Assembly: GCA_009701575.1 (NCBI GenBank)
Contig: WLJX01000008.1
Span: 1-50,399 of the forward strand
Length of the DNA stretch: 50,399 bases
DNA from: Actinomycetota bacterium
GTDB taxonomy: Bacteria; Actinomycetota; Actinomycetes; Nanopelagicales; Nanopelagicaceae
Reading direction: 5' to 3'
Shown here in pieces: positions 1 to 50,399 of this stretch (within the stretch, counting starts at the first letter, position 1; each line of letters starts with the position of its first letter). Both the position numbers and the translations under genes were made by a program. The notes beneath the pieces are model-generated. The model did not search any database, had not been told where the DNA came from, and worked only from the letters and a program-made list of their open reading frames with translations.

Positions 1-1
1 A

Positions 2-247
2 AAGTTGCTCTGGGTGGAATTTGATGGAAATCTAATCACGATTGCAGATAAGCAGACCAATTTCTTAACGGTTAAAAATAGTAAAGGCAAAGAGCTAAGC
101 GATGGCAAAGCTTTTGTTGGTGGTGCCAGAATCAGCGTGAATATCAAGGACCGAAGTGCGACTGGAACTATCAAGGTTTCTTGGCGCGTTGTATCTGAAG
201 ATGGACACCCGGTCTCGTCATTCTTAACTTTTACTGTTAGGAAATAA
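2..247 (+). CDS. CopC-domain protein, C-terminal part
   Basis: The open frame enters from the left edge of the window, so the N-terminus is missing. The visible 81 or so residues end in the typical last strands of a CopC/YobA-type copper-binding domain: a W-R-V-V-S pattern followed by D-G-H-P-V, whose His is a usual Cu(II) ligand, then S-F-x-T-F-T-V. No C-terminal membrane anchor is visible, because the protein stops two residues after the last strand. Family members are exported and act in copper handling; signal peptide and export cannot be judged here. It converges with the permease gene on the other strand, and the two coding ends overlap by 11 bases. Confidence 0.75.
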   Translation, partial: KLLWVEFDGNLITIADKQTNFLTVKNSKGKELSDGKAFVGGARISVNIKDRSATGTIKVSWRVVSEDGHPVSSFLTFTVRK

Positions 248-986
248 ACCAGGTTTCAGTAATTGAGAATATAGCAATGGCGAAAAGCAGATAAGCGAAG
301 GCTTTTCGAAGAATTGCTGTTGGCACTTTCGAACTGTGGTGTGATCCAAAGATTGAAATTGTTATAGCTGATATTGAAATTAGAATCGGAATTTTCCAAT
401 CAATTTCGCGCCAAAGGCTTTGATGTCCAATTAATGAGGTCAGGCAATTGATAGCGATTATGAATAACGATGTTCCTGCGGCTTTAATTTGCGGGGTGTG
501 AAAGAAGATTACGAGAACAGGAATTGCAAGAAAGCCGCCGCCAATACCAAAGATTCCGGTCATCGATCCAATAACTAAAGAAATCGGGACAAGAACAATT
601 AGCGGAATCTTTTTCTCATCTTTGTTTTGCAGTGGCGCACGCAGCATCGATAATCCAGCGAGCGTCAAAATTATTGCGAAACCGGTAACAATGAAGGAAT
701 CTGATAATTGCTTTGCAAGAATTGCTCCACCAAGATTTGTTATTAGGCCGAGTGACCAGATTGAAAGTGCAATCTTTATTTGCACGTCACCCGACTTTAG
801 CTTTGGAATTAAGCCGAATGCCGCGGCAAGGAATACAACCAATAAAGCAGCAGTGGTTGCGTGGACCGGAGTGAAATTAAATAAATAGATAAGAATTGGC
901 ACGGTAAGCATTGCGCCACCAGCGCCGATGAAGCCAAGGACTGCTCCAACGAATGCACCGGCTAATAGGGCGAGCGCGATTTCCAT
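237..986 (-). CDS. TauE/SafE (DUF81) family membrane permease
   Basis: This 249-residue, strongly hydrophobic protein has roughly eight membrane spans. It shows the two-fold internal repeat typical of the family: a glycine-rich G-F-I-G-A-G-G-A near residue 18 and a matching G-I-F-G-I-G-G-G-F near residue 145, each followed by L-x-x-P. The family exports or imports small sulfur-containing or organic anions such as sulfite, sulfoacetate or taurine products; the substrate cannot be read from sequence. The start ATG opens directly on the G/A-rich first helix. It lies downstream of doxX on the same strand, but a strong terminator separates them, so the genes are probably expressed independently. 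Confidence 0.85.
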   Translation of the reverse strand: MEIALALLAGAFVGAVLGFIGAGGAMLTVPILIYLFNFTPVHATTAALLVVFLAAAFGLIPKLKSGDVQIKIALSIWSLGLITNLGGAILAKQLSDSFIVTGFAIILTLAGLSMLRAPLQNKDEKKIPLIVLVPISLVIGSMTGIFGIGGGFLAIPVLVIFFHTPQIKAAGTSLFIIAINCLTSLIGHQSLWREIDWKIPILISISAITISIFGSHHSSKVPTAILRKAFAYLLFAIAIFSITETWFIS

Positions 987-1014
987 ATGCGCAATGGTGC
1001 CATCTATTGGCAGT

Positions 1015-1048
1015 AAAAAAGCCCCCGGCAGTTACGCCGAGGGCTTTT
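1015..1048 (-). terminator. Rho-independent terminator of doxX
   Basis: Read on the minus strand, AAAAGCCCTCGGC and GCCGGGGGCTTTT form a 13-bp stem with one mismatch around a 6-base loop, followed by a T run. It lies 18 bases after the doxX stop codon and before the TauE/SafE gene. The A/T flanks are symmetric, so it could also work weakly in the other direction. Confidence 0.9.
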
Positions 1049-1066
1049 AACTTAATTAGTTTCTAG

Positions 1067-1495
1067 TTACTTCCAAAGTGCGATGTGAGCCTTTGAGATA
1101 ACCCAACCGAAGTCGATTTCTCCGCCTTGCTTTGCAACCATTGCGAAGATAACAAGTGCGCCGCCAGCTAGAGCGATGTCCTTCATGAAAGCCATCATCT
1201 CTGTTTGCTTTGCTGTTGCATCTGTTTCTTTCCAGAAGTTGTGGAAGATAACTGCTGCTAGAACTAGGAAGATTGCTAGTAGAAGCGCGCCTAGATCTGC
1301 GTAGTAGCCAAGAACGATGTAGATACCGCCGATTACAAGCATTAGGCCTGAGATAAGAACACCAAGCTTTGCTGCTGGAAGCTTCTTGTACTTTGCATAA
1401 CCTGTCATTGCTTCAAGCTTTGTGAAGTGGTTGATGCCTGACATTAGGAAGAAGCCGCCAAATAGGATTCGGCCGATCAAGATAATTACGTCCAT
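1067..1495 (-). CDS. DoxX family membrane protein
   Basis: This 142-residue protein has four predicted membrane helices and the DoxX opening pattern G-R-I-L-F-G-G-F-F-L-M-S-G-I-N-H-F near residue 8. DoxX proteins form membrane redox or thiol-stress complexes in some actinobacteria, but the function is not fixed across the family. The ATG is preceded by AAAGGAAAA, a fair Shine-Dalgarno site. A -35/-10 pair and a 24-bp palindrome of MarR-operator type lie upstream, so induction by an oxidant or small aromatic ligand is a reasonable guess. It is divergent from the SOS cassette and ends at a strong terminator. Confidence 0.85.
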   Translation of the reverse strand: MDVIILIGRILFGGFFLMSGINHFTKLEAMTGYAKYKKLPAAKLGVLISGLMLVIGGIYIVLGYYADLGALLLAIFLVLAAVIFHNFWKETDATAKQTEMMAFMKDIALAGGALVIFAMVAKQGGEIDFGWVISKAHIALWK

Positions 1496-1532
1496 TGTTT
1501 TCCTTTTCTAGTTGTTTAAATATTGCTGGCTA

Positions 1533-1561
1533 AAGGTAGGGCTAATTGGTTGAACTTTCAA
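1533..1561 (-). promoter_or_regulatory. Candidate doxX promoter
   Basis: On the minus strand TTGAAA (1556-1561) and TACCTT (1533-1538) are separated by exactly 17 bases. The -35 is a 5/6 match to TTGACA; the -10 is weak (3/6). The -35 lies inside the palindrome at 1544-1567. Confidence 0.5.
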
Positions 1562-1567
1562 CTAATT
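1544..1567. promoter_or_regulatory. MarR-type operator over the doxX -35
   Basis: A perfect GTTGAA-CT-TTCAAC inverted repeat (1549-1562) is extended outward by matching AATT arms with one mismatched base on each side. The symmetric core resembles sites bound by MarR-family repressors such as RosR of Corynebacterium (TTGTTGA-N4-TCAACWA type). No MarR gene is in the window, so the regulator is unknown. Confidence 0.55.
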
Positions 1568-1619
1568 CTGGGGTGTGTTGCCCTTAATTACGCGTGAACC
1601 ATTTAGATCTGAGCCCTAC

Positions 1620-1657
1620 TTGCGCCTGTCGGGGGTGGCAGTTATCTTTCGAACATA
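1620..1657 (+). promoter_or_regulatory. Candidate leaderless promoter of the SOS cassette
   Basis: TTGCGC (1620-1625), a 17-base spacer and TATCTT (1643-1648) are followed 8 bases later by the ATG at 1657, which would be at or next to the transcription start. No ribosome binding site lies at a useful distance. The LexA-type palindrome overlaps the end of this promoter and the start codon. Confidence 0.55.
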
Positions 1658-1664
1658 TGTTCGA
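1649..1664. promoter_or_regulatory. LexA/SOS box
   Basis: TCGAACATATGTTCGA is a perfect 16-bp palindrome that fits the actinobacterial and Bacillus SOS box (CGAAC-N4-GTTCG). It sits at the head of the DUF6504-dnaE2-dinB operon and contains the proposed start codon (ATG, 1657-1659). LexA bound here would cover the expected transcription start. Confidence 0.9.
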
Positions 1665-1986
1665 ACAACTAAAACCAGAGCTCCAGGCGACCGCTCCGAT
1701 GGGCGCTCGCGTACTTGCACCCGAAGGTGAACCAATCGAGTTCATCTATAACGGCCACAAGTTTCATATCCATGCGATCGTTTCAAGATGGCGCGAATCT
1801 GGTGGTTGGTGGAATCGCATAAGTGATGGCAAGAACCGAGTAAGTGAAGAGAACATTTTCGATGATGGCGCTCGCGCTATCTGGCGAGTAGAGGCAGCGC
1901 CGGTTGGGGCCTTAGCAACATTTGAAATTGAATTAGATGAAGTAACAAAAACTTGGTTGATCCGACCAACATCTCGGCCAGCTTAA
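1657..1986 (+). CDS. DUF6504 family protein of the SOS polymerase cassette
   Basis: The 109-residue product carries the pattern found in small proteins that precede DnaE2 in actinobacteria: G-E-P-I-E-F then G-x-x-F-x-I-x-A-I-V-S-R-W near residues 24-44, G-W-W-N-R, and W-R-V-E-A near residue 73. Its biochemical role is unknown; constant association with dnaE2 suggests an accessory to translesion synthesis. I chose ATG 1657 over an in-frame GTG at 1594. The latter has no ribosome binding site and would put the SOS box and promoter inside the gene, and its extra 21 residues look unlike the family. The stop is 6 bases before dnaE2, which supports co-transcription. Confidence 0.75.
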   Translation: MFEQLKPELQATAPMGARVLAPEGEPIEFIYNGHKFHIHAIVSRWRESGGWWNRISDGKNRVSEENIFDDGARAIWRVEAAPVGALATFEIELDEVTKTWLIRPTSRPA

Positions 1987-1992
1987 GTAAGC

Positions 1993-4900
1993 ATGAAAAA
2001 TTTTACTCACCTACGTGTTGCAAGTGGCTATTCCTTTAAATATGGAACCGCCCATGCCAGCCAACTTGTAGAGCGCGCAGCCGAGTTCGAAATGTCGGCG
2101 CTCGCACTTACCGATATTGACACGATGGCTGGTGCAATTAGATTTACCAAGAGTTGTGAAGCAAGTGGCATCGCACCAATTCTTGGCATCAATTTAAGTT
2201 TTATCCAGAAGAAATATCGCGTAACTCTTCTTGCTCAAGGCGGAGAACTTTCTTCGCTCTATCGGCTGGTAACTGAAATTAACTCAAACAATAGTGAGAG
2301 CCTATTAACACATTCATTACTCGAACGCTTTAGCCAATATTCTCGTAACTTACTTATCTTGCATGGTCCTGAATCACAATTAGCCCAAGTGATTGCTTTA
2401 CGCAAAAACCATGAAGCGCTCTCGATATTTAACGCAACTCGTGAGCTCTTTGCCGACCAGGCTCTGGAATGCGTTTCGCATTTAATTCGTGGTGATGGGG
2501 CGCTCTCAACTTCATATGCGGCGCGCACACTTAGCTTTGCCCGAGATAACCAAATTCCCGCAATTTTAAGCAATGCGGTACGGATGCTAGATCGCAGCGA
2601 TGGTCCGGTTGCTGATGTTTTAGATGCGGCGCGCAAATTAGTTCCATTAAGTTCTAAGAACGTTAATCGCCAAAATAGTGAGGCTTATTTTAAAGCTAGT
2701 TCTGAGATGTCATATCTAGCGGATGAAATTTCACGTCTTGCTGGTGAGCGAGATGGTAAATATTTATTAAAGACAACTGCCGATTGGGCACAGCGCGCAA
2801 TTCTCTCGCCCCGTAAAGATGTTGGGATTGGTGAGATTCACCTGCCAGATGCCCAATCACTTGGTGCGAAGAACCAGAGCGAACTTGCAGCACAATTGCG
2901 ATTGCGGTGTGAAGCTGGTTTATCACGCAGATATATCGGCGCTAAATCAGTAGTTGCAGCGAGCAGGTTAGAGGAAGAGTTAAGTGCAATCCGCGCTCTT
3001 GGTTATGAATCTTATTTTTTAACGGTTGCAGATATCACCGATATGTCACGCGAGCGAGGAATCCGAGTTGCCGCGCGGGGAAGTGGCGCCGGTTCTTTAA
3101 TCTGTCATGTACTTGGGATTTCTGGCGTCGAGCCAATAACACACGGCTTATTAATGGAGCGCTTCTGTTCACCACTTCGCGGCGAGCTGCCCGATATTGA
3201 TATTGATGTGGAGTCTGCAAGAAGGCTAGAGATTTATGACGCAATCTTTGAGAAGTATGGCCAGAGATGCGCGACGGTATCGATGGTTGAAACCTATAGA
3301 TCGCGCCATGCAATTCGCGATGTGGGTGCCGCACTTGGAATATCTCCGATGGAGATTGATTTAATTGCTAAATCAATGCCCCATATCCGGGCCAGCAATA
3401 TTCCAAAGGCGCTAGCAAATCTGCCTGAGTTAAAGCACTTAAATTTAGATACGCCAATTTTAAAGATGGCGATTGAACTTGCTGGGCGTTTAGATTCGCT
3501 GCCCAGGCATTTATCGATGCACCCATGTGCAATTGTTCTGGCCGATCAAGGGCTAGGCGATTATGCGCCACAACAAATCAATGCGAGCGGTTATCCGATG
3601 CTGCAATTTGATAAGGATGATGTTGAAGCAATCGGGTTGCTGAAGTTGGATGTCCTTGGAGTGCGTATGCAATCTGCGATTTCTTATACGCTCTCTGAGA
3701 TTGAACGCATCGAAGGCACGCCACTTGATATTGATGCAATTGCACTTGATGATAAAAAAACATTTGATTTAATTAAATCAACGCGCACTCTTGGGATATT
3801 CCAAATCGAAAGTCCAGGACAACGTGAACTCGTTGGAAAATTTGCACCTAATACCTTTAACGATTTAATTATTGATATCTCACTATTTCGCCCAGGCCCG
3901 GTAAAGAGCGACATGATCACGCCATTTCTTGCAACTAGACATGGTCTGCGAATTCGGCCGAAAATTCACGAAGATCTAGAAGATATTCTGGGCGAGACTG
4001 AAGGCGTCGTTGTTTTTCACGAACAGGTAATCAGAATCATTTCGACTATGACCGGAATAACCCTGGCAGAAGCCGATGAGAAGCGGCGCCAATTAGGCGA
4101 TATCGCGAATCAAGAAGCGTTCTGTGACTGGTTTTATCCAGTGGCAGTTGCACGTGGTTACACCAATTTAGTCGTGACTGAAGTCTGGGAAATTTTGCGC
4201 GCCTTTGCTTCCTTTGGATTTTGCAAAGCACATGCCGCAGCTTTCGCACTTCCTACCTATCAATCATCTTGGCTTAAGACGCATCACACCGCAGCATTTC
4301 TCGCCGGAGTTCTAACGCACGAACCGGGTATGTATCCCAAGCGAGTAATTCTTGATGAGGCTAGGCAGTGGGGGATCAAACTTGCTCCGATTGATGTCAA
4401 TTTATCTGACGCAACATATCGAGTCGAAAAAACATCTGATGTTGTGCGAGCACCATATCTCGCCCCCAATGTTGCAAGTTCTGGCGAAGTGTTAGAACTT
4501 CCAGATGCTCGTGGCTTTGCAATTCGAATGTCACTCTCTGACATTGATGGCATCGACAGCAAAGAGGTAGTGAACATAATTTCTGGACGCCCATATTTAG
4601 ATTTAGCAGATTTTGTTTACCGCTCTGGTGCAAGTCGCCCCACAACTGAATCGCTTTTAATGGTCGGGGCATTTGATAACTTACATAAGCTTTCTACCTC
4701 AGAGATAAATCGGCGAGATTTACTTCTCCATCTCCAGGATCTCTACCGACTTGCCGGATCAAAGCGCACAGCCGGCCAGAGTCAGATGACCTTCGAGTTA
4801 CAACCGCCTTCATTAGAGCCAAGTGGGCTGCCAGATATAACTGCTAGCGAACAAGTTAAGAGCGAGATTGATATTTTAGGGATGGATATCTCAAGCCACC

Positions 4901-5277
4901 TACTTGAGTTCTATGGCGATTTCTTAAATAAAATCGGTGCGGTACGTTCTTCAGATTTAATTAAGCATCGATCTGGAACATCGGTATTAGTAGCTGGCGT
5001 TAAAATCGCACTTCAAACCCCACCAGTTCGCTCTGGTCGTCGGGTTATGTTCTTAACTATTGATGATGGCTTTGGCTGCAACGACATAACCTTCTTTGAA
5101 GATAAGCAGGCTGACTTTGCCACCGTTCTACGTAACTCTTGGTTGTTTTTAGTACGTGGTGAAATTCGCCGTACCGGTCCTCGAGGAATTTCACTTCTTG
5201 GAACTGGTGCGTGGGAGTTAGCAATTTCCCACGATAAGTGGCGTAATCTCGCAGTTTATGGAGCCAGCGGATTATGA
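1993..5277 (+). CDS. dnaE2: Error-prone DNA polymerase III alpha subunit DnaE2
   Basis: This 1094-residue C-family polymerase has the normal DnaE2 length. The palm motif P-D-I-D-I-D-V (residues 400-406) and L-K-L-D-V-L-G (D553) supply the catalytic aspartates D403, D405 and D553. A helix-hairpin-helix region and a C-terminal OB fold follow. The N-terminal PHP domain has lost metal ligands: the DnaE1 pattern H-L-H-V-H-T-E-Y-S reads H-L-R-V-A-S-G-Y-S here, and T-D-H reads T-D-I, so a metal-dependent nuclease there is unlikely. A Q-M-T-F-E-L near residue 933 may be a weak clamp-binding site. DnaE2 performs damage-induced mutagenic synthesis. It is the second gene of an SOS-box operon and overlaps dinB by ATGA. 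Confidence 0.93.
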   Translation: MKNFTHLRVASGYSFKYGTAHASQLVERAAEFEMSALALTDIDTMAGAIRFTKSCEASGIAPILGINLSFIQKKYRVTLLAQGGELSSLYRLVTEINSNNSESLLTHSLLERFSQYSRNLLILHGPESQLAQVIALRKNHEALSIFNATRELFADQALECVSHLIRGDGALSTSYAARTLSFARDNQIPAILSNAVRMLDRSDGPVADVLDAARKLVPLSSKNVNRQNSEAYFKASSEMSYLADEISRLAGERDGKYLLKTTADWAQRAILSPRKDVGIGEIHLPDAQSLGAKNQSELAAQLRLRCEAGLSRRYIGAKSVVAASRLEEELSAIRALGYESYFLTVADITDMSRERGIRVAARGSGAGSLICHVLGISGVEPITHGLLMERFCSPLRGELPDIDIDVESARRLEIYDAIFEKYGQRCATVSMVETYRSRHAIRDVGAALGISPMEIDLIAKSMPHIRASNIPKALANLPELKHLNLDTPILKMAIELAGRLDSLPRHLSMHPCAIVLADQGLGDYAPQQINASGYPMLQFDKDDVEAIGLLKLDVLGVRMQSAISYTLSEIERIEGTPLDIDAIALDDKKTFDLIKSTRTLGIFQIESPGQRELVGKFAPNTFNDLIIDISLFRPGPVKSDMITPFLATRHGLRIRPKIHEDLEDILGETEGVVVFHEQVIRIISTMTGITLAEADEKRRQLGDIANQEAFCDWFYPVAVARGYTNLVVTEVWEILRAFASFGFCKAHAAAFALPTYQSSWLKTHHTAAFLAGVLTHEPGMYPKRVILDEARQWGIKLAPIDVNLSDATYRVEKTSDVVRAPYLAPNVASSGEVLELPDARGFAIRMSLSDIDGIDSKEVVNIISGRPYLDLADFVYRSGASRPTTESLLMVGAFDNLHKLSTSEINRRDLLLHLQDLYRLAGSKRTAGQSQMTFELQPPSLEPSGLPDITASEQVKSEIDILGMDISSHLLEFYGDFLNKIGAVRSSDLIKHRSGTSVLVAGVKIALQTPPVRSGRRVMFLTIDDGFGCNDITFFEDKQADFATVLRNSWLFLVRGEIRRTGPRGISLLGTGAWELAISHDKWRNLAVYGASGL

Positions 5278-6461
5278 GTGAATCAACAATTCTCCATGTT
5301 GATATGGATGCCTTCTTCGCATCAGTAGAAGAGCGCGATAACCCATCACTAAAAGGTAAAGCAGTAGTCGTTGGTACTGGAATCCGGGGTGTTGTATCGG
5401 CAGCAAATTATGAAGCCCGGAAATTTGGAATTCATGCGGCGATGCCAGTCGGTCGCGCTAAGCGACTTGCACCACATGCCATCTTTGTTCCGCCAAATAT
5501 GTCCCGCTATTCCGAAGTTTCAACTCACATCATGGAAATCTTTAGATCGGTGACTCCACTGGTTGAACCACTTTCGCTAGATGAAGCATTTCTCGATGTA
5601 ACTGGCGCTAAACGCTTACTTGGCGACGGCCGAACAATCGCAAAAGAAATTCGCGCAAAGGTCGAAGCGAGTGAGGGCATTACGTGTTCAGTTGGAATCG
5701 CAACCACAAAGTTCATTGCAAAACTAGCCTCTGGCCGTTGCAAACCAAATGGCATGTTGGAAATTGCTTCAGATCGCGTTCTCGAATTTTTACACCCGCT
5801 TCCAGTAAGTGCTATCTGGGGAGTGGGACCGAAGACAAATGAGGAGTTACAGAAGTTAGGGCTGCGAACTGTCGCCGACATCGCAAATACGCCGCGTCAA
5901 ACTTTAATTCGCGCACTTGGAGAGGCGGCCGGTGCTTCGTTGTATGAATTAGCTTGGGGTCGCGATTATCGAGATGTAATTCCAGAAGAGGTAGATAAAT
6001 CAATTAGCGCCGCGCAAACCTTTGATACCGATATCGAAGATCAAGAAATTATCTTGCGGGAGTTCTTGCGACTTACAGAAAAAGCCACTTACCGAATGCG
6101 TGAGAAAGATCTCAGCGCGCGAACAATTTCAATCAAGGTGCGCTTTGCAGATTTTAAAACTATAACTAGATCAAAGACCGTTTCACTTCCGATTAGCGCT
6201 ACGCATGAAGTCTTTGATGTTGTTAAGGCGTTATTTCTCGCACTGAAAATAGATGGCGCCCGATTGCGTTTAGTTGGGGTAAGCCTTGATGGATTGGAAG
6301 ATGGAATAGATGGAACCGAGCAGTTAATTTTGGGCGAGCGAGAAAATGGTTGGCGCCAAGCAACGGCGGCAATCGATAGGGCGAGCGCAAGATTCGGTGA
6401 AGGTAGCGTTAGACCGGCTCGGTTAATCCCCGAGAGTGATGAATCTGAAGAAAATACCTAA
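5274..6461 (+). CDS. dinB: Y-family DNA polymerase IV (DinB)
   Basis: The 395-residue protein retains the catalytic set of an active Y-family polymerase: D10 in H-V-D-M-D-A-F-F and D103-E104 in S-L-D-E-A-F, with F15 as the likely steric gate. Finger, thumb and little-finger regions are complete. A degenerate clamp motif E-Q-L-I-L-G lies near residue 346, before the actinobacterial A-R-F-G-E-G-S-V-R-P-A-R-L end. ImuB, the usual partner of DnaE2, lacks the catalytic acidic residues; their presence here makes this a true DinB. It starts within the dnaE2 stop (ATGA), so the two polymerases are translationally coupled and share the SOS box upstream. Confidence 0.93.
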   Translation: MSESTILHVDMDAFFASVEERDNPSLKGKAVVVGTGIRGVVSAANYEARKFGIHAAMPVGRAKRLAPHAIFVPPNMSRYSEVSTHIMEIFRSVTPLVEPLSLDEAFLDVTGAKRLLGDGRTIAKEIRAKVEASEGITCSVGIATTKFIAKLASGRCKPNGMLEIASDRVLEFLHPLPVSAIWGVGPKTNEELQKLGLRTVADIANTPRQTLIRALGEAAGASLYELAWGRDYRDVIPEEVDKSISAAQTFDTDIEDQEIILREFLRLTEKATYRMREKDLSARTISIKVRFADFKTITRSKTVSLPISATHEVFDVVKALFLALKIDGARLRLVGVSLDGLEDGIDGTEQLILGERENGWRQATAAIDRASARFGEGSVRPARLIPESDESEENT

Positions 6462-6535
6462 AAAACACCTATAAGAGGCCACTAAATAGCTTTTCGACTT
6501 TCATTTCCAGCGCTATCTGCCGTATTGTTTGCAAC

Positions 6536-6889
6536 ATGCCTCTATCCGATCACGAGAAGCGCATGCTTGCCGAGATGGAAGCTGCCTTAGTCGCTGATGA
6601 CCCACGTTTAGTCTCAACGCTCAATGGTCGCGAGCGCTCTCCAAAGGGATCTAGGGCGTTAATCGGATTCTTCGCGATCCTGGGCGGAATGGCAGTTCTT
6701 CTTGCTGGGCTTATTGCTCAAGTCATCGCTGTAGGTATCGCTGGTTTTCTAATCTCACTTATCGGGTTAGTACTCCTGGTATCAAACTTCTCCCTTGGAA
6801 AATCTGAGTTCAAAGACCCTAAAGGCGCTCGCCCTAAGTGGTCCTCCCGTTTAGAAGATCGCTGGGAGCGCCGTAATTTCGATAATTAA
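6536..6889 (+). CDS. DUF3040 membrane protein
   Basis: This 117-residue protein starts M-P-L-S-D-H-E-K-R-M-L-A-E-M-E, the DUF3040 signature. Two hydrophobic helices (about residues 40-58 and 63-84) and a basic tail follow. Genes of this family commonly lie just before mraZ in actinobacteria; the function is unknown. There is no ribosome binding site. A TATTGT hexamer (6523-6528) lies 7 bases before the ATG, so a leaderless message is likely. A terminator follows, so it is probably not part of the mraZ transcript. Confidence 0.85.
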   Translation: MPLSDHEKRMLAEMEAALVADDPRLVSTLNGRERSPKGSRALIGFFAILGGMAVLLAGLIAQVIAVGIAGFLISLIGLVLLVSNFSLGKSEFKDPKGARPKWSSRLEDRWERRNFDN

Positions 6890-6909
6890 CTCTTAATTCA
6901 AGTCAGCCC

Positions 6910-6946
6910 AACCACCCAAATAAATTCAACGATGGGTGGTTTTTTT
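6910..6946 (+). terminator. Rho-independent terminator between DUF3040 gene and mraZ
   Basis: AACCACCCA (6910-6918) pairs perfectly with TGGGTGGTT (6933-6941) around a 14-base loop and runs into seven T. It isolates the mraZ operator and promoter from upstream transcription. Confidence 0.9.
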
Positions 6947-6950
6947 CTGC

Positions 6951-7010
6951 CCAAAAGGGGAGAAATTTGGCTGAAAAGGGTGCAAAGTGGATAGAAATGG
7001 AGTAAAGTGG
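6951..7010 (+). promoter_or_regulatory. MraZ-binding repeat array (six 10-bp units)
   Basis: Six consecutive 10-bp units follow the pattern N3-AAAGTGG: AAAGGGG, AATTTGG, AAAAGGG, AAAGTGG, GAAATGG and AAAGTGG, each at least 5/7 to the consensus. The exact 10-bp period puts every unit on one face of the helix. This agrees with the phased direct repeats known as MraZ operators in Escherichia coli and the AAAGTG-type sites in Mycoplasma. The array ends 8 bases before the candidate -10 and would allow MraZ to autoregulate the cluster. Confidence 0.8.
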
Positions 7011-7014
7011 TGAT

Positions 7015-7023
7015 TGCTATCAA
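7015..7023 (+). promoter_or_regulatory. Candidate extended -10 for mraZ
   Basis: TGC-TATCAA is a TGN-extended -10 with 4/6 match. No -35 is recognisable; that position is occupied by the MraZ repeat array. The predicted start is near 7030. Confidence 0.4.
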
Positions 7024-7038
7024 ATCCGGGGGGATTTG
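7021..7038. repeat. Inverted repeat before the mraZ ribosome binding site
   Basis: CAAATCC and GGATTTG form a perfect 7-bp inverted repeat around GGGG. It overlaps the expected transcription start, so it may act as a DNA operator more easily than as an RNA hairpin. Confidence 0.6.
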
Positions 7039-7066
7039 AGCGTAAAAGCTAGGGGAGGTGGGTCAA

Positions 7067-7498
7067 GTGTTTCTAGGTACCCACGAACCCAAACTCGATG
7101 AAAAGGGCCGGATTATTTTGCCCGCAAGATTCCGAGATGAATTAGCAAATGGTCTTGTAATAACAAAAGGTCAAGAGCGTTGTTTATATGTATTTCCAAG
7201 TGGTGAATTTTCTTCAATAACAGATCGTCTGCGCCAAGCTCCCGTCACCGAAAAAGCAGCACGCGATTACATGCGCGTGATGTTTGCTGGCGCGCACGAT
7301 GAAGTTCCAGATAAGCAAGGTCGCGTAACAATCCCAGCAGGACTTCGTACATATGCCGGACTCGAAAAAGAGTGCGTTGTAATCGGTGCGAATACTCGTT
7401 TAGAAATTTGGGATAGCCAAGCTTGGGAAAGTTATTTGGCAGATCGTGAAAAAACATTCTCTGATGTTTCTTCGGAGGTGTTGCCGGGACTTTTCTAA
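7067..7498 (+). CDS. mraZ: Transcriptional regulator MraZ
   Basis: MraZ is an AbrB-like ring-forming regulator that represses its own division and wall cluster. The 143-residue product begins M-F-L-G-T-H-E, the family's fixed start. It contains the two DNA-binding repeats, [12 protein letters not shown] near residue 10 and [10 protein letters not shown] near residue 80. I chose GTG 7067 over the in-frame GTG at 7058 because it matches the family start and places AGGGGAGGTG about seven bases upstream. Six phased repeats upstream are its probable operator. The next gene is separated by a structured leader. Confidence 0.93.
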
Positions 7499-7513
7499 GT
7501 CCAAATCTAAAAC

Positions 7514-7613
7514 ATTTCTCAGTTGTGGCCATCGCCGACCTCAATAACGACGCCCCTTCCCCGGCGCCGTTACCCCCAGTTCCGTCGGCCGGCGATGACC
7601 AGAGTTGAGAAAT
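7514..7613 (+). ncRNA. mraW RNA motif with extended outer stem
   Basis: The core is a hairpin (7545-7572): TAACG-A-CGCC pairs with GGCG-C-CGTTA, with one A/C mismatch, around the C-rich loop CCTTCCCC. The loop and its position directly before rsmH (mraW) fit the conserved actinobacterial mraW RNA motif as I remember it. In addition, 7514-7537 and 7590-7613 form a 24-position outer stem with two mismatches and two G-U pairs that encloses the core. It is presumably a cis-acting element of the wall operon; the ligand or mechanism is not known. Confidence 0.75.
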
Positions 7614-7666
7614 AAAAGTAATAAAGCAAAAAATATAAAGGGAAGCAATTATCGAAAGGGGAGAAG

Positions 7667-8617
7667 ATGCAAGATGCGCTACATATTCCAGTCGCACTAG
7701 ATCGTTGTATTGCACTGCTATCTCCTGCAATCGAATCAAGTGCAAATCCAATTGTTGTTGATGCAACACTTGGAATGGGTGGACACACCAGAGCGCTTCT
7801 GTTGAAGTATCCTCAATTAAAAATTATTGCCCTCGATCGAGACTTAAGCGCTATTGAAATTGCAACAACAAATTTGTCTGATGTTAGCGATCGAGTTGTG
7901 ATTGTCCACGCAGTTTATGATGAATTAGAACTAGTTTTAGCAAAATTAGGAATTAGCGAAGTTGATGGAATCCTCTTTGATTTAGGTGTTTCTTCAATGC
8001 AGCTAGATCAGGCGGAACGTGGTTTTGCTTATTCGCAGGATGCGCCTCTAGATATGCGCATGGATCAGAGTTCAGGTCCAACCGCGCTAGATATTTTGAA
8101 TACTTATTCCTATGGTGAATTAGTTCGAGTAATCCGAAATTATGGCGAAGAAAAATTCGCAACAAAAATCGCTGATAATGTAATTAAAGCGCGTGAAGCC
8201 GGAACTTTAAGAACCACAAAGGATTTAGCTGACATCGTAAAGGCCAGTATTCCTGCACCCGCACGTCGAACAGGTGGAAATCCTGCAAAGCGAACATTCC
8301 AAGCGCTCCGGATTGAAGTAAATCAAGAGTTAGCGGTTTTAGAGCGAGCGATGCCCCAAGCAATAAAAGCAATCCGGATCGGTGGCCGACTAGTTGTTAT
8401 GTCGTATCAATCTCTCGAAGACAAGATTGTGAAGAAGGCGTTATCGGAAGTTGTAGCTTCACATTCTCCTCTTGGATTGCCATTCGATCTTCCTAATTCT
8501 GCTGCGAGTTATAAGTTGGTAATTAATGGCAGTGAAGGTGCGAATGTCGCTGAAATTGAAATAAATGCTCGTGCGCAATCTATGCGCCTTCGTGCTCTTG
8601 AGAGGGTGGCGGCATAA
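7667..8617 (+). CDS. rsmH: 16S rRNA (cytosine-1402-N4)-methyltransferase RsmH (MraW)
   Basis: RsmH methylates N4 of C1402 in the decoding centre of 16S rRNA. The 316-residue protein has the S-adenosylmethionine motif V-V-D-A-T-L-G-M-G-G-H at residues 25-35. It also has the family motifs F-D-L-G-V-S-S-M-Q-L-D, R-G-F-A-Y, D-M-R-M-D and the late S-Y-Q-S-L-E-D. AAAGGGGAG lies just before the ATG. It is the first gene after the mraW RNA leader, and its stop overlaps the start of the next gene (TAATG). Confidence 0.95.
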   Translation: MQDALHIPVALDRCIALLSPAIESSANPIVVDATLGMGGHTRALLLKYPQLKIIALDRDLSAIEIATTNLSDVSDRVVIVHAVYDELELVLAKLGISEVDGILFDLGVSSMQLDQAERGFAYSQDAPLDMRMDQSSGPTALDILNTYSYGELVRVIRNYGEEKFATKIADNVIKAREAGTLRTTKDLADIVKASIPAPARRTGGNPAKRTFQALRIEVNQELAVLERAMPQAIKAIRIGGRLVVMSYQSLEDKIVKKALSEVVASHSPLGLPFDLPNSAASYKLVINGSEGANVAEIEINARAQSMRLRALERVAA

Positions 8618-9003
8618 TGGCAATTCTTGCGCTTCCTCCACTAATTCGACCACGCCTTGCCCTTAAGCAAGTTATCGAAAGTGTCTCTGAAGCGCAATCT
8701 TCTGTTACATCACAGAAGTTAGATACTAGAAAATTTATCCTAGTAATGGCGAGTTGTGTGACGCTAAATCTTCTTGTAATTGCCGGCATAAATATCCTAA
8801 TGACGCAGGATGCTTTCACATTACAGCACCTTAAATCTCAGCGGAATACTGCGATGGATAAGAAGGATGCAATTCTAAATCAGGTAAATTTAATGAACTC
8901 ACCTTCAAATTTGGCGCGAGTCGCCCAAGATATGGGAATGGTCCCGGCAGCAAAAATTGGATATTTGAATTATTCCGAGATGACTAAGGTGGAAAAACCA
9001 TGA
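8617..9003 (+). CDS. ftsL: FtsL-like septum protein
   Basis: This 128-residue single-pass protein has a cytoplasmic N-terminal part of about 43 residues, one membrane helix (about residues 44-63) and a short extracellular helical segment with heptad-like spacing (about 65-100). It ends in an A-R-V-A-Q-D-M-G-M-V pattern typical of FtsL/DivIC proteins. Sequence identity in this family is always low, so the call rests on topology and on position between rsmH and ftsI. It would join FtsQ in activating FtsW and FtsI at the septum. It overlaps its neighbours by TAATG upstream and ATGA downstream. Confidence 0.8.
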   Translation: MAILALPPLIRPRLALKQVIESVSEAQSSVTSQKLDTRKFILVMASCVTLNLLVIAGINILMTQDAFTLQHLKSQRNTAMDKKDAILNQVNLMNSPSNLARVAQDMGMVPAAKIGYLNYSEMTKVEKP

Positions 9004-10793
9004 GCCACCACAATTTAGTTCACAAGCGGATTCGTACCTTGCTCTTTGCTACCTTTGCACTTTTTGGCGTAATTGTCGCTCAACTCTTTTCAGTACAGGT
9101 TGTTCGCGCGGGAACTATTAGCGAGCGAGCTGCAAATGAATTACTCCGAACTTCAATCTTATTGGCGCCTCGTGGCGTAATAAGTGATATCAATGGTGTA
9201 GAACTTGCTCGCAGTGTGGCTGCGATAACAATCGTTGTTGATCAAACCCAAATAAATGATGCAAAATTAACGGCAAAGATTACTGCTCCAATATTGCAGA
9301 TGGGTGAGGCAGAACTCGAAGCTTTGTATATCGGACCTCTTAAGTACAAAATTATTGTTAAGAACGCTAAGCCTGCAATGTGGTCAAAATTGCAGAGCAC
9401 AATTGCTAACTACAACAGAGAAGTTTTAAAGCAGAAAGCCGGCTTAAGTAAACGCGTTCTAGGCTTCTTCTCGGAGCGGAGTTACGTCCGTGAATATCCG
9501 ACCGGAACTTTGGCCTCATCACTTATTGGTTTCATTAATCATGAGGGCGTTGGAGCGGCTGGAATTGAAAGTAGTTTAAATGGAGAACTCTCTGGAACAA
9601 ACGGCCAATATGTTTACGAGAATGGCGCCGGAACAATTATTCCTGGATCAGCAAAGATTAGAACTGAAGCGAAAGCGGGAACTTCGATTCGCCTCACGAT
9701 TGACCGTGATATTCAATGGGTGGCACAAGATGCAATAAGCAAAGCGGTGAAGAGTTCAAACGCTAAATCTGGAACTGTAATAGTTATGGATCCAAAGACG
9801 GGCGCCATTATCGCGCAAGCAAGTGCACCTACTTATAATCCGTCAAAGCCTATTGTTGGAAATCTAGACATAATTCGAAACCCTGCAGTTCAAGATTCCT
9901 ATAATCCTGGTTCTACTGGAAAAGTTATTACTTATGCCGCGGCACTTGAAGAGAAGAAATTAACTCCTAACTCGGTTTACATGACGCCTTATTCGATGCG
10001 AGTAGCCGGCACACTATTCAAAGATCATGAGAAGCATCCGACTCAATATCTAACGGCGACCGGCGCACTTGCGGTTTCAAGTAACACTGCAGCGATAAAA
10101 ATAGGGCAACAATTAGGTAGTGACACTCTTTATAAGTACTTAACAGATTTTGGTATTGGGCAGTACACAGGTTCACATTTACCAGGTGAAACTCCAGGAA
10201 TTCTCGCGCCGGTAGCTAAGTGGTCAGGGACTTCACTTCCAACGTTTGCATTTGGCCAGGGCTATTCTGTTACCGCACTTCAATCGACCAGCGTATTTGC
10301 GACAATTGCAAATAACGGTCTCCGGGTAACGCCGACAGTTGTTGCTGGTACGACTGATGCCAGTGGAAATTACATTCCGGCTAAAGATCAGAAAACTAAG
10401 CGCGTAATTAGCGTCGAAACTGCTACGGAAATTCGCAAGATGTTAGAGAGCGTAGTTTCAGGAAACGGTACTGCACCTACTGCTGCAATTAGCGGTTATC
10501 GAGTTGCCGGCAAGACTGGAACAGCTATGCGCTTTGATCCGAACTGTTCTTGCTACAGCGGGTACACCGCATCCTTCATTGGTTTTGCGCCAGCAGATAA
10601 GCCGGCATATGTTGTCAGCGTTACGATTCAAGAGCCAAAGGGAATGCACTGGGGTGGAGCGCTTGGTGGTCCGGTCTTCGCAAAAGTTATGAAATTTGTT
10701 CTGCAATCAAAGAATATTGCGCCTTCAACAACAAAGCTAAAGGCCTATCCACTAACTAAGGCCGAGCTTAAGAAAAGCGCAAGTGCAAAATGA
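9000..10793 (+). CDS. ftsI: Septal peptidoglycan transpeptidase FtsI (PBP3)
   Basis: FtsI cross-links septal peptidoglycan outside the membrane. The 597-residue protein has an N-terminal membrane anchor (about residues 13-35), a dimerisation domain starting near residue 58 (A-P-R-G-V-I-S-D), and a penicillin-binding transpeptidase domain. The active-site motifs are S305-T-G-K308, S360-S-N362 and K505-T-G. There is no PASTA domain. The length matches class B PBPs. It overlaps ftsL and murE by ATGA, and its partner transglycosylase FtsW is encoded further down the same operon. Confidence 0.95.
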   Translation: MSHHNLVHKRIRTLLFATFALFGVIVAQLFSVQVVRAGTISERAANELLRTSILLAPRGVISDINGVELARSVAAITIVVDQTQINDAKLTAKITAPILQMGEAELEALYIGPLKYKIIVKNAKPAMWSKLQSTIANYNREVLKQKAGLSKRVLGFFSERSYVREYPTGTLASSLIGFINHEGVGAAGIESSLNGELSGTNGQYVYENGAGTIIPGSAKIRTEAKAGTSIRLTIDRDIQWVAQDAISKAVKSSNAKSGTVIVMDPKTGAIIAQASAPTYNPSKPIVGNLDIIRNPAVQDSYNPGSTGKVITYAAALEEKKLTPNSVYMTPYSMRVAGTLFKDHEKHPTQYLTATGALAVSSNTAAIKIGQQLGSDTLYKYLTDFGIGQYTGSHLPGETPGILAPVAKWSGTSLPTFAFGQGYSVTALQSTSVFATIANNGLRVTPTVVAGTTDASGNYIPAKDQKTKRVISVETATEIRKMLESVVSGNGTAPTAAISGYRVAGKTGTAMRFDPNCSCYSGYTASFIGFAPADKPAYVVSVTIQEPKGMHWGGALGGPVFAKVMKFVLQSKNIAPSTTKLKAYPLTKAELKKSASAK

Positions 10794-12271
10794 TTCGGCC
10801 AGTATCTGATTTCTCTAAATCAGCAGCCGAACTATCACGTTTTATCGGTGTTGAATCAAAACTGAGCTTTCAATTTACTGGAATTACTTCAACATCTACT
10901 TCGGTTGAGGTCGGTGATCTCTTTGTTGCACTTCCTGGTACAAATGCACACGGGGCAACTTACGTCGATGAGATTATTGCAAATGGAGCGGTCGGAGTTA
11001 TCACGGATTTAAAGGGCGCTGAAATAGTTGGCACAAAGCTTCCAACAATAATTATCGGAGATCCACGGCGCGCTCTTGGGGATATTTGTTCTTGGTTTTA
11101 TGGCTCTCCATCTAGTTCCTTAAAGATTGCAGGAATTACGGGAACAAACGGTAAAACTACTACGACAACAATCTTGAATCAGATCCTTAAATTCGCAGAT
11201 AAATCAACTGGCTTGATAGGAACCATTGGCATTGAGATTGGGCCAGAAAAATCCCTGGCCAACTTCACAACGCCAGAGGCAAGCGAACTACAAAGTCTAT
11301 TTGCAGTTATGCAAGAGCGTCATATCTCACATGTCGCTATGGAGGTAAGCAGCCATGCGCTAGAAGCGAGGCGCGTATCAGGCACAAAATTTGCATTGGT
11401 TGGCTTTACTAATTTAACGCAAGATCATTTAGATTTCCATGGTGACATGAATTCATATTTTGCTGCGAAATCTAAATTATTCACCAATGAGTATTGCGAG
11501 TTGGGCTTTATTAATATTGATGATGCTTATGGCAAAGAACTATTTAATACCGCGCAGATTCCAGTTATTTCTCTCTCCAGAGAGAATCGCACTGCGCAAT
11601 GGCACTTTGAGCGATGTGAAATAAAACCCCGTGGATATTTAATTGCGATTCGGGGAACCGGTGGGATTCTTATTGAGGGTGAAGTCAATTTAATTGGTGA
11701 TCACAACTTAGATAATGTTTTAATGGCTGTTGCAATGGCATCAGAATTCGAAGTCGACCCGTTAGTTATTGGAAATAGTTTGGCGCATTTGCAAGGCGCT
11801 GCTGGCCGATTAGAGAGCGTCGATATTGGACAGAAGTTCATAGCTTTAGTCGATTACGCACACACTCCTGATGCAGTAACAAGAACACTTTCCACACTTC
11901 GCAAGAGCGTTGATGGTCGCATCATTGCTGTTCTAGGTTGCGGAGGAGATCGGGATAAAACTAAACGCCCAATTATGGGGCGCGAATTGTTAGCCGGCTC
12001 CGACGTTGCAATTTTTACTAGCGACAATCCCCGCAGCGAGAAGCCTGAAACAATTCTCGAAGAGATGGTTAGTGGGCTCACTCTCGGAGAAAGTGCTTCA
12101 GTAACTGTAGATCGGCGAGAAGCAATCGCGCTAGCGGTTACGAGTGCGCTCCCTGGTGATTGTGTAGTCGTACTTGGTAAAGGACATGAAGTTGGGCAGG
12201 AGATTGCTGGTAAGAAATATGCTTTTGACGATCGAATTGAGCTGGCACGCGCAATCGAGGAGCTGGCATGA
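10790..12271 (+). CDS. murE: UDP-MurNAc-L-Ala-D-Glu:meso-diaminopimelate ligase MurE
   Basis: MurE adds the third residue to the wall stem peptide in the cytoplasm. The 493-residue protein has the ATP loop G-I-T-G-T-N-G-K-T-T-T near residue 116. It carries the substrate motif D-N-P-R-S-E near residue 408, which marks meso-diaminopimelate specificity rather than lysine. All three Mur-ligase domains are complete. The start overlaps the ftsI stop by ATGA, and its stop overlaps murF in the same way. Confidence 0.95.
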   Translation: MIRPVSDFSKSAAELSRFIGVESKLSFQFTGITSTSTSVEVGDLFVALPGTNAHGATYVDEIIANGAVGVITDLKGAEIVGTKLPTIIIGDPRRALGDICSWFYGSPSSSLKIAGITGTNGKTTTTTILNQILKFADKSTGLIGTIGIEIGPEKSLANFTTPEASELQSLFAVMQERHISHVAMEVSSHALEARRVSGTKFALVGFTNLTQDHLDFHGDMNSYFAAKSKLFTNEYCELGFINIDDAYGKELFNTAQIPVISLSRENRTAQWHFERCEIKPRGYLIAIRGTGGILIEGEVNLIGDHNLDNVLMAVAMASEFEVDPLVIGNSLAHLQGAAGRLESVDIGQKFIALVDYAHTPDAVTRTLSTLRKSVDGRIIAVLGCGGDRDKTKRPIMGRELLAGSDVAIFTSDNPRSEKPETILEEMVSGLTLGESASVTVDRREAIALAVTSALPGDCVVVLGKGHEVGQEIAGKKYAFDDRIELARAIEELA

Positions 12272-13656
12272 TCCAATTAACTTTAAATGAGATTGCAAGG
12301 ATTGTTAACGGTGAAGTATTAAATGGTGATGGTGCGAAGATGACTTCGGCTTATCCGGTAATAAACTCGCAGCACGCTAGTTCAGAAACTTTTTTTGTGG
12401 CATTTGTTGGAGAGAAAGTTGACGGTCACGAATTCATTGACGCAGCTATCTCAAATGGTGCGCAATTTGCCCTTGTTAGCAGAGATTGCAGTGCCCTTTC
12501 AATCAAAGTTGCAGATGTAAAAATCGCACTTACTTTGTTGGCCACCTATGTGCGAGAACAATTGCAAGCCATGACTGTAATTGGAATCACCGGTTCGCAA
12601 GGTAAGACGACGACCAAGGATTTACTGCGCCATATCCTGAGCGTAGCTGGCGAGACAATTGCGCCCGCTGAATCACTTAATAATGAACTTGGAGTTCCAT
12701 TATTGATTTTGCGTTGTACTAATACAACGAAATATTGCATCGTCGAAATGGGTGCAAGGCACATGGGAGATATTGCCCATCTTGCGGAGATTGCCAAGCC
12801 AAAAATAGGTGTTGTACTTGGCGTCGGCAAGGCTCATGTCGGGGAATTTGGGAGCCGCGAAATTATTGCTAAGGCAAAATCTGAATTGATTACATCACTT
12901 ACTCCTGGCGGCATCGCAATTCTTGGAACTTATGATGAATTCGCCCCAAAGATGGAAGTTCCAACTGGGGTGCGCAAAGTATTGTTCGGCGAAAAATCAG
13001 AGTGCGAAATCCGAGCCGCGGATATTGAAGTTCGTGAAGGTCGTGCTCATTTTGATCTTGTTACGCCAGATGGTCGCGCCGCAGTAAGTTTGCAATTACT
13101 GGGTCTGCATCAGATTAGCAATGCTCTCGCTGCAGCAGCAGTTGCTACAACATTAAATATTCCAATTGAAAGTATTTCTGCAGCGCTCTCAACGGCTGAA
13201 GTTTCTAGTAAGTGGCGGATGGAAATTTCTGAAGCGAGCGAAATCATCTTGATAAATGATTCTTACAATGCAAATCCCGAAAGCATGGCGGCGGCGCTGC
13301 GAACTTTGGCGCTTATTTCCCAGGAAACCGGGGGAGTTAGTTGGGCCTTTTTAGGCAAGATGCACGAACTCGGCGAGTCATCCGCAATGGAACACGCCGC
13401 AATTGGCAGACTCGCTACTGACATAGGGATAGATCATCTGGTCGTCATAGGGGCAGAAGAATTTCTCGCAGATTTGAATTTAAAGAGCAGTGGAGGCGAG
13501 AGCGCAGTGCATTACTTTAAAAGTAAAGAGGAAGCTCTCTCTATGATCGAACATTTTGCAGCAGGCGATGTGCTTTTAGTTAAGGCTTCACGTTCAGAAG
13601 AATTCGATTTATTAGCGCAAGCTATTACTGAGCGCTTATCGGAGGCTGCAGAGTGA
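12268..13656 (+). CDS. murF: UDP-MurNAc-tripeptide:D-Ala-D-Ala ligase MurF
   Basis: MurF adds D-Ala-D-Ala to complete the pentapeptide. The 462-residue protein shows the MurF-type ATP loop G-I-T-G-S-Q-G-K-T-T-T-K near residue 109. It also has N-N-E-L-G-V-P-L, E-M-G-A-R-H-M-G-D-I and N-D-S-Y-N-A-N-P-E-S-M, all MurF signatures. It lies between murE and mraY with 4-base overlaps on both sides, so the three enzymes are probably made in step. Confidence 0.95.
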   Translation: MIQLTLNEIARIVNGEVLNGDGAKMTSAYPVINSQHASSETFFVAFVGEKVDGHEFIDAAISNGAQFALVSRDCSALSIKVADVKIALTLLATYVREQLQAMTVIGITGSQGKTTTKDLLRHILSVAGETIAPAESLNNELGVPLLILRCTNTTKYCIVEMGARHMGDIAHLAEIAKPKIGVVLGVGKAHVGEFGSREIIAKAKSELITSLTPGGIAILGTYDEFAPKMEVPTGVRKVLFGEKSECEIRAADIEVREGRAHFDLVTPDGRAAVSLQLLGLHQISNALAAAAVATTLNIPIESISAALSTAEVSSKWRMEISEASEIILINDSYNANPESMAAALRTLALISQETGGVSWAFLGKMHELGESSAMEHAAIGRLATDIGIDHLVVIGAEEFLADLNLKSSGGESAVHYFKSKEEALSMIEHFAAGDVLLVKASRSEEFDLLAQAITERLSEAAE

Positions 13657-14714
13657 AGGGCATCGTTTTTGCGGGGGCGCTTTCAATCCTCTTAAGTTTT
13701 ATCTTCACACCAGCATTAATTCGCATTCTTTCACGGCGTGGAGTTGGACAAATGATTCGCGATGATGGTCCCAAGACCCATCATGTAAAGCGTGGAACTC
13801 CAACAATGGGTGGCATTGTTCTAATACTTTCGACGATGGCAGCATATTTTGGAAGTCACTTAATAACCGGTGTTGGAATAACTGCTTCAGCGCTATTGGT
13901 TCTCGGGTTAATTATTGGGCTTGGATTAGTTGGATTTTTGGATGATTGGCTCAAGATTGCTAGAAAACAATCACTTGGACTAACTGCCAAACAAAAACTT
14001 TCGGGGCAAGCAATTGTTGCCGCAGTTTTTGCGTACGCCGGTTTAGGCTTTCAAGATGAAACCGGGTTAGCACCTATTTCTCAATACTTCTCTGGCGTTC
14101 GTGATACTTCAATAAAGCTTGGTATGGGACTTGTAATTGTTTGGATTATCTTTTTAGTACTTGGAAGCTCCAATGGCGTTAACTTAACTGATGGCTTAGA
14201 TGGCTTAGCATCTGGCGCTGCGATAATGACTTTCCTTTCCTTCATTGTGATTGGCGTATGGGAATTCGGACAGAGTTGCGCGGTTGCCGATGTGGCCCAG
14301 TGTTATAACGTTAGAGATCCACTCGACATTGCGGTTTTATCCGCCGCACTTGCTGGTTCATGCGCAGGTTTCCTCTGGTGGAATGCTTCGCCAGCAAGAA
14401 TATTTATGGGAGATGTAGGTTCACTTGCACTAGGTGGCGCGATTTCTGGAATTGCAATTGTGTTACGCGTTGAGGCGCTGTTGGCTGCTCTTGGCGGACT
14501 CTTCGTTCTGATTACGCTTTCAGTAATAATTCAGACTGGATATTTCAAACTCTCCGGAGGAAAACGCGTCTTTAAAATGGCACCGCTTCAACACCACTTC
14601 GAATTGCTTGGATGGGGCGAAGTGACAATTGTTATTAGGTTTTGGATCTTGGCTGGCATGAGCGTTGCCGCAGGGTTGGGACTCTTTTACGGCCAATGGG
14701 TTGTTTCACAATAA
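13653..14714 (+). CDS. mraY: Phospho-MurNAc-pentapeptide transferase MraY
   Basis: MraY transfers phospho-MurNAc-pentapeptide to undecaprenyl phosphate to make lipid I. The 353-residue protein has about ten membrane spans and the catalytic patterns G-F-L-D-D-W (near residue 90), N-L-T-D-G-L-D-G-L (near 176), F-M-G-D-V-G-S (near 251) and the histidine motif P-L-Q-H-H-F-E (near 310). The start is GTG, overlapping the murF stop as GTGA; the stop overlaps murD as TAATG. Confidence 0.95.
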   Translation: MKGIVFAGALSILLSFIFTPALIRILSRRGVGQMIRDDGPKTHHVKRGTPTMGGIVLILSTMAAYFGSHLITGVGITASALLVLGLIIGLGLVGFLDDWLKIARKQSLGLTAKQKLSGQAIVAAVFAYAGLGFQDETGLAPISQYFSGVRDTSIKLGMGLVIVWIIFLVLGSSNGVNLTDGLDGLASGAAIMTFLSFIVIGVWEFGQSCAVADVAQCYNVRDPLDIAVLSAALAGSCAGFLWWNASPARIFMGDVGSLALGGAISGIAIVLRVEALLAALGGLFVLITLSVIIQTGYFKLSGGKRVFKMAPLQHHFELLGWGEVTIVIRFWILAGMSVAAGLGLFYGQWVVSQ

Positions 14715-16087
14715 TGTCTTACATAGCCGAACTTGTTACAAAGAATATTTTGGTTGTCGGTGCCGGCACTACTGGTAAATCACTAGCGCGTTATCTCGCA
14801 AGTATTGGTGCAAATTTTTCAATTATCGATGAGAAGATTTCAATGTTAGATGGATTTGAAGTTTTAGATTCCATTCCAGATGATATAACTTTCGACCTTG
14901 CAATAGTTTCACCTGGTTGGCGTAAAGATCATTTGGTGGTGGAAGGATTGAATTCAAAGGGCATAGAGATAATCAGTGAGTTGGATTTTGCTTGGTTATT
15001 GAAAATGGAACTTAATCCAGATCAGAAATGGTTGGCGTTGACTGGAACAAATGGCAAAACCACTACGGTGCAAATGTTGGAATCTATTTTGATTGCCTCG
15101 GGGACTTCAGGAATTGCTTGTGGAAATGTGGGAGTAACCGTAGTTGAGGCAGTGACAAGTGAAAACAGGTTTTCGGTTTTAGCTCTGGAACTTTCATCAT
15201 TCCAAATTGCCTGGAGCTCATTGCCTGAATATGAGGCAGTCTCAATTTTGAATATTGCGGAAGATCACATCGATTGGCATGGAACTTTCTCCGAGTATGC
15301 CGATGCAAAAATGAAGTTGCTCTCACAATCCAAGGTTGCGATTCTCAACTTAAATGATCCGGAAGTAATCCTGCGCAGTGCAGGCTGGAATGGTCGTAAA
15401 GTATTCTTTGGACTAAGTACGCCACAAGCAGGCGAAATTGGCTTAGTAGAAGAGTTGTTAGTAGATCGGTCTTTTGTTAATTCACCAGAAGCGGCAGAAG
15501 TAATCGCTGAGTTATCTGATGTGAAACCAGCAGTTCCACACAATGTTTCGAATGCCATGGCGGCGGCAGGACTTGCGCTTTCCATAGGTATCGCGCACCC
15601 ACTTGTTAAATCGGGAATCAGTAATTTTAAAGTTGATAAGCATCGACTTCAAACGCTAGCGACCAAAGATGGCATTACTTGGGTCAATGATTCAAAGGCT
15701 ACAAATCCACATGCTGCAAGTGCGGCGCTACTTTCACATCTTTCCAATATTTGGATCGCAGGCGGGCTTGCAAAAGGTGCGAAGATGGATGAATTGATTG
15801 TGCGCACTGGATCGAGAATTAAGGCGGCAATTCTTATTGGGAAAGATGCCGAACTTATTGCCAAAGCGCTAGCAAAGCACGCACCTAAAGTGGCTATTCA
15901 CCGAATCTCAACTTCAACTAGCGCAGAAGATTTAATGGATCAAGTTGTTACATGCGCTGCGAACCTTGCAACAACAGGAGACACAGTTCTTTTGGCCCCT
16001 GCTTGCGCATCGATGGATCAATTTTCTTCATATGCCGAACGCGGGAATTTATTCTCGCAATCCGTATCAAAGTTGGTCGCTAAATGA
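14714..16087 (+). CDS. murD: UDP-MurNAc-L-alanine:D-glutamate ligase MurD
   Basis: MurD adds D-glutamate to UDP-MurNAc-L-Ala. The 457-residue product has an N-terminal nucleotide-binding pattern V-V-G-A-G-T-T-G-K-S, the ATP loop L-T-G-T-N-G-K-T-T-T near residue 112 and N-D-S-K-A-T-N-P near residue 322. The frame is open 72 bases further upstream, but that extension would lie inside mraY. ATG 14714 gives the TAATG junction common in this cluster and a normal MurD N-terminus. Its stop overlaps ftsW by ATGA. Confidence 0.94.
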   Translation: MSYIAELVTKNILVVGAGTTGKSLARYLASIGANFSIIDEKISMLDGFEVLDSIPDDITFDLAIVSPGWRKDHLVVEGLNSKGIEIISELDFAWLLKMELNPDQKWLALTGTNGKTTTVQMLESILIASGTSGIACGNVGVTVVEAVTSENRFSVLALELSSFQIAWSSLPEYEAVSILNIAEDHIDWHGTFSEYADAKMKLLSQSKVAILNLNDPEVILRSAGWNGRKVFFGLSTPQAGEIGLVEELLVDRSFVNSPEAAEVIAELSDVKPAVPHNVSNAMAAAGLALSIGIAHPLVKSGISNFKVDKHRLQTLATKDGITWVNDSKATNPHAASAALLSHLSNIWIAGGLAKGAKMDELIVRTGSRIKAAILIGKDAELIAKALAKHAPKVAIHRISTSTSAEDLMDQVVTCAANLATTGDTVLLAPACASMDQFSSYAERGNLFSQSVSKLVAK

Positions 16088-17268
16088 AGAAGCAGATAAG
16101 ACAACAGGGTCAGGCCTACGCAAACTTTCTATCAAAGCCAACCGCGGCGTATCTAATGATTCTAGGTAGTACTGGTGCGTTAGCAGGCTTGGGACTAGTA
16201 ATGGTTCTCTCTTCTTCTTCGGTAACAGCGCTATCAGAGAGTGGAAACACGTACGCAATTTTTCTCAAGCAATCACTCTTTCTGTTCGTAGGAATACTAG
16301 TTTCAATAGTAACTATGCGAATGAAACTTTCTCATTGGGAGAGCCTGGCTAAGCGCGCACTTCCGATTGGCGCGGTCGCTCTCATATTGCCAATTATTTT
16401 CGGTCAAGATATTAATGGAAATCGAAATTGGATTCCGATTGGGCCATTCACTCTCCAACCAAGTGAGTTCGCTAAGTTGGCGCTAATTCTTTACTGTGCA
16501 TTGCAATTACGTAAACATTTAGAACGTAAAGCTAAAGGGTTGCAATCAAATGCAGTAGGAATTGTGTCTATTGGTTCAGTGATCTTCCTGTTCTTGATTT
16601 TGTTGGGTCGAGACCTTGGAACTGCAATTATTGTTGCTGGAATTGTTTTTGGAATGTTATTTATCGCAGGGATTAACATCAAAGTTCTTCTTGGAATATT
16701 CTCGGTATTCGCTGCTGGCGGACTTGCGCTTTCCATCACCGAACCCGCTCGACTCCGCAGATTTAAAGCGGTTATTGATCCTTTTGCACCCGACATTTAT
16801 AAATTAGCTGGTTGGCAACCGGCGCATAGTTTGATGAGTTTGGCTAGCGGTGGCTTATTTGGTGTTGGGATTGGCGCCAGCAAGCAGAAGTGGGCCAATT
16901 TAGCTGAGGCACATACCGACTTCATTTTTTCGGTAATTGGCGAGGAACTTGGTTTACTCGGAACCCTGACAGTAGTTTTCCTATTTGCAATATTGATTTA
17001 CGCGATTTTCCGGGTTGCGATTGCAACTAAGGATATCTTCCAAAAATATGTTGTCACTGGAATCGGATGCTGGATTATTTTGCAGGTTCTAGTTAATTTA
17101 ATGACAGTTGTCGGGATTGTGCCAGTAATCGGAGTAACACTGCCATTTATTTCATACGGCGGATCATCCTTGATTGCTAACTGTTTGGCGCTCTCTTTTG
17201 TATTGAATGTAGCCCGAAGAGAACCACAATTCTTGGCAGCGCGTGTTGCTCATAAGGCGGCAAAATAA
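16084..17268 (+). CDS. ftsW: Septal peptidoglycan polymerase FtsW (SEDS family)
   Basis: FtsW polymerises lipid II at the septum together with FtsI. The 394-residue protein has about ten membrane segments. It has the SEDS patterns N-W-I-P-I-G-P-F-T-L-Q-P-S-E-F-A-K-L (residues 118-135) and P-V-I-G-V-T-L-P-F-I-S-Y-G-G-S-S near residue 349. Position between murD and murG, with ATGA and TAATG overlaps, favours FtsW over RodA. Confidence 0.94.
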   Translation: MKKQIRQQGQAYANFLSKPTAAYLMILGSTGALAGLGLVMVLSSSSVTALSESGNTYAIFLKQSLFLFVGILVSIVTMRMKLSHWESLAKRALPIGAVALILPIIFGQDINGNRNWIPIGPFTLQPSEFAKLALILYCALQLRKHLERKAKGLQSNAVGIVSIGSVIFLFLILLGRDLGTAIIVAGIVFGMLFIAGINIKVLLGIFSVFAAGGLALSITEPARLRRFKAVIDPFAPDIYKLAGWQPAHSLMSLASGGLFGVGIGASKQKWANLAEAHTDFIFSVIGEELGLLGTLTVVFLFAILIYAIFRVAIATKDIFQKYVVTGIGCWIILQVLVNLMTVVGIVPVIGVTLPFISYGGSSLIANCLALSFVLNVARREPQFLAARVAHKAAK

Positions 17269-18365
17269 TGAAACGTGTTTTACTAGTAGGAGGTGGCACT
17301 GCTGGCCACGTTGAACCTGCACTAGCTGTAGGAAACTGGCTTCTAGGTGCAAGTTCTGATATCGCTTGTGAATTTATTGGAACGAAGAGTGGAATCGAAA
17401 ATGAACTTGTTCCACTTGCTGGCTTGAAGTTGCACCACATTCAGAAGGCACCACTCCCGAGGTCGTTCGCTCTTTCAACGTTTTTATGGCCGATCAAATT
17501 TGGAGTTTCCATCGCCCAGGCCCTACGGATTGTAAAGAGTGCAGACTTAGTGATTGGCTTCGGTGGTTATGTAAGCGCCCCTTGTTATGTTGCCGCAAGA
17601 ATCTCTGGTGTTCCCCTAATAATTCATGAAGCAAATGCGATACCAGGATGGGCAAACAAGTTAGGTGCAAAGTTTGCAGATGAAGTGCTAGTTGCCTTTA
17701 AGGGCTCATTAAAAGTTGGCGGCAATTGGGCTACGGCAAAGTTAGTCGGAATGCCAATCAGGGAAGAGATATTTTCAATTAGTACTATGAGCAAGTCAGA
17801 CCGTTCTGGGATCTGGGATGCTACATACCGAGAACTTGGATTAGATAGAAGCAAGCGAACAATATTTATTTTTGGTGGTTCATTGGGAGCGCAAACTATT
17901 AACGAGGTTATTGAGCAGGTTCTTCCTGAGCTCTTGAAACTTGATATCAATATTATTCATGGAGTAGGTAAGGGCAATACCTTGCCAAAAGCTGTTCCAG
18001 GTTATGTTCCACTGTCATATATTTCGAACATGGCCGCAATGTACATTGCAAGTGATTTGGTAATCGCCAGAGGCGGGGCAGTAACTTGCTCAGAACTTGA
18101 TGTTGCTAACTCTTTCGCGCTAATCATCCCGCTTCCAATCGGCAATGGCGAACAAGTTGCAAACGCCCAAGATCTTGTTACAAAAGGAGCGGCGGAAATT
18201 TGCTTGAATTCTGACTTCACGCCAGATTGGTTACTTGCAAATATTAGTAATCTAATCTCGAAGGCGGATAGGTGGAAAATCAAGAAGAACCAGGTAACAA
18301 CAACACCTTCTGTTGAAATAATTGGTGAAATTGTTTTAAATAATTTGGATGGAAGTTCTAAATGA
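17268..18365 (+). CDS. murG: Lipid II-forming GlcNAc transferase MurG
   Basis: MurG adds GlcNAc to lipid I on the cytoplasmic membrane face. The 365-residue GT28 glycosyltransferase begins with the glycine-rich loop G-G-G-T-A-G-H-V-E-P-A (residues 7-17). It has H-E-A-N-A-I-P-G in the N-terminal domain, and G-G-S-L-G-A-Q-T-I-N near residue 204 plus R-G-G-A-V-T-C-S-E near residue 269 in the UDP-GlcNAc domain. It overlaps ftsW (TAATG) and murC (ATGA). Confidence 0.95.
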   Translation: MKRVLLVGGGTAGHVEPALAVGNWLLGASSDIACEFIGTKSGIENELVPLAGLKLHHIQKAPLPRSFALSTFLWPIKFGVSIAQALRIVKSADLVIGFGGYVSAPCYVAARISGVPLIIHEANAIPGWANKLGAKFADEVLVAFKGSLKVGGNWATAKLVGMPIREEIFSISTMSKSDRSGIWDATYRELGLDRSKRTIFIFGGSLGAQTINEVIEQVLPELLKLDINIIHGVGKGNTLPKAVPGYVPLSYISNMAAMYIASDLVIARGGAVTCSELDVANSFALIIPLPIGNGEQVANAQDLVTKGAAEICLNSDFTPDWLLANISNLISKADRWKIKKNQVTTTPSVEIIGEIVLNNLDGSSK

Positions 18366-19750
18366 AGTTGCCGGATTTGAATGGAAAGCGCGTTCACTTT
18401 ATTGGTTTAGGTGGCGCAGGAATGAGTGGAATTGCCAGAATCATGTTGGCTCGAGGCATTTCCATTTCAGGTTCCGATGCTAAGGATTCCAGCGTTCTTG
18501 CAGGTTTACGAACTTTAGGTGCCGAGGTATTTATTGGCCACCAGGCAATCAATCTAGGTAGCGCTGATGTTTTAGTTGTTTCAAGTGCAATAGATGAGAT
18601 AAATCCTGAACTTGTTGCGGCAAAGCAGAAAGGGATAACGATTTTGGCAAGAGCAGAGGCTCTCGCTCTCTTAATGTCAGAATCAAAATCAATTGCAATT
18701 GCCGGCACTCATGGAAAAACTACAACAACATCAATGTTGACAGTGGCGTTACAGCAGGCCGGACTTGATCCATCTTTCGCAATTGGCGGAATGATTAACC
18801 GCGGTGGAACTAACGCACACTTAGGTTCCGGAGATATTTTTGTCGCAGAAGCAGATGAATCTGATGGCTCATTCTTGGCATACAAACCTTTCGGTGCAAT
18901 CATTACAAATATTGAATTGGATCACGTAGATCACTTTCCAGATATGGCGGCGGTAAACCGTAGCTTTCTAGCCTTTGTAGATTCGATTCAACCCGAGGGC
19001 TTTTTGATTGTTGGTATCGATAGCCCAGGCGCTGTGCATCTACTTTCGCAAATTAAGCGGGGCGATATCGAGATTATTACTTACGGAGAGAGCGCAGATT
19101 ATTCGATATCCCACCTTTCGCTACAGCCAAGTGAGTCACACGCTCGCATCACAAAATTGGGCAAAGTAATAGGTGAACTTTCGCTTTCTATCCCAGGGCA
19201 GCACAATATTGAAAACGCGCTAGCAGCACTAGTCGCGGGTTTGAAATTCGGCGCTCCAAGTGGCGAACTTCTGAAGGGTTTGGAGAGCTTTAGTGGCGCC
19301 AAGAGGAGATTCGAAAATAAGGGGAGCGTTAACGGGATAACTGTAATCGACGATTATGGCCACCACCCAACTGAAGTACGCGTTACCTTAGAAACAGCAA
19401 AGCGATTTGCTGGAGCCGGAAAAGTTATTGTTATTTTTCAACCTCATCGATACTCCAGAACTGCAATGTTTGTATCAGAATTTGCCCAAGTTCTAGATAT
19501 TGCAGATCAAGTATTCCTTTTGGAAATTTATGCAGCAAGTGAAACCGCTATTCCGGGTGTTTCATCGATTCAAATTGCGAATGAGATGGCGAGCTCAAAG
19601 GTTAAATTCGAGCCTTCGATGATTGATGTCGTTAACTCTGCAGTCGAGGTGGCCCAGCCAGGGGATTTAATAATCACACTTGGAGCAGGCGATGTAAATC
19701 TATTAGTTCCACTAATCCTGCAGACGCTGGAAGAGAAAATTGCAAAGTAG
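18362..19750 (+). CDS. murC: UDP-MurNAc:L-alanine ligase MurC
   Basis: MurC adds the first stem residue, L-alanine. The 462-residue protein has the N-terminal loop H-F-I-G-L-G-G-A-G-M-S-G-I-A (residues 12-25), the ATP loop A-G-T-H-G-K-T-T-T-T near residue 115, D-E-S-D-G-S near residue 165 and D-D-Y-G-H-H-P-T-E near residue 331. Together with MurD, MurE and MurF it completes the soluble ligase set in one operon. ftsQ starts within its last codons. Confidence 0.95.
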   Translation: MKLPDLNGKRVHFIGLGGAGMSGIARIMLARGISISGSDAKDSSVLAGLRTLGAEVFIGHQAINLGSADVLVVSSAIDEINPELVAAKQKGITILARAEALALLMSESKSIAIAGTHGKTTTTSMLTVALQQAGLDPSFAIGGMINRGGTNAHLGSGDIFVAEADESDGSFLAYKPFGAIITNIELDHVDHFPDMAAVNRSFLAFVDSIQPEGFLIVGIDSPGAVHLLSQIKRGDIEIITYGESADYSISHLSLQPSESHARITKLGKVIGELSLSIPGQHNIENALAALVAGLKFGAPSGELLKGLESFSGAKRRFENKGSVNGITVIDDYGHHPTEVRVTLETAKRFAGAGKVIVIFQPHRYSRTAMFVSEFAQVLDIADQVFLLEIYAASETAIPGVSSIQIANEMASSKVKFEPSMIDVVNSAVEVAQPGDLIITLGAGDVNLLVPLILQTLEEKIAK

Positions 19751-20453
19751 GACTAAGCGAACTCTCTGGACTTTGTTAACTGGTCTTCTCATTGCAGCAC
19801 TCGCTTTCGGATTAGGTTGGTCAAAGCTATTGGCTCTTGAAGCCGTAACAATTACTGGAACTAATCAAATTATATTGATTGAGAATCAACTTAAGGCCGC
19901 AGAATCTAAATTGGTAATCGGTCAGCCACTTGCTCGCATAAATCCAAGAACTGAAGAGAATACGGTTACAGATTTAGAGTGGGTTGCTAGTGCAAATCTC
20001 TCAAGAAATTGGTGGACAGGCAGAGTGAGACTGCACGTTACGCCACGAATTCCGGTCGCAGTTTACGCCGATGTAAATGATGCGAATGGTTCTCCCAAAT
20101 ATCTGGCAAAAAATGGCGTTGAATTCTCCTCACCACAAAGCTTTAGCAACCTGGCAAAAATCTCAATTGGCACGAAGTCCAAAGGAGAGCGCAAGGAAAT
20201 TGCGATGTTCATAGCAAATCTCTCTGCTGAGATAGTCGCGGGCATGACACGTCTAGAAATTGCTGGAAATAAAGTGATTCTGATGGAGACAAATTTCAGG
20301 AAGCCATCTCTGACGATCATATGGGGTGCTAGAAATAGCGTGACTGATATCGAGGTGAAAAGCGTTGTTTTAATGGGTTTATTGGCGCTTCCTGAAAACA
20401 AGAAAATTACTGAAATTGATTTGAGTATTGCTGATTCACCTATTGTTAAATGA
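19740..20453 (+). CDS. ftsQ: Cell division protein FtsQ
   Basis: The 237-residue protein has one membrane helix (about residues 9-27), then a POTRA-like domain (V-T-I-T-G-T-N-Q-I onward) and the FtsQ core with N-L-S-R-N-W-W-T-G-R-V-R-L-H-V and R-I-P-V-A-V-Y. FtsQ bridges cytoplasmic and outer division proteins through FtsL. The start is TTG 19740, 11 bases inside murC, with GGAAGAGA six bases upstream; no ATG or GTG gives a complete N-terminal helix. It is the last gene before a promoter-containing gap and ftsZ. Confidence 0.88.
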   Translation: MQSRTKRTLWTLLTGLLIAALAFGLGWSKLLALEAVTITGTNQIILIENQLKAAESKLVIGQPLARINPRTEENTVTDLEWVASANLSRNWWTGRVRLHVTPRIPVAVYADVNDANGSPKYLAKNGVEFSSPQSFSNLAKISIGTKSKGERKEIAMFIANLSAEIVAGMTRLEIAGNKVILMETNFRKPSLTIIWGARNSVTDIEVKSVVLMGLLALPENKKITEIDLSIADSPIVK

Positions 20454-20468
20454 GTTTTAAAAGCTAAA

Positions 20469-20526
20469 TATAATTTTTTTAAATTTCGTGTCGGTCGTTG
20501 ATTGAGAGTGCCAACACGCATAGTTT
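20469..20526 (+). promoter_or_regulatory. Candidate ftsZ promoters
   Basis: The 136-base gap before ftsZ contains a perfect TATAAT (20469-20474) without a clear -35. A second possible pair is TTGATT (20498-20503), 17 bases, TAGTTT (20521-20526). Either would give ftsZ its own transcript in addition to read-through from the wall genes. Confidence 0.45.
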
Positions 20527-20547
20527 TACCACTTAGTAAGCATCACG

Positions 20548-20568
20548 TAAATCTCAAGTAGAGATTTA
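20548..20568 (+). promoter_or_regulatory. Hairpin in the ftsZ leader
   Basis: TAAATCTC and GAGATTTA form a perfect 8-bp stem around AAGTA, 21 bases before the ftsZ start codon. Both promoter candidates lie upstream, so the element would be in the messenger. It may influence translation or serve as an operator. Confidence 0.6.
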
Positions 20569-20589
20569 GGGTTTAGAAAGAGGCGGATT

Positions 20590-21738
20590 GTGGCTACACC
20601 ACAGAACTATTTAGCAGTCATCAAAGTTGTCGGAGTTGGTGGCGGCGGTGTTAATGCAATCAATCGCATGATTGAAGCAGGACTTAAAGGTGTTGAGTTC
20701 ATTGCAATCAATACTGATTCCCAACAATTAATTATGAGTGATGCTCATGTGAAATTAGATATTGGTAGAAAGTTAACTCGCGGTCTTGGTGCTGGCGCTG
20801 CACCAGAAATTGGAAAGCAAGCTGCGCTTGATCACACAGAAGAAATTGAAGAGATGCTTCGTGGCGCAGATATGGTTTTCGTTACCGCAGGTGAAGGCGG
20901 CGGTACTGGTACAGGTGGTGCTCCGATTGTTGCAAAGATTGCTAAAGATTTAGGAGCGCTAACTGTTGGTGTTGTAACAAAACCATTTACCTTTGAAGGA
21001 AAACGTCGTACTGCGCAAGCAGATGAGGGTATCGCGTTGCTTCGCGAAGAAGTTGACACTCTTATTGTTATTCCTAATGATCGTTTACTTGCAATTTCGG
21101 ATCGCTCAATTAGCCAACTCGAGGCATTTAGAAGTGCAGATCAAGTTCTTCTTTCGGGAGTGCAAGGCATCACTGATTTAATTACGACACCAGGTTTAAT
21201 AAATTTGGACTTTGCAGATGTTAAGAGCGTTATGTCTGGTGCTGGATCAGCACTTATGGGAATAGGTTCAGCTCGTGGTGAAGCACGTGCAACTCGCGCA
21301 GCCGAACTTGCAATTTCGAGTCCACTTCTTGAAGCATCAATCGATGGTGCACATGGAGTTCTATTGTCAATCGCTGGTGGCTCCGATATCGGATTATTCG
21401 AGTTGAGCGAAGCCGCAGAACTCGTCGCACAATCCGCACATCCCGATGCAAACATTATTTTTGGAACTGTAATTGATGATGCGCTAGGTGATGAAGTTCG
21501 AGTAACTGTTATCGCTGCCGGCTTCGATGGTGGCATGCCTAAGCGAGTTTCAGTACCGGTAATTGATGCTGCGTCGCTTAGTGGAAATGCTGATCCGATT
21601 GCGTCAAACGACCCGCTTGCGGTAGCGCTTGATATTCCTACCGTTTCGATTTCCACTGCAAATGCTCCTCGCAAGCGGATTACATTTGAAGACTTGGTGA
21701 CTGAAGACGATATCGATATTCCTGATTTCATGAAGTAA
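20590..21738 (+). CDS. ftsZ: Cell division GTPase FtsZ
   Basis: FtsZ polymerises into the cytokinetic ring. The 382-residue protein has the nucleotide loop V-G-G-G-G-V-N-A near residue 16, the tubulin signature G-E-G-G-G-T-G-T-G near residue 100, and T7-loop residues near L-D-F-A-D-V. A variable linker precedes the conserved tail [11 protein letters not shown], the peptide that binds SepF and other partners in actinobacteria. The GTG start is preceded by AAAGAGGCGG. It has its own promoter region. Confidence 0.96.
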
Positions 21739-21771
21739 TCTTCAAAATTAATTTGCTAAGCGGGTACCCAA

Positions 21772-22437
21772 ATGGCGCAAATTCTCTTTACCTCGCGCGA
21801 GGGTGGTATTTCTAACGAGCCCTTTGATTCTTTGAACCTCGGCAACCACGTGGGAGATCTCCCGGATGATGTTGCAACAAATCGAAATATGCTCAAAGCG
21901 ATGTTGAGTCGTAAAGCGCCAGTATTTATGAATCAAGTGCATGGCGATGGCGTCCTTGAAGTTAGTTCGGAAACTAGTTCGCCTATCACTGCAGATGCGC
22001 TAGTAACTAGAGAGCCAGGTCTCCCACTTGCAGTTCTTACCGCGGATTGTTTGCCGATCCTGATTTCAAGTCCAACCGTTGTTGGAGCAGTACATGCTGG
22101 CCGTAAAGGAGTTCTGAACGGTGTTATTGGTAAGGCGGTTATGGCGATGCAATCCCTAGGGGGAGTGGATCTAGTGGCGAGAATTGGGCCAGCAATTTGT
22201 AGCGAATGTTATGAAGTGGATGAGCAGATGTATGAAGATGCGATCAAAATAGTTCCAGAACTAGCAACTTCATCCGAAAAGCGCTGTCTGGATCTACTTA
22301 GTGGAGCAAAGTCCCAGCTAGAGAGTTATGGGATAAAAGTTTCGAGTGTAGATATTTGCACAGCTCATAACTTGAATTTTTTCTCGTATCGTCGTGAAGC
22401 CAAAACCGGAAGAAGCGCTGGAGTTATTGTGTTATGA
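21772..22437 (+). CDS. pgeF: Peptidoglycan editing factor PgeF (YfiH/laccase-domain family)
   Basis: PgeF-family proteins are purine- or peptidoglycan-precursor-editing enzymes; the E. coli member removes wrongly incorporated L-Ser from UDP-MurNAc. The 221-residue protein has the family metal-site patterns N-Q-V-H-G-D (His near residue 52), T-A-D-C-L-P-I and A-V-H-A-G-R-K-G near residue 105, then R-I-G-P-A-I-C. It follows ftsZ by 33 bases and overlaps yggS by ATGA, the normal actinobacterial order. Confidence 0.88.
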   Translation: MAQILFTSREGGISNEPFDSLNLGNHVGDLPDDVATNRNMLKAMLSRKAPVFMNQVHGDGVLEVSSETSSPITADALVTREPGLPLAVLTADCLPILISSPTVVGAVHAGRKGVLNGVIGKAVMAMQSLGGVDLVARIGPAICSECYEVDEQMYEDAIKIVPELATSSEKRCLDLLSGAKSQLESYGIKVSSVDICTAHNLNFFSYRREAKTGRSAGVIVL

Positions 22438-23102
22438 GTAATCGCAAGAGCGAAATTGAAGCAAATTTAGCGGATGTAAAATCTCGGATTGAGAAAGCGG
22501 CAAAGGCAGCCGGTAGATCGGCTGATGAAATAACTTTGGTCGCAGTTACAAAAAACTTTCCGGTGAGCGATATTGAAATTCTCTATGAACTTGGAATCCG
22601 AAATTTTGGAGAGAATCGTGATCAAGAGGGTTCAATAAAGGCGCCACAATTTCCAGATGATTGCATCTGGCATTTTCAAGGTCAGATACAGAGCAATAAA
22701 TTGAAATCAATTGCGATCTGGGCTGATGTTGTTCACTCCTTAGATGACCTTTCGCACGCTAAGAAATTAAGTTCCCTTGTGGCAGATCAAGATATTTTTA
22801 TTCAGCTCTCGTTGGACAATCAGCCAAATCGGGGAGGGGTTGCCCTAGACGATTTAGATAGCTTCGCTCGGTCTATCGCCGAACTTGGCAATCTAAACAT
22901 TCGTGGATTAATGGCCGTCGCCCCTTTAGATGAAGAACCCAAGCTGGCCTTTGCACGGTTGAATCTGCTCTCAAAACAGCTCGTGAAAAGCCTTCCGATG
23001 GCTGGTGAAATTTCGGCAGGAATGAGCAACGACTTTGAAGCGGCTATTTCCGAGGGTGCGACACTTATCCGAATTGGTAGCCAAATACTCGGAGTTCGCT
23101 AG
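22434..23102 (+). CDS. yggS: Pyridoxal phosphate homeostasis protein (YggS/PLPBP)
   Basis: This 222-residue fold-type III protein binds pyridoxal phosphate without known catalysis and buffers the cofactor pool. K40 in V-A-V-T-K-N is the cofactor lysine. The patterns G-E-N-R (residues 62-65), W-H-F-Q-G-Q-I-Q-S-N-K and the late S-A-G-M-S-N-D-F are family signatures; many homologues read G-E-N-Y at the first. Association with the division cluster is widespread in Gram-positive bacteria, though the mechanistic link is unclear. Confidence 0.9.
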   Translation: MSNRKSEIEANLADVKSRIEKAAKAAGRSADEITLVAVTKNFPVSDIEILYELGIRNFGENRDQEGSIKAPQFPDDCIWHFQGQIQSNKLKSIAIWADVVHSLDDLSHAKKLSSLVADQDIFIQLSLDNQPNRGGVALDDLDSFARSIAELGNLNIRGLMAVAPLDEEPKLAFARLNLLSKQLVKSLPMAGEISAGMSNDFEAAISEGATLIRIGSQILGVR

Positions 23103-23111
23103 CGCTTAACT

Positions 23112-23117
23112 TATTCT
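23112..23117 (+). promoter_or_regulatory. Candidate -10 of a leaderless sepF message
   Basis: TATTCT lies exactly 6 bases before the sepF ATG, and no ribosome binding site is present between them. The -35 region shows no clear match. Confidence 0.4.
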
Positions 23118-23123
23118 TATGCC

Positions 23124-23615
23124 ATGGCTAATGCATTTAGAAAAGCAGCGAACTTCCTGGGATTAGTAGATGATTTAGAGAACGATCCATCTAATCCTGA
23201 AGTGGCGCAATCAGAACCACGATTTAATCGTCCAGTGCGTACTGCGCCAATCACAGAAGCGTCAGCACCTTCTTATCTTCGTAGCGCATCAACTCGTTCA
23301 ACAACACCAGTACCAACTGCACAAACAAACGTTGTTGTTGACCACATAGTCACTCTGCATCCAAGAATGTATAGCGATGTTCGTGGAATCGGCGAGCACT
23401 ATCGTTTAGGACAACCAGTCATTATGAATTTAAGTGACATGGAAGAGTCAGAGCGCAAACGCATGATTGATTTTGCATCAGGTTTGGTCTTTGGACACTA
23501 CGGAAGCATCGAGCGCGTAACTTCAAAAGTTTTCTTATTGACCCCACCAAATGTAAAGGTCAGCAACGAAGACAAGACCGCTGCTGCGCAAGCAAGTTTC
23601 TTTAACCAAAGCTGA
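23124..23615 (+). CDS. sepF: FtsZ-anchoring protein SepF
   Basis: SepF tethers FtsZ to the membrane. The 163-residue protein opens with an amphipathic-helix-like segment (M-A-N-A-F-R-K-A-A-N-F-L-G-L), then a flexible Pro/Thr-rich linker (about 20-70). The globular SepF domain follows (about 74-150) with H-P-R-M-Y-S-D, G-Q-P-V-I-M-N-L-S and R-M-I-D-F-A-S-G-L. In actinobacteria lacking FtsA and ZipA, SepF is the essential anchor, matching the conserved FtsZ tail encoded nearby. No Shine-Dalgarno site is visible. Confidence 0.93.
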   Translation: MANAFRKAANFLGLVDDLENDPSNPEVAQSEPRFNRPVRTAPITEASAPSYLRSASTRSTTPVPTAQTNVVVDHIVTLHPRMYSDVRGIGEHYRLGQPVIMNLSDMEESERKRMIDFASGLVFGHYGSIERVTSKVFLLTPPNVKVSNEDKTAAAQASFFNQS

Positions 23616-23622
23616 TTATTAA

Positions 23623-23919
23623 TTGGGCCTAATATTTAACGTAATTCATACTGCGCTTAACATATTTATATTGGCGATGGTAGGACGTCTTATTTTAGAT
23701 TACGCAAGAATTTTTGCGGCATCGTGGAGACCAAAAGGAATTGTTCTTGCAATAGCAGAGTTCATCTATGCGGTTACTGATCCAATCGTCAACTTTGTTC
23801 GTCGTTTTGTACCGCCACTTCGACTAGGACCAGTGTCACTCGATCTTTCATTCATTGTAATTTTCTTTGGCGCTCAACTGCTTTCAGGTTTCGTCTCTTC
23901 CATCTCTCGCAGCCTTTAA
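23623..23919 (+). CDS. yggT: YggT family membrane protein
   Basis: This 98-residue protein has two hydrophobic helices (about residues 1-25 and 70-96). It carries the family patterns R-L-I-L-D-Y and Y-A-V-T-D-P-I-V-N-F-V-R-R-F-V-P-P. The TTG at 23623 is the only start codon that preserves the first helix, because a stop codon lies just before it. The role is unknown; linkage to sepF and divIVA in many bacteria suggests polar or septal membrane work. Its stop codon overlaps the ileS stop on the opposite strand by 4 bases. Confidence 0.85.
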   Translation: MGLIFNVIHTALNIFILAMVGRLILDYARIFAASWRPKGIVLAIAEFIYAVTDPIVNFVRRFVPPLRLGPVSLDLSFIVIFFGAQLLSGFVSSISRSL

Positions 23920-26900
23920 CTTTTAGTTAGTTCGAGCCAAAGTCCTAGTTCATTTTCTTCATTAATTTTCTCTGAAATATTTTCAAATTTGGTTGCAAGA
24001 GTTTCTTCGCCAATTTCAGCTACATGCTTAATTATTGCCTTGCTGACTTCGGCGTTAGCACCCCAGCGAACAACAATCCGATCACTAATATCGAATCCGG
24101 ATTGCTTTCGCTCTTCTTGGATTGCTCGAATCACTTCACGAACTAGGCCAGCTTCAATTAGATCAGGAGTTAGCGTTAGATCTAGAGCGACGCTCTCACC
24201 ATTATGACTCGCCACAGACCAACCGATTTTAGGAGTTTCAGTTATTACTAAATCTTCTAAATCGATATCTGCACTCTTACCTAGAGCAAACTCAATTTTT
24301 GCACTTCCAGTTGCTCGAATATTTGCAACCAGCACCCCATGATCCTGAAGGTTTATGGCCTTGGCAATTTCTTGCACATCACCACCGAACTTTGCGCCAA
24401 TAGTTCTGAAGTTTGCCTTGACTGAAATACTGACGAGATCAGCGCCAGCTGATGCGATTTCATCTAAGTTGTGAACATTTAGCTCATCTGAAATATGTGA
24501 ACGGATTTCACTATCCATTTCGTTCCAGCCATTTGCCGCAACAAGGGCCCTTGCTAGTGGTTGGCGAATCTTAACTTTCGACTCTGCGCGTGCAGATCTG
24601 CCAAGTTCTACAAGTCGACGAGATAGGCGTACTGATTTGGAAAGCTTCTCATCGATTGCAGATGCTTTGCTAACTGGAAAGCTAGCTAAGTGAACGGATT
24701 CGAATTCACTAGGTTCTAAGTTGCGAATCATCTCTTGCCAAACATGTTCTGTAATGAATGGAACCATCGGTGCCATCAAAAGAGTTAGCTCCTTGAGACA
24801 GTGATAAAGCGTGTTCAGTGCGGCGCTGTCGCCATCCCAAAATTTACGACGAGATCGACGGACATACCAATTTGAGAGATCATCGATGAATTGGCCGATA
24901 GCACTTCCAGCTTCTTGGGAGTCATAATTTGCATATGCAATATCAACCTTTGCGACTAAGGCGTTGAGTTCGGAGAGAATCCAACGATCCATAGTTGATG
25001 GTTCTTCAGCGAGTCCAGTTAATTTAAAATCAGATGCCTTTGCGTACAAGGTAAAGAACGAGATTGTGTTCCAATAAGTTAACAGGGTCTTTCGTACAAC
25101 ATCAGAAATTGCATCATGGCCAACACGGCGAGAGCTCCAGGGAGATCCAGCAGCCAACATGTACCAACGGACCGCATCTGCGCCATGTTGATCCATCAAT
25201 GGCATCGGTTCTAGAACGTTACCTAAGTGCTTGCTCATCTTGCGACCATCTTTATCCAAGATGTGTCCAAGGCAGAGAACTGTTTCATAAGAACTCTTAT
25301 CAAAGACAAGAGTGCCAATTGTCATCAACGTATAGAACCAACCACGGGTTTGGTCGATTGCTTCGCAGATAAAGTCCGCAGGGTATGAAGCTTCAAACTT
25401 CTCTACAGACCCCTCCTTGTGTGGATAGCCCCATTGTGCAAAGGGCATTGCGCCAGAGTCGTACCAACAATCAATTACTTCAGGAGTTCGATACATTAAT
25501 TCTGAGCATTGCTCACATTTGAATGTGATGTCATCCACAAATGGGCGATGTGGGTCGGTATTTGAAATATCTTTTCCGGCAAGTGTTCCTAATTCCGCGA
25601 GTGAGCCAACGCAGATCTCATGCTTATTTTCACATCGCCAAATTGGAAGTGGGGTTCCCCAATAACGATTTCTTGAAACTGCCCAGTCAATATTGTTATT
25701 CAACCAATCACCGTAGCGCCCAGTCTTAATTGTTTCTGGATGCCAATCCGTATTCGCATTTTCGCGAAGTAGTGCCTCTTTAATCTCAGTTGTTCGGATG
25801 TACCAAGAAGGTTGGGCGTAATACATAAGTGCGGTGTGGCAGCGCCAACAGTGTGGATATGAGTGCTCATACTGCTGTTGTTTGAAAAGTAGCCCTCTAG
25901 ACTTCAAATCTTTAATGATTGGCTTATCTGCCTCTTTAAAGAAGGTGCCACCAATTAACTTCAACTCCGGCAGGAAATGTCCATCGGGTGCAATTGGATT
26001 TACAACTGGCAATCCGTACTTGCGACAAACAGCAAAGTCATCGGCTCCAAATGCTGGGGATTGGTGAACCAAACCTGTTCCATCTTCAACTGTCACATAA
26101 TCAGCAAGGACGATGTAGTGCGCATCTGATATTTCGACAAGATCTAGCGGTGGTGAATATTTAGTGTGCTCGAGCTGCGCGCCAGTGAAAGTGGCGATGA
26201 CTTTGCGCTCTTCACCAAGAATTCCTGCAAGATTTGTAGCAACAACTAACCGTTCGGTCTTCTCTTCATTGGTAATCTCAATTACTTGATATTCGATCTT
26301 CGGATTAACTGCAATAGCGGTATTGGAAACCAAGGTCCATGGTGTTGTTGTCCAAACGAGAAGGCTTGCTCCTAGTTCTGCTAATTCACCAGAGGTTGCA
26401 GGAAAGCGAACGTAAACGGATTGATCTTTAATAGTTTCATAGCCCTGCGAAAGTTCATGATCTGAAAGACCTGTTCCGCAACGAGGGCAATATGGCGCAA
26501 CTCGATAATCTTGAACCAATAGGCCTTTCTTCCAAATCTGTTGCAGCGACCACCAAACACTCTCGACATATTCGCTGGACATAGTCCAATAGGCTTCATC
26601 GAAATCAACCCAGAAACCCATTCGACGAGTCATCGCTGTAAATTCACCAACATGTTCCTGTACTGATACACGACACTCATCATTAAATTTTGCAATTCCA
26701 TACTTCTCGATATCGCCTTTACCGTTAAAGCCAAGTTGTTTTTCGACAGCGATTTCTACGGGAAGACCATGACAATCCCAGCCAGCTTTGCGAACAACTT
26801 TATGGCCTTTCATTGTTTGATAGCGCGGAAATAGGTCTTTAAAAACTCGAGCCTCAATGTGGTGGGTGCCAGGTTTACCGTTGGCAGTAGGTGGACCTTC

Positions 26901-27038
26901 ATAGAATGTCCACGATAGTTGGCCATCGCGTGCGCTTACAGTTTTCTTAAAAATTTCTTGAGTTTCCCAGAAAGAGAGGATCTGCTGTTCAACCGCAGGC
27001 AGATCAATTTGCGGTGCCAGTGATTTAATCGTTGACAT
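23916..27038 (-). CDS. ileS: Isoleucyl-tRNA synthetase
   Basis: IleRS charges tRNA-Ile. The 1040-residue protein has the class I HIGH region in the variant P-P-T-A-N-G-K-P-G-T-H-H (residues 49-60) and the K-M-S-K-H signature, plus a zinc-knuckle C-P-R-C-G in the editing region. The G-T-H-H variant and overall length place it with the eukaryote-like IleRS class common in actinobacteria, a class often tolerant of mupirocin. It is transcribed against its neighbours and preceded by a T-box leader with Shine-Dalgarno GAGAGG nine bases before ATG. Confidence 0.95.
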   Translation of the reverse strand: MSTIKSLAPQIDLPAVEQQILSFWETQEIFKKTVSARDGQLSWTFYEGPPTANGKPGTHHIEARVFKDLFPRYQTMKGHKVVRKAGWDCHGLPVEIAVEKQLGFNGKGDIEKYGIAKFNDECRVSVQEHVGEFTAMTRRMGFWVDFDEAYWTMSSEYVESVWWSLQQIWKKGLLVQDYRVAPYCPRCGTGLSDHELSQGYETIKDQSVYVRFPATSGELAELGASLLVWTTTPWTLVSNTAIAVNPKIEYQVIEITNEEKTERLVVATNLAGILGEERKVIATFTGAQLEHTKYSPPLDLVEISDAHYIVLADYVTVEDGTGLVHQSPAFGADDFAVCRKYGLPVVNPIAPDGHFLPELKLIGGTFFKEADKPIIKDLKSRGLLFKQQQYEHSYPHCWRCHTALMYYAQPSWYIRTTEIKEALLRENANTDWHPETIKTGRYGDWLNNNIDWAVSRNRYWGTPLPIWRCENKHEICVGSLAELGTLAGKDISNTDPHRPFVDDITFKCEQCSELMYRTPEVIDCWYDSGAMPFAQWGYPHKEGSVEKFEASYPADFICEAIDQTRGWFYTLMTIGTLVFDKSSYETVLCLGHILDKDGRKMSKHLGNVLEPMPLMDQHGADAVRWYMLAAGSPWSSRRVGHDAISDVVRKTLLTYWNTISFFTLYAKASDFKLTGLAEEPSTMDRWILSELNALVAKVDIAYANYDSQEAGSAIGQFIDDLSNWYVRRSRRKFWDGDSAALNTLYHCLKELTLLMAPMVPFITEHVWQEMIRNLEPSEFESVHLASFPVSKASAIDEKLSKSVRLSRRLVELGRSARAESKVKIRQPLARALVAANGWNEMDSEIRSHISDELNVHNLDEIASAGADLVSISVKANFRTIGAKFGGDVQEIAKAINLQDHGVLVANIRATGSAKIEFALGKSADIDLEDLVITETPKIGWSVASHNGESVALDLTLTPDLIEAGLVREVIRAIQEERKQSGFDISDRIVVRWGANAEVSKAIIKHVAEIGEETLATKFENISEKINEENELGLWLELTKS

Positions 27039-27047
27039 TTAACTTTG

Positions 27048-27268
27048 CCTCTCAAATTAAGCCCGGAAAACTTCTGTCTTCTGGTTAATCTGGAGGGACG
27101 GTGAGAAATCCACCGCGGTACCACCCACCTTGTGCACCAATATTGCTGTGCACCTCTTATTTCTTACTGCTACTCAAAGCTAGTTCTACCCCAAGCACTT
27201 GGTGTAAGCGCTTAGCTCTTCTTGCAGGCTCCGAGGTGATGGCCTCTTCCGCGCCTTGATTTGAGTCA
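27048..27268 (-). promoter_or_regulatory. T-box riboswitch (isoleucine) of ileS
   Basis: On the minus strand GGTGGTACCGCGG matches the T-box consensus. Its TGGT would pair with ACCA of uncharged tRNA-Ile. Upstream, GAGG-CCATCA-CCTC presents ATC (complement of 27238-27240), an isoleucine codon, in the loop of a very short Stem I. An 8-bp Stem II (27193-27213) and a GTGCAC/GTGCAC Stem III (27132-27153) lie between. No terminator T-run precedes the gene. CCCTCC (complement of 27092-27097) could mask the Shine-Dalgarno GAGAGG (complement of 27048-27053), so control is probably translational, as known for actinobacterial ileS. Confidence 0.92.
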
Positions 27269-27274
27269 AGGGGA

Positions 27275-27280
27275 ATTCTA
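27275..27280 (-). promoter_or_regulatory. Candidate -10 of the ileS leader transcript
   Basis: TAGAAT on the minus strand is a 5/6 match to the -10 consensus and would start RNA just before the T-box Stem I. No clear -35 is seen. An inverted repeat CCTTGA-N6-TCAAGG (27254-27271) overlaps the predicted start. Confidence 0.4.
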
Positions 27281-27380
27281 GCGCGGCGAAGTTGGTGTTT
27301 ATGCATCCTAGGTTCTAATCTTTGCGCCTCGCGTGTCAAAACAGGCGATATCAATAGTTTTTCAACAGACTGGTGGAACC

Positions 27381-28178
27381 GTGCCAAAGAAGATTGCAGC
27401 AAAAAAAGTGGCTAAGAAGGCGCCCGCCAAAAAAGCGCTAGCCAAGAAGGTTGCCAAGAAAGTAGCGAAAAAGGTTGCCAAGAAAGCGCCAGCTAAGAAA
27501 GCGCCAGCCAAGAAAGTAGCTAAGAAGGCGACACCAGCAAAGCGATCGCCAAATATTGTGAAGCCGTCGCTGGCTAAAAGCGGCAAGAAGATAGTTGGCA
27601 AGCCATTTCCAGCCAAGCTTCAGAGCACGACAAAAGGAAATTCAACGACAATCACAGTTACTCCAAATGAAGTTGCAGTTACTGAAGTAGTTGTGGAAGA
27701 ACGACGTTTAACAATGCCGCCACCTCCACGGCCAAATAAAAGTATTAAAAAGGGAACTGGTTTAAAACCAATTAAAGGTGCTCCCGCGCCACTTGTAATC
27801 TCTGAAGGCGCAGAAAATTGGAGCGCCACGGAAATGAAGGCAATGCGAAGTGAGCTTTCTAAAGATTTGGTTCGCTTACGTGCCGAGCTAGCCGAAATTG
27901 AAAGCAGCATGGAGGATTTGATTAATGCAGCAGGTATGGGCGCCGGCGATGACCAAGCAGATGCAGGAACTAAGACTTTCGAACGTGAACATGAAATGTC
28001 ACTTGTCTATAACGCTCGAGATATGGTTGTTCAAAGCGAACGTGCGTTGGAACGCATTGATTCTAAGAGTTACGGTCGCTGCGAAGAGTGTGGGAACTCA
28101 ATAGGCAAGGCCCGCTTGCAAGTATTCCCGCGCGCAACTCTTTGCATGTCATGTAAGCAAAAAGAGGAACGACGCTGA
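27381..28178 (+). CDS. TraR/DksA-type zinc-finger regulator with lysine/alanine-rich tail
   Basis: The 265-residue protein has two unlike parts. Residues 1-60 are tandem K-K-A/V-A-K-K-A-P repeats resembling histone H1 tails, able to bind DNA or RNA. The C-terminal part has a coiled coil (about 155-180) and a DksA/TraR four-cysteine finger, C-E-E-C near residue 232 and C-M-S-C near 253. Such proteins may contact RNA polymerase, but canonical DksA acidic tip residues cannot be assigned here. I chose GTG 27381 instead of the in-frame GTG 27333: GGTGG lies just upstream, and the 16 extra residues do not fit the basic tail. It overlaps lspA if that begins at CTG. Confidence 0.85.
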   Translation: MPKKIAAKKVAKKAPAKKALAKKVAKKVAKKVAKKAPAKKAPAKKVAKKATPAKRSPNIVKPSLAKSGKKIVGKPFPAKLQSTTKGNSTTITVTPNEVAVTEVVVEERRLTMPPPPRPNKSIKKGTGLKPIKGAPAPLVISEGAENWSATEMKAMRSELSKDLVRLRAELAEIESSMEDLINAAGMGAGDDQADAGTKTFEREHEMSLVYNARDMVVQSERALERIDSKSYGRCEECGNSIGKARLQVFPRATLCMSCKQKEERR

Positions 28179-28657
28179 ATGTAGTTGTTAGATGGAAGTT
28201 GGCAGTGACGGCTTTCCTAATCTTTCTCGTAGATTACTTAACAAAATTCGCAGCAGAAAAGTTTCTTGCAGAAGAAGGCCCAGTAAGAGTTATTGGTAAT
28301 TTCCTAAAATTTGAATTGATCTACAACACAGGAGCTGCATTTAGTTTGGCTACTAGCAAAACGATTTTTCTCTCTGGTTTTGCGATTGCAGTTGGTGCCG
28401 GCATCCTGTTCTATGCAACTCGAATTGACTCATCGAAATGGGCACTAGCACTTGGCGCCGTTCTGGGTGGAATTTTTGGAAATCTAAGTGATCGGATCTT
28501 TAACGAACCAGGCGCACTGCAAGGAGCAGTCGTTGATTGGATATCAATTCCATACTGGCCAACATTCAATATCGCTGATAGCGCAGTAGTTATCGGAACC
28601 CTTTCCATAGTTTCACTTATTTGGGCGAAAATACCGCCAAGATCGGTTTCAAAATGA
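28175..28657 (+). CDS. lspA: Prolipoprotein signal peptidase LspA
   Basis: LspA removes signal peptides from lipoproteins after Lgt has acted. The 160-residue protein has four membrane helices and the catalytic aspartates in G-N-L-S-D-R and F-N-I-A-D-S. The usual start codons allow only TTG 28199, which has no spaced ribosome site and cuts off a basic N-terminal stretch (V-V-V-R-W-K-L-A). CTG 28175 restores this stretch, has AAAGAGGAA about six bases upstream, and overlaps the previous stop as CTGA, mirroring the ATGA junctions elsewhere. I therefore prefer CTG, with moderate confidence; the gene identity is secure. Confidence 0.9.
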   Translation: MNVVVRWKLAVTAFLIFLVDYLTKFAAEKFLAEEGPVRVIGNFLKFELIYNTGAAFSLATSKTIFLSGFAIAVGAGILFYATRIDSSKWALALGAVLGGIFGNLSDRIFNEPGALQGAVVDWISIPYWPTFNIADSAVVIGTLSIVSLIWAKIPPRSVSK

Positions 28658-29616
28658 GCAATAGCGCAGTGGCACGTGAAGTTAGATTCGTTTCGATCCC
28701 CGAAGGCCTTCATCAGGAACGAGTTGATGCCGCACTATCTAGATTACTTGGACTCTCGCGCTCAACAATCGTAACCTTAATTGAGAACGGCGAAATCACT
28801 CGCAAAGGGAAACCTCTTACGAAATCTGATCGGGTAAATACCGATGACTATTTAGAGATCACGATGCCGGCAATTGCTGGTGAACCACAACTAACTGCGA
28901 CCCCGATCGAAAACTTCAAGGTTGTATATGACGATGTTGATGTAATAGTTGTAGATAAGCCTGCAGGTGTAGCGGCACACCCAAGTCCAGGATGGCGCGG
29001 TCCAACGGTTATCGGTGGAGTAATCGCGGCTGGTTATCAAGTTTCTACAAGTGGCGCCGCAGAACGTCAAGGCGTCGTGCATCGACTCGATGTTGGTACA
29101 ACAGGATTGATGGTCATTGCAAAGAATGAAAATTCATATAGTAATTTGAAACAACAATTTCGCGATCGAACAGTTACAAAGGTTTACCATGCACTTGCTC
29201 AAGGACATATGGACCCAACAGAAGGAACTATCGATGCTCCAATTGATCGCCACCCTCGTGAGGATTATCGCTTCGCTGTAGTTGCTGATGGCAAACCGAG
29301 CATCACACATTACAAGGCGCTTGAATTTTTCCCAGCAGTTTCACTTCTGGAAATTGAGTTGGAAACTGGACGCACACATCAGATTCGAGTTCATTTCTCG
29401 GCGCTAAGGCACCCCTTGGTTGGTGACATGACATACGGCGCTGATCACACAATTGCCGAACGATTACAAATCACCCGCCCGTGGTTGCATGCTCGAGAGT
29501 TGAAATTTATTCACCCATCATCCGGTTCAGAGATTGCATTCTTCTCGGAATACCCAGAAGACCTGACACGCTCGCTAGAAATATTGGCCAAGGGCCAACT
29601 CCCTGAATCTCAGTAG
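28654..29616 (+). CDS. rluD: 23S rRNA pseudouridine synthase of the RluD family
   Basis: The 320-residue protein has an N-terminal S4 RNA-binding domain (R-V-D-A-A-L-S-R-L-L-G-L-S-R near residue 20) and the RluA/RluD catalytic motif H-R-L-D-V-G-T-T-G-L (Asp near residue 142). It also has K-P-A-G and G-R-T-H-Q-I-R-V-H. The expected target is uridines in helix 69 of 23S rRNA, inferred from family. ATG 28654 is chosen over the upstream in-frame ATG 28621 because it yields the ATGA overlap with lspA and a normal S4 start. Confidence 0.92.
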   Translation: MSNSAVAREVRFVSIPEGLHQERVDAALSRLLGLSRSTIVTLIENGEITRKGKPLTKSDRVNTDDYLEITMPAIAGEPQLTATPIENFKVVYDDVDVIVVDKPAGVAAHPSPGWRGPTVIGGVIAAGYQVSTSGAAERQGVVHRLDVGTTGLMVIAKNENSYSNLKQQFRDRTVTKVYHALAQGHMDPTEGTIDAPIDRHPREDYRFAVVADGKPSITHYKALEFFPAVSLLEIELETGRTHQIRVHFSALRHPLVGDMTYGADHTIAERLQITRPWLHARELKFIHPSSGSEIAFFSEYPEDLTRSLEILAKGQLPESQ

Positions 29617-29629
29617 TAATCTCACCTAA

Positions 29630-32600
29630 ATGTCTGCAGACCAAGGATTCGTCCACTTACACGTCCACACCGAGTATTCGATGCTCGATGGTGCTGCGCG
29701 CGTTGATGAATTAGTAACTGAAGTTGCTAACCAAGGTATGCCTGCGATTGCAATTACCGATCATGGAAATGTTTTTGGTGCCTATGAATTTAATAAGAAA
29801 GCAGTCAAGGCGGGCGTAAAACCAATCATTGGAATTGAAGCTTACGTTGCACCAGAATCAAGATTTGAAAAGAAGCGCGTCAAGTGGGCCGATGGCGGGG
29901 AAGATGATGTTTCAGGTGGTGGCGCTTATACCCACATGACTTTGCTTGCTGAAAATAATCAAGGACTTTCAAATCTTTTCAAATTATCTTCCCTAGCGTC
30001 GCTAGAAGGTTATTACTACAAGCCCAGAATGGATCGAGATCTTCTCTCGAAATATTCAACTGGAATAATTGCAACTACTGGTTGCCCAGGTGGTGAAATT
30101 CAAACGCGCTTGCGTATGGGTGCATTTAAAGAGGCGAAGCAAGCTGCTAGCGAGCTTAGAGATATTTTCGGGGCTGAGAACTTCTATCTTGAAATTATGG
30201 ATCACGGTATTGAAATTGAAACCCGTGTTAAAGCCGATTTATTGAAACTTGGAAAAGAGCTAGGTCTTCCGCTTCTAGCTACAAATGATCTCCACTACAC
30301 ACATCACAAGGATGCAGCATCGCACGAAGCTTTGTTATGTGTGCAATCAGGTTCAACTCTTGCCGACCCAAAGCGTTTTAAATTTGAGAATAACGAATTT
30401 TATTTAAAGAGTGCAAAAGAGATGCGTACGCTCTTCGCAGACATCCCAGAAGCATGCGATAACACCCTTCTTATCGCCGAACGCTGCAATATAACTATGC
30501 GGGAAAATGAAAACTTATTGCCACAATATTCTGTTCCCAATGGAGAAACTGAAGATTCATGGCTTCGCAAGGAGTCAAATAAGGGTTTAGCTTCAAGGCT
30601 AGATGGCAAAGTTGATGTGCAATATCAAGAGCGTTTAGATTATGAATTAGAAGTAATGATTAAGATGGGCTTTCCAGGATACTTCTTGGTGGTCTCTGAT
30701 CTCTGCTCTCATGCAAGGAGCGTTGGAATTCGCGTCGGCCCCGGGCGAGGTTCTGCAGCAGGTTCGCTCGTTTCATATGCGCTCGGTATCACTGCGCTCG
30801 ACCCAATCAAACACGGATTATTGTTTGAGCGCTTCCTAAATCCAGAACGTATCTCCATGCCTGATATCGATTTGGATTTCGATGAACGCAGAAGATCCGA
30901 AATGATTGCTTATGCAACGCAGAAGTATGGTGAAGATCGCGTTGCTCAGATCATTACTTACGGAACGATTAAATCTAAGCAAGCACTTAAAGATTCAACT
31001 CGAGTGCTGGGCTACCCATATGCAATAGGTGAGCGATTAACCAAGGCCTTGCCGCCTTCGGTTATGGGCAAAGATATTTCCCTTGCTGGTGTTTTTGATT
31101 CTAAAAATGATCGTTACGGTGAAGCCGGAGAATTTAGAACACTGTATGAAACTGATCCTGATTCAAAACGTATTGTTGATACTGCGCGCGGGCTTGAAGG
31201 GCTAAAGCGACAGTGGGGAGTGCATGCCGCTGGAGTGATTCTCAGTAAAGAGCCGCTTCTAGATGTAATTCCTATCCATAGACGAGAAGCGGATGGCGCA
31301 ATCATTACCCAGTTCGATATGGGAGCTTGCGAATCTATCGGGCTTTTGAAGATGGACTTTCTTGGACTTCGAAATCTCTCTGTGTTAGATGATTGTTTGC
31401 TAAACATTAAGGCCAATAAGAATATTGATTTGGATCTTTCAACACTTACTTTGGATGATTTAAAGACTTATCAATTACTTGGTCGTGGTGAAACTCTTGG
31501 CGTGTTTCAACTCGACGGTGGCCCAATGCGGGCGCTACTTCGCCAAATGAATCCAGATTCATTTGAAGATATTTCAGCTGTTATCGCTTTATATCGTCCA
31601 GGTCCAATGGGTGTTAACGCGCATAATGATTATGCGGATCGCAAAAATAAGCGACAAGAAGTTGTCCCGATTCATCCCGAACTTACACAGGCGCTGGCTG
31701 AAATTTTGGGGGACACCTACGGGCTAATTGTTTATCAAGAACAGGTGATGGCGATTGCGCAGAAAGTTGCCGGCTTCAGTTTGGGCCGCGCAGATCTTCT
31801 GCGAAAAGCGATGGGTAAGAAGAATAAAGACATCCTGGATAAGGAATATGTAAATTTTGAAAAGGGAATGACAGATAACGGTTTCTCTAAATCCGCAATT
31901 GATAAATTGTGGGAGACTTTAATTCCATTCTCTGACTATGCGTTTAACCGGGCCCACAGCGCAGGCTATGGAATGGTTTCTTATTGGACTGCTTATCTAA
32001 AAGCGAATTATCCGACGGAATATATGGCAGCGCTATTAACAAGCGTTCGCGATGATAAAGATAAGAGTGCGCTCTATTTAAATGAATGCCGTCGGATGGG
32101 GATTAAGGTCCTTCCGCCAGATGTAAATGAATCACAATCTGACTACACCCCTCTAGGTACTGACATTAGATTTGGATTAACAGCTATTCGAAATGTGGGT
32201 GAGAACGTTGTTGCTTCAATCGTCGCAAATCGCGCAGTTGCTGGACGTTATGAGTCTTTTGGTGATTTCTTAACCAAAGTTGATGGCAATGTTTGTAATA
32301 AGAAGACCATCGAATCCTTGATTAAGGGTGGCGCTTTTGATTCTCTTAACCATCCGCGCAAGGGCTTAACCCTGATCTACTTGGAAGCAATTGATTCAGT
32401 TATGGAAGCGAAACGTGCTGAATCGATCGGTCAATTCGATTTGTTTGGTGGCTATCCAGGATCTGGAGAAACCGCTGTGACTGGTGTCGAAATTGATATC
32501 CCAAATCAAGAGTGGGATAAAGCGTTACTACTTAGTTATGAACGCGAAATGCTGGGGCTTTATGTTTCCGATCATCCGCTGCTAGGTGTTGAACACTTAC

Positions 32601-33145
32601 TGCGTTCGGCCACAGATATGCCAATCAGCCAGATTAATGATGACTCGATTGGCCACGAACAAATTGTCACCATTGGCGGATTAATTACTCAGATTCAGCG
32701 CAAGGTTTCGAGACGTGGTGACTCTTGGGCAATTGTTACAGTTGAAGATCTTGAAGGTGCTATAGATGTTATGTTCTTCGCAAACTCTTACACCCAGCAC
32801 TCAATGAACTTGATGGAAGATCGAATTGTAATTATCCGAGGACGTATTGATAAACGTGAAGAGCAAGTGAAACTTATGGCCTTGGATCTATCGACTCCAG
32901 ATATCTCACTTGCACCATCTGGTCCACTTATAATTTCTATGGATACGGTGCGCTGCACACCACCAGTTGTCGATCGGATTAAAGAGATCTTGCGTTCCCA
33001 CCCCGGAAAGCGAGAAGTTCATTTGAAACTTGATGATGGCCGAAAGAGCTTAGTTATGAAAATTGGCGATGATTTAAGAGTCACTGCCTCACCAAGTTTG
33101 AGCGCTGACCTCAAAGCAATACTCGGCCCCGACTGTCTGGTTTAG
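29630..33145 (+). CDS. dnaE1: Replicative DNA polymerase III alpha subunit DnaE1
   Basis: This 1171-residue protein is the main replicase. The N-terminal PHP domain keeps its metal ligands (H9-L-H11-V-H13-T-E-Y-S and T-D-H-G-N), consistent with the intrinsic proofreading nuclease described for actinobacterial DnaE1. Palm motifs P411-D-I-D-L-D-F and L-K-M-D576-F-L-G give the catalytic aspartates D414, D416 and D576. Q935-F-D-L-F is a textbook clamp-binding motif, and an OB domain follows (about 1000-1090). The contrast with the degenerate PHP of DnaE2 in the same window is clear. No ribosome binding site is seen; TAATCT lies 7 bases before the ATG. Confidence 0.96.
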   Translation: MSADQGFVHLHVHTEYSMLDGAARVDELVTEVANQGMPAIAITDHGNVFGAYEFNKKAVKAGVKPIIGIEAYVAPESRFEKKRVKWADGGEDDVSGGGAYTHMTLLAENNQGLSNLFKLSSLASLEGYYYKPRMDRDLLSKYSTGIIATTGCPGGEIQTRLRMGAFKEAKQAASELRDIFGAENFYLEIMDHGIEIETRVKADLLKLGKELGLPLLATNDLHYTHHKDAASHEALLCVQSGSTLADPKRFKFENNEFYLKSAKEMRTLFADIPEACDNTLLIAERCNITMRENENLLPQYSVPNGETEDSWLRKESNKGLASRLDGKVDVQYQERLDYELEVMIKMGFPGYFLVVSDLCSHARSVGIRVGPGRGSAAGSLVSYALGITALDPIKHGLLFERFLNPERISMPDIDLDFDERRRSEMIAYATQKYGEDRVAQIITYGTIKSKQALKDSTRVLGYPYAIGERLTKALPPSVMGKDISLAGVFDSKNDRYGEAGEFRTLYETDPDSKRIVDTARGLEGLKRQWGVHAAGVILSKEPLLDVIPIHRREADGAIITQFDMGACESIGLLKMDFLGLRNLSVLDDCLLNIKANKNIDLDLSTLTLDDLKTYQLLGRGETLGVFQLDGGPMRALLRQMNPDSFEDISAVIALYRPGPMGVNAHNDYADRKNKRQEVVPIHPELTQALAEILGDTYGLIVYQEQVMAIAQKVAGFSLGRADLLRKAMGKKNKDILDKEYVNFEKGMTDNGFSKSAIDKLWETLIPFSDYAFNRAHSAGYGMVSYWTAYLKANYPTEYMAALLTSVRDDKDKSALYLNECRRMGIKVLPPDVNESQSDYTPLGTDIRFGLTAIRNVGENVVASIVANRAVAGRYESFGDFLTKVDGNVCNKKTIESLIKGGAFDSLNHPRKGLTLIYLEAIDSVMEAKRAESIGQFDLFGGYPGSGETAVTGVEIDIPNQEWDKALLLSYEREMLGLYVSDHPLLGVEHLLRSATDMPISQINDDSIGHEQIVTIGGLITQIQRKVSRRGDSWAIVTVEDLEGAIDVMFFANSYTQHSMNLMEDRIVIIRGRIDKREEQVKLMALDLSTPDISLAPSGPLIISMDTVRCTPPVVDRIKEILRSHPGKREVHLKLDDGRKSLVMKIGDDLRVTASPSLSADLKAILGPDCLV

Positions 33146-33147
33146 AT

Positions 33148-33153
33148 TAGAAT
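33148..33153 (+). promoter_or_regulatory. -10 of a probably leaderless hisD message
   Basis: TAGAAT lies 6 bases before the hisD GTG and no Shine-Dalgarno site is present. It would start the his operon transcript at or next to the start codon. The -35 is not recognisable. Confidence 0.5.
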
Positions 33154-33159
33154 TGCGTC

Positions 33160-34479
33160 GTGAATCCCGTCGCAATCAGAACCGTAGATTTCCGCGGTCG
33201 CACTCTAAGTAAATCTGATTACCGCAGTGAACTGCCGCGCGCGGAACTAGATATAGATACAGCTCTTATTAGTATCAAGCCAATTCTTGAGAAGGTCGTG
33301 GGTGGATCTGAAAATGACCTCCTCGATCTCTGTGAAAAATTTGATGGCGTTAGGCCAAAATCAATTCGGGTTCCAATGGCTGAAATTTCTTCGGCCCTTG
33401 CGGATCTAGATCCAAATGTAAAGAGCGCACTTGAAGAAGCAATCCGACGAATAACTAAGGCACACACTGATCAATTGCGAACTGAAATTTTTACCCAAGT
33501 GGTTGATGGTGGTGAAGTTACCCATAAACAAATTCCAGTTGACCGAGTAGGACTTTATGTTCCAGGCGGACGTGCGGTTTATCCAAGTTCGGTGATAATG
33601 AATGTAGTTCCGGCACAAATTGCAAAAGTATCAAGTATCGCTGTTGCTTCGCCACCACAAATTGATAACAACGGTCTGCCAAATAAAACTATCTTGGCGA
33701 CCTGCGCATTGCTAGGAATCACAGAGGTCTATGCAATCGGTGGCGCACAAGCAATTGCAATGTTTGCATATGGAGTTTCGGGTGTCTGTGAAAGTGCTGA
33801 TTTAGTTACTGGCCCGGGAAATATTTATGTTGCAGCGGCAAAACGGGCACTTCGCGGTGTTATTGGAATTGACTCTGAAGCTGGTCCGACTGAGGTAGCA
33901 GTATTGGCCGATAAAACAGCAAACGCTGGCGAGGTTGCAGCCGATTTAATTAGTCAGGCTGAGCACGATGTTATTGCCGCGGCAGTACTAGTTACTGACT
34001 CAGTAGAACTAGCTGATGCTGTGAAAGTTGAATTATCTGTGCGGGTTTCGAAAACTAAACACGAAGAGCGAATTCGCACCGCACTTACTGGTAAACAATC
34101 TGCAATCGTTTTGGTAGATTCAATTACACAAGGGTTAGATGTTGTGAATGCCTATGCTGCAGAGCACCTTGAAATTCAAACGGTCAACGCAAAGGAAGAT
34201 TCACTCTCGATAAGAAATGCTGGCGCGGTATTTATCGGACGCTTCACACCAGTTTCACTCGGTGACTATTCCGCGGGGTCGAATCACGTTCTTCCTACCG
34301 GTGGATGTGCATGTCACTCGAGTGGACTATCAGTACAAACATTTCTAAAGGGTGTCAGTTTTATCGAATACAACAAGGAAGCGTTTGCCACTATCGCAGA
34401 AAACGTAATAACACTTGCGAATTCTGAAGATTTACCAGCACATGGTGAAGCGATGAGCGCACGATTCGAGGAGAGCTGA
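33160..34479 (+). CDS. hisD: Histidinol dehydrogenase HisD
   Basis: HisD oxidises L-histidinol to histidine in two NAD-dependent steps. The 439-residue protein has Y-V-P-G-G near residue 128, G-P-G-N-I-Y-V near residue 222, the zinc-ligand pattern S-Q-A-E-H-D near residue 266, and A-E-H-L-E near residue 332 with [10 protein letters not shown] later. It is the first gene of a his operon whose remaining pathway genes hisG, hisE and the phosphatase are not in the window. Confidence 0.95.
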
Positions 34480-35585
34480 TGACGAATTCAAGGAAAGTTG
34501 ATTGGCCGGAGTGGTTACCGATTCGAAGTGAACTAGCCGATCTAACCCCATATGGCGCTCCTCAAATAAGTGGAGTCACGGCATTGAATACGAATGAGAA
34601 TCCATTTGCTGTTCCACAAGAGGTGGTTGAGCAAATGCTTTCCCGGCTTCCAAAAGTGTTAGAAAACCTAAATCGTTATCCAGATCGCGATGCCAATCTA
34701 CTTCGCGAAGCCTTAGCAAACTACATAAATAGAAGTACAAAATCTGATTTCTCAATTTCAAATCTCTGGGCTGCAAATGGCAGTAATGAAATTCTCCAGA
34801 CATTGATGTTGGCATGTGGAGGTAGGGGAGCGCTCGGATTCACGCCTTCTTATTCAGTGCACCCTTTAATCGCGAAGGCAACAGGTACTAATTGGAGCGA
34901 AGGTTATCGGGACAACAGTTTTGAAATTGATATGGATAAAGCGACTGCTCAAATTGCAGAGTTAACGCCAGGGTTAACATTTATAACAACACCTAATAAT
35001 CCAAGCGGAACTGCAACTTCATTCGCAGATCTGGAAAAGTTAGCCTTAGCAACAAAGGCAGTTAAGGGTTTACTCATTGTTGATGAGGCATATGCCGAAT
35101 TCTCAGCGGAAGAGTCTGCGGTCAAGCTGATTTCTACTTATCCAAACGTTGTAGTAGTTAGAACGATGAGCAAGGCATTTGCATTTGCCGGCGCCAGAGT
35201 TGGCTATGCAATTGGTGATGAATCAATAGTTAAAGCCTTGCTAGTCACAAGATTGCCCTACCACCTGAGTTCAGCAACCCAAGCTCTAGCCTTAGTAGCG
35301 CTCGAGAATTCATCGCTGCTTTTGGCTGAGGTTGCGGCGCTAGTATCAGAACGAGAACGCGTTGCACGTGAACTCTCTAAGTTGGGATTTGAAGTGGTTC
35401 CAAGTAGTGCCAACTTTTTACTGTTTCGCGGCTTTATGGGCGGTTCACCTGAAGCTTGGAAATCACTTGTTGATTCCGGCATCCTGCTCCGAGATGTGGG
35501 CCTAGAGGGATATCTTCGAGTAACAATTGGACTGCCAATCGAGAACGAGAAATTTTTAGCAGCTATCGCCGCACTTAAGCCATAA
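34479..35585 (+). CDS. hisC: Histidinol-phosphate aminotransferase HisC
   Basis: HisC converts imidazole-acetol phosphate to histidinol phosphate. The 368-residue fold-type I aminotransferase has N-T-N-E-N-P-F near residue 31, D-E-A-Y-A-E-F near residue 204, the cofactor lysine K232 in M-S-K-A-F and G-A-R-V-G-Y after it. The start overlaps the hisD stop (TGATG). Substrate assignment rests on operon position. Confidence 0.95.
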   Translation: MTNSRKVDWPEWLPIRSELADLTPYGAPQISGVTALNTNENPFAVPQEVVEQMLSRLPKVLENLNRYPDRDANLLREALANYINRSTKSDFSISNLWAANGSNEILQTLMLACGGRGALGFTPSYSVHPLIAKATGTNWSEGYRDNSFEIDMDKATAQIAELTPGLTFITTPNNPSGTATSFADLEKLALATKAVKGLLIVDEAYAEFSAEESAVKLISTYPNVVVVRTMSKAFAFAGARVGYAIGDESIVKALLVTRLPYHLSSATQALALVALENSSLLLAEVAALVSERERVARELSKLGFEVVPSSANFLLFRGFMGGSPEAWKSLVDSGILLRDVGLEGYLRVTIGLPIENEKFLAAIAALKP

Positions 35586-35631
35586 TTGGTCAGGATTTAA
35601 AGCGCAAGTAATGTTGAGAAAAGGGAGTAAA

Positions 35632-36216
35632 ATGAGAACAGCCCATGTAGTTCGTTCAACCAAAGAATCTAGCGTTGATGTAAAACTAAATCTAGATGGC
35701 ACTGGTGTGATTGATATCGAAACTGGTGTTCCATTCTTCGATCACATGCTCTCTCAACTTGGCAAACACGCTGGCTTTGATTTAACCGTTAGAACGAAGG
35801 GTGATGTTGATGTTGATTCCCACCACACGGTTGAAGATACTTCACTTGCATTTGGCCAAGCGCTTAGAGAAGCTTTAGGTGACAAGGCAGGAATTCGCCG
35901 TTTCGGTGATGCAATGGTTCCGCTAGATGAAGTTCTAGTTCAAGCCGCAGTTGATCTTTCGGGTCGTCCTTACCTAGTACATCGCCAACCAGAAATCGTT
36001 GAACTAATTGGAACATTCGACACAACTCTTGGTCGCCATATCTGGGAATCAATTGTTGCCGAAGCGCGTATCGCTCTGCATGTTCGTGTCTTAGAAGGAC
36101 GCAATGCCCACCACGTTTTTGAAGCGCAATTCAAAGCGGTTGCACGCGCACTGCGTGAAGCATGTGCATTAGATACCAAAGTCTCCGGAATTCCATCAAC
36201 AAAGGGCGTTCTTTGA
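35632..36216 (+). CDS. hisB: Imidazoleglycerol-phosphate dehydratase HisB
   Basis: HisB dehydrates imidazole glycerol phosphate. The 194-residue monofunctional enzyme has the manganese-binding histidine patterns F-F-D-H-M-L near residue 40, D-S-H-H-T-V-E-D near residue 64, and E-G-R-N-A-H-H near residue 158. An upstream in-frame ATG at 35611 exists, but ATG 35632 has AAGGGAG seven bases before it and gives the usual family start. No phosphatase domain is fused. Confidence 0.94.
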   Translation: MRTAHVVRSTKESSVDVKLNLDGTGVIDIETGVPFFDHMLSQLGKHAGFDLTVRTKGDVDVDSHHTVEDTSLAFGQALREALGDKAGIRRFGDAMVPLDEVLVQAAVDLSGRPYLVHRQPEIVELIGTFDTTLGRHIWESIVAEARIALHVRVLEGRNAHHVFEAQFKAVARALREACALDTKVSGIPSTKGVL

Positions 36217-36809
36217 TCGCAATTCTGGATTATGGATCTGGCAATCTACGTTCAGCACAACGCGCTTTCGAATTGGCGAGTGATGAAGTAATTGTCACGA
36301 ACGATGTAAAGAAATGCCTCGAAGCCGATGGGCTAGTGATTCCTGGAGTCGGAGCATTTGCCGCTTGCATGGATCAGCTCGTGAGCGCTGGTGGGAAGGA
36401 AATAATTGCCGCACGAGTTGCGAAGTCAAAACCGATTTTCGGAATTTGTGTAGGAATGCAGATTCTATTTGAAAATAGTTATGAAAAACAGGAGAGCACC
36501 GGATTGGGATTATTGGAAGGGGAGGTAAGCGAAATCTTGGCACCAATACTTCCGCACATGGGCTGGAACACAATAAATGTTGCGCAGGGCTCAAAGTTAT
36601 TTGCTGGGGTTAGCGAGGAGCACTTTTATTTCGTACATTCGTATGCCGCCAAGAATCCAGTTTTTGGTGCCATAAATTCAACCTGCAATTACGGTGAAGA
36701 TTTTCTCGCCGCAGTGGAGATAGATTTTATTGTTGCAACACAATTCCACCCAGAAAAGAGTGGCGCGGCAGGCGCGAAATTGATTAGTAATTGGGTGGGT
36801 TCATTATGA
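36213..36809 (+). CDS. hisH: Imidazole glycerol phosphate synthase glutaminase subunit HisH
   Basis: HisH hydrolyses glutamine and channels ammonia to HisF. The 198-residue class I amidotransferase starts [10 protein letters not shown] and carries the nucleophile C79 in G-I-C-V-G-M-Q, with the His-Glu pair in Q-F-H-P-E-K-S. The start is TTG 36213, overlapping the hisB stop as TTGA with AAAGGG seven bases upstream. The longer in-frame extension would lie inside hisB. Confidence 0.92.
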
Positions 36810-37546
36810 CTGGATTGAAAAAGCAAATATTGGAAATCCTTCCCGCGATAGATGTTAAAGATGGCCGAGCTGTTCGACTTGTTCAAGGTGAGCTATCACA
36901 AGAAAGCACTTATGGACTTCCGGTAGATGTCGCCCGTGATTTTGTTTCCCAAGGTGCCGAATGGATTCACCTAGTGGACTTAGATGCCGCATTTGGAATC
37001 GGAAGTAACTTTGAGTTAATCCAAGAGGTAATTAAGAGCGTTGATATCAAGATTGAATTATCAGGTGGAATTCGTAATGAAGAAACGTTGATTCGTGCGC
37101 TTTCAACTGGATGCACGAGAGTAAACCTTGGTACTGCCGCAATTGAAGATCCTGAGTGGACGGCAAAAGTAATTTCCGAATACGGCCCAAGGATTGCAGT
37201 TGGCTTAGATGTTCGCGGCCACACTCTCGCTGCCAGAGGTTGGACTCGTGAAGGCGGGGACCTTTTTGAGATGATTGAGTTGTTAGATGCCGCAGGATGT
37301 TCGCGCTACATCGTTACTGACGTGGCAAAGGATGGAACACTTACGGGTCCTAACTTCGAATTGCTTAAAGAGGTTTGCGCTGTGACCAAGGTTCCGGTTA
37401 TTGCTAGTGGCGGCATTTCTGTTATTCAAGATTTAACTGATCTTCGCAACTTGACGCCAATTGGAATTGAAGGTGCAATTGTCGGCAAGGCTATTTATTC
37501 CGGATCATTTTCCTTGGAGCAAGCGTTGAAAGCTGCTCGCGAATGA
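36806..37546 (+). CDS. priA: ProFAR isomerase, PriA type (HisA/TrpF)
   Basis: The 246-residue beta/alpha barrel isomerises ProFAR in histidine synthesis. Catalytic aspartates are D16 (P-A-I-D-V) and D172 ([14 protein letters not shown]). A-R-G-W-T-R-E-G-G near residue 140 matches the PriA loop that lets actinobacterial enzymes also act as phosphoribosylanthranilate isomerase for tryptophan. Whether the second activity is kept cannot be read from this window, because no trp gene is present. ATG 36806 overlaps hisH by ATGA. Confidence 0.88.
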
Positions 37547-38304
37547 CGCTAGCAAAGAGAGTAATTCCTTGTCTTGATGTTGCGGGCGGTCGGGTCGTTA
37601 AAGGGGTTAACTTTAAAGATTTAGTCGATGCTGGTGATCCAGTGGAGTTAGCCAAAAAATATGGCCTCGAAGGCGCCGATGAATTAACATTCTTAGATAT
37701 TTCTGCAAGCATCGAAGAGCGAGCAACAACTCTGGAGATTGTGAGACGCACAGCAGAGCAGGTGTTCATTCCACTAACTGTTGGTGGCGGCATTCGAAGC
37801 GCTGAAAATGTAAATGAATTATTACGTGCAGGGGCAGATAAAATTTCAATAAATACAGCCGCAATCGCTAGACCAGATTTAATCAACGAAATTTCAGATC
37901 GCTTTGGCAATCAGGTTCTTGTTCTCTCGGTCGATGCAAGAAGAGCCGATACTAAATCGGGCTTTGAAGTGACGACACATGGTGGACGACAGAGTTCTGG
38001 CCTAGATACGTTGGCTTGGATAGAGGAAGGCATTAGAAGAGGAGCCGGTGAAATTCTGCTGAATTCAATGGATGCAGATGGTACAAAATCAGGATTTGAT
38101 ATTGAAATGCTTAAAGCTGTCCGAGAAATTTCGAGTGTTCCCGTCATCGCAAGCGGTGGCGCCGGCAAAATTTCAGATTTCGCTCTCGCGATTGAAGCAG
38201 GAGCCGATGCCGTATTGGCTGCAAGCGTCTTTCACTTCGGGAATTTCACAATTAAAGATGTAAAGAAAGATTTAGAAAAGTGCGGTTTCTCAATTCGCGC
38301 TTGA
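37543..38304 (+). CDS. hisF: Imidazole glycerol phosphate synthase cyclase subunit HisF
   Basis: HisF closes the imidazole ring using ammonia from HisH. The 253-residue barrel has catalytic D12 in [13 protein letters not shown], the second Asp in L-S-V-D-A-R-R, and phosphate-binding G-G-G-I-R and A-S-G-G-A-G-K. It overlaps priA by ATGA, and hisI follows after 24 bases. Confidence 0.95.
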
Positions 38305-38328
38305 TGCCAAATAGGGGAGAATAAGCAC

Positions 38329-38664
38329 ATGTCAGTTATACCTACCTCTATACAGGAGCGCCTCTCTAAAGGTGAGTTGATATCGGTAATCGCGCAGGAT
38401 GTCGAGAGTAGAGAAGTGTTAATGATTGCTTGGATGAATCAAGAAGCGCTAACCAAGACCTTAGAAACAAAGCAGGCAACTTATTGGAGTCGTAGTAGAA
38501 ACGCACTCTGGTTAAAGGGTGAAAGTTCTGGACATTTCCAAGAGGTGAAGTCAGTTGCCTATGACTGTGACAGTGATGCGATATTGCTTCAAATCGTTCA
38601 GACGGGAGCAGCTTGTCATACCGGAGAACGAAGTTGTTTTCATAACAGGATTGAATTAGCATGA
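38329..38664 (+). CDS. hisI: Phosphoribosyl-AMP cyclohydrolase HisI
   Basis: HisI opens the adenine ring of phosphoribosyl-AMP. The 111-residue monofunctional enzyme has W-M-N-Q-E-A near residue 35, S-R-S-R-N-A-L-W near residue 54, and the zinc and magnesium cluster D-C-D-S-D-A near residue 81 with C-H-T-G-E-R-S-C-F near residue 98. HisE is not fused. AGGGGAGA lies about eight bases before the ATG. It ends the his operon and overlaps a small membrane-protein gene. Confidence 0.94.
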
Positions 38665-38810
38665 TAGAAATTATCGCGCTGGCAGTCTCTTTACTACTTC
38701 TAACTTATTTTATTTTTCGAATCTCCCGTCGTGGGATATCTAAGAGATATGAACGCAAGCCAGAGAATCCGTGGAGCGCATTAAGTGAGGGGATTGACCC
38801 AACGATATGA
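38661..38810 (+). CDS. Small single-pass membrane protein (49 residues), unknown function
   Basis: The ATG overlaps the hisI stop (ATGA), and its own stop overlaps the next start in the same way. The frame encodes an N-terminal membrane helix (residues 3-19), a basic stretch [14 protein letters not shown] and the tail [13 protein letters not shown] do not recognise a named family. The short motif W-x-A-L-x-x-G-x-D-P-T looks like a conserved tail of small actinobacterial membrane proteins, but that is from memory. Chained overlaps on both sides argue strongly that it is translated. Confidence 0.7.
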
Positions 38811-39319
38811 AAAAATTTTTGAGTGAAAAACAACCTTGGCTTACCTTTATCTTTAGGCTAATTCTTGGTGGAGTGTTATTGGTAGCCGGTGGATTGAAAG
38901 TTACGGATCCATACGCTTCCGCCACCGCTGTGCGCGCGTATCAAGTTTTACCAGTACCAATTGCAAATTTGCTTGGCTTTGTTCTGCCATTCATAGAAGT
39001 TGGGTTGGGAATCTTTTTGATTGTTGGAGTCTGGGTCAAGTTTATATCGCTTTTGGGTGCAGCACTGATGCTGGTTTTTGTATTAGCAATCGGACAAGCA
39101 TGGGCCCGAGGAATCTCCCTCGATTGTGGATGTTTTGGCAAAGGCGGATTGAGAGACACCACAGAGTTACCTGTGTTGACTTACGCCATCGAGATTCTTC
39201 GCGATCTTGCCTTAGCGATCCTTGGAGGTTATTTGTATCGCTTCCCACAGGGTAAATTAGGGTTAGATAAATCAGTTGAATCAGATAGCGGACTAAGGGG
39301 AGAGAACGATGGCAAGTAA
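38807..39319 (+). CDS. MauE/DoxX-like redox membrane protein
   Basis: The 170-residue protein has four membrane helices and a D-C-G-C-F-G motif near residue 105. This cysteine pair is characteristic of MauE-type proteins, which move reducing or oxidising equivalents for disulfide formation. It overlaps the DsbA-like gene by 11 bases, so the pair may form an oxidase and periplasmic thiol partner. The substrate is unknown. It may be the local counterpart of VKOR, which many actinobacteria pair with DsbA-like proteins. Confidence 0.8.
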   Translation: MKKFLSEKQPWLTFIFRLILGGVLLVAGGLKVTDPYASATAVRAYQVLPVPIANLLGFVLPFIEVGLGIFLIVGVWVKFISLLGAALMLVFVLAIGQAWARGISLDCGCFGKGGLRDTTELPVLTYAIEILRDLALAILGGYLYRFPQGKLGLDKSVESDSGLRGENDGK

Positions 39320-40007
39320 TAATTCTGGAGATAAAGGTTTGCGCGCAATCGTTATTGGAATGATTGTGTTCGTGTTAGCCATAACTGGAATATTTGTTTA
39401 TCTTGATAAGAAGCCTGCGCAGAACGCACTTACACCTGCATCTATTTCAAAAGCTGATGGCTCTGGATTGGTGTTCAACCCAACAGTTAAGCCACAAATT
39501 GATATTTGGGAGGACTTCCAATGTCCTGCCTGTCGTGATTTTGAAGCGATTAATAATGAATATATCAAGTCACTTATCGCTGATAAGAAAGCAAAAGTTG
39601 TTTATCATCCATTAACTTTCATCGGAGCGCGCTCAACGACTGGCTTTAATGAATCAATCGTTGCAGCTAACGCAGCTGCCTGTGCAATGGACGAAGGTCG
39701 ATTCCTGGAGATGCATGAAATTCTCTACCAGAATCAAGGTTCAGGCGAGAACACTGGAAAGTGGACGAAAGAATTTATGATCGCACTTGGAAACAAGATT
39801 GGGGTAACTTCTATGAAGTTCCAAAATTGCGTTACTGAAGGAAATTACGCCCTCTGGACTGAATCAATTTCTTCCTATGCAGCTGTTAAAAATGTTAATT
39901 CAACACCAACAGTCTTTGTAAATGGCAAAGAGCTAAGTCGAGAAGGTGGCGAATACAGCGATCCTGCTAAATTCCAGGCCGCACTAGCCGCTGGTGGAGT
40001 TAAGTAA
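39309..40007 (+). CDS. Membrane-anchored DsbA-like thiol oxidoreductase
   Basis: The 232-residue protein has one N-terminal membrane anchor (about residues 11-32) and an extracellular thioredoxin fold. The active site is C-P-A-C in E-D-F-Q-C-P-A-C near residue 73; the cis-proline region is S-T-P-T-V-F-V-N-G near residue 200. DsbA helical insert residues lie between. It should introduce or exchange disulfides in exported proteins. AGGGGAGAG precedes the ATG. Linkage with MauE upstream and Lgt downstream suggests an envelope-protein maturation set. Confidence 0.9.
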   Translation: MASNNSGDKGLRAIVIGMIVFVLAITGIFVYLDKKPAQNALTPASISKADGSGLVFNPTVKPQIDIWEDFQCPACRDFEAINNEYIKSLIADKKAKVVYHPLTFIGARSTTGFNESIVAANAAACAMDEGRFLEMHEILYQNQGSGENTGKWTKEFMIALGNKIGVTSMKFQNCVTEGNYALWTESISSYAAVKNVNSTPTVFVNGKELSREGGEYSDPAKFQAALAAGGVK

Positions 40008-40026
40008 CTTCTAAGCAAAAAGCTAA

Positions 40027-40836
40027 ATGAAGACTTATATCCCAACTCCGAGTTCATCAACTCTGGAGTTGGGATTTTTCACGCTCCATTATTACGCGCT
40101 TTGTATCTTACTTGGAATAATTGTGGCTATCTGGGTAACGAAGAAGCGCTATACCGCTTTAGGCGGCAATCCAAATGATATTTCTGATTTAGCAATTTAT
40201 GCAGTTCCATCAGGAATCATTGGTGGGCGGGTTTATCACGTATTAACTTCACCTCAGAAGTATTTCGGTGAAGGCGGATCTCCTTTTGCAGTATTTAAAA
40301 TATGGGAAGGCGGCCTCGGAATCTGGGGCGCTATTGCTTTCGGAGCGCTAACAGTCTTCATCTACTTTAAGAGGCGAAGTACTTCGCTAACTTTTGCACA
40401 ACTTGCAGATTCAATCGCTCCAGCCTTATTACTTGCACAGGCAATCGGAAGATTTGGAAACTGGTTCAATGGTGAGCTTTTCGGTAGACCAACAGAAGTT
40501 TTCTGGGCACTGGAGATTCCTCCGGAAAATAGAACGATCGGTTTCGAAAACTTTACGACATTTCACCCAACTTTTTTATATGAAGCGATCTGGTGCTCGA
40601 TCGTCGCGCTTTATATTATGCGCTCGAGATTTTTCCAAAAGATTTCGGGTAGTGGGGCGGTCTTCTTCTTTTATGCTTTTAGTTATTCGTTCGGTCGCTT
40701 ATTTATTGAGGCCATTCGTATCGATGACGCCAATGAATTAATGGGTCTCCGGCTAAATATTTGGGTTTCGGCAATAATCTGTGCTGGTGGTGCCGCTCTT
40801 TTCCTGCGGAAAATATCCAGATATCCCAGAAAGTAA
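40027..40836 (+). CDS. lgt: Prolipoprotein diacylglyceryl transferase Lgt
   Basis: Lgt attaches diacylglycerol to the lipobox cysteine, the first step before LspA. The 269-residue protein has about seven membrane helices and the signature G-R-F-G-N-W-F-N-G-E-L-F-G-R-P (residues about 141-155). F-H-P-T-F-L-Y-E follows, and a late G-R-L-F-I-E-A-I-R is present. The gene position between redox genes and gltB is normal for actinobacteria, except that trp genes are missing before it. Confidence 0.95.
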   Translation: MKTYIPTPSSSTLELGFFTLHYYALCILLGIIVAIWVTKKRYTALGGNPNDISDLAIYAVPSGIIGGRVYHVLTSPQKYFGEGGSPFAVFKIWEGGLGIWGAIAFGALTVFIYFKRRSTSLTFAQLADSIAPALLLAQAIGRFGNWFNGELFGRPTEVFWALEIPPENRTIGFENFTTFHPTFLYEAIWCSIVALYIMRSRFFQKISGSGAVFFFYAFSYSFGRLFIEAIRIDDANELMGLRLNIWVSAIICAGGAALFLRKISRYPRK

Positions 40837-40848
40837 TCCCGGTAGATA

Positions 40849-40854
40849 TAGAAT
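40849..40854 (+). promoter_or_regulatory. -10 of a probably leaderless VIT1-family message
   Basis: TAGAAT lies 6 bases before ATG 40861, the same arrangement as at hisD. No Shine-Dalgarno site is present. Confidence 0.5.
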
Positions 40855-40860
40855 TTGGTC

Positions 40861-41568
40861 ATGGCTCTGAGCGATGTTTACCTAAGAAATTCACACCACA
40901 AGATTCATAAAGCAGGGTGGTTGCGTGCCGCTGTTCTTGGTGCAAATGACGGTCTCGTCTCTACGGCAAGCTTGATGATCGGTGTATCTGCTGCGCAGGC
41001 AGAAAACTTTTTGATTACAGCAGGAGCGGCTGGTATCGCCGCCGGTGCTATGTCCATGGCAGTTGGTGAATACATTTCGGTTCGTTCACAAAATGATATT
41101 GAGGAATCAGATCGCCTACTTGAAATAGAACACCTAGCAATTGATCCAGAGGGCGAGCTTGAGGAGCTAATTGAAATTTATATGAAGCGCGGCCTTGATC
41201 GTGAACTTGCAACTAAAGTCGCAAAGACAATGACTGAAAAAGATGCACTTGAAGCTCATCTACGTGATGAATTAGGACAACATCCACATACAAAGGCGCG
41301 TCCAGTTCAAGCAGCGGTTGCTTCGGCGATTGCATTCACCGCTGGCGGTTTGGTGCCATTTGTTGGCGCACTTGCCCCAACACTTGGAACCAAAGTAATG
41401 AGCATTATTGGGTTTACCTTGGTTGGCTTGGTCGGCACGGGAGTTCTGAGCGCTCGAACCGCAGGCTCACCATACGGAAAGACCACATTGCGAATTCTGA
41501 TCGGCGGCTCACTCGGTATGGCAATCACTGCAGGAATTGGCTCACTAGTCCACCTGACAGGTATATAA
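40861..41568 (+). CDS. VIT1/CCC1 family iron or manganese transporter
   Basis: The 235-residue protein has about five membrane helices. Its first helix pattern A-A-V-L-G-A-N-D-G-L-V-S-T-A is typical of VIT1-type Fe(II)/Mn(II) exporters, followed by M-A-V-G-E-Y-I-S-V-R-S-Q near residue 64. A charged cytosolic segment with many Glu residues (about 78-140) matches the metal-binding hairpin. An in-frame TTG two codons upstream exists, but ATG 40861 fits the leaderless promoter. The metal is not determined. Confidence 0.88.
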   Translation: MALSDVYLRNSHHKIHKAGWLRAAVLGANDGLVSTASLMIGVSAAQAENFLITAGAAGIAAGAMSMAVGEYISVRSQNDIEESDRLLEIEHLAIDPEGELEELIEIYMKRGLDRELATKVAKTMTEKDALEAHLRDELGQHPHTKARPVQAAVASAIAFTAGGLVPFVGALAPTLGTKVMSIIGFTLVGLVGTGVLSARTAGSPYGKTTLRILIGGSLGMAITAGIGSLVHLTGI

Positions 41569-41668
41569 ATCTCGGCTTAATTGCTATTCTTACTCTCTTA
41601 TATTCAACTAAGTAAACGTTGGGCCATTGTCGTCCCGATGCACCTAAGCAATTAATTTAGGAGTCATC

Positions 41669-44600
41669 GTGACTTTGTTTTCGACAGTGCCACTTGCGCA
41701 AGGTTTATACGACCCAGCCCAAGAACGCGATTCTTGTGGTGTTGCGATGGTTGCTACGTTAAATAAAAAGGCAACTCACGAAATTGTTTCTCAGGGACTA
41801 ACCGCGCTTCGTAATATGGAGCATCGCGGCGCGACTGGAGCCGAACCGGATAGTGGAGACGGTGCTGGCATTTTAATTTGTATTCCTGATTCTTTCTATC
41901 GAGAAGTTGTAGATTTTAAGCTACCTGAATTTGGCGCTTATGCGACCGGAATCCTTTTTGTAGATAAATCCTTCTCTGATCGCAAATCAATAGAAGCGAT
42001 TGCGACTGAAGAGGGTCTAAATATTCTTGGATGGCGAGACCTTCCAATTGATTCAAAATCTATTGGTAAAACTGCGCTCTCAGTTATGCCGAATTTTCAG
42101 CAAATATTTCTAAGTGGCAAGGGCGGCGAACTTGATTTAAATCTCGAACGTAAGGCATTTTGTTTCAGAAAACGTATCGAGCACCAGTTCCCGATTTATG
42201 TTCCATCGCTATCGGCTCGGACGATTGTTTATAAAGGAATGCTCACAACTGGTCAGCTGGAAGAATTCTTCCCAGATCTTTCAGATACGAGAGTGGTTTC
42301 AACACTTGCTTTGGTTCACTCAAGATTCTCGACAAACACTTTTCCATCTTGGCCACTTGCTCACCCGTATCGCTACATTGCCCACAATGGTGAAATTAAT
42401 ACTGTTCGTGGAAACCGCAACTGGATGCGGGCCCGCGAATCGCTTCTAGCAAGCGAAATTATTCCGGGTGATTTAAGTCGACTCTTCCCAATTGTTGATA
42501 ATTCAAGTAGCGACTCAGGTTCATTTGATGAGGTTTTAGAACTTCTCTATTTAGGTGGACGTTCATTGCCACATGCAGTTCTAATGATGATTCCAGAAGC
42601 TTGGGAAAATCATGCAACGATGTCAAAAACTCGAAGAGATTTTTATGCTTTTCATTCGACAATCATGGAGCCTTGGGATGGTCCTGCTTGCATTACCTTT
42701 ACCGATGGCAAGCAGATAGGCGCTGTTTTAGACCGCAATGGACTTCGCCCATCTCGATATTGGATTACAAAAGATGGACTTGTAGTTCTTGCGAGTGAAT
42801 TCGGAGTACTTGATTTCAAACCAGAAGAGATTGCAAGCAAGGGAAGGTTGAAGCCGGGACGTATGTTCTTGGTCGACATAGAAGCTGGACGAATTATCGA
42901 AGATGATGAAATTAAAGATGGGCTAGCAAACGCTGCTCCTTATGGTGAATGGTTGCATGCAGGCCTTGTAAGACTAGAAGATCTTCCTGCGCGTGAACAT
43001 ATTGTTTATCCGCACTCATCTGTAGTCCGTCGTCAACGAGCATTTGGCTATACCGAAGAAGAAATTCGAATCATTTTGACTCCGATGGCAAAGAGTGGTG
43101 GCGAAGCCCTTGGTTCGATGGGAACTGATTCACCAATCGCAGCAATTTCTGCAAAACCACGATTGCTCTTTGATTATTTCTCACAATTGTTTGCGCAAGT
43201 AACTAACCCACCTCTTGATGCAATTCGTGAAGAGCTTGTAACTAGCCTGTCTGGTTCGGTCGGACCAGAATTTAACTTGCTCGATCCAGGACCGGCATCA
43301 TGTCGTCAGATCGCACTTGATTTCCCAGTAATTGATAACGATGAACTTGCAAAGCTAATTCACGTAAACGCAGATGGAAATCAACCAGGTTTTGCTGCTC
43401 ACGTTGTTCGCGGTCTCTTTCCAGTCCAAGGTGGAGGGGAAGCTCTTGCCAACCGCATAACTGAAATTCGCCTAGAGGTTTCGCAAGCGATTAAAGATGG
43501 CGCACACATAATTGTTCTTTCCGACCGTGATGGCGATGCTGAAGATGCTCCAATTCCATCACTGCTTTTAACGGCAGCGGTACACCATCATTTAATTCGC
43601 GAAAAAACCCGAACCAAAGTTGGGTTGATTGTTGAATCTGGTGAAGTTCGTGAAGTTCATCATGTTGCGCTTCTCGTTGGTTTTGGTGCGGCCGCGATCA
43701 ATCCTTATCTTGCAATGGAATCTGCGGAGGATTTAGTTCGTCAAGGTGTTATAACTGGTATTACTCCGGAAAAAGCCGTTGCAAACCTTATTAAATCATT
43801 AGGTAAAGGCGTACTAAAAGTTATGTCGAAGATGGGTATTTCGACGATTGCCTCATACACAGGTGCCCAAGTTTTCGAAGCTATCGGGTTGTCTCGTGAA
43901 GTTGTTGATGAATATTTTGTTGGCGTCACATCCAAGCTCGGTGGCATTTCAATAGACATGATTGCCGAAGAGACCATTAAACGTCACCACATTGCCTACC
44001 CGCCAGGTGGCGAGATTCCTGGGACTAAACGACTTCCTATTGGTGGTGAATATCAGTGGCGTCGTGATGGCGAGCCTCACTTATTCGATCCTGAAACTGT
44101 CTTCGCTCTTCAACATGCAACTCGCAATAAGCGTTATGACATATTCAAGCGTTACACAAACCGAGTTGATGATCAATCAAAGCGTCTAATGACACTTCGC
44201 GGCCTCTTTGAATTCAAGATTGGTCTGCGTCCAGCAATTGCTATTGAGGAAGTAGAAAGTCGCTCGGAAATCATTAAGCGCTTCTCAACTGGGGCAATGT
44301 CCTACGGTTCAATTTCTGCTGAGGCCCATGAAACTTTAGCGATTGCGATGAATCGAATTGGCGGCAAATCAAACACAGGAGAAGGCGGTGAGGATCCCGA
44401 CCGTTACATCCTCGAAGCTAATGGCGACTCTCGTCGTTCTGCTATTAAACAAGTTGCTTCTGGGCGATTCGGAGTAACAAGTGAATATTTAGTTAATGCA
44501 GATGATATTCAAATCAAGATGGCACAAGGCGCAAAGCCAGGTGAAGGTGGTCAACTTCCTGGCGGAAAGGTCTACCCGTGGATTGCGAAGGTTCGTTATT

Positions 44601-46189
44601 CAACTCCTGGCGTAGGTTTGATTTCACCACCTCCGCATCACGATATTTATTCAATTGAAGATCTGGCACAACTAATTCACGATTTAAAGAATGCAAATAA
44701 GAACGCAAGAGTTCACGTGAAATTGGTGGCCGAAGTTGGAGTCGGAACTGTTGCTGCAGGGGTAAGTAAGGCACATGCAGATGTTGTACTTATTTCTGGC
44801 CACGATGGTGGAACTGGTGCTTCTCCGCTCACCTCACTAAAACATGCTGGCGCTCCTTGGGAACTTGGTCTAGCTGAAACTCAACAGACACTTATGTTAA
44901 ATGGTTTACGTGATCGCATTGTTGTTCAAGTAGATGGCCAGATGAAAACTGGTAGAGACATTGTGATTGCTGCTCTCCTCGGAGGCGAAGAGTTTGGTTT
45001 CGCTACCGCGCCACTTGTGGTTTCAGGTTGCGTAATGATGCGGGTATGTCATCTAGACACATGTCCTGTTGGAGTTGCGACACAAAATCCAGAGCTTCGC
45101 GCGCGCTTCAATGGCAAACCTGAGTTTGTCGAAACCTTCTTTGAATATATTGCTGATGAAGTACGTGAACATTTAGCCGCTCTTGGCTTTAGGACTTTAC
45201 AAGAAGCAATCGGTCAAGTCGAATACTTAGATACCAAGAAAGCAATCCATCACTGGAAGGCGAGTGGCTTAGACCTTGCACCATTACTTGCAGGTCCAGT
45301 GGCTGGAGATACATCCCCTCGTCATAACACAACAAAGCAAGAGCATGGTTTAGCTGCGGCGCTTGATAATAAGTTAATCGAATTGGCACAACCAGCCTTA
45401 ACAAATGGCGAGAGCGTTAACATTGAAGTTCCTGTTAAGAATGTAAATCGTACTGTTGGAACGATGTTGGGGTCAGAGATCACCCGCAAGTTTGGTGGGG
45501 TAGGACTTTCTCCAGACACAATTAACGTTTCGCTCCATGGAACAGCTGGAAACTCATTTGGTGCATTTATTCCGAGAGGGCTAACGCTTCGTCTTTACGG
45601 TGATGCCAATGATTACGTAGCTAAAGGTCTATCTGGGGGGCGAGTAATAGTTCGACCTGATGAGAAGGCGAGCTTTAAGTCAGAAGCGAATGTAATTGCC
45701 GGAAACGTTATTGGTTATGGTTCGACTTCAGGTGAAATCATGATTCGTGGAAAAGTTGGTGAGCGCTTCTGCGTTCGAAATTCTGGTGCCATTGCCGTTG
45801 TTGAAGGTGTTGGCGACCATGGTTGTGAATATATGACTGGTGGAACTGTTCTAATTCTTGGCGCCACAGGTCGTAACTTTGCAGCGGGTATGTCCGGAGG
45901 TCGCGCCTTCGTAATGGATCTAGATGCAGCGCTTGTTAACACTGAGATGGTTGATGTTCTAAAAATGCCTGCCGACCAAGAGCTAATTGTTAAGAACCTC
46001 ATCTCGAAGTTTGTGGCCGAAACTGGCTCGGAAGTTGGTACAAAATTGCTAGGAGATTGGGAAGAAGCAAAGCGTCGCATCTCAATGGTTATGCCTCGTG
46101 ATTATGCGCGCGTACTTGCTGCGATGGAGCGAGCAGAACGCGAAGGTTTGCCTGTAGATAAAGTTGTAATGGAGGCGTTAAATGGCTGA
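41669..46189 (+). CDS. gltB: Glutamate synthase (NADPH) large subunit GltB
   Basis: GltB makes two glutamates from glutamine and 2-oxoglutarate. The 1506-residue protein has the Ntn amidotransferase domain with nucleophile C23 in R-D-S-C-G-V, implying removal of a 22-residue propeptide. The central and FMN-binding domains follow (G-E-G-G-E-D and G-G-T-G-A-S-P). The 3Fe-4S cysteines are in [12 protein letters not shown], and a C-terminal beta-helix domain closes the protein. The GTG start has TAGGAG upstream. The 100-base gap before it shows no clear promoter. It overlaps gltD by 8 bases. Confidence 0.96.
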
Positions 46190-47639
46190 TCCAAAAGGTT
46201 TTCTAACTACACCTAGAGCAACACCGACTCGCCGTCCAGTAGATGTACGCATTCTTGATTGGAAAGAAGTTTACGAACCTCAAGAGTTTGGTGATCTTCA
46301 AAAGCAGGCTGGTCGCTGCATGGATTGTGGAATTCCGTTCTGTCATCAAGGGTGCCCACTTGGTAATTTGATTCCAGAGTGGAATGACTTGATCTGGCGG
46401 GGCGAAACTCGTGAAGCAATAGATCGCCTACATGCGACAAATAACTTTCCGGAATTTACTGGTCGCCTATGTCCAGCCCCATGTGAAACCGCCTGTGTAG
46501 TCGCAATTAATGCGGAAGCTGTAACTATTAAGCAAGTAGAACTCCGCACAATTGAAGAGGCCTTTAAAAATGGGTCAGTTATACCGCTACCATCAGAACG
46601 ATTAACTGGAAAAACAGTTGCAGTCATCGGTTCCGGACCAGCAGGTCTAGCCGCTGCTCAACAACTAACTCGCGCTGGTCATACCGTTGCGGTTTATGAG
46701 CGAGGCGAGAAGCCTGGTGGATTGTTGCGTTATGGAATACCTGAATTCAAAATGGAGAAGTCAATCGTTGATCGTCGAATTGCACAGATGGAAGCCGAGG
46801 GAACTCGTTTCCGCAGTGGAATTAATGTCGGAGTAGATATAACTGGAAGTGAACTTCGTACAAAATATGATGCGATAGTCATCGCAGTTGGTGCTACAAA
46901 CTGGCGCGATATTAAGGTTCCTGGTCGCGAATTTAAAGGTATCTATCAAGCGATGGAGTACTTGCCTTGGGGAAACAAGCAGGGACTAAATGAATTAAGT
47001 GAAGCTCCGCCAATTAATGCAAAGGGCAAGCACGTCATAATTCTCGGTGGTGGGGACACCGGTGCGGATTGTTTAGGAACCGCTATTCGTCAAGGTGCAG
47101 CAAGTGTTACGCAACTTGAGATTATGCCAAGACCAACCGAAGAGCGTCCTACATCTCAACCTTGGCCAACATATCCAATGATCTATCGAGTGAGCAGCGC
47201 ACATGAAGAAGCAGGAGAACGTCTCTTCGCAGTGTCAACTGAGGAATTTCTAGGTAACCCTGATGGAACTCTTCGTGCAATCAAATTGGTTGAAACTGAA
47301 TTGGTTGATGGAAAATTTGAAAAAGTTGCAGGTTCTGAAAAGGAAATTCTTGCAGATTTAGTATTTCTAGCGATGGGCTTTGTGGGGCCTGAAAAATCAG
47401 AACTTCTTTCGCAACTAGAAGTTGCACTCGATGATCGAGGAAATATTGCTCGTGATGGAAGTTACGCAACAAATATTGAGGGCGTATTTGTGGCGGGAGA
47501 TGCCGGTCGAGGTCAATCACTAATTGTGTGGGCTATCGCTGAAGGAAGAAGCGCCGCGGCAGCCGTAGATGAATTCTTGGTGGGCCAGACTCAACTTCCA
47601 TCACCAATCGAACCAACTGCACGTCCAATGATGGTTTAG
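46182..47639 (+). CDS. gltD: Glutamate synthase (NADPH) small subunit GltD
   Basis: GltD passes electrons from NADPH through FAD and iron-sulfur clusters to GltB. The 485-residue protein has N-terminal cysteine clusters C-M-D-C-G-I-P-F-C (near residue 46) and C-P-A-P-C-E-T-A-C (near 97), the FAD loop [10 protein letters not shown] (near 150) and the NADPH loop G-G-G-D-T-G-A-D-C (near 290). The coding overlap with gltB suggests equal expression of the subunits. Confidence 0.96.
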
Positions 47640-47660
47640 TCGATCTATTCCATACAATTG

Positions 47661-47672
47661 GTTATATATAAC
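47661..47672. repeat. Palindrome before pyk
   Basis: GTTATATATAAC is a perfect 12-bp palindrome 38 bases before the pyk start. It overlaps possible -10 hexamers (TATATA or TATAAC), so it could be an operator or simply an AT-rich promoter. Confidence 0.35.
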
Positions 47673-47710
47673 TAGATGCAATCCAGGAACAAATAGAGAA
47701 GGTTTAATAA

Positions 47711-49153
47711 ATGCGTAGAGCAAAGATTGTTTGCACCATGGGCCCAGCTGTTGAATCACCAGAGAAGGTCGATCAACTTATTGCTGCGGGCATGAACATG
47801 GCTCGCTTAAATCTTTCTCACGGGGGTTATCCCGAGCACCAGGCCAGACTTGATGCCGTAAGAGCAGCAGCCACTAAAGCCGGAATCGCCGTCGCAATCC
47901 TCGTTGATCTTCAGGGTCCAAAAATTCGCCTAGCTAGATTCGAAAGCGGTCCACACGATTTAGCGCGTGGTGATATTTTTACAATCACAACTGATGATGT
48001 TCCTGGAACTAAGGAGCGCGTTGGCACAACATACAAAGGCTTGCCAGGAGATTGCAAAGTGGGGGACCGGATTCTTATCGATGATGGAAAGGTCACTGTC
48101 GAAGTTATCGAAGTTAAAGGAAACGATGTAATAACAAAGTGCATTGAACCAGGAGCAGTAAGCAATAACAAAGGAATAAATCTTCCTGGAGTTGCTGTTT
48201 CCGTTCCAGCGCTCTCTGAAAAAGATATGGAAGATCTTCGCTGGGGGCTGCGCGCTGGTGCTGATTTTATTGCGCTCTCATTTGTGCGAAATGCGGCGGA
48301 TATTGTGGATGTACATCGCATTATGGATGAAGAGGGAGTTCGTCGTCCGGTTATTGCAAAGATTGAAAAGCCACAAGCCGTAGATAATCTAGAGGAAATT
48401 GTGGCAGCATTTGATGGCATCATGGTTGCACGTGGTGATCTCGGTGTTGAAATGCCGATTGAAGAAGTTCCACTCGTCCAAAAACGTTGTGTAATGCTCG
48501 CTCGCGAGGCAGCGAAGCCAGTTATTGTCGCAACTCAAATGTTGGATTCAATGATTTCAAACTCTCGCCCAACTCGAGCCGAAGCAACAGATTGCGCTAA
48601 CGCAGTCCTAGATGGTGCAGATGCCTTAATGCTTTCAGGTGAAACAAGTGTTGGTGAATTCGCGATTGAAGCCGTAACAACTATGGCTCGAATTATTGAA
48701 CGCACAGAAGAGGCAATGCTCGATCGCATTCCTGCCCTTCGCCACGAACCAAAAACTAAAGGTGGAGCAATCACTAAGGCAGCAACAGAAGTTGGTGCAA
48801 TTGTTGATGCTAAATTCTTAATCGCATTCACTCAGAGCGGCGATTCAGCAAGAAGGATGTCGAGACTTCGTTCTCCTATTCGAATAATGGCCTTCACGCC
48901 TGAGGCTGCTGTTTACAATCAACTCGCACTTTCTTGGGGGGTTGAATCAAAGATTACTCAAATGGTTTCACATACGGATGAGATGGTTGCGCAAGTTGAC
49001 CGAATTCTCATCGATTCAAATAGCGTACAAAAAGGAGATAACGTCATCATTGTGGCTGGCTCGCCTCCCGGAATTCCTGGCTCAACTAATGCAATGCGCG
49101 TCCACCGCGTTGGTGATGCTGTCGAAGGAATTGCCCCGGCATATCGTAAGTAG
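47711..49153 (+). CDS. pyk: Pyruvate kinase
   Basis: Pyruvate kinase makes ATP and pyruvate from phosphoenolpyruvate. The 480-residue protein has N-L-S-H-G near residue 34, V-D-L-Q-G-P-K-I-R near residue 64, the catalytic I-A-K-I-E-K-P near residue 216, V-A-R-G-D-L-G-V-E near residue 239 and A-T-Q-M-L-D-S-M near residue 277. A complete C-terminal domain is present. AGAGAAGG stands about 11 bases before the ATG. Only 31 bases separate its stop from the tRNA. Confidence 0.96.
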   Translation: MRRAKIVCTMGPAVESPEKVDQLIAAGMNMARLNLSHGGYPEHQARLDAVRAAATKAGIAVAILVDLQGPKIRLARFESGPHDLARGDIFTITTDDVPGTKERVGTTYKGLPGDCKVGDRILIDDGKVTVEVIEVKGNDVITKCIEPGAVSNNKGINLPGVAVSVPALSEKDMEDLRWGLRAGADFIALSFVRNAADIVDVHRIMDEEGVRRPVIAKIEKPQAVDNLEEIVAAFDGIMVARGDLGVEMPIEEVPLVQKRCVMLAREAAKPVIVATQMLDSMISNSRPTRAEATDCANAVLDGADALMLSGETSVGEFAIEAVTTMARIIERTEEAMLDRIPALRHEPKTKGGAITKAATEVGAIVDAKFLIAFTQSGDSARRMSRLRSPIRIMAFTPEAAVYNQLALSWGVESKITQMVSHTDEMVAQVDRILIDSNSVQKGDNVIIVAGSPPGIPGSTNAMRVHRVGDAVEGIAPAYRK

Positions 49154-49184
49154 TTAAAGTAGCCTCTTCTAATAAGTTGAAATT

Positions 49185-49257
49185 GCCTCGGTACTCCAAC
49201 GGTAGAGAGGGCGGACTCAAAATCCGCACAGTGTCGGTTCAAATCCGACTCGAGGCA
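49185..49257 (+). tRNA. tRNA with anticodon CAA (Leu), short variable loop
   Basis: A full cloverleaf can be drawn. The acceptor is GCCTCGG with TCGAGGC (last pair G-U) and discriminator A at 49257. The D-stem is CTC/GAG, the anticodon stem is GCGGA/TCCGC with loop CTCAAAA (anticodon CAA), and the T-stem is GTCGG/CCGAC with loop TTCAAAT. CCA is not encoded. The variable region is only five bases (ACAGT), whereas bacterial leucine tRNAs normally carry a long variable arm. The anticodon points to Leu; the shape is class I. Confidence 0.85.
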
Positions 49258-49258
49258 C

Positions 49259-49846
49259 GTGAGTCAAAATAGAACCGCAAGAATTTTAGTTGCGGAAGAT
49301 GAAGCGTTAATTCGCCTTGACCTTGTAGAGATGTTGACTGAGGCGGGTTACGAAGTAGTAGCCCAAGCGACGAATGGCGTTGAAGCGATTGCGCTAGCAA
49401 AGGAATTTAAACCAGATCTTGCGATACTTGATGTGAAGATGCCGGAGCTTGATGGAATTTCTGCGGCACAAGAAATTATTGAGATCTCTCCAGTTTTAAT
49501 GCTGACTGCCTTTAGCCAGAAAGAGCTAGTTGAAAGAGCGCGAGATGCCGGCGTAATGGCCTATGTAGTGAAACCATTTAGCATCAACGACTTAACGCCA
49601 GCAATTGAAATTGCGATGAGTAGGCATCTACAAATGCGTTCTCTCAAGGAGGAGGTCACTGACTTACATGAACGCCTTGAAACCCGGAAGATTGTCGACC
49701 GCGCAAAGGGCATTCTGATGGCAGCGATGAACCTGAGTGAGCCTGAGGCATTTAGCTGGATCCAGCGGGCGGCTATGGATCGAAGAATTAGTATGAAGGC
49801 GGTGGCACAGGCGGTGATTTCGCCAGATTCGGTCCCTGATAGATAG
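49259..49846 (+). CDS. pdtaR: ANTAR-domain response regulator (PdtaR-like)
   Basis: The 195-residue protein has a receiver domain (about residues 8-120) with the acidic pair E-D-E near residue 14, phospho-acceptor Asp in I-L-D-V-K-M-P near residue 61, L-T-A and the K of V-K-P-F near residue 106. A coiled linker and an ANTAR domain (about 133-190, R-K-I-V-D-R-A-K-G-I-L-M) follow. ANTAR domains bind paired RNA hairpins and act as antiterminators. The GTG start is one base after the tRNA discriminator base; no other start gives the first beta strand. The partner kinase (PdtaS) is not in the window. Confidence 0.9.
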   Translation: MSQNRTARILVAEDEALIRLDLVEMLTEAGYEVVAQATNGVEAIALAKEFKPDLAILDVKMPELDGISAAQEIIEISPVLMLTAFSQKELVERARDAGVMAYVVKPFSINDLTPAIEIAMSRHLQMRSLKEEVTDLHERLETRKIVDRAKGILMAAMNLSEPEAFSWIQRAAMDRRISMKAVAQAVISPDSVPDR

Positions 49847-49931
49847 AAAATGGCGAGAAGTTGCGCTTGAATTTCACCGTATTGCTCTTTGTAACAATCG
49901 GGTAAAGAGTGTCCAAATGGCTAAATTCCAC

Positions 49932-49959
49932 TTGAGTTCACCTGTAGTTCACCTATAGC
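49932..49959 (+). promoter_or_regulatory. Candidate livK promoter with tandem repeat
   Basis: TTGAGT (49932-49937), 16 bases and TATAGC (49954-49959) form a plausible promoter. A perfect 9-base direct repeat AGTTCACCT occurs at 49935-49943 and 49946-49954, an 11-base period filling the spacer. It is a possible activator or repressor site. A 10-bp palindrome GTCCCGGGAC follows at 49974-49983. Confidence 0.5.
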
Positions 49960-49996
49960 CTTCACTCCTCCCTGTCCCGGGACGGAAATAAACAAG

Positions 49997-50010
49997 CTGT
50001 GGAAACACAG
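49997..50010 (+). promoter_or_regulatory. GAAA-tetraloop hairpin in the livK leader
   Basis: CTGTG-GAAA-CACAG is a perfect 5-bp stem closed by a GNRA tetraloop, 17 bases before the livK start codon and just before its ribosome binding site. It may stabilise the 5' leader. It lacks the six-base loop with A1 and G4 expected of ANTAR targets. Confidence 0.4.
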
Positions 50011-50027
50011 AAAACAGGAAGGTCTAC

Positions 50028-50399
50028 ATGAATAAGAACTCAAAGCGCGTTCTTGCTGTTGTAGCTGCATCTGCCCTTGCATTAGGAACAGTTGTAACTT
50101 CACAAGCAAACGCAGCAGTTAAAGAAGTAACTCTTATGTTCCAAGGTCCACTAACTGGTGGAGATGCACAACTTGGTCAAGATCAACTTCCAGGCGCAAT
50201 TTTTGCAATTGCAGAATACAATGCAACAAACCCAAAGGTTAAGATCAAGCTTGAAAAGGCTGACTCACAATGCGATGGAACTGTTGCTGCGAACATCGCA
50301 CCAGGTGTTGCTGCTAATAAGAAGGTAATCGGCGTAATCGGAACATCATGTTCAGGTGAAGCTCGTAACTCATTCCCTTCATACATCGCTGCAGGCCTA
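50028..50399 (+). CDS. Branched-chain amino acid-type ABC substrate-binding protein, N-terminal part
   Basis: The gene runs off the right edge; 124 codons are visible. AGGAAGG stands about six bases before the ATG. Residues 1-29 form a Sec signal peptide ending A-N-A with no lipobox cysteine. The mature part begins a periplasmic-binding fold of the LivK/Leu-Ile-Val type: L-M-F-Q-G-P-L-T-G near residue 36, A-I-A-E-Y-N and a G-V-I-G-T-S-C-S-G-E loop near residue 103. The ligand may be amino acids or related compounds. Permease and ATPase genes would lie beyond the window. Confidence 0.85.
   Translation, partial: MNKNSKRVLAVVAASALALGTVVTSQANAAVKEVTLMFQGPLTGGDAQLGQDQLPGAIFAIAEYNATNPKVKIKLEKADSQCDGTVAANIAPGVAANKKVIGVIGTSCSGEARNSFPSYIAAGL

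Follow-up and report, generated by a model that had tools for sequence, protein, structure and literature searches.

In the window (the 50,399-nucleotide stretch analysed here, taken from one contig of a 1.17 Mb genome assembly that is 79% complete), an SOS mutasome operon encoding an ImuB-C-type protein, a DnaE2-type polymerase and a Y-family polymerase appears to be controlled from some 45 bases that hold its promoter and operator as well as the sites where transcription and translation begin, a reading in which, from sequence comparison, we have good confidence. On the forward strand the layout from 1620 to 1664 is TTGCGC-CTGTCGGGGGTGGCAGT-TATCTT-TCGAACATATGTTCGA, with a -35-like hexamer at 1620–1625, a -10 element at 1643–1648 and, abutting the latter, a LexA operator (SOS box) at 1649–1664. 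The parts are already known; the packing of operator, initiator and start codon is unusual and is a new arrangement conserved over a lineage.

The operator TCGAACATATGTTCGA is a perfect palindrome of the form TCGAAC-N4-GTTCGA, which extends to 18 bases at 1648–1665. The original prediction of a perfect actinobacterial-type SOS box containing the ATG at 1657 was right in both sequence and coordinates. The perfect pattern occurs once in the window, and this is also its single copy in the 1.17 Mb genome, where base composition predicts ~0.07 perfect boxes by chance; the reversed pattern, used as a control, gave no site in the genome and a single site among 27 congeneric genomes taken together. 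The whole-genome scan with the 16-mer pattern that had been suggested as a check returned no second perfect box and four one-mismatch boxes elsewhere, two of which flank lexA. The one-mismatch boxes on contigs C3 and C28 fall within ORFs, the former ORF resembling an exonuclease VII large subunit and the latter being short; both boxes were rejected as SOS targets, as probably chance occurrences.

The genome does contain a lexA gene, on which the prediction depended. It lies on another contig, carries two near-perfect boxes of its own upstream and encodes a LexA that has both a DNA-binding and an S24 peptidase domain; the box in the DUF6504 operon promoter is of the same type. Across the genus this type recurs 5' of recA (TCGAACAnnTGTTCGG, in 15/15 relative loci), of the DUF6504–dnaE2 operon and, as a pair of boxes, of lexA, and the LexA consensus in the lineage is TCGAACAnnTGTTCGA. 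recA itself was not found in this 79%-complete assembly; since all 21 of the high-quality relatives have it, its absence here probably reflects incompleteness.

For comparison we used 53 non-redundant operon loci, namely the window and 52 relatives, mostly of Nanopelagicales type (the relatives include records named Nanopelagicales, Nanopelagicaceae and Planktophila). The DnaE2 of the window is 96–97% identical to that of two actinobacterial metagenome-assembled genomes. A LexA box stands 5' of the same operon in all 53 loci, and the arrangement of a box with a start codon beside a promoter is maintained over dozens of species; the relatives are not independent, only two layout changes being needed on the DnaE2 tree. 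One 99%-complete congener (G001) is without the box, which is explained by the 5' truncation of its dnaE2 copy, where the contig apparently breaks off.

An in-frame ATG within a LexA box is no proof of a start by itself, because an operator of the form CAnnTG automatically places NTG at box positions 9–11. Three further features do not follow from the motif: an ATG rather than another NTG, its being in frame, and a promoter right beside it. By sequence comparison all three are conserved. The in-box ATG (1657–1659 in the window) opens the full frame of the DUF6504 gene (1657–1986, 109 aa, Pfam PF20114) in 41 of the 53 loci, and in 30 of these 41 there is no in-frame ATG, GTG or TTG between the box and the upstream stop. 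Ten other relatives have CTG in the box centre, and that frame soon meets a stop. In the DnaE2 tree these ten group as a single clade (support 100), with the DUF6504 start 32–47 bases 3' of the box and, in nine of the ten, a 4–5 base Shine–Dalgarno match. The deep-branching locus L169 has an in-box ATG followed by an immediate stop, and a Shine–Dalgarno start just 3' of the box. Before the in-box start no Shine–Dalgarno match of at least 3 bases was found in 30 of the 41 loci, the other 11 having a 3-base match only, and in the window no clear Shine–Dalgarno sequence was found 5' of 1594 or 1657, nor inside the predicted transcript. The patterns of the CTG clade, L169 and L165 thus suggest that an in-box start and an absent ribosome site go together, as seen over few independent switches. 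In L165 (JANXZW010000063.1, about 2898–3000) an internal deletion reduces DUF6504 to 28 codons while sparing the in-box ATG and promoter, which would leave a short leaderless reading frame before dnaE2 or may be an assembly error.

The 41-locus in-box pattern and the CTG sister clade lead us to replace GTG 1594 by ATG 1657 as the start, an assignment resting on comparison across loci and not on the box itself. The N-terminal residues MFE occur in every protein started in the box and in none of the leadered proteins, and the linker that follows them is not conserved, varying from 1 to about 40 residues; the constraint thus seems to come from the DNA operator and not from the protein.

Two other readings of the start were weighed. 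GTG 1594 opens a 130-aa frame in the window, as would suit a leadered mRNA made from some other upstream promoter and translated from that GTG or internally at the in-box ATG. This we find scarcely credible, since GTG 1594 is confined to the closest, 97%-identical relative (L042/L119), in most relatives the frame has no start codon further upstream, the stretch 1594–1656 overlaps the conserved promoter, and neither start has a clear Shine–Dalgarno sequence before it. As a start codon GTG 1594 is ruled out by comparison, and the earlier proposal to move the start of the first gene from 1594 to 1657 is borne out. Translation could instead begin at the internal ATG 1699, which is in frame just 5' of the conserved domain, the in-box ATG being fortuitous as seems to be so at the proximal lexA box, where an in-box ATG is present without being needed. 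However, among the loci examined ATG 1699 is common only to the nearest relative L042, it has no clear Shine–Dalgarno sequence, most relatives are without any other start between box and domain, and loss of the in-box ATG coincides with a downstream Shine–Dalgarno start in relatives, so that a start at 1699 is improbable. In the proximal lexA box (L005 and 18 orthologous loci) the in-frame triplet, ATG or TTG, is probably not used as a start; we rejected it as a second example of an in-box start codon, the frame being interrupted in some relatives and lexA having a TANNNT-N6-ATG start.

This TANNNT-N6-ATG spacing was found at lexA in 19/19 loci of the lineage, whose lexA looks leaderless; M. 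tuberculosis lexA has been shown to be leaderless by experiment (PMC2897130). From the lexA spacing, the transcription start of the operon is likely to be A1655, 6 bases after the -10 element and two bases 5' of ATG 1657. It has C at -1 and T at +2, as in the mycobacterial initiator preference (PMC4633059), and the -10 to ATG spacing of 8–9 bases is slightly long for an ATG at +1. In the definition of Cortes et al. (PMC3898074), leaderless transcripts include those with leaders as long as 5 bases. With A1655 as the most likely start, the operon originally described as leaderless would keep that name in this broad sense only (a leader of 0–5 bases); it does lack a Shine–Dalgarno sequence.

The predicted -35/-10 pair, with a 17-base spacer between TTGCGC and TATCTT and a gap of 8 bases before the ATG, is correctly placed, and the promoter also holds a PafBC-type (RecA-independent) motif at 1626–1648. 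It consists of cTGTCGGGG (1626–1634), an 8-base spacer and TATCTT (1643–1648), and fits the published mycobacterial consensus tTGTCRgtg-8-TannnT (PMC5656591). The TGTCRG core is perfect at fixed spacing in 35/53 loci and matches at 5 of 6 bases in 16 more, with TTGC of the -35-like hexamer conserved alongside (TTG at the same spacing in most of the 53 loci). Scanned genus-wide, this short motif has 130 matches where the reversed control has 68, so that the motif is convincing only by its positional conservation; as proof of a regulon, such a scan was set aside as too weak. The genome encodes pafB and pafC as two adjacent WYL genes, with tatA and a trmI-like gene as neighbours; an HTH_PafC domain is present in PafC, and PafB matches solved PafBC chains in the PDB (E 4e-34). 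Because the motif stands at fixed spacing and pafB and pafC are present, the promoter is probably under PafBC activation as well as LexA repression. The LexA box on which the idea of a switch made by a single protein footprint was built is there, but LexA repression is probably half of the control.

A plain LexA-repressed sigma70-type promoter, in which TTGCGC and TATCTT are a normal weak -35/-10 pair, TGTCRG is incidental and PafBC has no part, deserves some weight, although we consider it unlikely. It would account for TTG(C) being conserved 17 bases from the -10 element. Also in its favour, a TTGAC-type -35 element is used where other families in the class have DUF6504 operons, and PMC8151990 gives imuA', imuB and dnaE2, the mutasome genes of M. 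tuberculosis, as RecA-dependent. Against such a plain promoter, the GTC of the PafBC element hardly varies, at its set distance from the -10 element, while its neighbours in the spacer do, pafBC is in the genome, and the same composite order (TTGC, TGTCRG, TANNNT, SOS box) recurs at the promoter of a LysM gene divergent from lexA in 14/14 loci. This LysM gene, with the composite at 1772–1845 of locus L005 and in orthologous loci, resembles M. tuberculosis rv2719c; PMC8151990 reports PafBC to act on the rv2719c operon side and not on lexA.

Behind the promoter, the operon is as predicted in having two polymerases, DnaE-type and DinB-like, after the DUF6504 gene. The first (1993–5277, 1094 aa) must be an accessory copy, because the replicative DnaE1 is a separate gene at 29645–32854 of the same window; we infer its DnaE2 type from its being a second DnaE beside a clear DnaE1. 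The second (5274–6461, 395 aa) is a DinB-like Y-family polymerase, whose start overlaps the dnaE2 stop (ATGA) and which looks active from its intact acidic motifs DMDAFF and SLDEA. A search of the operon for ImuA' and a catalytically dead ImuB found neither, the first gene being DUF6504 and the Y-family motifs intact. On a Deinococcus plasmid (CP058535.1), LexA, a Y-family polymerase, an 80-aa protein and DnaE2 are encoded in a row, and the 80-aa protein (2510–2752 of locus L188) matches PF20114, which links the Pfam family to ImuB-C: an 80-residue protein at the corresponding position in D. deserti is named ImuB-C in PMC8072749. By family and by position relative to Deinococcus, the DUF6504 protein is therefore assigned as a standalone ImuB-C-type protein. 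Its fold model (pLDDT 64) gave no significant PDB match and for both reasons was not used as evidence; PMC12926913 likewise reports no close PDB relative for ImuB-C.

Since the Y-family protein keeps both acidic motifs, the operon fits the DnaE2B–PolY–[ImuB-C]–RecA module rather than ImuA–ImuB–DnaE2. The former is described for actinobacteria, in PMC12926913, as DnaE2B, an active PolY, a standalone ImuB-C and RecA, and the operon likewise has a standalone ImuB-C (DUF6504), DnaE2 and an active-looking Y-family polymerase. Its gene order is ImuB-C, DnaE2, PolY, with lexA elsewhere, unlike the order lexA–imuY–imuB-C–dnaE2 given for Deinococcus in PMC8072749, and the present lineage is not named in the excerpted module descriptions of these two papers. 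By eye, the tail ARFGEGSVRP of the Y-family protein is like RQFGKGSVMK of RecA; a scan of the protein for the RecA-NT motif that such a PolY tail would carry gave no significant result, and this tail was not its best site.

We propose the following working, in which occupancy by LexA and PafBC, the exact transcription start, leaderless translation and induction by damage are all read from sequence. In undamaged cells a LexA dimer on 1649–1664 would cover both the start codon and the expected transcription start and abut the -10 element, and thereby keep the operon off. Upon DNA damage, RecA on ssDNA would trigger self-cleavage of LexA and free the box; separately, PafBC activated by ssDNA would let RNA polymerase take TGTCRG as an upstream contact. 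Transcription from about A1655 would give an mRNA leader of 0–2 bases, and translation would begin at ATG 1657 without a Shine–Dalgarno sequence, the right half of the operator also coding the first residues Met-Phe-Glu. The fuller model puts two inputs on the same 45 bases, the ssDNA-activated activator PafBC and the repressor LexA that is removed through RecA and ssDNA, with an operator that serves as initiator and start codon and fixes the first residues, and has the lineage swapping this layout and the leadered one by changes at the central operator positions together with gain or loss of a ribosome site; on this model as a whole our opinion is evenly balanced. If it is true, error-prone repair in a widespread, genome-reduced freshwater lineage would be wired to both damage pathways via one minimal promoter, unlike in M. 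tuberculosis with its RecA-dependent mutasome genes, and in many metagenome-assembled genomes the DUF6504 start could be mended by a simple rule. It would also show how a CAnnTG operator may be recruited as a start codon, by which annotation, leaderless translation and repression would become one constraint.

With the LexA regulons of M. tuberculosis and Streptomyces the lineage shares the box TCGAAC-N4-GTTCGA, the targets lexA, recA and dnaE2–dinP/mutasome genes, and a leaderless lexA (PMC9380542, PMC2897130). What differs is that the mutasome operon here has its start codon within the operator, an arrangement conserved across the lineage; the dnaE2 box of S. venezuelae begins at -68 (PMC9380542, PMC2897130). 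In mycobacterial leaderless transcripts (PMC3898074, PMC4633059) the start codon likewise lies within a few bases of the transcription start and lacks a Shine–Dalgarno sequence, as predicted here, but in our case a repressor operator is predicted to supply both initiator and start codon.

Motif, spacing and pafBC genes are shared with known PafBC promoters (RecA-NDp; PMC5656591, PMC11804915), and recA, uvrA and uvrC are known to have both PafBC and LexA motifs (PMC8223512). At mycobacterial recA, the PafBC motif and the LexA box form two promoters (PMC5656591), whereas here there is one promoter, and it stands before the mutasome operon. The recA of relatives has the two-promoter layout of mycobacteria, the SOS box being distal and GTCRGTG-8-TACCTT proximal in 15/15 loci (L088–L108); roughly 100 bases between the two elements are strongly conserved and might be structured.

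Several minor observations were made alongside. A PafBC-type motif TGTCAGTGG...TTATCAT recurs across the genus, and in this genome (L186, contig C23 of G000, 56643–56664) lies about 220 bases 5' of an NlpC/P60-like gene. Another PafBC-type motif (L183, contig C2 of G000, 20262–20283) precedes a DNA cytosine methyltransferase-like gene, about 20 bases from its start. Finally, the public records behind loci L120, L157, L163, L143 and L162 are titled Bifidobacterium breve or Clavibacter and carry the operon of this lineage; they cluster with Nanopelagicaceae in the DnaE2 tree, and their labels are probably wrong.
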